From: Desulfobacterales bacterium
Lineage (GTDB): Bacteria; Desulfobacterota; Desulfobacteria; Desulfobacterales; UBA11574
Assembly (NCBI GenBank): GCA_022340885.1
Contig: JAJDND010000151.1
Coordinates: forward strand, 1 to 32,540
Direction: 5' to 3'
DNA: 32,540 bases
The position numbers and the translations under genes are program-made. Position 1 is the stretch's first letter; every line of letters begins with the position of its first letter. Shown here piece after piece: positions 1 to 32,540 of this stretch. The notes under the pieces were generated by a model. That model saw only the letters and a program-made list of their open reading frames with translations, searched no databases and was not told where the DNA came from.

Positions 1-566
1 ATCTCATCATCCCGACCGATCACCGGATCCAGCTTTCCCAAACGGGCCAGGTCGGTGAGATTTCGGCTGAATTTGTCCAGGGCCTGGTATTTTTCTTCAG
101 GATTCGGATCCGTAATGCGCTGGGAACCGCGAATATCCATAAGAACCTTTAGAATAGAATCTCTTGTAACGCCTTTTGCTTTGAGAATCCTGGCCGCATC
201 TCCCTTTTTTTCGTCGGCGATTCCCAAAAAGATATGCTCGATGCTGACATATTCGTCTTTCATGCTGGCGGCTTCCGAAAATGCGGCATCGAGAACACTT
301 TTGGTCCTTGAAGAAATATAGCTGTCACCGACGGCCCCGCCGCTGACTTTGGGCAGTTTGTCAATGGTATCGGACAGCTCTTGGGAGATATCGCCCGCCG
401 AGACCCCCAGTTTGTTGAGCATGCCCCGGGCAATACCTTCGGGTTCTTCGAGCATGGTCGAAAGCATATGCTCGGGCTCGATCTGCTGATTGTTGCGCGA
501 CGACGCCAAAGATTGCGCATTTTGAATGAGTTCTTGAGATTTTATGGTGAATTTGTCAAAGCGCAT
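1..566 (-). CDS. clpB: ATP-dependent disaggregase ClpB, N-terminal part (runs off window start)
   Basis: The first 188 codons of a Clp/Hsp100 protein are visible on the minus strand; the rest lies beyond base 1. ClpB is a cytosolic hexameric AAA+ disaggregase that works with DnaK. The start MRFDKFTIKSQE is typical of ClpB. Two Clp_N repeats follow, at about residues 3-55 and 80-135, and include the LLGLL-type stretch read here as IEHIFLGIADE. The visible part ends at LDPVIGRDDE, the motif just before the Walker A of AAA domain 1. The ATG at 564-566 is preceded by a strong GGAGG at 571-577. It is divergent from the DUF554 gene. ClpB rather than ClpA or ClpC is favoured by the N-terminal sequence, but the diagnostic middle domain is not visible. 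Confidence 0.93.
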   Translation of the reverse strand, partial: MRFDKFTIKSQELIQNAQSLASSRNNQQIEPEHMLSTMLEEPEGIARGMLNKLGVSAGDISQELSDTIDKLPKVSGGAVGDSYISSRTKSVLDAAFSEAASMKDEYVSIEHIFLGIADEKKGDAARILKAKGVTRDSILKVLMDIRGSQRITDPNPEEKYQALDKFSRNLTDLARLGKLDPVIGRDDE

Positions 567-602
567 TCATTCCTCCGATCTAAATTATTTTTAAGCGCCT
601 AA

Positions 603-630
603 AAAATAACCATTGACGGCTTAATGTCAA
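603..630 (-). promoter_or_regulatory. Putative sigma-70-like promoter of clpB
   Basis: On the minus strand a perfect TTGACA (625-630) is followed after 16 bases by TATTTT (603-608), about 37 bases before the clpB ATG. The -35 box lies within a small palindrome, TTGAC-N8-GTCAA (613-630). No CIRCE element and no convincing sigma-32 box was seen. The -10 matches only 4 of 6 consensus bases. Confidence 0.35.
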
Positions 631-696
631 ACGCTTTAAATAAATGGTTTTTATTCAATCTCAATTGATGTTCCATCTTGCAGGGAGGAAATCGAT

Positions 697-1389
697 TTGC
701 TCGGTACCATCGTCAACACGCTGGCCATCATTGCCGGAAGCCTGTTGGGTTTTGTTTTCAGAGGCGGCATCCCCAAAAAATACCAGACCACCATGATGCA
801 GGCCATCAGCCTCGCGGTGATACTGATCGGCCTGAAGATGGCATTTAAAACCGATGATATATTAATGGTCATTTTCAGTCTGGTCATTGGCAGCCTGGCG
901 GGAGAGTTTTTAAAAATAGAACACCGGCTAGAGAACATGGGAAACTGGCTTGAAACCAAATTTGCAAAAGCCGGTGACGGCATTGCCAAGGGCTTTGTGG
1001 TGGCCAGTCTGATTTTTTGCGTGGGATCAATGGCCATCGTGGGATCGATGGAAAGCGGGTTGACCAATAATCATCACACCCTGTTTGCCAAGTCTGCCCT
1101 GGATGGACTATCCTCTATTGTCTTTGCATCGACATTCGGCATCGGCGTGTTGTTCTCCTCGATTTCGGTATTTGTTTACCAGGGGTTCATTACCCTGACC
1201 GCGTCTTTAATGAAACCGTTTTTGATCCCGTCGGTCATCGACCAAATGTCCGGCGCAGGCGGTCTACTCATCATGGCCATCGGCTTTAACCTCCTTGAGA
1301 TTCGAAAAATCAAAGTCGGTAACATGCTCCCCGCCATATTTATTCCACTCGTCTACTACATGCTGAAACAGTTGATACACTTGATCTGA
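697..1389 (+). CDS. DUF554 family integral membrane protein
   Basis: A protein of 230 residues with about six hydrophobic segments. It begins MLGTIVNTLAIIAGSLLG, and a Gly-rich first helix plus a following short RGGIPKKY loop are characteristic of the DUF554 (YdfK/YqgA-like) family. Members are inner-membrane proteins of unknown function, often called transport proteins without proof. The start is a TTG at 697, chosen because GGGAGG (683-688) sits at ideal distance and no ATG or GTG gives the family's N-terminus. Length is normal for the family. It is divergent from clpB with 130 bases between them and is followed by an AT-rich gap before the hsp20 pair, so it is probably monocistronic. Confidence 0.85.
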   Translation: MLGTIVNTLAIIAGSLLGFVFRGGIPKKYQTTMMQAISLAVILIGLKMAFKTDDILMVIFSLVIGSLAGEFLKIEHRLENMGNWLETKFAKAGDGIAKGFVVASLIFCVGSMAIVGSMESGLTNNHHTLFAKSALDGLSSIVFASTFGIGVLFSSISVFVYQGFITLTASLMKPFLIPSVIDQMSGAGGLLIMAIGFNLLEIRKIKVGNMLPAIFIPLVYYMLKQLIHLI

Positions 1390-1595
1390 TCTTTAATGGT
1401 ATGTATCACTTCCTGAACAACAATTCATTACTGAAACATACATATTCTAATAAGTAATTTAATAAAAATATGAAATATAAATCTTGACAATTTGTTTCTC
1501 GATATTATTTTTTCGGTAAATGATGGAATCATGTCGTAAAAATCAATTTTACCATCTAATAAAATGTTAATTCATGAAGAAAGGAGGATGTCGTC

Positions 1596-2054
1596 ATGCT
1601 TTACAGAAGGTTACTCAATGTTCCGTCTTGGGGGTTCGATAGGCCTTTTCGCGAGTTCGAACGCTTGCGCAGGGAAATGGATGATCTTTATGGCGCCTTA
1701 TCAGGAGGAACCCTACCAATGCCCTCAGCCGGCGTGTTTCCTCTGACAAATCTGACCGAAGATACGAAAAACTATTATGTACGGGCGGAGCTGCCCGGCA
1801 TAAAATCTAATGAACTGGACATTCAGGTATCGGGGGAAGGCATTTCCATATCCGGTGAAAGAAAAATACCCGAGGAAGGCGAAAATGTAAGGTATCACCG
1901 ACGGGAGAGGGATGCGGGAAAATTTTCCAGATCGATCAATTTTCCGGGCCAAGTCGATGTCGATAAGGTTGAAGCCTCCATGGAAAATGGTGTGTTGCGG
2001 GTGATCATTCCCAAGTCCGAGGCTGCCAAACCCCGTCAAATTACAGTCAAATAA
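1596..2054 (+). CDS. Hsp20/alpha-crystallin small heat-shock protein (copy 1)
   Basis: A 152-residue cytosolic holdase chaperone. The amino-terminal arm (1-45) contains the FDRPFREFERLRREMDDL segment common in bacterial class A sHSPs. The alpha-crystallin domain spans about residues 48-140, with YYVRAELPGI, an RxxR-rich loop (YHRRERDAGKFSR) and the conserved MENGVLRVIIPK end strand. An I-x-I/V-type tail follows (residues near RQITVK). The ATG at 1596 has AAGGAGG at 1581-1587. It is the first gene of a two-gene sHSP unit, and the second Hsp20 starts 36 bases after its stop. sHSP pairs often co-assemble; whether these do cannot be told from sequence. Confidence 0.95.
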   Translation: MLYRRLLNVPSWGFDRPFREFERLRREMDDLYGALSGGTLPMPSAGVFPLTNLTEDTKNYYVRAELPGIKSNELDIQVSGEGISISGERKIPEEGENVRYHRRERDAGKFSRSINFPGQVDVDKVEASMENGVLRVIIPKSEAAKPRQITVK

Positions 2055-2089
2055 AATCCCCGAAAATTTTAGTGAGAGGAGGGATAACC

Positions 2090-2500
2090 ATGTCGGATAA
2101 AGAATCCAAAAATCTTCAAGTCAAGCCGAAGCAGAAATCAACTTCGCACGCCGAGCAAACACGGCCGGGGTTGATCTTTACACCCAATGTGGACATTTTC
2201 GAGACCGATCACGACATTACGCTTCTTGCCGATATCCCTGGGGTTTCAGCCGATGACCTGACCATCGATCTTAGAAAAAACGTTTTGACTTTGACCGGTG
2301 AAGTGAAACCATCCGAAGGCGCAGATGAAGAAGCGGTTATGATTGAATATGACACCGGCAAATACCACCGGCAGTTTACGCTTTCAAGCGTCATCGATCA
2401 AAGCAAAATCGACGCCAAGCTGAACGACGGCGTACTCCGGCTTACGCTGCCCAAGGTACGGGAGGCCACACCGCGCAAGATTGAAGTGACCGCCGGATAA
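2090..2500 (+). CDS. Hsp20/alpha-crystallin small heat-shock protein (copy 2)
   Basis: A second, divergent small heat-shock protein of 136 residues. A GTG at 2072 lies in frame upstream, but the strong AGAGGAGGG (2075-2083) sits seven bases before the ATG at 2090, so the protein is taken to begin MSDKESKN. The amino-terminal arm is short, charged and Lys-rich, unlike copy 1. The alpha-crystallin domain covers about residues 30-130, with FTPNVDIFETDHD, LLADIPGV and the terminal LNDGVLRLTLPK. It is co-directional with copy 1 and is followed by a strong intrinsic terminator, so the two form one transcription unit. Confidence 0.94.
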   Translation: MSDKESKNLQVKPKQKSTSHAEQTRPGLIFTPNVDIFETDHDITLLADIPGVSADDLTIDLRKNVLTLTGEVKPSEGADEEAVMIEYDTGKYHRQFTLSSVIDQSKIDAKLNDGVLRLTLPKVREATPRKIEVTAG

Positions 2501-2510
2501 ACATCACCCC

Positions 2511-2551
2511 GCGCCGGACGTTCAAAAGTTTAAAGGATGTCCGGCGCTTTT
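2511..2551 (+). terminator. Rho-independent terminator of the hsp20 pair
   Basis: A perfect 9-bp GC-rich stem, GCGCCGGAC (2511-2519) paired with GTCCGGCGC (2539-2547), is followed by TTTTA. It lies ten bases after the stop of the second Hsp20 gene. Confidence 0.9.
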
Positions 2552-2572
2552 ATCAATTTCGTGGGTCGCTTT

Positions 2573-2653
2573 TCATTTTTTATCTTTACCAGTTAGAAAC
2601 AGCCAGAAAAGGGTCATGCCGATCAGGGTCGCGATAACCAATATGAACTTCAT
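2573..2653 (-). CDS. Possible 26-residue single-span membrane peptide
   Basis: The minus-strand ATG at 2651-2653 opens a 26-codon frame. It reads MKFILVIATLIGMTLFWLFL followed by TGKDKK and a stop. This is one continuous hydrophobic span with a positively charged tail, a plausible small membrane protein with its C-terminus in the cytoplasm. Against it, no Shine-Dalgarno is visible upstream, and it lies downstream of two leftward terminators, so it would need its own promoter. I do not recognise a family. It could be chance. Confidence 0.25.
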   Translation of the reverse strand: MKFILVIATLIGMTLFWLFLTGKDKK

Positions 2654-2683
2654 ATGAGGAGAGTTTAGACTTTGGCAGCAGGA

Positions 2684-2719
2684 GAAAAAAATATGGGTGG
2701 TTTCTGCCGCAAACCACCC
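2684..2719 (-). terminator. Intrinsic terminator, leftward
   Basis: The inverted repeat GGGTGGTTT (2695-2703) / AAACCACCC (2711-2719) has a 7-base loop. Read leftward it is followed within four bases by seven U residues (2685-2691). It would end transcripts coming from the pqiAB operon. Confidence 0.65.
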
Positions 2720-2722
2720 CTT

Positions 2723-2753
2723 AAAAAAGGTAAACGACGGGAGTTTCGTTTAC
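2723..2753 (-). terminator. Second intrinsic terminator, leftward (possibly bidirectional)
   Basis: The perfect 8-bp stem GTAAACGA (2730-2737) / TCGTTTAC (2746-2753) is followed leftward by CC-less T-rich sequence (complement of 2723-2728) and rightward by GTTTCTTTTA. It sits next to the previous hairpin, giving a tandem terminator. Confidence 0.5.
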
Positions 2754-3132
2754 GTTTCTTTTATAATCACATATTTTCAGTTATGTCAATATTGATATAA
2801 TCTTTTTTATTAAAAAAGCAATTGTACGTTTAAAACGATTTCAATTACCCAACATCTGCTTTGATCCAAGCTGAACAATGCGGCCTTATCCGAGCGTAAT
2901 TCTCATAACATATCAAAATTATTTATGAATTTTATTATATGGCGATAAGTTGCAGCTATCACAGGCCCGCGATAAGTTGGAGCAAGTTTTGAACGGATCA
3001 GAAACCTGTGATGCAGATATCTGTAAAGCTCCGGTTTAGCGGCGACGCGATAGCGCCGTCCGCTATAACCGTTACTAGTTCCTATGAAGCTACTTTTACG
3101 CACTTGGGTAGGCAATACGAAGCCTTTCTGCT

Positions 3133-4752
3133 CTATTTTTCATTGTGCTTATCCTTTCCGAAAACAACGGACTCGGGATGTCGCCCCAGATAATCGGCCA
3201 GCACGCTGATATTCCGGGCCGCGTCGGCCAGCTCTGCCAACGCGCGTTTCAATTCGTAACCCGTGGGAGATTCGGCAACCAGCAGCCTGTCCAGTTTAAT
3301 CAGTGTGGTTTGGGACCGCTCCAACGTCTCAGTGGCTGCAGGTACAAACGTCTCATCCAGATTTTGAATGATTTTGCTCAACTGTTCGGTGGACTTGTTC
3401 AAATGCGCCAAGGTCTCCCGAAGGTCCTTGCCGATCTGCTCCAGGGGAAGTTTTTCCAGCTTGTCCACAATTTTAGTTACACTTCTAGTGATCTCTTCTA
3501 TGGGCGTAGGAATGGTGGGTATTTCCGGATATTTTCTACCGTATATGATCTTGCGGGGCGATTGATCGGGGTACATATCCAGATTAATGTAAAGTTGTCC
3601 AGTCAGGAGATTCCCCTGCTTAAGTTGTGCCCGAAGGCCCTTTTCCACAAGCATCTCGACCCCACGTTTTCTGTCAACGGTTCGCTTGCCGGTAAATGCG
3701 ACCCGCTCTCGTTCTATCTCAACGACCACTGGGATTCGAAAGGCCATGGCATCATAGTCGAACTCTAGATTTATATCCGTCACTTCTCCAATCTGAATCC
3801 CTTTAAATTTAACAGGGGCGCCAACGGACAGGCCTGCTACCGATTCTTCGAAGTGTAACAGCCAGCGGTCCTTTGCCACATACGTTTTCTTGTAGATATC
3901 CTCTTTCTTATCATACAACCGAAAGATCTCATCCTTCCGGACAGCCGGACCTGGTTCCGGATCCATGGGGGTTTCAAAGGCGATTCCCCCGATCATCAGG
4001 GTTACAATGGATTCCGTGTTGACTTTGATTCCGTTGGCATCAACGGATACGTCAAGCCCTCCTGCATTCCAGAAACGCGTATTGCTGCGCACAAGCTCAT
4101 GATAAGGCGTATGAATAAAAATCTTGATATAAACGGCGCGTCCGGCTTTCTCCATTTCGTATGCTACAACCTGGCCTACCTGGATCTGTCGGAAATAGAC
4201 GGGCTTTCCAATATCCAGTGAACCCAGCCTGTCCGCTATCAGCGTGAAATGGCGACCGGGCAGATCCGTGGTTACGATGGGCGGTGTCTCTAACCCCTTG
4301 AAGGACGAGGCCGGGTGGCCGGGTTTCCCCGGATCCATACCGATATAAGCCCCGGAAAACAGAGTACCAAGACCGGAAACTCCGCCGCCGACCACCCGGG
4401 CCCGTACCACCCAAAACCGGGTGTTTTCCGACAGATAGTCTTTGGCATCACTCGTCAACTGGGCCGTAACAATAACCTGCGACAGGTCCTCACTGAGATG
4501 GATCTCCTCTACTTGACCCACTTCTACGTCTTTGAATTTGATTTTGGTTTTACCGGCTTCAAGCCCTTCGGCACTTTGAAAGGTAATCGTAATGGTGGGC
4601 CCTTTTTCGGTTATGGCTTTGTATGCCAACCAGCCACCGATAAAAAGTGCGACCAAAGGCACGATCCAGACAATGGAAATGCTTTTTTTGGGCTTAACAA
4701 CGGCCTGAGCCGCACTCAGGGTACCGGTTTCTTCCTTTTGCTGTTCATTCAT
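3133..4752 (-). CDS. pqiB: PqiB-like protein with three MCE domains
   Basis: About 539 residues. One amino-terminal membrane helix (around residues 25-45, SIVWIVPLVALFIGGWLAY) is followed by three MCE (MlaD) domains, beginning near ITITFQSAEGLEAG, FTLIADRLGSLDIG and WLLHFEESVAGLSVG. A long helical carboxy-terminal region comes after them. This is the PqiB architecture: periplasmic MCE rings and a helical tube that bridge inner and outer membranes for lipid movement. The start is set at 4752 (MNEQQKEE), where GGAG lies six bases upstream; a longer frame to 4791 has no such site. The start overlaps the stop of the pqiA-like gene by eight bases, so translation is probably coupled. A PqiC-type lipoprotein gene is not found downstream. 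Confidence 0.9.
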   Translation of the reverse strand: MNEQQKEETGTLSAAQAVVKPKKSISIVWIVPLVALFIGGWLAYKAITEKGPTITITFQSAEGLEAGKTKIKFKDVEVGQVEEIHLSEDLSQVIVTAQLTSDAKDYLSENTRFWVVRARVVGGGVSGLGTLFSGAYIGMDPGKPGHPASSFKGLETPPIVTTDLPGRHFTLIADRLGSLDIGKPVYFRQIQVGQVVAYEMEKAGRAVYIKIFIHTPYHELVRSNTRFWNAGGLDVSVDANGIKVNTESIVTLMIGGIAFETPMDPEPGPAVRKDEIFRLYDKKEDIYKKTYVAKDRWLLHFEESVAGLSVGAPVKFKGIQIGEVTDINLEFDYDAMAFRIPVVVEIERERVAFTGKRTVDRKRGVEMLVEKGLRAQLKQGNLLTGQLYINLDMYPDQSPRKIIYGRKYPEIPTIPTPIEEITRSVTKIVDKLEKLPLEQIGKDLRETLAHLNKSTEQLSKIIQNLDETFVPAATETLERSQTTLIKLDRLLVAESPTGYELKRALAELADAARNISVLADYLGRHPESVVFGKDKHNEK

Positions 4753-5974
4753 GGCTTTCTCCACAATTGTCCCAGATGAGTCTTGGATCAAAACTCATGG
4801 CCGCGAACATGGTGATAATCACCACGCCGCAAAAATAAAGCGCTGCGGGACCGGCCGCGACGTTGGCCAAAGGGCCTAAATTCACCATGGCAACCAGGAT
4901 GGTCACTACATACACATCCACCATGGACCAGCGCCCCACAACCTCTGTCATTCTATATATTTTCGTGCGATCCACGGGTCGCCATCCTGATTTGCGCTGG
5001 ACCGAAAAACACAAATAACTAAGAGCCAAAAGCTTTAATAATGGCACGAATACACTGGCAACAAAGATGACCAGAGCAATGGGCCACATGCCTGCTGATA
5101 TGAAATACATGACGCCACTAATGATCGTATCGCTCTGTTTTTTCCCCAAGGAAGTGACAATGGTGATCGGCAGCACGTTGGCCGGAATGTAAAATATTGC
5201 TGCCGCCAAAATTAAAGACCAGGTCCGAGTTATGCTGTTAGGCTTGCGCAGATGCAGATGTGTGCCACATCGCGGGCAGACCAATTCATGAACTCCGCGA
5301 GAAGGTGAGAAGCATGGGAGATGGCAGGTATGACAGGCGATGAATTGCGTTCGATCTGCTCGAACCTCGCGGAAACTCTCTTGAATTTTTATTCTTTCCC
5401 ACACCGCATGGGGATTCAGTACTACCAGGGATGCTGCTAAAACAAAGATCAAGGCCATGAACGCGAATGCAGCGATACCCGGTATAATCGTTGCCATTTT
5501 AGCCAATTTTGCGATGGAAACTAGAATCCCCAGCATAAATACCTCCATCATAGCCCACGGCCTAAGAAATTGGACGATTCGAAATACTTCTTTGAATTTC
5601 CACGGGATCCGATTCAGCTTGATTGGCAACAGCACATATAGCAAGCCTACCATCTGTGCCGCAGGCATAACAACAGTCGTCCACAGCACGACGGTTGCCA
5701 GGATCCACATCCCTTGATGATAAAGTTCCTTGATGCCGGTAATTAATATGGTCTCGTGGATCCGGGCTTGGAGTTTGAAGCCCAGGAAAGGGAAGGTATT
5801 AGCTACCACAAACAGGATGAGCCCCGTTACCGTTAACGCAAGTGTGCGCTCTAAACTGTCTCGTTTGTTCTGGTATAACATCCCGCTGCACCGGGAACAC
5901 TTAGCTGCGCTTCCATCGGGCACAGGACCCAACCAGTGAATCAAATCACAGTCGTGGCAGGCGATAAGTGACAC
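4745..5974 (-). CDS. pqiA: PqiA-like inner-membrane protein with two repeat halves
   Basis: 409 residues in two homologous halves. Each half begins with a zinc-ribbon-like pair of CxxC motifs (CHDCDL and CSRC; then CHTCHL and CPRC) and continues with about four membrane helices containing the family's NTFPFLGFKL or NVLPITIVTS motif. PqiA proteins are the inner-membrane partners of PqiB in MCE lipid transport. The GTG at 5972-5974 is preceded by GAGGAA at close spacing. An earlier in-frame start is not evident. It forms a two-gene operon with the MCE gene and is transcribed leftward. Confidence 0.9.
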   Translation of the reverse strand: MSLIACHDCDLIHWLGPVPDGSAAKCSRCSGMLYQNKRDSLERTLALTVTGLILFVVANTFPFLGFKLQARIHETILITGIKELYHQGMWILATVVLWTTVVMPAAQMVGLLYVLLPIKLNRIPWKFKEVFRIVQFLRPWAMMEVFMLGILVSIAKLAKMATIIPGIAAFAFMALIFVLAASLVVLNPHAVWERIKIQESFREVRADRTQFIACHTCHLPCFSPSRGVHELVCPRCGTHLHLRKPNSITRTWSLILAAAIFYIPANVLPITIVTSLGKKQSDTIISGVMYFISAGMWPIALVIFVASVFVPLLKLLALSYLCFSVQRKSGWRPVDRTKIYRMTEVVGRWSMVDVYVVTILVAMVNLGPLANVAAGPAALYFCGVVIITMFAAMSFDPRLIWDNCGESHE

Positions 5975-6412
5975 AATTCCTCATTCAATTGATCATAACA
6001 TTTCCTGAATATAAAATGCTAAGCCCCGCTATTGAACAATTTCGTCTGATGGTTAATTAAAATATAGAATGAAAGTTATTAAGGCATGTCATGATAAAAA
6101 TGCAAACTATTTAATTGAAAAAAGCATGAAATCCATCGCAAAACTAAAAAGTTTGGCTCAGGTTGTGATGTTGATGTCGATGTGGCCAGGAATCAATACC
6201 GTTGAATCGGAATATATTTATGAAAACTGCCCTAAAATATACATTTAGTATTTTTCAGTTTTACCAAAGACCATGCATGGGGCTGTATGCCATTTCCAGA
6301 GAGCGGGCCGCTGCCGCCAATGGAGCCGGTGTCGCGAATACACTCCAAGAGCGCGACACGGGCCCAGCTTAAAAAGGTCTTTCCGTTTTTCTCTATTGGG
6401 ATTTATCGAAAA
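5975..6412. other. AT-rich gap between the TonB receptor and pqiA
   Basis: 438 bases between two leftward genes. The half nearer pqiA is AT-rich and presumably holds its promoter, but no box pair stands out. An imperfect hairpin, AAAACTG (6223-6229) / CAGTTTT (6256-6262), and a GC-rich hairpin, GTGTCGCG (6329-6336) / CGCGACAC (6352-6359), are present. The latter lies 54-84 bases after the receptor stop and could end its transcript, although it has no U-tract. I see no coding sequence. Confidence 0.45.
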
Positions 6413-8479
6413 CTAAAAAAGTACTTTGGCGCCGACATACAATGTCCTGCCCGCCTGTGGAAAGCCGTAGGCCTGTTCATAATTCCGATCAAACACGTTG
6501 TCGGCACCGACATAGACATGCAACCGGTTTTTTGCAAATGCCTGGTCCAGTTTGAGGTTGACCAAGGTATAATCGTTCAATTTTCGCTTCTCCAGAGGCG
6601 TATTCCGGGAGTAAAAATACTGGTCGGCGACGTACAAGACGCTGGCATAGACGGAAAGCCCGAAATCGAAAATATATTGGGTCTCAAACGTGAATTTATG
6701 TTCAGGCCTGTACTGCAATTGATCTTTTTCAGTATTGGGGGACTTGTCCTTGGTATCCATATACGTGTAACCGGCACTCAGCAACAGGTTTTTAAAATAT
6801 CGCGTCTCTGCCGTCAGTTCCACACCCTGGAATCGATATTCATCATTGTTTTGAAAGGTATCCGTGGGGGGTATTTTTTCGATGTAATCCTGAACATCAC
6901 TATAAAATCCTGTCAGCGAAAGGGTCGTGCGTTCAAAAATCCGCTGATCGATTCCCAATTCGTAGTTGTAGGCCGTTTCAGGGGTTAAATCCGGATTCCC
7001 TTCATTTTCCCCGTAAAGCTGGCGAATGGACGGGAACCGAATCTTGCGGGCCGCCGCCCCCCTCAAGCGGGTATTTTCAAAAACATCATAATGCGCGCCG
7101 ACGAGAAACCCGTAATCATCCTCGCCGTCTCCGTTATCACTGTCGAACCAGTAATAACTGTAGCCGAACACCAGGCCTAACCGGTCAATGGGTGACACTT
7201 CGTATTCAATGGCGGCGGTATAGATCTTGACCGAGCGGTCGGCGCTGAAGTTTCGGGTGGCGTAAGTCGTGCTGCCGCCGCCACCACCGCCGCCACCACC
7301 GCCACCACCACCACCGCCGCCGACAGGAACGTCCCGGATAATGCCGCTGGACTCGAAAACCTGTTCTTCGCCGCTCAACGAGACGGTGAGAAGACCGATG
7401 GCCTTAAGATCGGCGGAAGTTTGCAGCGTGCCGCCAAAGATTTTGGTGGTGTTATTTATTCTGAAGGTGTTTTTAACGGTGGGATCACTCATGGAGTTAT
7501 ATTGGTTGTTATCATACTGGTTATCATCTTCATCCAGTTGGTTGGCAAAGAGCCAGCCGCGCATGCCGAAAGGTCCCGGCAGATCGCCGCTGACGGAGAT
7601 CTGACCGGAAAAACCGTCGTAATTGTCAATTCGTTCGTACTTGGGCCTGGAAGCGAAAGGGTCTGAACTGTCATTAATTGTAATCGGCGGTTTCCCGTAT
7701 TGGCCCCGGATTTTGTTGGCAACCAATCCGATTTGCCAGAGGTCATTGGGCGCATACCCGACATTGGCAAAAAGGGTCTTTTCGTTTTTGTCGCTGTTTT
7801 CTCTCAAACCGCCGTCTTCCTCTGACGTGGGTACGAAATCATCGGACAGCACAAAGCCGTCGCTGTCTAGCGCACTGCCGCTGACAAAACCGTTAAACCC
7901 TTTTTTGGCTCCGGAGAGGGTGAAAGTTCCCAGGTTACGGTTCCGCTGTCCGGTCTCCGCTGTTACGGAGCCCTGAAAACCCTCGGTCCCTTTTTTGGTA
8001 ATGACGTTGATGACGCCGCCAAGTGCGCCCTGGCCGTACAATACCGAACTGTCGCCGTAGGACACTTTTATTTTGGCGATGTTTTCCACAGGAATGATGC
8101 TCGGATCAAACTGTCCGTCATAGGTGGAATTAAATGGAATGCCGTTGAGCAAAAGCAGCACGTGCCGCGACCGAAAACCTCTGATGTCGACCCTCGGCAC
8201 GCCGTCGGTTCCGGTGCGAATATTTACCCCGGGCAGCAGATCCAGGGCGCTGTCCAGGGTTTGCACATGCCGTCGTGCGATGTCGGCGGCGGTGATTTCC
8301 CGCACCGTACCGACGGACTCCACACCGGCACGTTCGCCGGTAACAACGACTTCACCCAGGGTGTAGGTTGCCGTCTTATCTATTTCTGTTTCTGTTTGTG
8401 AAAACCCGTTTTGAGGAAAACCAATGCACAGGCCCATCACCAGGCAAGCCAAAACCATTCGTGCCAAACCGTTTTTCAT
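6413..8479 (-). CDS. TonB-dependent outer-membrane receptor with polyglycine tract
   Basis: 688 residues. A signal peptide (MKNGLARMVLACLVMGLCIG..., cleavage probably after FSQ) is followed by a TonB-box-like TYTLGEVVVTG and a plug domain (about 45-150) with DSALDLLPGVNIR and VLYGQGALGGVINVITKK. A 22-strand-type barrel ends in Phe (YVGAKVLF), the Bam signal. The layout resembles BtuB/FepA-class receptors. The substrate cannot be read from sequence, and no cobalamin riboswitch or Fur box was recognised upstream. Residues 387-402 are sixteen consecutive glycines, discussed as a finding. The start at 8479 is chosen for its GGAGGTGA site; a GTG at 8494 is in frame but less likely. It is divergent from an HTH/periplasmic-binding-domain regulator. 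Confidence 0.93.
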   Translation of the reverse strand: MKNGLARMVLACLVMGLCIGFPQNGFSQTETEIDKTATYTLGEVVVTGERAGVESVGTVREITAADIARRHVQTLDSALDLLPGVNIRTGTDGVPRVDIRGFRSRHVLLLLNGIPFNSTYDGQFDPSIIPVENIAKIKVSYGDSSVLYGQGALGGVINVITKKGTEGFQGSVTAETGQRNRNLGTFTLSGAKKGFNGFVSGSALDSDGFVLSDDFVPTSEEDGGLRENSDKNEKTLFANVGYAPNDLWQIGLVANKIRGQYGKPPITINDSSDPFASRPKYERIDNYDGFSGQISVSGDLPGPFGMRGWLFANQLDEDDNQYDNNQYNSMSDPTVKNTFRINNTTKIFGGTLQTSADLKAIGLLTVSLSGEEQVFESSGIIRDVPVGGGGGGGGGGGGGGGGSTTYATRNFSADRSVKIYTAAIEYEVSPIDRLGLVFGYSYYWFDSDNGDGEDDYGFLVGAHYDVFENTRLRGAAARKIRFPSIRQLYGENEGNPDLTPETAYNYELGIDQRIFERTTLSLTGFYSDVQDYIEKIPPTDTFQNNDEYRFQGVELTAETRYFKNLLLSAGYTYMDTKDKSPNTEKDQLQYRPEHKFTFETQYIFDFGLSVYASVLYVADQYFYSRNTPLEKRKLNDYTLVNLKLDQAFAKNRLHVYVGADNVFDRNYEQAYGFPQAGRTLYVGAKVLF
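7274..7321. repeat. In-frame trinucleotide microsatellite (16 glycine codons)
   Basis: Forty-eight bases of GCC/ACC triplets on the plus strand encode sixteen Gly codons (GGC/GGT mixture) in the TonB receptor. The unit is three bases, so slippage would change tract length without breaking the frame. Confidence 0.9.
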
Positions 8480-8562
8480 CGTCACCTCCGACACTCCGGA
8501 TTCATAAAGATTGTCGATTTAAAATTGTCGCAGATCCCGCTTCAAGTTAGCAATTCAGCTAT

Positions 8563-8591
8563 CAAATATCCCTGGATGTCATAATTGTCAA
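8563..8591 (-). promoter_or_regulatory. Putative promoter of the TonB receptor, with operator-like repeats
   Basis: Leftward TTGACA (8586-8591) and TATTTG (8563-8568) are separated by 17 bases. A direct repeat GATGTYATAATT occurs at 8575-8586 and 8601-8612 (one mismatch, 26 bases apart) and overlaps the -35 box, as an operator might. Confidence 0.4.
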
Positions 8592-8703
8592 TAAATTCTT
8601 GATGTTATAATTTGTTTGACGTATTTTAACACCAGATTACCAAAGATGACAGCTTTATGGTAATTTTAAGTTAATATAAGTTTAAATAACTACTTTAAAG
8701 CTA

Positions 8704-8732
8704 TTGACAGAATAGAATATGGCATCTATATC
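8704..8732 (+). promoter_or_regulatory. Putative sigma-70-like promoter of the HTH regulator
   Basis: TTGACA (8704-8709), a spacer of exactly 17 bases, and TATATC (8727-8732), about 50 bases before the regulator ATG at 8784. Confidence 0.55.
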
Positions 8733-8783
8733 TGAAAATATCTGATCTGGACCCATGCAATTAAAATTAGAGAAGATAACAAA

Positions 8784-9692
8784 ATGAAAAAATTTCTATC
8801 AACCAAAGACGTGGCGCAATTTTTAGGGGTCAACGAAAAAATGGTGTATACGCTGGTAGCGGAAAAAGGACTGCCGGCGACTAAAGTGACGGGAAAGTGG
8901 CTCTTTCCGCGTTATCTTGTAGAACAATGGCTGGAGAATGAAACCATCAACTACCCGAAGCCGACCATCTCGTTGCCCCCATACCAGGGCCTTCTAGTCA
9001 TCACCGGAAGCAACGATATCCTTCTTGACCGGACGATTTCCCTTTTTAATCGCATGCATGCCGATCATTTGGCGGTCTTCGGAAACCTGGGCAGCATGGG
9101 GGGGATTCGTGCACTCCGGCGCAATCTTTGCCATATTGCATCGAGCCACCTGCTCCAGGAAAACGGGGAGGATTTCAATTTCGGCTTTGCCGAAGAAGAA
9201 CTGGAGCAGTTGCCGGCGGTGGTCAACTTCTGCAAGCGGCAACAGGGACTTTTATTGGCGAAAGGAAATCCAAAAAAGATTCGAAGCATCGCCGACCTGG
9301 ACAAACCCGGAATAAAGATCGTGAACCGGCCTTTGGGAACCGGGACCCGGCTCCTTTTTGACACGGAACTTAAAAAAGCCGGGATTATCGGAGACCGGAT
9401 CACCGGATACCAACTGGAGCTGGCACGGCACCTGGATGTGGGACTTGAAGTATTGTCCGGAAGGGCGGATGCAGGTCCGGGAATCGAAGCGGTGGCCGGC
9501 CTGCTGGATCTTGATTTTATCCCACTGCGCTGGGAACGCTTTGATTTTATTGTTCTCAAGGATCGATTTTTTGAAAAAGGCGTTCAACTCTTTTTAGGGC
9601 TTTTGCCGGAAGCAGCCTTTCGGGGTTTGACGCAGGATCTTAAAGGATATGATTTGAGCCTTTGCGCCAAGATGATTTTCCCCCGGAAATAG
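8784..9692 (+). CDS. Excisionase-type HTH regulator with periplasmic-binding-like (molybdate-type) sensor domain
   Basis: 302 residues. Residues 3-52 form a MerR/excisionase-like winged helix (STKDVAQFLGV...VYTLVAEKGLPATKVTGKWLFPRYLVEQWL). The rest, from about residue 66, is a PBP_like domain of the COG1910 type, with LLVITGSND, ADHLAVFGNLGSMGG, GLLLAKGNPKKI and IVNRPLGTGTR. Such one-component proteins are cytosolic, lack a signal peptide, and in known relatives are associated with molybdate or tungstate uptake, so the ligand here is probably a small oxyanion or similar solute. Divergence from the TonB receptor suggests it controls that gene. The ATG is preceded by a modest AGAGAAG-like site. 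Ligand and target are inferences. Confidence 0.85.
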   Translation: MKKFLSTKDVAQFLGVNEKMVYTLVAEKGLPATKVTGKWLFPRYLVEQWLENETINYPKPTISLPPYQGLLVITGSNDILLDRTISLFNRMHADHLAVFGNLGSMGGIRALRRNLCHIASSHLLQENGEDFNFGFAEEELEQLPAVVNFCKRQQGLLLAKGNPKKIRSIADLDKPGIKIVNRPLGTGTRLLFDTELKKAGIIGDRITGYQLELARHLDVGLEVLSGRADAGPGIEAVAGLLDLDFIPLRWERFDFIVLKDRFFEKGVQLFLGLLPEAAFRGLTQDLKGYDLSLCAKMIFPRK

Positions 9693-10002
9693 GACGGGTC
9701 GACTTTGAATCCCGTTTAAATATAATCGCTTTCAACGATTTTTCGAGGCAATGACATAGCGATCTCCGATGTTGCGCGGCGCACCGGACCCGAATAGAAT
9801 TTCCTTGAAGCCAAATAGAATTGACAGTTCCACAGCAAATTTGATACGATGGATAAAATTGCAATAAATATTCAATTTAACTGTCAATATGAAGCTCCCT
9901 GCGTTCCTGTTGAATCAACGGCATTGGTTTACGAAGGTATGCTGCCGGGGATATAGATAAAAACCTTAATGTTCAGAGAAACAGACGGAACAGGAACAGG
10001 AA
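9693..10002. other. Intergenic region before the receiver remnant
   Basis: 310 bases with no convincing gene. It contains a good promoter-like pair (9821-9850) and a 10-bp inverted repeat, ATTGACAGTT (9820-9829) / AACTGTCAAT (9879-9888). A 35-codon frame from ATG 9849 to 9956 overlaps the -10 box and resembles nothing I know. Confidence 0.45.
9821..9850 (+). promoter_or_regulatory. Putative promoter upstream of receiver remnant and azlCD
   Basis: TTGACA (9821-9826) and TACGAT (9845-9850) with an 18-base spacer. The -35 box lies in the left arm of a 10-bp inverted repeat whose right arm is at 9879-9888, an arrangement compatible with an operator. It could serve azlCD. Confidence 0.35.
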
Positions 10003-10170
10003 TTGAAAAAAGAATTTCCGGACATTAAAATCATAGCCGTTTCCGGAGGGGGTCGTTTAGGTCCCCAGGACTATTTACACTTAGCCAAATTGTTAGGGGC
10101 ACAAAGGACCTTAACCAAGCCCATCAAACTGCCCGACCTGTTGAAAGCCATTGAAGAACTTTTGGAATAA
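10003..10170 (+). pseudogene. Truncated response-regulator receiver domain (C-terminal half)
   Basis: The frame from TTG 10003 to TAA 10170 encodes 55 residues that match only the second half of a CheY-like receiver. It shows the beta-4 strand IKIIAVSGGGR with its conserved Ser, then LAKLLGAQRTLTKPI with the conserved beta-5 Lys-Pro, then a final helix (LPDLLKAIEELL). The phospho-acceptor Asp and the acidic pair of the first half are missing. An in-frame stop at 9967-9969 and the absence of ATG show that the upstream half is not there. I read this as a decayed gene rather than a functional peptide. Its end overlaps the proposed azlC start by 20 bases in another frame. Confidence 0.75.
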
Positions 10171-10876
10171 TCCGATTTCCCCCCAAAACAAGCGTGGTAC
10201 CAAGACATCCATCCTGCAAGGCCTTTCGGCGGCATGGCCCATTTGTCTCGGGTATATTCCCATCGGGCTTGCCTTCGGTGTACTGGCGCAAAAAGCCGGA
10301 CTTTATCCAATAGAGATTATGCTGATGTCCATTCTGGTGTTTGCCGGAAGTTCTCAGTTTATTGCCGTATCCATGCTTTCCACCGGCGCAGGGGCGCTTT
10401 CGATAATCCTTACGACCTTTGCCGTGAACCTGAGGCATTTGTTGATGAGTTCGTCTCTGGCTGTATTTTTAGGAAATGCCACCCGCAGGAAACTGACCCT
10501 TTTCGCCTACGGGGTTACCGATGAAAGTTTTGCCGTCAACTACACCCGGTTCAGCGGGAAAATATGGAGCGTCAACCGGGCACTGGTGGTGAATCATACG
10601 GCAAACCTCGCATGGATCGTCAGCAGCGTCATCGGCGGGTACAGCGGCCGGTTTATTCATCAGGGGGCATTCGGCATCGATTATGCCCTGACGGCAATGT
10701 TTATCTGCCTTTTGATATTACAACTTAAAAGCCGTCTCTATGTTCTAACAGCGGTTATTGCCGGCGCGGTTGCGGTGATCCTCTCTCTGACCATTCCCGG
10801 CAGTTCATATATCGTTCTGGCGTCGATCATTGCGGCCACGACCGTACTGGGGTTGAAAAAATGGGGGGCAAAATGA
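10151..10876 (+). CDS. azlC: AzlC-family branched-chain amino-acid exporter, large subunit
   Basis: 241 residues with about seven membrane helices. Family signatures are GLSAAWPICLGYIPIGLAFGVLA, LVFAGSSQFIAV and AVNLRHLLMSSSL, followed by GVTDESFA. AzlC with AzlD forms an inner-membrane exporter of branched-chain amino acids and some analogues. The start is uncertain: the TTG at 10151 gives the usual family length but has a poor ribosome site and overlaps the receiver remnant. No better start lies before the first conserved motif. It overlaps azlD by ATGA, so the two are translationally coupled. Confidence 0.9.
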   Translation: MKNFWNNPISPQNKRGTKTSILQGLSAAWPICLGYIPIGLAFGVLAQKAGLYPIEIMLMSILVFAGSSQFIAVSMLSTGAGALSIILTTFAVNLRHLLMSSSLAVFLGNATRRKLTLFAYGVTDESFAVNYTRFSGKIWSVNRALVVNHTANLAWIVSSVIGGYSGRFIHQGAFGIDYALTAMFICLLILQLKSRLYVLTAVIAGAVAVILSLTIPGSSYIVLASIIAATTVLGLKKWGAK

Positions 10877-11196
10877 TCCATGCGGAGGTGATATGGGTGA
10901 TTCTGGGTATGGGGCTGGTGACATATCTTCCGCGCTGGTTCCCGCTGGTCTTTTTGTCCCGGCGCAGGCTTCCGCAATGGTTGGTCGAATGGCTTGACCT
11001 GATTCCGTCGGCCATCCTTAGCGCGCTCCTTTTACCGGAGTTGGTGACCAACGGCACGCCCCGCCATATCGCCCTCTGGCAACCCGAACTCTGGGTGGCC
11101 ATACCAACCTTTGTTTTTGCCCTGAAAACGAAATCTTTGGGCGGCACCGTCATCATAGGAATGGCCTTGTTCTGGCTAGCCCAAAGTGTGATTTAA
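10873..11196 (+). CDS. azlD: AzlD-family branched-chain amino-acid exporter, small subunit
   Basis: 107 residues, four hydrophobic segments, with the AzlD motif LVTYLPRWFPLVFL near the start and LIPSAILSALLLPEL in the middle. The ATG at 10873 overlaps the azlC TGA (ATGA) and follows GGGGGG at 10863-10868. An in-frame ATG at 10861 is possible but lacks a site. It acts only as a complex with AzlC. The gap to the histidine kinase gene is 75 bases, so that gene may or may not be cotranscribed. Confidence 0.9.
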   Translation: MIHAEVIWVILGMGLVTYLPRWFPLVFLSRRRLPQWLVEWLDLIPSAILSALLLPELVTNGTPRHIALWQPELWVAIPTFVFALKTKSLGGTVIIGMALFWLAQSVI

Positions 11197-11216
11197 GCGC
11201 CGGGGAAAAATATCGT

Positions 11217-11243
11217 TGGAATGCTGGAATAATGGAATACTGG
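11217..11243. repeat. Short tandem repeat, 8-bp unit TGGAATNN
   Basis: TGGAATGC, TGGAATAA, TGGAATAC and a partial TGG follow each other directly between azlD and the kinase gene, 29 bases before its ATG. A T-run follows (11244-11250). Confidence 0.5.
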
Positions 11244-11271
11244 TTTTTTTTGGGTATTAACGAGGAATGAT

Positions 11272-12753
11272 ATGAAACTGACAATAAAAATTATGGGGTT
11301 GATTTTTTTGGGAATCATTGCCCTCCTGGCTGTCGACGGATACATTACCGTCAAGCGCGAAATCAACCTGTTCGACAATGATATGAAGCAAAACGCTTTC
11401 ATGCTGGGAAACACGGTCAAGGAGCTGACCATAGGCGCTTGGCATGAATCCGGCCGGAACCGGGCTCTGGAACTGATCAAAAAAGTGGATAAAGAGGAAA
11501 ATCATATGCGGATTCAGTGGGTTTGGCTGGGCGGTCTTTCAAGCGGTCCTTACATGCCCCATGTGGCCTTGAAAAAATTGACCGCGGTATTCAATGGCCA
11601 TGAAATTTCGGTAAAAAAGACAGATGACAATGGACCCGGTTACCGTTATACGTATATTCCCGTCAAAATCAGCAATAACGCGCACGGCGCCCTTGAAATC
11701 TCGGAATCTCTGGCCGAGTTGACGGGCTATGTGCATAAAACGATATTTCGATCGATTATACTCGGCATCCTGATGGCGCTGCTGGGCTTTATCATGCTGT
11801 GGGTACTGGGTATTAAATTTGTGGGCCGTCCGCTGAATCAAATGATGGCATTTACCCGGCAGATCGGCGAGGGTGATTTTTCGAAACAAATTGTCGTTCA
11901 TGGACACGATGAACTGTCCAATCTGGCGACGGCCATGAATCAAATGTGCGAACAGCTTGCGGCATCACGAGAGGCTGTCCGAAAAGAAACGGAAGCCCGG
12001 ATTGCGGCCCTTGAGCAGTTGCGCCACACCGAACGCCTTGCGACTCTGGGGCGTCTGTCTTCAGGGATCGCCCATGAACTGGGGACCCCCCTCAATGTTG
12101 TTTCAGGAAGAGCCAAGTTGATCATTCATGAAAACCTCAACAAACAAGACATTGTCGAATGCTCGAGGATTATTAAAGAGCAAGCAGAGCGCATGGCGAA
12201 ACTGATCCGGCAACTGCTCGATTTTGCCAGACGCCGGGCGCCTCAAAAGTCATGGGTCGATCTTCGAAATTTATCCGCTCAAGTCATGGAAATGCTGACA
12301 CCGAGCGCAAAAAAACAAAACGTCATCATCGATCTTTTAAAAAAGGAAGACATCCCCCTGGTCCCCATTGACCCGTATCAGATTCAACAGGTTTTGATCA
12401 ACCTGGTGTTGAACGGGATTCAGGCCATGCCTGAAGGGGGACATTTGGAACTCGGAATTCATATGAAATACGCGTGCCCTCCGGCACAAAATTGCAGTCC
12501 GAAACAAAATTATGCGGTCATATATATTAAAGATGAAGGAAGCGGTATTCCTGAAGAACACATCAACCATATATTCGAGCCTTTCTTTACCACCAAAAGT
12601 GTGGGGCAAGGGACCGGATTGGGGTTATCCATTTCCTATGGCATCGTTCAGGAGCACGGCGGATGGATCGATGTACAGAGCAATGTCGGCAAAGGGAGCT
12701 GTTTTACCATTTATATACCGCTGGAGGTTGACCAATGCGCGGAAAAATCCTGA
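11272..12753 (+). CDS. Membrane sensor histidine kinase (HAMP, HisKA, HATPase_c)
   Basis: 493 residues. The first membrane helix is at about 7-25, a periplasmic sensor region at about 28-160, and the second helix at about 162-182. A HAMP domain ends near residue 235, followed by a short coiled coil. HisKA contains the H-box GIAHELGTPLNVV with His268. The ATPase domain has the N box (Asn381, LVLNGIQAM), DEGSGIP, FEPFFTTK and GTGLGLSIS. This is the NtrB/ZraS class that pairs with sigma-54 activators. Two cysteines (402, 408) sit in an insertion of the ATPase domain. The ATG has GAGGAA six bases upstream. It overlaps the next gene by 19 bases, making that gene its cognate regulator. The signal is unknown. 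Confidence 0.93.
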   Translation: MKLTIKIMGLIFLGIIALLAVDGYITVKREINLFDNDMKQNAFMLGNTVKELTIGAWHESGRNRALELIKKVDKEENHMRIQWVWLGGLSSGPYMPHVALKKLTAVFNGHEISVKKTDDNGPGYRYTYIPVKISNNAHGALEISESLAELTGYVHKTIFRSIILGILMALLGFIMLWVLGIKFVGRPLNQMMAFTRQIGEGDFSKQIVVHGHDELSNLATAMNQMCEQLAASREAVRKETEARIAALEQLRHTERLATLGRLSSGIAHELGTPLNVVSGRAKLIIHENLNKQDIVECSRIIKEQAERMAKLIRQLLDFARRRAPQKSWVDLRNLSAQVMEMLTPSAKKQNVIIDLLKKEDIPLVPIDPYQIQQVLINLVLNGIQAMPEGGHLELGIHMKYACPPAQNCSPKQNYAVIYIKDEGSGIPEEHINHIFEPFFTTKSVGQGTGLGLSISYGIVQEHGGWIDVQSNVGKGSCFTIYIPLEVDQCAEKS

Positions 12754-14093
12754 TCGTCGATGATGAACAAACCATGTGCGAGATGCTGGCAGACGATCTC
12801 GAACGGCATGGCTTCCTGCCGACATGGAGCATTTCTTCAGAGAAGGCGCTTGACCTTTTGAAGACACAATCTTTCGATGTTCTTTTGGCGGATCTGAATC
12901 TGCCGAAAATGAACGGCATCGAACTTTGCGAACGAATCGCTGCAAACCGGCCGGACATCCCGGTCATCGTCATTACCGCCTTCGGGAGTATGGAAACCGC
13001 TATCGCCGCCATTCGCGCGGGAGCATACGATTTCGTCAACAAACCCATCGATACGGAATTTCTTGTCCTTGCCCTGGACCGCGCCGTCAAACACCGCGGC
13101 CTCCAGGAAAAAGTAAAGCTTTTGGACCAGGCACTCAAAAGATCTCACCGGTTCGACAGATTGATTGGCGAAAGTCCCCTTATGCGGAAGCTGATGAATC
13201 GGCTCGAACGCGTTGCCGATACTGAAACGTCTATTCTCATTGCCGGAGAAACCGGAACAGGAAAAGAACTCGTTGCACGGGCTCTTCATAAACGAAGCCG
13301 CCGGTGTAAAAACCCCTTTGTCGCCGTCAACTGTGCCGCTCTGCCGCATTCGCTGCTGGAAAGCGAACTATTCGGCTATAAACGCGGCGCGTTTACCGAT
13401 GCAAAGGCGGATCGCAGAGGATTGTTTTTACAGGCTCATGGCGGAACGCTCTTTTTTGATGAAATCGGTGATATCCCCTTGTCCCTTCAATCCAAGCTTC
13501 TTAGATCTCTGGAAGAGCGCAGTGCCCGCCCCATCGGCGGCACTTCGGAAGTCCCTTTTGACGTGCGAATTATCGCTGCGACCAATCGAGACATTGAAAC
13601 CGCCATTCAAGAAGGCCAGTTTCGTGAAGACTTGTATTATCGCATCAATGTCATTCAGATCGATCTTCCGCCCCTTCGGGAGCGCGGTACCGACATTCTC
13701 CTTCTCGCTCGACATTTTGTTGAACAGTTTGCCATTCGCGCTAACAAACAAATTGCCGGGATATCCAATAGCGCCGCGGAAAAGCTTTTGAATTATTCAT
13801 GGCCCGGAAATGTGCGCGAACTTCGAAATACCATCGAAAGAGCGGTTGTGTTGACAGGATATGAAAAAATTTCCGTCGATGACCTTCCGGAAAAAATACG
13901 CGATTATAAGGCTTCCCGGTTTCTACTTGAAAGTGACACCGCAAGCGAACTCGTTCCGGTTCAGGAAGTAGAGCGCCGATACATTCTTCATGTTTTGAAA
14001 ACGGTCGGAGGCAACAAAACCGTGGCCGCGAAAGTGCTGGGTCTGGATCGCAAAACCCTGTATCGCAAGCTCGAGCAATACAAGGTCGACTGA
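12735..14093 (+). CDS. NtrC-family sigma-54-dependent response regulator (GAFTDA variant)
   Basis: 452 residues. The receiver covers about 1-120, with acidic pair Asp9-Asp10, phospho-acceptor Asp53 (LLADLNLP) and Lys103. The AAA+ sigma-54 interaction domain covers about 142-375, with Walker A GETGTGKE (171-178) and Walker B GTLFFDEIG (237-245). The loop that normally reads GAFTGA is GAFTDA (218-223). A Fis-type HTH lies at about 420-448 (NKTVAAKVLGLDRKTLYRKL). It binds upstream sites and drives sigma-54 open-complex formation when phosphorylated by the overlapping kinase gene. The ATG at 12735 has GGAGG (12722-12726). The sigma-54 promoter 219 bases past its stop is the obvious candidate target. 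Confidence 0.95.
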   Translation: MRGKILIVDDEQTMCEMLADDLERHGFLPTWSISSEKALDLLKTQSFDVLLADLNLPKMNGIELCERIAANRPDIPVIVITAFGSMETAIAAIRAGAYDFVNKPIDTEFLVLALDRAVKHRGLQEKVKLLDQALKRSHRFDRLIGESPLMRKLMNRLERVADTETSILIAGETGTGKELVARALHKRSRRCKNPFVAVNCAALPHSLLESELFGYKRGAFTDAKADRRGLFLQAHGGTLFFDEIGDIPLSLQSKLLRSLEERSARPIGGTSEVPFDVRIIAATNRDIETAIQEGQFREDLYYRINVIQIDLPPLRERGTDILLLARHFVEQFAIRANKQIAGISNSAAEKLLNYSWPGNVRELRNTIERAVVLTGYEKISVDDLPEKIRDYKASRFLLESDTASELVPVQEVERRYILHVLKTVGGNKTVAAKVLGLDRKTLYRKLEQYKVD

Positions 14094-14154
14094 CCAATGC
14101 GGTTCTAAATCCGCCCGACATACTTTCGGCGTCCTCCCGCGGCATATCAAGATC

Positions 14155-14187
14155 GGGGCATATTGCTACAATGTCGCAAAATGCCCC
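14155..14187. promoter_or_regulatory. Long dyad, candidate activator-binding site for the sigma-54 promoter
   Basis: GGGGCATATTGC (14155-14166) and GCAAAATGCCCC (14176-14187) form an inverted repeat of 12-base arms with one A/A mismatch around a 9-base centre. It lies 125 bases upstream of the -24 element, the usual distance for an enhancer site of an NtrC-type activator. It could also fold as a terminator stem for the preceding gene, but no U-tract follows. Confidence 0.5.
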
Positions 14188-14311
14188 ACCCCCAATGGCC
14201 GGACATCCAATGCATCCATGAAAATTTCGATCCGGGTTTAACCAATATTTATTTATAATTACAATATATTATAATATTTTCAGAGAGCACCCGACCATTG
14301 GTGATACGTTC

Positions 14312-14327
14312 TGGCATGCGAATTGCT
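14312..14327 (+). promoter_or_regulatory. Sigma-54 (-24/-12) promoter
   Basis: TGGCATG-N4-TTGCT matches the consensus TGGCACG-N4-TTGCW at all but one base, with the invariant GG and GC exactly ten bases apart. The predicted start point is near 14338, giving a leader of about 75 bases to the receiver gene at 14414. It follows the gene for an NtrC-family activator. Confidence 0.8.
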
Positions 14328-14413
14328 AAATATCCGATCAAGATAACTTCGGGAAATGATACCTTAAATTCACGTTTCGCATGCTGGATTTTCTTTGGAC
14401 GACAGGTTTTGAA

Positions 14414-14869
14414 ATGGGGATACCCACTGAAAAGAAAAACAATATATACCGGTTATCTGAAAATGACTATGGCGGTCATACATCCAGCATATTATTGGCG
14501 GAAGATGATGAAGAAATGCGCGGCTTATTGGCGCTGATGCTCCGAAAAAAAGGTTATCGGGTCTTTGAATGTAATGATGGCGTATCCCTTCTCGACATGC
14601 TTTCGCCGTATTTTCTGCAGGACGAAGAACATGAAAATTTCGATCTGATTATTTCAGACATTAGAATGCCCGGTGTAACAGGAATGGAGATACTGACCGG
14701 CGCCAATGAACTCGATGATTTCCCTCCGATAATTCTGATCACGGCATTCGGAGATAAGGAAATACATATGCAGGCCGATCGCTTGGGAGCGGTGGCGTTG
14801 TTCGATAAGCCTTTTGATATCGATGAAATGATGAAAAAAGTGGCGGAAATCCTGCCGGCACCGGCATAA
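14414..14869 (+). CDS. Stand-alone CheY-like receiver protein
   Basis: 151 residues, a single receiver domain from about residue 26 to 147. The acidic pair is in LLAEDDEEM, the phospho-acceptor is Asp82 (LIISDIRMPG), the conserved Thr is in LITAFGD and the Lys in LFDKPFD. There is no output domain, so it would act by protein contact or in a phosphorelay. An in-frame ATG at 14381 would add 11 residues. I prefer 14414, preceded by a weak ACAGG, because its leader length then equals that of the paralogous receiver next door. Both sites are poor. It is the first gene after the sigma-54 promoter and is followed after 47 bases by the receiver-HPF fusion. Confidence 0.85.
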   Translation: MGIPTEKKNNIYRLSENDYGGHTSSILLAEDDEEMRGLLALMLRKKGYRVFECNDGVSLLDMLSPYFLQDEEHENFDLIISDIRMPGVTGMEILTGANELDDFPPIILITAFGDKEIHMQADRLGAVALFDKPFDIDEMMKKVAEILPAPA

Positions 14870-14916
14870 GCGCGATTCATGCCGTGAAAAGCCATCGAAA
14901 CATACGGGAGACGGAT

Positions 14917-15759
14917 ATGGTCGAAGAAGAACATTGTATGCTATATGCATCGGATTTTTCACCACAAAATTCTTTTTATAAACATTCGCCATTGAGGATA
15001 CTCCTTACGGAAGATGATCTTGAGATGCGCAAGATGCTTTCCTGGTATCTGCAGAAAAAGGGATGTGACGTTATAACGGCAAATAATGGAAACGATCTCA
15101 TGAGACACCTTGGATTATCCGGCCCCCTGGAATATTTTCACGGATTTGATTTAATAATATCAGACATTCGCATGCCGGGTATGACGGGACTGCAAGTTCT
15201 TGAAGCCACCAAGAAATTCGATGATTTTCCGCCCATGATTTTAATCACCGCCTTTCCGGACAAACAAACCCTTGACCTGGCCAACAACTTGGGAGCTGCG
15301 GCCGTACTCACTAAACCTTTCGACATGGACGACCTCCTAACCATAATCAGTCAAATATACCCTCTAGGACTGATATCCGCGGAACCGCAGTTCCCAATTT
15401 CCGAACAAAAATCTGTTACCGTGAAATTTCCACTCGATTTATGCTTCCGTCATGATATCGAAACGGAGCCGGTCAAAGATTTTGTGTATCACATGGCCGC
15501 CAAACTGAATCGATTCCACCATTACATCCAGCATTGCCGGGTTGTCATCGATCAGTCGGGAGCCCACCATCAAAAAAACCGTCTCTATTACGTAACGATA
15601 ACCATAGATATTCCCGGTAAATTCATTACCGTGAAGCACGATTCGGAATCGGGAACCGGTTCCGAAAACCTTTACCTTTCCATAGACTTTGCTTTCACCA
15701 TGGCAATGAGACGTTTAAAAAGGTATCTTAAAAAGCATTACGCTGCTAAAAGGAAATAA
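14917..15759 (+). CDS. Receiver domain fused to an HPF/RaiA-type ribosome-hibernation domain
   Basis: 280 residues. The receiver spans about 26-142: LLTEDDLEM, phospho-acceptor Asp83 (LIISDIRMPGMTG), LITAFPD and Lys133 (LTKPFD). It is clearly a paralogue of the preceding receiver. After a linker, residues 167-274 resemble delta-type HPF/RaiA (S30AE) proteins: PLDLCFRHDIETEPVKDFV, AAKLNRFHHYIQHCRVVID, the HH..NRLYYVTITIDIPG stretch, VKHD, then LYLSIDFAFTMAMRRLKRYLKK, which ends in the usual basic helix. HPF domains bind the 30S decoding and mRNA channel and silence ribosomes. ATG 14917 has GGGAG six bases upstream; a GTG at 14884 is less likely. There is no DNA-binding domain. The HPF call rests on remembered family patterns, not a search. 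Confidence 0.85.
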   Translation: MVEEEHCMLYASDFSPQNSFYKHSPLRILLTEDDLEMRKMLSWYLQKKGCDVITANNGNDLMRHLGLSGPLEYFHGFDLIISDIRMPGMTGLQVLEATKKFDDFPPMILITAFPDKQTLDLANNLGAAAVLTKPFDMDDLLTIISQIYPLGLISAEPQFPISEQKSVTVKFPLDLCFRHDIETEPVKDFVYHMAAKLNRFHHYIQHCRVVIDQSGAHHQKNRLYYVTITIDIPGKFITVKHDSESGTGSENLYLSIDFAFTMAMRRLKRYLKKHYAAKRK

Positions 15760-16039
15760 AAGGTTCAAAAGCGTGCAAAAAGGTCTTACGAGAAAACAGA
15801 CGTCTGTTTTGAATCCCGGCACGGAATGTTTGAAATATTGACAACATATTACGATGACATATGGTGGCCGAACAGGACCCCATACACCCGCACCCCGAAA
15901 CGCCCCCCTCCTTTTAAACAAGATTGAAATTCGACCATTGATGATCTATAGTCTGTTCTGCTCGGTAAACCGCGGGTTTTGCCTGTACGGATATGTTCAT
16001 TCTTTTCATCAATTAAATCGAATGATAAGGAGAGTTCCG

Positions 16040-17518
16040 ATGAATGATCCCATGTGCGCGCACAATGAAACAAGAAAAAAAACTGTCGTGACGCTGATGC
16101 TGGCAGCCGCCTTGATATTAGCAATTTCAATCACCCAACCCGCCGTCAATGCGTGGGCCGTGCCAGGGGACCGGTCAACCATCCCTGAAAGCTTCAGCAT
16201 GCTGGCCGAATCCGTTAGTCCGGCGGTGGTCAATATCAGCACCGTAAAAACCATCAAGGGCGGCGGACCGGTGTTCCGCAACTATTATCAAGGCCCCCAG
16301 GGAGATCAGGATCCATTCAAGGATTTTTTCGATAAATTTTTCGGAGATGAAGAGCAGCGGGAGTACAAACAGCGAAGCCTGGGATCCGGATTCATCATCG
16401 ATAAAGACGGGTATATCGTTACGAACAATCATGTGATCGCCGGTGCGGACGAAATCAAGGTCAAATTGAATTCCGGAAAAGAATATGACGCCAAAATCAT
16501 CGGCCGGGACCCCAGCACGGATATTGCGTTGATTAAGATAAAACCCGGCGGAAACTATTCCATCGCGACCTTCGGCGATTCCGATTCCCTGAAAGTGGGA
16601 CAATGGGTAGTGGCCATCGGCAGTCCCTTCGGGCTGGAACATACCGTAACTGCGGGAATTGTCAGCGCCAAAGGCCGGGTCATCGGCTCCGGTCCTTATG
16701 ACGATTTTATCCAGACCGATGCATCCATCAACCCCGGCAACAGCGGCGGTCCGCTGATCAACATGAACGGTCAGGTGGTTGGCATCAATACCGCCATTAT
16801 CGCCGGCGGGAACGGAATCGGATTTGCCATTCCCGTAAACATGGCCAAGGGAGTCATCAAGCAGCTTCAAGAACAAGGTAAAGTGACCCGGGGCTGGCTC
16901 GGGGTCGGCATTCAGGATATTTCCGATGAAATGGCTGAATATTACGGAATAAAAAACAAAGAAGGCGTACTGGTATCACAGGTTTTTCCGGGAGATCCAG
17001 CGGAAAAGGCCGGTATCCGGACAAAGGACATTATTATTGACGTCAACGGTAAAAAGATCGAAACCAGCCGGGAGCTGACCCGCATCATTGCCGCTTTTCA
17101 TGTCGGCCAAATGGTCAAAATAAAGGTATTGCGCAACGGCAAGGCGAAAACGTTTAACGTCAAAATTGCCAAAAGACAGGAAGGGCGCCTGTCTTTAGGG
17201 GGTATCCCCCATAAAGAACATGAAGCCTTCGGCATACGGGTATCAAACCTGACGCCGGAAATCGCCCGAAAGTTCAATTTACAAGAACCCAACGGCGTGG
17301 TGGTCACCCATGTTCAATCCGACAGCCAAGGTGACAACGAAGGTATTCAAGCCGGCGACATGATAAAGGAAATCAATCACCGATCCATCAACACGGTGGA
17401 TGATTACAATAATGCCGTGCAAAAAGTGAAAAAAAACGGTGCTGTAATTATGCTGGTCAAACGGGCCAATTCAGGATTTTTCGTGATTAAACTGAAAAAG
17501 AAAAAGACGGTTTTTTAA
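16040..17518 (+). CDS. degP: DegP/DegQ (HtrA) periplasmic serine protease
   Basis: 492 residues. A hydrophobic signal segment is at about 15-38 (VVTLMLAAALILAISI), and cleavage is probably after AWA. The trypsin-like domain has His131 (TNNHVIAG), Asp161 (STDIALIK) and Ser235 (NPGNSGGPL), a complete triad. PDZ1 starts near GWLGVGIQDIS and PDZ2 near FGIRVSNLTPE. This is the two-PDZ DegP/DegQ form, a periplasmic chaperone-protease that degrades misfolded envelope proteins. The start at 16040 follows AAGGAGAG; an open frame extends upstream to 15854 but has no site and no conservation. It is 280 bases after the REC-HPF gene, so it probably has its own promoter, which I could not define. Confidence 0.95.
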   Translation: MNDPMCAHNETRKKTVVTLMLAAALILAISITQPAVNAWAVPGDRSTIPESFSMLAESVSPAVVNISTVKTIKGGGPVFRNYYQGPQGDQDPFKDFFDKFFGDEEQREYKQRSLGSGFIIDKDGYIVTNNHVIAGADEIKVKLNSGKEYDAKIIGRDPSTDIALIKIKPGGNYSIATFGDSDSLKVGQWVVAIGSPFGLEHTVTAGIVSAKGRVIGSGPYDDFIQTDASINPGNSGGPLINMNGQVVGINTAIIAGGNGIGFAIPVNMAKGVIKQLQEQGKVTRGWLGVGIQDISDEMAEYYGIKNKEGVLVSQVFPGDPAEKAGIRTKDIIIDVNGKKIETSRELTRIIAAFHVGQMVKIKVLRNGKAKTFNVKIAKRQEGRLSLGGIPHKEHEAFGIRVSNLTPEIARKFNLQEPNGVVVTHVQSDSQGDNEGIQAGDMIKEINHRSINTVDDYNNAVQKVKKNGAVIMLVKRANSGFFVIKLKKKKTVF

Positions 17519-17592
17519 AAATACCGTTTTCCAAAAACAAAATCGGATGAATCAAAAAGACGGATGCAGCGGTGATATGACGTAAAAACATC

Positions 17593-17730
17593 GAGTGTTC
17601 AGAGTTCGGCGGTTTAGTGTTCAGTGATTCGTGCTTGACAATTTAACCATATACTCATACGCCGTCTAAATCCTGAACACTGAACACCGAACACTGCTGA
17701 ACTCTGAACACTGAACACCGAACTCTGATA
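17593..17730. repeat. Cluster of degenerate direct and inverted TGAACAC repeats
   Basis: The right half (17673-17730) is built of repeated CTGAACACTGAACACCGAA-like words. The left half (17593-17627) carries reverse complements: GAGTGTTCAGAGTTCGG (17593-17609) pairs with CTGAACTCTGAACACT (17697-17712), and AGTGTTCAGTG pairs with the words near 17678-17688. The RNA or single strand could form a nested stem around a central AT-rich part. The units vary in length, and there are no spacers of uniform size, so it is not a CRISPR array. Confidence 0.6.
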
Positions 17731-17780
17731 CCGAAAACGAAATACCAAAAACTGAAAACCCACTAAAGGAAGGAACCATT

Positions 17781-18719
17781 ATGATCCATGTTGAAAATCT
17801 GACAAAATATTACAATGATTTCTGCGCCGTGGATCAAATCAATTTCAATATCAAAAAAGGGGAAATCCTGGGCCTTTTAGGTCCCAACGGCGCCGGAAAA
17901 ACCACCACCCTGCGAATGCTCACGGGCTATTTCATGCCCACATCCGGAACCATTCGCGTCAAAGACTATTTGCTGGATGAACATCTTATCGAAATTAAAA
18001 AGATGATGGGGTACCTGCCGGAATCGGCTCCGCTTTATCACAGCATGCTGGTCTATGACTACCTGGATTATGTTGCCGGAATCCGGGGCATGGACAAGGG
18101 CCAACGGATTTCCAGGATCCGCCAACTGGTCGATCTGTGCGGGCTGGATGACATTATGCACCGGAGCATCAATGAGCTTTCCAAGGGGTTGAACCAGCGG
18201 GTCGGTCTGGCCCACGCCATGATGACCGATCCGGAAATCCTGATATTGGATGAACCCACATCGGGCCTGGATCCAAACCAGATTGCAGAGATTCGGGATA
18301 TCATTCGAAAAATCGGAAAAGAAAAAACCGTGATCCTCTCCACGCACATTTTGAGCGAAGTGGAAGCCACCTGTAACCGCGTGGTGATCATCAACAAGGG
18401 TAAAATCGTTGCCGATGATGTCACGGAAAATCTCAAGCAGGCCGCCGGTCAAAAATATTTTATCCATCTGGCCCTGCTAAACGCCGAATTTAAGGATGTT
18501 CAGGAACAACTCGGCGCCATCGAAGGGGTGAGGGCCGTTGAGAAAACTCCCGGTGCACAAGGCAGCGACCTCGGCATAAGGCTCGAATGCGAATCCGCGG
18601 CGGACCTTAGAGAAACCATTTATCAAACCATCAAACAAACTTCCTGGATTCTCATCGAGTTTCAACAGGAAACGAAAACGTTAGAGACGGTATTCCGCGA
18701 ATTAACTAAGGAGGACTGA
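17781..18719 (+). CDS. ABC transporter ATPase, GldA-like
   Basis: 312 residues, a single nucleotide-binding domain. Walker A is GPNGAGKT (34-41), the signature is LSKGL (133-137), and Walker B is ILILDEPTSGLD (153-164) with H-loop His189. A carboxy-terminal extension of about 90 residues is present, as in ABC-2 exporters. It is closest in style to GldA/NosF-type ATPases, cytosolic and docked on the permease encoded next. AAGGAAGGAA precedes the ATG. It is the first gene of a four-gene operon: ATPase, permease (one base gap), GldG-like and DUF4340 proteins. Confidence 0.93.
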   Translation: MIHVENLTKYYNDFCAVDQINFNIKKGEILGLLGPNGAGKTTTLRMLTGYFMPTSGTIRVKDYLLDEHLIEIKKMMGYLPESAPLYHSMLVYDYLDYVAGIRGMDKGQRISRIRQLVDLCGLDDIMHRSINELSKGLNQRVGLAHAMMTDPEILILDEPTSGLDPNQIAEIRDIIRKIGKEKTVILSTHILSEVEATCNRVVIINKGKIVADDVTENLKQAAGQKYFIHLALLNAEFKDVQEQLGAIEGVRAVEKTPGAQGSDLGIRLECESAADLRETIYQTIKQTSWILIEFQQETKTLETVFRELTKED

Positions 18720-18720
18720 T

Positions 18721-19425
18721 ATGCAACAGATGATCCGCATCTGCAAAAAGGAACTCAAAGACTATTTTATATCCCCCATTGCCTATATCGTGATATCCAT
18801 TTTTTTGCTGGTCACGGGGTGGTTCTTTTTTACGACATTTTTCTATTACAACCAGGCGGATTTGAGAAATTTTTTTGATCTGCTTCCCATCACCTTTTCT
18901 TTTTTGATCCCGGCCATCACCATGAGACTCTTTTCCGAAGAGCTGAACGTGGGATCTTATGAAATGCTTGCGACCCTGCCGGTAACCTTCACGGACATCC
19001 TTTTCGGCAAATTTTTAGCCGGCGTTTTGTTCGTGGCCGCTGCACTGATCCCGACCCTGGCCTATCCCATATGTATCTCCTTTATGGGCCAGATCGATTG
19101 GGGCCCTGTGACCGGCGGATATATTGGCGCCGTTTTGCTGGGATCGGCCTTTGTCGCCGTGGGGCTTTTTGCCTCGTCGCTGACCCGAAACCAGATCATT
19201 GCCTTTATCGTCGGCATGGTCATCTGTTTTACGCTTGCTTTGATCGACAAAATGCTTCTCTTCTTCCCGCGGTCGATGCTGGGCGTCATCGGCTATCTCG
19301 GAGCAGATTATCATTTCAAAAACATTGCCAAAGGAATTGTGGATTCCAGGGATATCATCTACTTTTTCAGTGTCGTGTTCATCGGTCTCTACAGTACCCA
19401 TCTGGTCATGCAGGAAAAAAATTAA
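18721..19425 (+). CDS. ABC-2 type permease, GldF-like
   Basis: 234 residues with six hydrophobic segments, starting MIRICKKELKDYFISPIAYI, the amino-terminal pattern of ABC-2/GldF permeases, with LIPAITMRLFSEE after helix two. It forms the membrane channel with the preceding ATPase, whose stop lies one base upstream; AAGGAGG is at 18709-18715. In Bacteroidota the homologues GldF/GldG/GldA serve gliding, but homologues are widespread in non-gliding bacteria with unknown substrates. Confidence 0.92.
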   Translation: MQQMIRICKKELKDYFISPIAYIVISIFLLVTGWFFFTTFFYYNQADLRNFFDLLPITFSFLIPAITMRLFSEELNVGSYEMLATLPVTFTDILFGKFLAGVLFVAAALIPTLAYPICISFMGQIDWGPVTGGYIGAVLLGSAFVAVGLFASSLTRNQIIAFIVGMVICFTLALIDKMLLFFPRSMLGVIGYLGADYHFKNIAKGIVDSRDIIYFFSVVFIGLYSTHLVMQEKN

Positions 19426-19435
19426 GGAGCGAGTA

Positions 19436-21655
19436 ATGGGCATTCAGAAACGCTATCCAAAATATATCAAACTGTGTATCTACCTGGTCATCATCGTCCT
19501 GGTCAACGTGGCGGGAGTGACGCTGTTTTTCAGGCTCGATCTCACCCAGAACAAAATTTATTCCATTTCCGACGCCAGCAAACTCGTGGTGTCCACCCTT
19601 TCCGAGCCATTGACCATCGATGTCTTCTTTACGAAAGATCTGCCGGCGCCGTACAACAATAACGAACGATATTTGCACGATCTGCTGCAAGAGTATGCGC
19701 TCCATGCCAACAAATATTTCAACTACAAATTTTACGATGTTAGTCCCGAATCCGAAGGAATCGATGCCACGACCCGGGAAAATCAGAAGCTGGCAAACAA
19801 TTACGGGATACATCCCGTCCAGATACAGGTTTTTGAACAAGACGAGGTCAAATTCAAGAAAGCCTATATGGGTCTGGTCCTCATTCACGGCGATATGGTG
19901 GAAAGAATTCCCACCATTACCTCCGTGGACGGCCTGGAGTATAAGCTGACAACAACCATTCAAAAACTCAACAATAAAATCAGCACATTGTTGAGTCTAA
20001 AGGGTAAAGTAAAGGTCACGCTGTATCAGTCTTCTTCATTAAAACCCATCGCGCCGCTCATGGGACTGAATGAACTCCCGGAGTATCCGGATAAGGTAAA
20101 GGATATCGTTTCCCGGCTCAATGCCAAAAACTACGACAAACTGGAATATACCTACATCGATCCCTCCACGACACCATCATCGGACACGTCGTTGAACAAA
20201 TACGATCTCATGAAACTACAGTGGCCGGACCTTTCCCATGGAAAAATAAAGGCAGGCAGCGGCATGATCGGCCTGGTGATGGAATACAACGGAAAATTCA
20301 GAAAAATACCCCTTTTAAGCGAGATCCGGCTTCCCATCATCGGAACCCAGTATAATCTGGCCAGCCTCGATAAACTGGAAGATGCCATCAACGATAACCT
20401 GGAAACCCTGGTGAATATCAACCAGGACCTCGGATACCTGGCCGGCCACGGCACATTAAGCACATCGAGTTTTTCACCCATGGGCCGGCAAAACCCCGAC
20501 GCCATATCCACATTTTCAAGCCTGGTGGCCAAAACATACAGCATCAAACCCATCGATCTGAAAAAGCAGTCCATTCCCGGCAGCCTCAAGTGCCTGGTGA
20601 TTGCGCGCCCCACTGAAAAATTTTCCGATTACGAACTCTTCCAGATCGATCAGGCCTTGATGAGAGGCACCAATCTTGCCCTGTTCCTGGAGCCGTTCAA
20701 GGAAGTCCAACGCAACAATCAGCAGCGGTTCGAATTTAACCGGGGACCTGTCTATGAACCGCTGGACACCGGGCTCGAAAAATTACTGGCTCATTACGGC
20801 GTCCACATCAAGAAAGCATTTGTCCTGGATGAAAACTGCCACAAACAAAGGCTTCCCCGGAGCATGGGCGGCGGTGAGAGGGCAATATATTTTGCCCCCA
20901 TTATCAAAGATAAAAATATCAACCACAAATTGAAATTTATGCGGGGCATCAAGGGACTGATTGCCGTTAAAATATCACCGCTGGAGCTGGATTCGGCACG
21001 GATTTCCAAAAATAAGCTCAAAGCCGTTAAGTTGTTTTCATCCTCTGAAAAATCTTGGGAGATCCGTAAAAATATCAGTCTAAATCCCCTGTTTCTCCCG
21101 CCGCCGCCGGCGGCCGACCAGATGCGGCAATTTCCACTGGCTTATCTCATTGAAGGGGAATTTCCCAGTTATTTCGCCGGCAAACCCATACCCGAAAAAA
21201 TATCAAAGGATGACAAAACCGCCGGAGAGAATAAAAAAGACCAAAAGGATAAAAAAGAAAATACGCCCGGGGCGGCCGCTAAAAAGACCGAGGCCGAGCT
21301 GGCAAAGATTAAAGGCCAAACCCAGGTCATCGCCAAGGGAAAGCCAAGTAAAATCTTTTTGATGGCAGCACCGGATATGCTGAAAAACAATGTTCTGGAC
21401 CCCGAAGGCGACAGTCCCAATGACATGTTTGTTTTGAACACCCTGGATGCCTTGAACAATCGGGAAGACATTGCCAGCATGAGAAGCAAAATACTCAACT
21501 TTAACCCCCTTCATGATACGGGTTCGCTGACAAAAACCTTTGTCAAGACTTTCAATATCGCCGGGCTTCCCATACTGGTGGTATTCTTGGGTCTTTTGGT
21601 ATGGCTGAAGCGCCATTCCAGGAAAAAACGAATACAGATGATGTTTAAAAAGTAA
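19436..21655 (+). CDS. GldG-like ABC-associated protein (ABC_transp_aux)
   Basis: 739 residues. An amino-terminal membrane helix (about 13-33) is followed by a large extracytoplasmic region typical of the GldG / ABC_transp_aux family, beginning FRLDLTQNKIYSISDASKLV and containing LSEPLTIDVFFTKDLPAPY. A Lys-rich low-complexity linker lies at about 585-631, and a second helix near 712-730 is followed by a basic tail. The start at 19436 is set by AAGGAGCGA; an upstream open frame from 19325 overlaps the permease gene and is rejected. The protein is thought to work with the permease as an extracytoplasmic partner; the substrate is unknown. Confidence 0.9.
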   Translation: MGIQKRYPKYIKLCIYLVIIVLVNVAGVTLFFRLDLTQNKIYSISDASKLVVSTLSEPLTIDVFFTKDLPAPYNNNERYLHDLLQEYALHANKYFNYKFYDVSPESEGIDATTRENQKLANNYGIHPVQIQVFEQDEVKFKKAYMGLVLIHGDMVERIPTITSVDGLEYKLTTTIQKLNNKISTLLSLKGKVKVTLYQSSSLKPIAPLMGLNELPEYPDKVKDIVSRLNAKNYDKLEYTYIDPSTTPSSDTSLNKYDLMKLQWPDLSHGKIKAGSGMIGLVMEYNGKFRKIPLLSEIRLPIIGTQYNLASLDKLEDAINDNLETLVNINQDLGYLAGHGTLSTSSFSPMGRQNPDAISTFSSLVAKTYSIKPIDLKKQSIPGSLKCLVIARPTEKFSDYELFQIDQALMRGTNLALFLEPFKEVQRNNQQRFEFNRGPVYEPLDTGLEKLLAHYGVHIKKAFVLDENCHKQRLPRSMGGGERAIYFAPIIKDKNINHKLKFMRGIKGLIAVKISPLELDSARISKNKLKAVKLFSSSEKSWEIRKNISLNPLFLPPPPAADQMRQFPLAYLIEGEFPSYFAGKPIPEKISKDDKTAGENKKDQKDKKENTPGAAAKKTEAELAKIKGQTQVIAKGKPSKIFLMAAPDMLKNNVLDPEGDSPNDMFVLNTLDALNNREDIASMRSKILNFNPLHDTGSLTKTFVKTFNIAGLPILVVFLGLLVWLKRHSRKKRIQMMFKK

Positions 21656-21668
21656 AAGAGGTGAATGT

Positions 21669-22640
21669 ATGAAGCTGAAAAAAGAATATTTCATTCTGAC
21701 CGCCATTCTGGTCGCACTGGTGCTGTATCTTGCTTTACACCGTTCAAACAGAACAAATTATCAGCTTCCGGAACTTCCCGATGTTCCCCAGAAACAGATT
21801 TCCAAAATTGAAATCACAACCGCCGGGAAGTCCATTGTCTTGAATAAAAAAGACGATGCATGGTCTATCGAACCGAAAGGGTATCCCGCTGACACCGAAA
21901 AGGTCAAAAGTATGTTGAGCGTCATCGGAACACTGAAACTGACCGCACTGGTATCGGAATCCAAAAATTATATCCGTTATGATTTGGGAAAGGATAAAAA
22001 AATCCATGTGAAGGCCTGGAAGGGCAACACGCTGGCGCGCGATTTTGATATCGGCAAAACAGCCCCGACATATAAACACACCTTTGTTAAACTCGCAGAC
22101 GATCCCAATGTCTATCATGCCAGGGAAGATTTCAGACGGAAATTCGATGAGAGCGTCAGTGATTTGCGGGACAAAACCGTCATGTCCTATGCGCAAAATA
22201 CCATTGCCGAGATAACCCTGGTACATGATAAAAAAACAGCTTCTTTTTATCGAAAAGAAGTCCCTGAAACCGCTTCCGTGAAAAAAGAAAAAGCGGTCAA
22301 GGCCGCAAAAGAACCAAAAACCAAAACCGTGTGGGAGGACGCGAAAGGCCGAACCGCAACCCCCTCCGAGATCAGCAGCCTGCTTAGTTTTTTGAATCAT
22401 CTTGAGTGCGAAAAGTATATCGAGGGTGCCAAAAAAGAAGATTTTAAAAATCCCATTTATACGCTGAGCCTGAAAGGTGAAAAAGACTTTTCTTTGTCGA
22501 TATTTGCCAAGGAAGATAAAAAGGACAACAATTATGCGGCGGTGTCGACGGAAAATGATTACCCGTTTTATCTGTCCTCCTCACAGGTGGACGGCATCAA
22601 ATCAAAAGTCGATGGCTTGATGAAGATAAAAGAAAAGTAA
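21669..22640 (+). CDS. DUF4340 domain protein
   Basis: 323 residues. One amino-terminal membrane helix (about 6-24) is followed by a periplasmic domain with the DUF4340 pattern ISKIEIT..GKSIVLNKKDDAWSIEP and a repeat-like second half (YTLSLKGEKDFSLSIF). A Lys/Ala-rich stretch at about 200-220 separates the halves. Members regularly follow gldG homologues and probably belong to the same envelope complex. GAGGTG precedes the ATG, and the gap from the GldG gene is 13 bases. Function is unknown. Confidence 0.88.
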   Translation: MKLKKEYFILTAILVALVLYLALHRSNRTNYQLPELPDVPQKQISKIEITTAGKSIVLNKKDDAWSIEPKGYPADTEKVKSMLSVIGTLKLTALVSESKNYIRYDLGKDKKIHVKAWKGNTLARDFDIGKTAPTYKHTFVKLADDPNVYHAREDFRRKFDESVSDLRDKTVMSYAQNTIAEITLVHDKKTASFYRKEVPETASVKKEKAVKAAKEPKTKTVWEDAKGRTATPSEISSLLSFLNHLECEKYIEGAKKEDFKNPIYTLSLKGEKDFSLSIFAKEDKKDNNYAAVSTENDYPFYLSSSQVDGIKSKVDGLMKIKEK

Positions 22641-22743
22641 TCCCAACGGGTTTGACTTATCCAAATGCTGCATTAGAATAAAACTATTACGCAATGCGTA
22701 TGGGTTCCATGGCGAAATGTTTAAGCGTAAGGAGTGTGATATC

Positions 22744-22992
22744 ATGTATGACAAAAATGCATTGTGCGATAAAATCAGAGAATTGTACCCTGACATCGGC
22801 GAATGCGGCATCGATATTGACGTCGAGTATGATAATGAACAAAAAACATGGACGGTCCAGCTGAAAAAGGATCACATCAAATTAAAAACCTTTCTGGAAG
22901 ACCAGGACGCCGATTTGTGCATGGATGGAAAACAATGTGTCAGCTTGGGGATCGAGATTGCCCAGCTCAAAAGCACTATCTCACAAATCTAA
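22744..22992 (+). CDS. Small acidic Cys-containing protein, unknown function
   Basis: 82 residues from ATG 22744, with AAGGAG at 22729-22734. A GTG-type extension to 22717 has no site. Four cysteines (in NALCDK, GECGID, DLCMDG, KQCVSL) and many acidic residues suggest a metal-binding or redox-sensitive fold. No signal peptide or membrane span is seen. I do not recognise a family. It follows the DUF4340 gene by 103 bases and converges on the YeeE/YedE gene with only eight bases between the stops. Confidence 0.7.
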   Translation: MYDKNALCDKIRELYPDIGECGIDIDVEYDNEQKTWTVQLKKDHIKLKTFLEDQDADLCMDGKQCVSLGIEIAQLKSTISQI

Positions 22993-23000
22993 TATAAAGG

Positions 23001-23810
23001 CTAGCACCCTTCATCACCAATTATCTTAAAGCCGCTTGAAGCCGGCGTTTTCGATGCCGCCGCCGGTTTTTGAACGGCCTTTGTCCGCTGTTTCGGTTTC
23101 ATTTCAGGAACGGCGGATTTGGAGATGGTCCGATCCGGGTTGATAACCGATAGTGTCAGCCCCAGGAGAATAAGCAGCGCAACCGCGCTCCGCTTGATTT
23201 TCGGTGAAGGTCTCGGCAGGGTATCCTTATCGCCGAATTTCTGTTCGACGTTCTCCGCCAGCCAGAAGGCACCGACGGCTATCAGGCAGACCATAAATGC
23301 GATGATGCCTGAATTAATACCGAACACGTCGGGGAGTCGAATCGCCCCCTTGGAACCCGAGACATAGAATTTTTCAATCAGCGGGAAGATTTCCGCAAAA
23401 AATACAGAGCCGATCATCATGCCGACAATGAAAACCAATCCATCCAGTTTGCCGGATACCGTCGCCACCACGGACGTTGTGGGGCAATAGCCGCCCATGA
23501 CAAACCCGACACCGAGTACCAAACCACCGACGATTTGCGGCCAGATAAAGGTGGGCAGCAGGTACACGCGAGCCAGATCGATCCAGCCGAAAACCGAGAA
23601 ATAAAGAAGCCCGATAATGCACACCACAATCGCCGTGAACATGACTTTTAAGACGGCAAAATCTCTAAGATAAAAGATCGCCGTTAATTTTCTGGGATTG
23701 CCGAACCCGGCTCTTTCAAGAACGAATCCGAACAAAAAGCCGATTAATACGGCCAACTGAAGGCTATATGCGAAACCGAACCAACCGAATTTATACAAAG
23801 GTCCCATCAT
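23001..23810 (-). CDS. YeeE/YedE family sulfur-compound transporter, larger half
   Basis: 269 residues with about seven to eight membrane helices and a basic, Ala/Lys/Pro-rich tail. The family motif appears as GGYCPTTS with Cys109, equivalent to the substrate-relay cysteines of thiosulfate transporter TsuA (YeeE). ATG 23808-23810 overlaps the stop of the smaller half (ATGA) and has GGAG five bases upstream; an open frame to 23864 is rejected. YeeE/YedE proteins move thiosulfate or related sulfur species across the inner membrane. The actual substrate here is inferred. Confidence 0.88.
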   Translation of the reverse strand: MMGPLYKFGWFGFAYSLQLAVLIGFLFGFVLERAGFGNPRKLTAIFYLRDFAVLKVMFTAIVVCIIGLLYFSVFGWIDLARVYLLPTFIWPQIVGGLVLGVGFVMGGYCPTTSVVATVSGKLDGLVFIVGMMIGSVFFAEIFPLIEKFYVSGSKGAIRLPDVFGINSGIIAFMVCLIAVGAFWLAENVEQKFGDKDTLPRPSPKIKRSAVALLILLGLTLSVINPDRTISKSAVPEMKPKQRTKAVQKPAAASKTPASSGFKIIGDEGC

Positions 23811-24316
23811 AACCACTCCTTTTTGAAAAAATAGGCCATGCCGTAGGCCCCTATAAAAATACACAACATAAAAACCCAGCTTCCAACGGCCAGTTCAGAA
23901 GCGCCGGTGAGGGCCTGCCCGCTGGTGCATCCCCGGGCCAGTCGCGCGGCAAATCCGGATAAAATACCGCCGCCCAAAGCCAGCCATAAGCGGATCGAAA
24001 CGCCGATGGAAGGCCCCCGGGCCACTTCACCCTTTATTCGATTGCTGATAAAGGCTGAAAACAGACCGCCCAACGCAGCGCCCAACGTCAAAAAGACCAG
24101 CCAGCTCATCAGGGGTGATTTTCCCCCTCGAAGATAATTCGCGTAATACCCATTGGCCTTTGCATGTTCCGGTGCCACGAGATTCACGCCGGCGGTGGCA
24201 ATCCGGGCAAATGAAGACGAAGAACCCAATCCCCGTCCCATGGTATAAAAACAAAAGAGCAGGATCAGCCCTAAAACAGTACCGATAACATACGGATTAG
24301 AATAGCGTTCCTTCAT
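23807..24316 (-). CDS. YeeE/YedE family sulfur-compound transporter, smaller half
   Basis: 169 residues with about four membrane helices and the motif LARGCTSGQALTGASELAVGSWVF containing Cys130, the usual YeeE/YedE Cys-Thr-Ser-Gly signature. AAGGAGG precedes the ATG. It is coupled by an ATGA overlap to the larger half and lies 52 bases downstream of the octaheme cytochrome gene. The two halves together would carry the pair of relay cysteines found in a full-length transporter. Confidence 0.88.
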   Translation of the reverse strand: MKERYSNPYVIGTVLGLILLFCFYTMGRGLGSSSSFARIATAGVNLVAPEHAKANGYYANYLRGGKSPLMSWLVFLTLGAALGGLFSAFISNRIKGEVARGPSIGVSIRLWLALGGGILSGFAARLARGCTSGQALTGASELAVGSWVFMLCIFIGAYGMAYFFKKEWL

Positions 24317-24368
24317 GCATCCTCCTTGTTTTACCTAATTTTATTTGAAATAAATTCGTAGACTCTAA

Positions 24369-25901
24369 TTAGGGTTGAACTTTTTCAGGATATACCTTTT
24401 TTCTTAACTCAAGCCAATCGTGAATTTGAAAAATCGTTCCGGATAGATCATAGCGCCCCTGAGCAAACACCCCGTAATCCCCACCGCATCCCATGGCGGT
24501 GGCAAAACGGATATGATTGCCGTATATCAACCAGGTCTTGCTCCATTTTCTTTCAATGGCTTCGTCAAAGGGGTTACCTTCCGGCCCTTTGGCGTTGGAC
24601 TTGAAATGCGCCAGATCGAGTTGCCATATTCGGGTCATGATTTCTGTGGCATGCAATGTCTTCGCATTGGTTTCCCGAATGCTGTTTTCAAATCGGCGCC
24701 AGTGTCCATTGACCCAGGACGTGCCGTGGCAGCCCAAGCATACGGATTGCATGGTGTGGCGTCGCTTCATCATTTCCTTTTTCGTAATGAGATATTTTGA
24801 GGCAAAACTGCCGTCCAATGCCGTGGGTAAAGTCAGCCCGTTCTTGTTCCGGATCGTTGTGGTATCCGGTTCTTTTGGATGGGGATGGGCATAAATCAGG
24901 CCGAAAATCCGCCACGGTATCCGGCCGTTCATCTGGTGGGTGCGCTTGGCGACGACATCGCCGTCGGTATTGATCAACAGACTCACATGACAGACAGCAC
25001 AGGTCGGTGCGGTAAAGTCTTTGCCGATGGTCCAGGGAACGGCATCAAAATTCCACGATGCGCCCAGGCTGGAAAATATATTCCCGTGTTTGCTGGCCGA
25101 ATAGACTTTAAATGCCGGCACATCCGGACCGATATGGCATTCCTTGCATGTATTGGGTTTCCGGGCCATCTTTATGGAAAATGAATGCCGCGTATGGCAC
25201 GCGGCACACGACCCCCGTGTGTTGTCAGGATTGATTCGTCCGACACCCTGATTAGGCCATCCGTCGAAAATGGGAAACTTCAATTCACCCGCCAGTTCGG
25301 TGTTTCGGGTTTCATATCCTTTAATCGATATTTTGGTGCCGTGACAGTAGTAACAGGCATCGGCCTTGGTCGCATCGTCGGCCGGTTGAATCACCATGGG
25401 TTGCATATTTTTTCCGGACAATTTTACAGTTCCGAGGATGCTTTTCTGCAGTCGCTGATAAAGCGGATTGCCGGCCAGGTTGTTGACGGCATGGGACATA
25501 ATGTTTTTCGAGAATTGTTCCGCTTCCACGCTATGGCACGTCGCGCAATCCTGTGGGCTGACCACCACATGGACCTCGTATCCGTTGTGTTGAAAGGTGT
25601 CCGGATGGGCTTCGGGTCTTTGGGTATGGCACTCCGCGCATCCCACGACTTTATCGGACAAATCTTTTGGGATTTCCTTGCTCGACACTCTTCTTGCCAG
25701 GCCCTTTACGGCCAGTGCCGCCCGGGGCGTCATCCGGGCATGCCGGCTGTTCCGCCAGCCCTCGACGATCCCCGGATGAAGGGTCGAGTGGCATCCCAGA
25801 CATTCGGCCGTGGCGTCGCTCACCGGCACTTCCGCCGCCGATGAAATATTCGGAATCCCGATAAAAAGGCAGACAACAAACAGACAGGCGATTCTTTTCA
25901 T
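24369..25901 (-). CDS. Octaheme c-type cytochrome, hydroxylamine-oxidoreductase family
   Basis: 510 residues with a signal peptide (MKRIACLFVVCLFIGIP, cleavage probably after SSA) and eight CxxCH heme sites at Cys34, 88, 119, 183, 232, 252, 301 and 388. Motifs such as CLGCHSTLHPGIVEGWRNSRHA and the spread of the sites match the octaheme HAO family, periplasmic enzymes handling hydroxylamine, nitrite or related N compounds. In anaerobes the reductive type is usual. Whether the cross-linking Tyr of oxidative HAO is present cannot be judged without alignment; Tyr476 in GGDYGVF and Tyr484 are candidates. The start at 25901 has AAGGAG; the frame runs on to 25967 without a site. It heads an operon with two YeeE/YedE genes. 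Confidence 0.88.
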   Translation of the reverse strand: MKRIACLFVVCLFIGIPNISSAAEVPVSDATAECLGCHSTLHPGIVEGWRNSRHARMTPRAALAVKGLARRVSSKEIPKDLSDKVVGCAECHTQRPEAHPDTFQHNGYEVHVVVSPQDCATCHSVEAEQFSKNIMSHAVNNLAGNPLYQRLQKSILGTVKLSGKNMQPMVIQPADDATKADACYYCHGTKISIKGYETRNTELAGELKFPIFDGWPNQGVGRINPDNTRGSCAACHTRHSFSIKMARKPNTCKECHIGPDVPAFKVYSASKHGNIFSSLGASWNFDAVPWTIGKDFTAPTCAVCHVSLLINTDGDVVAKRTHQMNGRIPWRIFGLIYAHPHPKEPDTTTIRNKNGLTLPTALDGSFASKYLITKKEMMKRRHTMQSVCLGCHGTSWVNGHWRRFENSIRETNAKTLHATEIMTRIWQLDLAHFKSNAKGPEGNPFDEAIERKWSKTWLIYGNHIRFATAMGCGGDYGVFAQGRYDLSGTIFQIHDWLELRKKVYPEKVQP

Positions 25902-26096
25902 TTGCCGCTCCTTGGTATTTTGGTCCAACGACCTGACATTGAGGCGCTGAAACGGTTTTTCTGTCACTCCTCATGTATTCGTAAAAGAAATGGAAAATCT
26001 TCTTTAGAAAGCATTATCCAGGGCATGCTTCAACAAAAAAATGCTTCGACGCCGCCCGGAATGTAAAAGAAAATATCGAATAATCAAAAAGAAGGC

Positions 26097-27632
26097 TTAT
26101 CCTTGCGGCAAAGCACAGGAGCCGTGAAGTCTCGGCGTAAAGCGCTCCGGGCCGGCTACAATGGGTTTTCCAATGGCCTTTGCCATCCCTTTGAGCATCC
26201 CAAAAAATATCATTTCATGAAACGGATACAGACTGTACCAGTAAAGTATGCCCCAGAGCCCCTTGGGCAAAAATCGCGACAGCATTTGAAAATCCGTGTA
26301 CTGATCGCCAATTGGATGAATTTTAAATTCAAGCACGGCTTCGCCGGGAACCTTCATTTCAGCCAGTAATAGCAACCGCTCCTTGGGCGCTATATCCAGC
26401 ACGCGCCAGAAATCCAGAAAATCTCCGACGCGCAGTTCGGTGGGATGTCGCCGTCCACGGCGCAACCCCACACCACCGAGCCATCGATCCATCAAACCGC
26501 GCAGCCACCACAATCCGTCGGCATAATACCAGCCGATTTTACCGCCAAGCCTGCTGACAGGCTGCCAGACCTCATCCGGCACCGCTCTTATTCGCACCCG
26601 ATACCCGCATTGCATAATACTTCCGCCGGCCCAATCCGCGTCGCCGCAATGGGCCCATTCGGGCGTTACGACAGGTCCGGCGTCGGCCCAGCAGGTGTCC
26701 ACCTGCTTTTGTATCATTTTATCGAGAGCTGTTCGAATCGCCTCGCGGGGACTGAGCAGTTCCTGAGGAATGATCCTTTGAATACGCTTGTCCGAACATA
26801 CGGCATTGCTTGTCAATCCTTCGGTAAGCGGCAGCGCAATCCAATGGGGCACCGGGCTGATGAGATGTATCCAGTAAGCACTGAGGGTGGGGGTCAACAC
26901 CGGAACCGGTATAATCCATCGTTTGGGCAGTTTTGCTTCCTGCGTATAAATATCCATCAGATCCCGGTAGGTCACGATGTCCGGCCCGCCGATATCATAG
27001 GTTTGACCGATGGTTTCATCGTGTTCGAGGCAGCCGACAAGATAGCGGACAACGTTTCGAATGGCGATCGGCTGGTTCAAGGATTTTACCCAGCGCGGGG
27101 TGATCATAACCGGAAGCCGTTCCACCAGGTACCGCAGGATTTCAAAGGATGCACTTCCTGATCCTAAAATCATGGGCGCTCGCAAATCGGTCACCGGCAC
27201 TTTGCCGGATTGAAGAATTTGCGACACCTCGGTCCGTGAATGAAGATGCTTGCTTAAGGGAACGTCCTTCTCTTGCGACAATCCACCGAGATAAATCATC
27301 CGTTCGATACCGGCGAATTCCGCCGCTGATATCATATTTTGAGCGGCTCTGCGGTCGGCTTCGACAAATTTGTGTTTCTGAGCGATCATGGAATGAACCA
27401 GATAATAGGCCGCCCCACAGCCCGAAAGCGCCTTTTTCAGAGATTCCGAATCAAGGACGTCGCCTTTTACCAGTTTCACATTCGGATGATGTCCCCAGGG
27501 ACGACAAGTCAATTTTTCAATGGATCTGCCCATGGCGCACACCCGATACCCCGCGCCCAGCAAGGCCGGAATCAACCGCCCGCCCACATAACCGGTGGCG
27601 CCGGCAACCAGCACCGGCTTGTCGTTTTTCAT
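26097..27632 (-). CDS. SDR-type NAD(P)-binding protein with C-terminal DUF2867
   Basis: 511 residues. The amino-terminal Rossmann domain has AGATGYVGGRL (about 10-20) and continues in NmrA/atypical-SDR style (VKLVKGDVLDSESLKKAL, YYLVHSM). The carboxy-terminal half, from about 330, is DUF2867, with WWLRGLMDRWLGGVGLRRGRRHP and KVPGEAVLEFKI. The combination is a recognised family of unknown substrate and is cytosolic. AGGTGAGG precedes the ATG. It follows the DUF523-DUF1722 gene by 54 bases on the same strand, so they probably form an operon. Confidence 0.9.
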   Translation of the reverse strand: MKNDKPVLVAGATGYVGGRLIPALLGAGYRVCAMGRSIEKLTCRPWGHHPNVKLVKGDVLDSESLKKALSGCGAAYYLVHSMIAQKHKFVEADRRAAQNMISAAEFAGIERMIYLGGLSQEKDVPLSKHLHSRTEVSQILQSGKVPVTDLRAPMILGSGSASFEILRYLVERLPVMITPRWVKSLNQPIAIRNVVRYLVGCLEHDETIGQTYDIGGPDIVTYRDLMDIYTQEAKLPKRWIIPVPVLTPTLSAYWIHLISPVPHWIALPLTEGLTSNAVCSDKRIQRIIPQELLSPREAIRTALDKMIQKQVDTCWADAGPVVTPEWAHCGDADWAGGSIMQCGYRVRIRAVPDEVWQPVSRLGGKIGWYYADGLWWLRGLMDRWLGGVGLRRGRRHPTELRVGDFLDFWRVLDIAPKERLLLLAEMKVPGEAVLEFKIHPIGDQYTDFQMLSRFLPKGLWGILYWYSLYPFHEMIFFGMLKGMAKAIGKPIVAGPERFTPRLHGSCALPQG

Positions 27633-27686
27633 CGAAACAACCTCACCTTTCGATCATTTGTAACGCGTCCGTATTTTCGTTTTAGA

Positions 27687-28637
27687 TTATGCATGATTGC
27701 GTAGCTTCAGTGAAATCGGATGAGGGTTTAAATAAAACTGTTGCGCCAGATACGGCTGTTTGTATTTTCGCACGTAATGGTTGAGCAGTGTCACCGGCAC
27801 GATCAATGGCACAAATTCCTGCCTGTACTGCTCGATGATTTCAAGCAGTTCCTGTTTCTCGTCCGGGGACAACCGCTTTTTAAAATATCCCATGATGTGT
27901 TGAAGCACGTTGATATTTCTTTTCAGCGTGCTTTTCAGTCTCAAAGCCGCAATCAACAGGGCTTCGTATTGGGCAAACACATCTTCAGCGGAAAGGGTTT
28001 TGCTTTCGGCAACCAGCTTGCCCATCATTTTCAAATAGGTGGGACTGTGCGACATAATGAGCAGCTTGTGCCGGGTATGAAAATCGATCAGACTGCCCAA
28101 ACGTTTCTTTTTGGATGACGTTTCCCGCCAGCGCATCAAGGCAAAAATCTGTTCGATGAAGGTCTCTCTGAGTTTGGCGTCATGCAGCCGGCCGTCTTCT
28201 TCCACCGGAACCAATGGAAAGTGTTCCGTAAATATACGGGCAAATATGCCCTGCCCTTTTTTCTGGGGCATTCCTTTGAAATTTTTTACCGGAACTTTAT
28301 ACAGACCGCTGCTTGGAGAGTTTTTTTTGAACACGAATCCGCACAGGCTTTCTTTTTCCAGTTCTTCGACTTTTTTCCGCGCCCATTCGGTCATCCGGCG
28401 CGTATGGTCCACATTTGTTTTAGACGTGACCAGGTTCGGATGGTCCGGATCTCCCACCAGACGCAGCGTCTCTCTGGGAACACCCATTCCGCATTCCACC
28501 TCCGGACACACCGGGACATATTCCACATATTGACCCAGTATGTCTGTCAGGTATCGATCTCTTGCATGTCCGCCGTTCCAGCGGACCGGCTCACCCAACA
28601 GGCATGCGCTGATACCGATTTTTATTTTGCCCTCCAT
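27687..28637 (-). CDS. DUF523-DUF1722 fusion protein (TudS/YbgA-like)
   Basis: 316 residues. Residues 5-155 are DUF523, with ISACLLG, VPVCPEVECGMG and SLCGFVFKKNSPSSGL supplying conserved cysteines. Residues about 185-305 are DUF1722 (YbgA), with LIDFHTRHKLLIMSHSP and LLNHYVRKY. A DUF523 enzyme, TudS, is a 4Fe-4S thiouracil desulfurase, so a desulfurase or RNA/thio-base role is plausible. The role of the fused form is not established. AGGTGAAC precedes the ATG. First gene of a leftward pair with the SDR-DUF2867 gene. Confidence 0.88.
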   Translation of the reverse strand: MEGKIKIGISACLLGEPVRWNGGHARDRYLTDILGQYVEYVPVCPEVECGMGVPRETLRLVGDPDHPNLVTSKTNVDHTRRMTEWARKKVEELEKESLCGFVFKKNSPSSGLYKVPVKNFKGMPQKKGQGIFARIFTEHFPLVPVEEDGRLHDAKLRETFIEQIFALMRWRETSSKKKRLGSLIDFHTRHKLLIMSHSPTYLKMMGKLVAESKTLSAEDVFAQYEALLIAALRLKSTLKRNINVLQHIMGYFKKRLSPDEKQELLEIIEQYRQEFVPLIVPVTLLNHYVRKYKQPYLAQQFYLNPHPISLKLRNHA

Positions 28638-28882
28638 CGTTCACCTCGTGTTGAGTGTTTTCATCATCATCATCCTTTTAGAACAGGATAATCTGTTTGC
28701 CGATGAATTGTCAATTCGGCAAATTTTCACGATCCGGCGGATATCGATGCAGATTGATGAAATGTTTCAGCCTGAACTTTATTTTGCTTCAACTTCCGGA
28801 TTAATGATTTTGGACGGCAACAGGCACATTTATGTAGGGAATCGGGAATGTGCTGCCCGTAGCGGTGAAAAGACTTAAAAAG

Positions 28883-29524
28883 TTAATGATTTTTTTCGAA
28901 TAAGGTTCGAGTGGCCACCAAGATGTAAATCTCCGGTTCGTCGATGAACGTATCTATTTCAAACCCAAAGGGTTTGAGCAAAGCACCGGCCTCTGTCTTT
29001 TCGGGAAAGTCGTCAAGGGGAAAAGAAACGACCTCTTTTAATGAACGAATGAATGATTTTCCCATGGGATGACTGATGACGATACGCCTTTTGGCTTTCA
29101 TCATTCGGCTGAGATTGGAGAAAGCGCCTGCCTTGTCGACGATGTTGGGATAACAAGCATTAATGAAAGCCGCATCGATACTGCCTTCGGGCAAGCTGAT
29201 ATCGCGGACATCCGCCATAATGGCTTTCACATCAGGGTAGTTTGTTCTCAATTGTTTCAGCATCTCTTCTGAAAGGTCACAGGCATGAATGCAGCCGGGC
29301 CGGTATTTCTTTATAATGGGAATCAAAATCCCCGTGCCGGATCCCACATCGAGAACCGTGTCCCCTCTGGTGATCCTGCCATGCGCGACGATTTTCTCGA
29401 GACGTTTGGGTACGTCCTCAGGCAAGGGCGGCTCAAAGAGCTTGTATATTTTATCGAATGAGTTTTGCTGGAGCCTGTTAATCCGCTGAACTTCTTCTTC
29501 GCTGACAGTTTTAAACGGTGTCAT
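28883..29524 (-). CDS. Class I SAM-dependent methyltransferase
   Basis: 213 residues. Motif I is LDVGSGTGILIPII (about 58-71), with the acidic end of strand two in IHACDLSEEML and motif II around IMADVRDISLPEGSIDAAFIN. It looks like a UbiE/methyltransferase_11 type small-molecule enzyme; the substrate is unknown. The ATG at 29522-29524 has only a weak AAAGGC site. It is 245 bases from the DUF523-DUF1722 gene and stands alone. It belongs to no recognisable pathway in the window. Confidence 0.85.
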   Translation of the reverse strand: MTPFKTVSEEEVQRINRLQQNSFDKIYKLFEPPLPEDVPKRLEKIVAHGRITRGDTVLDVGSGTGILIPIIKKYRPGCIHACDLSEEMLKQLRTNYPDVKAIMADVRDISLPEGSIDAAFINACYPNIVDKAGAFSNLSRMMKAKRRIVISHPMGKSFIRSLKEVVSFPLDDFPEKTEAGALLKPFGFEIDTFIDEPEIYILVATRTLFEKNH

Positions 29525-29564
29525 GGGCAGCCTTTAAGGTAATGTTTTGATGAAAATGCAACCA

Positions 29565-29708
29565 TGAGACCTTTGCAAAACGCCCCTTTTTGCCCAATTT
29601 CTGCGTCACACTCAAATTGTAATCCTCAAAATACTCAATGTATTCATGCGGTTAAAATTTACACGTTCCTTGAACTTGAACAAAAATGATCGTTTTGCAA
29701 AGGTCTCA
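29565..29708. mobile_element. MITE-like element 1, 144 bp with 18-bp perfect terminal inverted repeats
   Basis: TGAGACCTTTGCAAAACG (29565-29582) is repeated exactly as its reverse complement at 29691-29708. The interior is non-coding and AT-rich. The perfect termini with no transposase fit a miniature inverted-repeat element mobilised in trans. No target-site duplication is obvious at the edges. Confidence 0.7.
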
Positions 29709-29776
29709 ACATACCTATGATTTTACTCCCAAACTGAATTTAAATCAACGTCAGAGGACATAAAATAAACATATTA

Positions 29777-29920
29777 GAAGCCATCTCAAAATAAAGATTT
29801 TGGTTCAAAATCAAGGCGGACTGATACGGCCAACCGCAGGAATATCGGGAGTATTTCGAGGATTTGACGTCTCAGCTCAACACATATATTGAGCCCGAGA
29901 GGGGGTTTTGAAACCACTTC
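29777..29920. mobile_element. Second MITE-like element, 144 bp with imperfect termini
   Basis: GAAGCCATCTCAAAA (29777-29791) faces TTTTGAAACCACTTC (29906-29920); the outer four and inner six bases pair, with mismatches between. Inside are small hairpins, GATTTTG/CAAAATC and GCTCAA/TTGAGC. It has no open frame. The arrangement suggests an older MITE or a structured repeat. Confidence 0.45.
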
Positions 29921-30082
29921 TATTTTTTTCTTAAATACGATCTCATTGATGCTGAACTTTTGACAAGCCGGACGTTATTACATATTATCATAATGAAGCC
30001 GGAAAATTTGCTGCCACGATCATCGTAAAATCATTAATCGCCCGATGGCAGTCAATTCAATCCCAGGAAAGGAGCTCAAACC

Positions 30083-31594
30083 ATGGCCGGATACGTGGGC
30101 GCACTCGATCAGGGCACGACCAGCAACCGCTTTATCATTTTCGATCACGACGGCAGGATCGTCGGTGTCGATCAAAAAGAACATGAACAGATTTTCCCGC
30201 AGCCGGGTTGGGTGGAGCATGATTCCCTTGAAATCTGGCGGAACACCCAGGATGTCATCCGCGGTGGGCTGGCAAAGGCGAATCTTATGGGATCGGACCT
30301 GGCCGCCATCGGTATCACCAATCAACGGGAAACCACTGTGGTTTGGGATAAAAATACCGGCAAACCGTTTACAAACGCCATTGTCTGGCAATGCACCCGA
30401 ACCGATCAAATATGTAAAGCATTAAGCCGGGAACAGGGGCAAAACCGGTTTCGAGATAAAACCGGCCTACCCATTACCACCTATTTTTCCGGTCCGAAAA
30501 TCAAATGGATTCTGGACAACAATGACCGGTCCCGCACTGCGGCCGATAAAGGTGAGGCCCTGTTCGGGACCATGGAAACCTGGATCATCTGGTGGCTTAC
30601 CGGCGGACCCGGAAAAGGGTCCCATGTCACCGATGTAACCAATGCCAGCCGCACCATGTTGATGGATTTGCATACCCTGGATTGGGATGAAGAAATTCTT
30701 CAAATATTGGGGATACCCCGTCAAATTCTGCCCCGCATCGTTCCATCCAGTGACAGCAAAACCTGGGGAACGACGCTGAAAGACGGTCCGTTGGGCGCCC
30801 GCATACCGCTTTGCGGCGCTCTCGGTGACCAGCAGGCCGCACTGGTGGGCCAGACCTGCTTTGACCCTGGCGACGCTAAAAATACTTACGGTACCGGTTG
30901 CTTTTTGCTGCTCAATACCGGTCATTTCCCGGTACTTTCCCGCCGGGGTTTACTGACCACTTTAAGCTATCGAATTGATGATCAACCGCCGGTTTATTGT
31001 CTGGAGGGATCCATCGCCATCAGCGGCGCACTGGTTCAATGGCTCAGGGACAACCTGGGTTTGATCACCCGTGCGTCGGAAATCGAAAATCTGGCCAACA
31101 CCGTCGAAGACAACGGCGGTGCCTATTTCGTCCCGGCCTTCTCCGGTCTTTTTGCCCCGTACTGGCGTTCCGATGCGCGCGGTGTGATCGTCGGCCTGAC
31201 CCGCTATGTCAATAAGGGGCACATCGCCCGGGCGGTCCTGGAAGCCACCGCCTATCAGACGCGGGATATTGTGGAAACCATGAACACGGATTCCGGGGTC
31301 GAATTGACCAGCCTCAAGGTCGACGGCGGCATGGTCGGCAATGAACTGCTGATGCAATTTCAATCCGATATCCTGGGAATGCCGGTGATACGCCCCAAAG
31401 TTTCGGAAACCACCGCTTTGGGTGCCGCCTATGCCGCCGGTCTGGCCATTGGCTTCTGGTCCGGGCGAAAAGAGCTGCGGCAGAACTGGGTTAAAGACAA
31501 GACCTGGCATCCCGCCATGGACCCTGCACTCAGGGAATCATACTTCCGGCAGTGGAAAAAGGCCGTGGACCGGACCTTTAACTGGGTGGAGTAA
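30083..31594 (+). CDS. glpK: Glycerol kinase
   Basis: 503 residues, the usual length. It phosphorylates glycerol to glycerol-3-phosphate with ATP in the cytosol. FGGY-kinase motifs are present: DQGTTSNR (phosphate 1, about 9-16), [13 protein letters not shown], the catalytic Asp249 in [33 protein letters not shown] and the second FGGY signature [28 protein letters not shown] precedes the ATG. No GlpF or GlpD gene is visible, so the rest of the pathway lies elsewhere. It is followed after two bases by a DUF362 gene, probably cotranscribed. Confidence 0.97.
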
Positions 31595-31596
31595 AA

Positions 31597-32540
31597 ATGT
31601 CAAAAGTCAGTATTATTAAGGCCACATATTCAGATCCGGGAATTGAAACCCTCCTTGCGCCCCTTGGCGGAATGGCGAAGTTCGTAAATAAGAACGAAAA
31701 AGTGCTTCTCAAGATTAACCTGTTATCGGCCAAAGCGCCGGAAAAGGCCGTGACCACGCACCCTGAGTTGATAAGGGCCGTGGCCAAAGCTGTAAGGGAG
31801 GTAGGAGGTAAACCGTATATCGGAGACTCCCCGGCCGGACCCTTTTCCAAAAAAATACTAAACAAGGCCTATGAGCGTTCAGGGCTCAGGAATTTGGCGG
31901 AAGAAGAAGAGATTCCCCTGAACTTCGATACAGGGGCTAAAAAATTGGCTATCCCCGAGGGCAAACGACTTCGAAGGTCTCCCATTTGTGATTACGCATT
32001 ACATGCCGATAAGATCATTGCCCTGCCGAAACTTAAAACCCATTCCTTCCAGTATATGACCCTGGCCTGCAAAATCATGTATGGCATTGTTCCCGGTCTC
32101 ACCAAGGCAAAATATCATGCCCAGTTTCCGAGCCGGGTGAGTTTTGCAGACATCATGCTGGATATTCTGACCATCGTAAAGCCGAACTTATATATCATGG
32201 ACGGCATAGTGGGAATGGAGGGCCAGGGACCTGGAAGCGGAGATCCCGTAAAAATGGATCTGGTTCTTGCTTCAACGGATCATGTGGCCATGGATATCTC
32301 GGTATGCAGGATTTTGGGCATCGAGCCCGTGGGTATGCCGGTACTTAAAAGGGCTAAAGTCCGCGGTTTGTGGCCCGAGAGGGTTGATTATCCGATCCAA
32401 AGCCCCGAGGTTGTTGCCTATAAAGGATTTAGACTGCCCAACACGGCTGATCATCTGTTAACCGGTAAAAAGCTCCCAAGAAAAAGTCCTGTTATTACGG
32501 ACAAATGCATAGCGTGCGGAGATTGCGAGCGAATTTGTCC
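31597..32540 (+). CDS. DUF362 protein with C-terminal ferredoxin motif (runs off window end)
   Basis: At least 314 residues are visible. The DUF362 domain (about 1-285) contains VLLKINLLSAKAPEKAVTTHPELIRAV, LPKLKTHSF and MDGIVGMEGQGP. A 4Fe-4S ferredoxin motif begins at the end with CIACGDCERICP, and the frame continues past the window. DUF362 proteins are iron-sulfur proteins of unknown activity, common in anaerobes. The ATG at 31597 lies two bases after the glpK stop; GGAG at 31588-31591 serves as ribosome site. Confidence 0.9.
   Translation, partial: MSKVSIIKATYSDPGIETLLAPLGGMAKFVNKNEKVLLKINLLSAKAPEKAVTTHPELIRAVAKAVREVGGKPYIGDSPAGPFSKKILNKAYERSGLRNLAEEEEIPLNFDTGAKKLAIPEGKRLRRSPICDYALHADKIIALPKLKTHSFQYMTLACKIMYGIVPGLTKAKYHAQFPSRVSFADIMLDILTIVKPNLYIMDGIVGMEGQGPGSGDPVKMDLVLASTDHVAMDISVCRILGIEPVGMPVLKRAKVRGLWPERVDYPIQSPEVVAYKGFRLPNTADHLLTGKKLPRKSPVITDKCIACGDCERIC

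Follow-up and report, generated by a model that had tools for sequence, protein, structure and literature searches.

Organization of the locus

The window, by which we mean the whole stretch of 32,540 nucleotides that was analyzed, carries a five-gene cassette between positions 11195 and 17766, whose limits were set by blastn comparison with the congener G003. The first gene encodes a sensor histidine kinase (11272..12753, + strand; Pfam HATPase_c, 3.8e-26; HisKA, 3.8e-13; HAMP, 2.5e-9), with an N-terminal hydrophobic segment and no receiver of its own, which, judging from sequence alone, looks membrane-located. It is overlapped by the gene of an NtrC-type response regulator (12735..14093, +), composed of a receiver, a sigma-54 AAA+ domain and a Fis-type HTH (Sigma54_activat, 4e-71; Response_reg, 2.6e-28; HTH_8, 5e-14). 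These are followed by a lone receiver of 162 aa, RECa (14381..14869, +; Response_reg, 3.1e-22), by a protein in which a receiver is fused to a ribosome-hibernation domain, REC-HPF (14917..15759, +), and by a DegP/HtrA-type periplasmic serine protease (16040..17518, +; Trypsin_2, 1.2e-38, and two PDZ domains), whose start codon was inferred.

In G003, azlCD is directly followed by the ABC genes, and 372 unrelated bp are found where the window has the cassette. Homology across this azlC-azlD-ABC junction ends at position 11194 of the window and restarts at 17767, and therefore the five genes form one unit of 6.57 kb that is either present or absent. This pattern suggests that the cassette was gained horizontally or was lost in the congeners, and it supports a joint function of the genes. 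At its right-hand edge, between DegP and the ABC genes (17673-17760), we observed imperfect tandem repeats (CTGAACACTGAACACCGAACACTG), which might be linked to insertion. Elsewhere in the window, positions 1596-2500 encode a tandem pair of Hsp20 small heat-shock proteins; in the same-family genome G020 a homologous pair lies directly upstream of the ABC genes, that is, in the position occupied by the cassette in the window.

Genes for the kinase, NtrC and the lone receiver, usually together with DegP and without any HPF domain, are also found in several families of the phylum of the window and in Myxococcota, and M. xanthus has the same gene set in a different orientation. Like the window, these NtrC-type cassettes (Desulfobacterota-type and Myxococcota) combine a kinase, an NtrC-type activator, a sigma-54 promoter, a receiver and DegP. 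RECa is a conserved member of the cassette, and DegP is its conserved last gene in most relatives. A receiver with an HPF output was found only in the window and in two other sequences, L037 and G122; the receivers of the relatives have no output domain. Two variants of the cassette were also observed. In L132 (7026-9132 of the single-contig genome G092) the kinase gene adjoins the lone receiver gene. An NtrC gene was found neither between the two nor next to them, but the gap still contains a promoter-like sequence, TGGCATGGTTCTTGAT. In L040 (1140-2233), from a Myxococcales MAG, two tandem lone receivers of the cassette family lie beside a kinase, which represents a second case of receiver duplication.

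Sigma-54 promoter and putative activator site

Between the NtrC and RECa genes lies a sigma-54 promoter of the -24/-12 type, TGGCATGCGAATTGCT (14312..14327, +), with one mismatch to TGGCACG-N4-TTGC, and this is the sole match in the window with fewer than two mismatches to the consensus. The equivalent gap of every relative examined contains a -24/-12 consensus match, and in G122 the match (TGGCACACCTTTTGCT) is found immediately upstream of the fusion gene. A probable activator-binding site consists of two degenerate palindrome copies at 14154-14170 and 14172-14188 (14154..14188, +). In L037, G122, G077, G754, G073 and G561 the promoter is preceded by the palindrome TGGGGCA-N3-TGCCCCA, and in G077 the exact GGGGCA-N3-TGCCCC at the cassette locus is the only zero-mismatch site listed. 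The evidence for the activator site is weaker than that for the promoter. A first candidate, TTGCNACANTGTNGCAA, was dropped because most relatives lack it, and the palindrome took its place. A genome-wide regulon derived from TGGGGCA-N3-TGCCCCA was uninformative, since in several genomes the matches with one mismatch were about as many as those of the reversed-pattern control. As inferred from motif conservation, promoter and palindrome fit an activation of RECa and REC-HPF by the adjacent NtrC-type protein.

The receiver half of REC-HPF

REC-HPF is encoded by an uninterrupted ORF of 280 aa with no internal stop, whose ATG is preceded by a Shine-Dalgarno sequence, GGGAG, at 14906-14910. The receiver domain, delimited with Pfam and a structure model, corresponds to residues 27-147 (14995..15357, +). 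Response_reg (PF00072) matches residues 28-144 (E=6.3e-21), and the (beta-alpha)5 receiver fold is supported both by the model and by Foldseek matches to receivers (prob 1.00). This receiver and RECa are siblings, sharing 47% identity. The phosphorylation residues D33, D34, D83, T111 and K133 are all present and are invariant in the three fusions out of three. A disordered linker connects the receiver to the S30AE half, and in the fusions the two halves have opposite calculated charge, the receiver having a pI of 4.4-5.0 and the HPF part a pI of 9.7-9.9 with a net charge of +7 to +9. The latter is more basic than the HPF and HPFcold domains with which it was compared. This contrast is compatible with an autoinhibitory contact between the halves, a possibility inferred from charge only; the model of the full two-domain protein (pTM 0.58, too low for placing the domains relative to each other) cannot show it.

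It might be argued that REC-HPF is a constitutive hibernation factor, whose HPF domain binds ribosomes whenever it is made. In this case control would be purely transcriptional, through NtrC and sigma-54, and the receiver would be decorative or sequestered, serving only as a phosphate sink or a tether. In favor of this reading, the conserved sigma-54 promoter is a sufficient control point, and the fusion receiver derives from the lone-receiver lineage of the cassette, in which output domains are absent. The evidence against it is that the three diverged fusions show no change in any phosphorylation residue and that the better kept half of the protein is the receiver (57% identity between the window and L037 proteins, vs. 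42% for the HPF half). We consider this explanation unlikely.

Fold and subfamily of the S30AE half

The HPFcold-like S30AE/HPF domain spans residues 169-280 (15421..15756, +) and has a basic C-terminal helix and a calculated pI of about 9.7. Ribosomal_S30AE (PF02482) matches residues 183-273 with a score of 33.5 bits (E=7.2e-8), the curated Pfam cut-off being 23.7 bits. The domain of L037 is also above the cut-off (35.4 bits, 1.9e-8), and that of G122 is below it (18.7 bits); the G122 domain is diverged, yet it can be aligned along its whole length with those of the other fusions. When the C-terminal 122 residues of REC-HPF were modeled separately (pLDDT 83), the top 32 Foldseek rows were all HPF/RaiA/YfiA/pY chains. 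Upon re-alignment, the 33 best rows by Z all belonged to the HPF family (Z from 14.8 to 9.0), and the first unrelated fold was met only at Z 7.8. Two ribosome-bound proteins shared the top score of Z 14.8, namely RaiA (8rd8_D, 102 residues, 2.1 A) and Borrelia HPF (8fmw_W, 95 residues, 1.3 A). The C-terminal half of REC-HPF is thus predicted by the model to have the fold of ribosome-bound hibernation factors; binding to the ribosome and inhibition of translation are inferred only.

The S30AE domain of REC-HPF is closest to the HPFcold subfamily, in which HPF is joined to a cold-shock domain. Its identity to the aligned HPFcold proteins is 25-36% (32, 36 and 33% for the three closest), as compared to 17-19% for HPFlong and HPFshort, and its best sequence match in the PDB is HPFcold of C. 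burnetii (9t0z, E=4.4e-8). The latter protein (CBU_0020, PDB 9T0Z/9TZE), described in 2026, lies in the decoding cleft of the 30S subunit, and its cold-shock domain holds the anti-Shine-Dalgarno (PMC13392368). Basic helices and an extra hairpin region are common to both proteins. However, in HPFcold the S30AE domain is followed by the cold-shock domain, whereas in REC-HPF it is preceded by the receiver and nothing follows its last helix; PF00313 is absent from all three fusions. With HPFlong, HPFshort and RaiA (PF02482 with or without PF16321) REC-HPF shares the S30AE fold, the Pfam family and a predicted occupancy of the 30S A/P cleft, but none of these proteins has a receiver, and HPFlong has a C-terminal dimerization domain (PF16321, S30AE_C) for which Pfam gave no match in the fusions. 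Lacking both the cold-shock domain and the HPFlong dimerization domain, the fusions are therefore neither HPFcold nor HPFlong by definition.

The first-pass annotation, made from the sequence alone, had described a full receiver with Asp83 and Lys133 joined to an HPF/RaiA domain with a delta-type HPF pattern. Both domains held, the C-terminal one with a significant S30AE match as well as a significant predicted fold. The delta-type assignment failed as a subtype: an ordinary delta HPF identity was rejected in favor of the HPFcold type on the basis of the sequence identities, the 9t0z match and the domain comparison.

The residues of the HPFcold family are only partly retained in the fusions, which have a motif of their own, HDS...ENLYL. 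This observation speaks for a second rival reading, in which S30AE has been repurposed for a non-ribosomal RNA or protein (an mRNA, or RNA polymerase/sigma-54), so that REC-HPF would be an ANTAR-like RNA-binding response regulator or a local modulator of sigma-54. The sigma-54 regulation of the cassette also counts for it, as does the existence of RNA-binding outputs in response regulators (ANTAR, e.g., PMC3369931). Indeed, ANTAR regulators of the EutV and AmiR type resemble REC-HPF in having a receiver attached to an RNA-binding output; this output, however, is a small helical antiterminator domain that acts on nascent mRNA and is unrelated to S30AE, and no Pfam match to ANTAR was reported in REC-HPF, whose output is S30AE. 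Against repurposing, the fold and the basic character match those of ribosome-bound HPFs, and the analysis encountered no S30AE protein for which a non-ribosomal target has been proven. This reading appears very improbable.

A third rival reading is that phosphorylation turns hibernation off or alters its form. For example, phosphorylated receivers might dimerize and join two 70S ribosomes together, taking over the role of the HPFlong dimerization domain, or the factor might be ejected for recovery. Receivers of response regulators commonly dimerize upon phosphorylation, and the fusion lacks the S30AE_C domain that HPFlong of the same genome has. The sequence, however, favors neither sign of the switch, and we regard this alternative, too, as very unlikely.

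Homologues of REC-HPF and the possibility of an artifact

When 84,980 species genomes were scanned for the receiver family, the search retrieved L037 (JAJRTU010000120.1), a contig of 3,453 bp from the MAG 'Gammaproteobacteria' Dive96_bin10.122, which contains the end of an NtrC gene, a lone receiver, a REC-HPF of 276 aa and the start of DegP. This REC-HPF is 45% identical to the window protein over its length. The taxonomic label of L037 is unsure, as the contig is short and the relatives of the MAG do not have the gene, but its value as an independent sequence is unaffected. A third fusion, G122, was found in a search of 389 genomes from the order of the window; its contig measures 37 kb, the genome is 97% complete, and the gene order is kinase, NtrC, REC-HPF and DegP, with no separate lone receiver. 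The order shared by the fusion cassettes is therefore histidine kinase, NtrC-type activator, lone receiver (where present), REC-HPF and DegP/HtrA. The full-length homologues L037 and G122 show 38-45% identity, and in a tree the three fusion receivers are monophyletic (support 100/97). Between members, the codons of the HPF segment agree more at positions 1-2 (0.52-0.66) than at position 3 (0.28-0.35), which indicates that the protein sequence is maintained by purifying selection.

REC-HPF is rare, being found in 3 genomes among about 1,900 searched in detail. The sensitivity of the search was imperfect, only the best few receiver candidates having been scored per genome, so that further fusions may exist. 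Neither RECa nor the fusion was found in any of 23 same-family genomes, and no REC-HPF was found in the viral contigs and plasmids searched. The viral contigs also yielded no HPFcold homologue that could have deepened the alignment for fold prediction. In the other matched contigs (L038-L116), tblastn at E<=1e-3 revealed no S30AE domain. Among the candidates, L007 was rejected as a further fusion, since it aligns as HPF plus a cold-shock domain without a receiver, and so were L040 and L113, which have tandem or double receivers without S30AE.

REC-HPF might be suspected of being an artifact, that is, an assembly join, a misbinned contig or a decaying fusion. The genome of the window is a draft with 89% completeness and 3.45% contamination, the cassette is missing from four congeners, and the L037 contig is 3.4 kb long and belongs to a gammaproteobacterial MAG, the relatives of which do not carry the gene. 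Nevertheless, three independent sequences agree in architecture and gene order, the G122 copy sits on its long contig in a nearly complete genome, and the HPF part is under purifying selection. A frameshift-type assembly error joining two genes, recognized at the outset as a case that would refute the fusion, is excluded by the two full-length homologues together with the codon-position conservation. Misbinning was rejected because the window gldG is 77% identical to that of G003 and the flanks match G003; more generally, gldG and the ABC genes share 75-88% identity with their counterparts in congeners, which indicates that the contig is native. An artifact is thus all but ruled out.

Proposed function of REC-HPF

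At the sequence level, a membrane-type histidine kinase, an NtrC-type activator, a sigma-54 promoter, one or more receiver genes and DegP occur together, and in three genomes a receiver is fused with an S30AE domain of the HPFcold type. The reading that we favor, with a probability of roughly 0.55, is that REC-HPF is a response regulator with a ribosome-hibernation output, encoded in an envelope-stress cassette whose kinase induces it and probably phosphorylates it; the transfer of phosphate, the binding to ribosomes and the sign of the switch are all inferred. In this view, upon periplasmic stress the kinase would phosphorylate both D83 of REC-HPF and NtrC, and the latter would activate the sigma-54-dependent transcription of RECa and REC-HPF, perhaps also of DegP. 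In the unphosphorylated state the acidic receiver would mask the strongly basic HPF domain; phosphorylation would release this domain, which would enter the A/P-site cleft of the 30S subunit and stop translation. RECa may serve as a sink or a timer by taking a share of the phosphoryl group. Ribosomes would idle while DegP handles misfolded envelope proteins, and dephosphorylation would free them.

This reading is supported by the domain scores of the window and L037 proteins, which exceed the curated cut-offs for both domains, the common gene order and monophyletic receivers of the three fusions, the codon-position conservation of the HPF segment, the precedent of archaeal HibA for the domain order, the C-terminal fold, the 9t0z match, the invariant receiver residues, the conserved promoter, the all-or-none cassette and the basic HPF part. 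Against it stand the absence of direct evidence for ribosome binding, for phosphorylation by the cassette kinase or for the sign of the switch, the lack of both an anti-Shine-Dalgarno-protecting cold-shock domain and an HPFlong dimerization domain, the G122 score below the cut-off, and the rarity of the fusion. The same genome already encodes one HPFlong (L001, S30AE plus S30AE_C; G000:C86:8293-8562) and one HPFcold (L002, S30AE plus cold-shock domain; G000:C156:2365-2643), and REC-HPF is therefore an extra factor, presumably a specialized one. Three distinct hibernation-factor architectures, HPFlong, HPFcold and REC-HPF, are thus found in one organism.

The arrangement of REC-HPF can be compared with that of archaeal HibA (CBS-HPF), in which an N-terminal regulatory or sensory module also precedes a C-terminal HPF/RaiA domain. 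HibA differs in having an adenylate-binding CBS module instead of a phospho-receiver and in lacking a two-component operon; conversely, no CBS module was met in REC-HPF, whose N-terminal domain is a receiver. When HibA is bound to the ribosome, its N-terminal module points to the large subunit (PMC13324472), so that, by analogy, the order regulatory module-HPF may be workable on the ribosome. The bound nucleotide had no clear effect on the ribosome binding of HibA (PMC13324472), and caution is therefore needed before a sensory domain joined to such a factor is taken to control its binding.

The first-pass annotation had also proposed that REC-HPF links a membrane sensor to translation as a two-component output, bypassing transcription, and knew of no described system of this kind. 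The link to a membrane sensor is supported, as the fusion is conserved and lies in an operon with a membrane-like kinase. The bypass held only in part: the conserved sigma-54 promoter suggests that the protein is probably induced as well, so that direct control is likely combined with control of transcription, the gating of ribosome binding by phosphorylation being an inference. A bolder version of our reading, which could as easily prove wrong as right, is that the response regulator is itself the hibernation factor, and that the membrane kinase switches ribosomes off or on directly, without new transcription, while also inducing REC-HPF through NtrC and sigma-54. If this were true, a phosphorelay would end on the ribosome.

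As to novelty, no REC-HPF protein or system was found in the open-access full text searched, but a mention in the preprint bioRxiv 2025.11.04.686544, which deals with the evolution of hibernation factors and is cited for HPFcold and HPF-SigE fusions, is not excluded. Both domain families and fusions of HPF to other modules were already known; a phospho-receiver on HPF is not known to have been described before. The control of hibernation factors is generally considered to lie in their synthesis and turnover. A receiver placed on one of them would couple an envelope sensor to translation through a direct, reversible and signal-specific switch, response regulators would gain a new kind of output, and the cassette would connect envelope proteolysis by DegP with ribosome idling. 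REC-HPF is also a small, tractable protein for studying the timing of ribosome hibernation.

Other features of the window

Two further ORFs of the window, both on the - strand, were noticed. The first (6413-8494) resembles a TonB-dependent receptor and has a glycine run near 7274-7321, which originates from a tandem repeat of the GCCACCGCC type and could vary in length. The second (24369-25967) resembles a multihaem c-type cytochrome with many CxxCH motifs, and adjoins genes of YeeE/YedE-like sulphur transporters.
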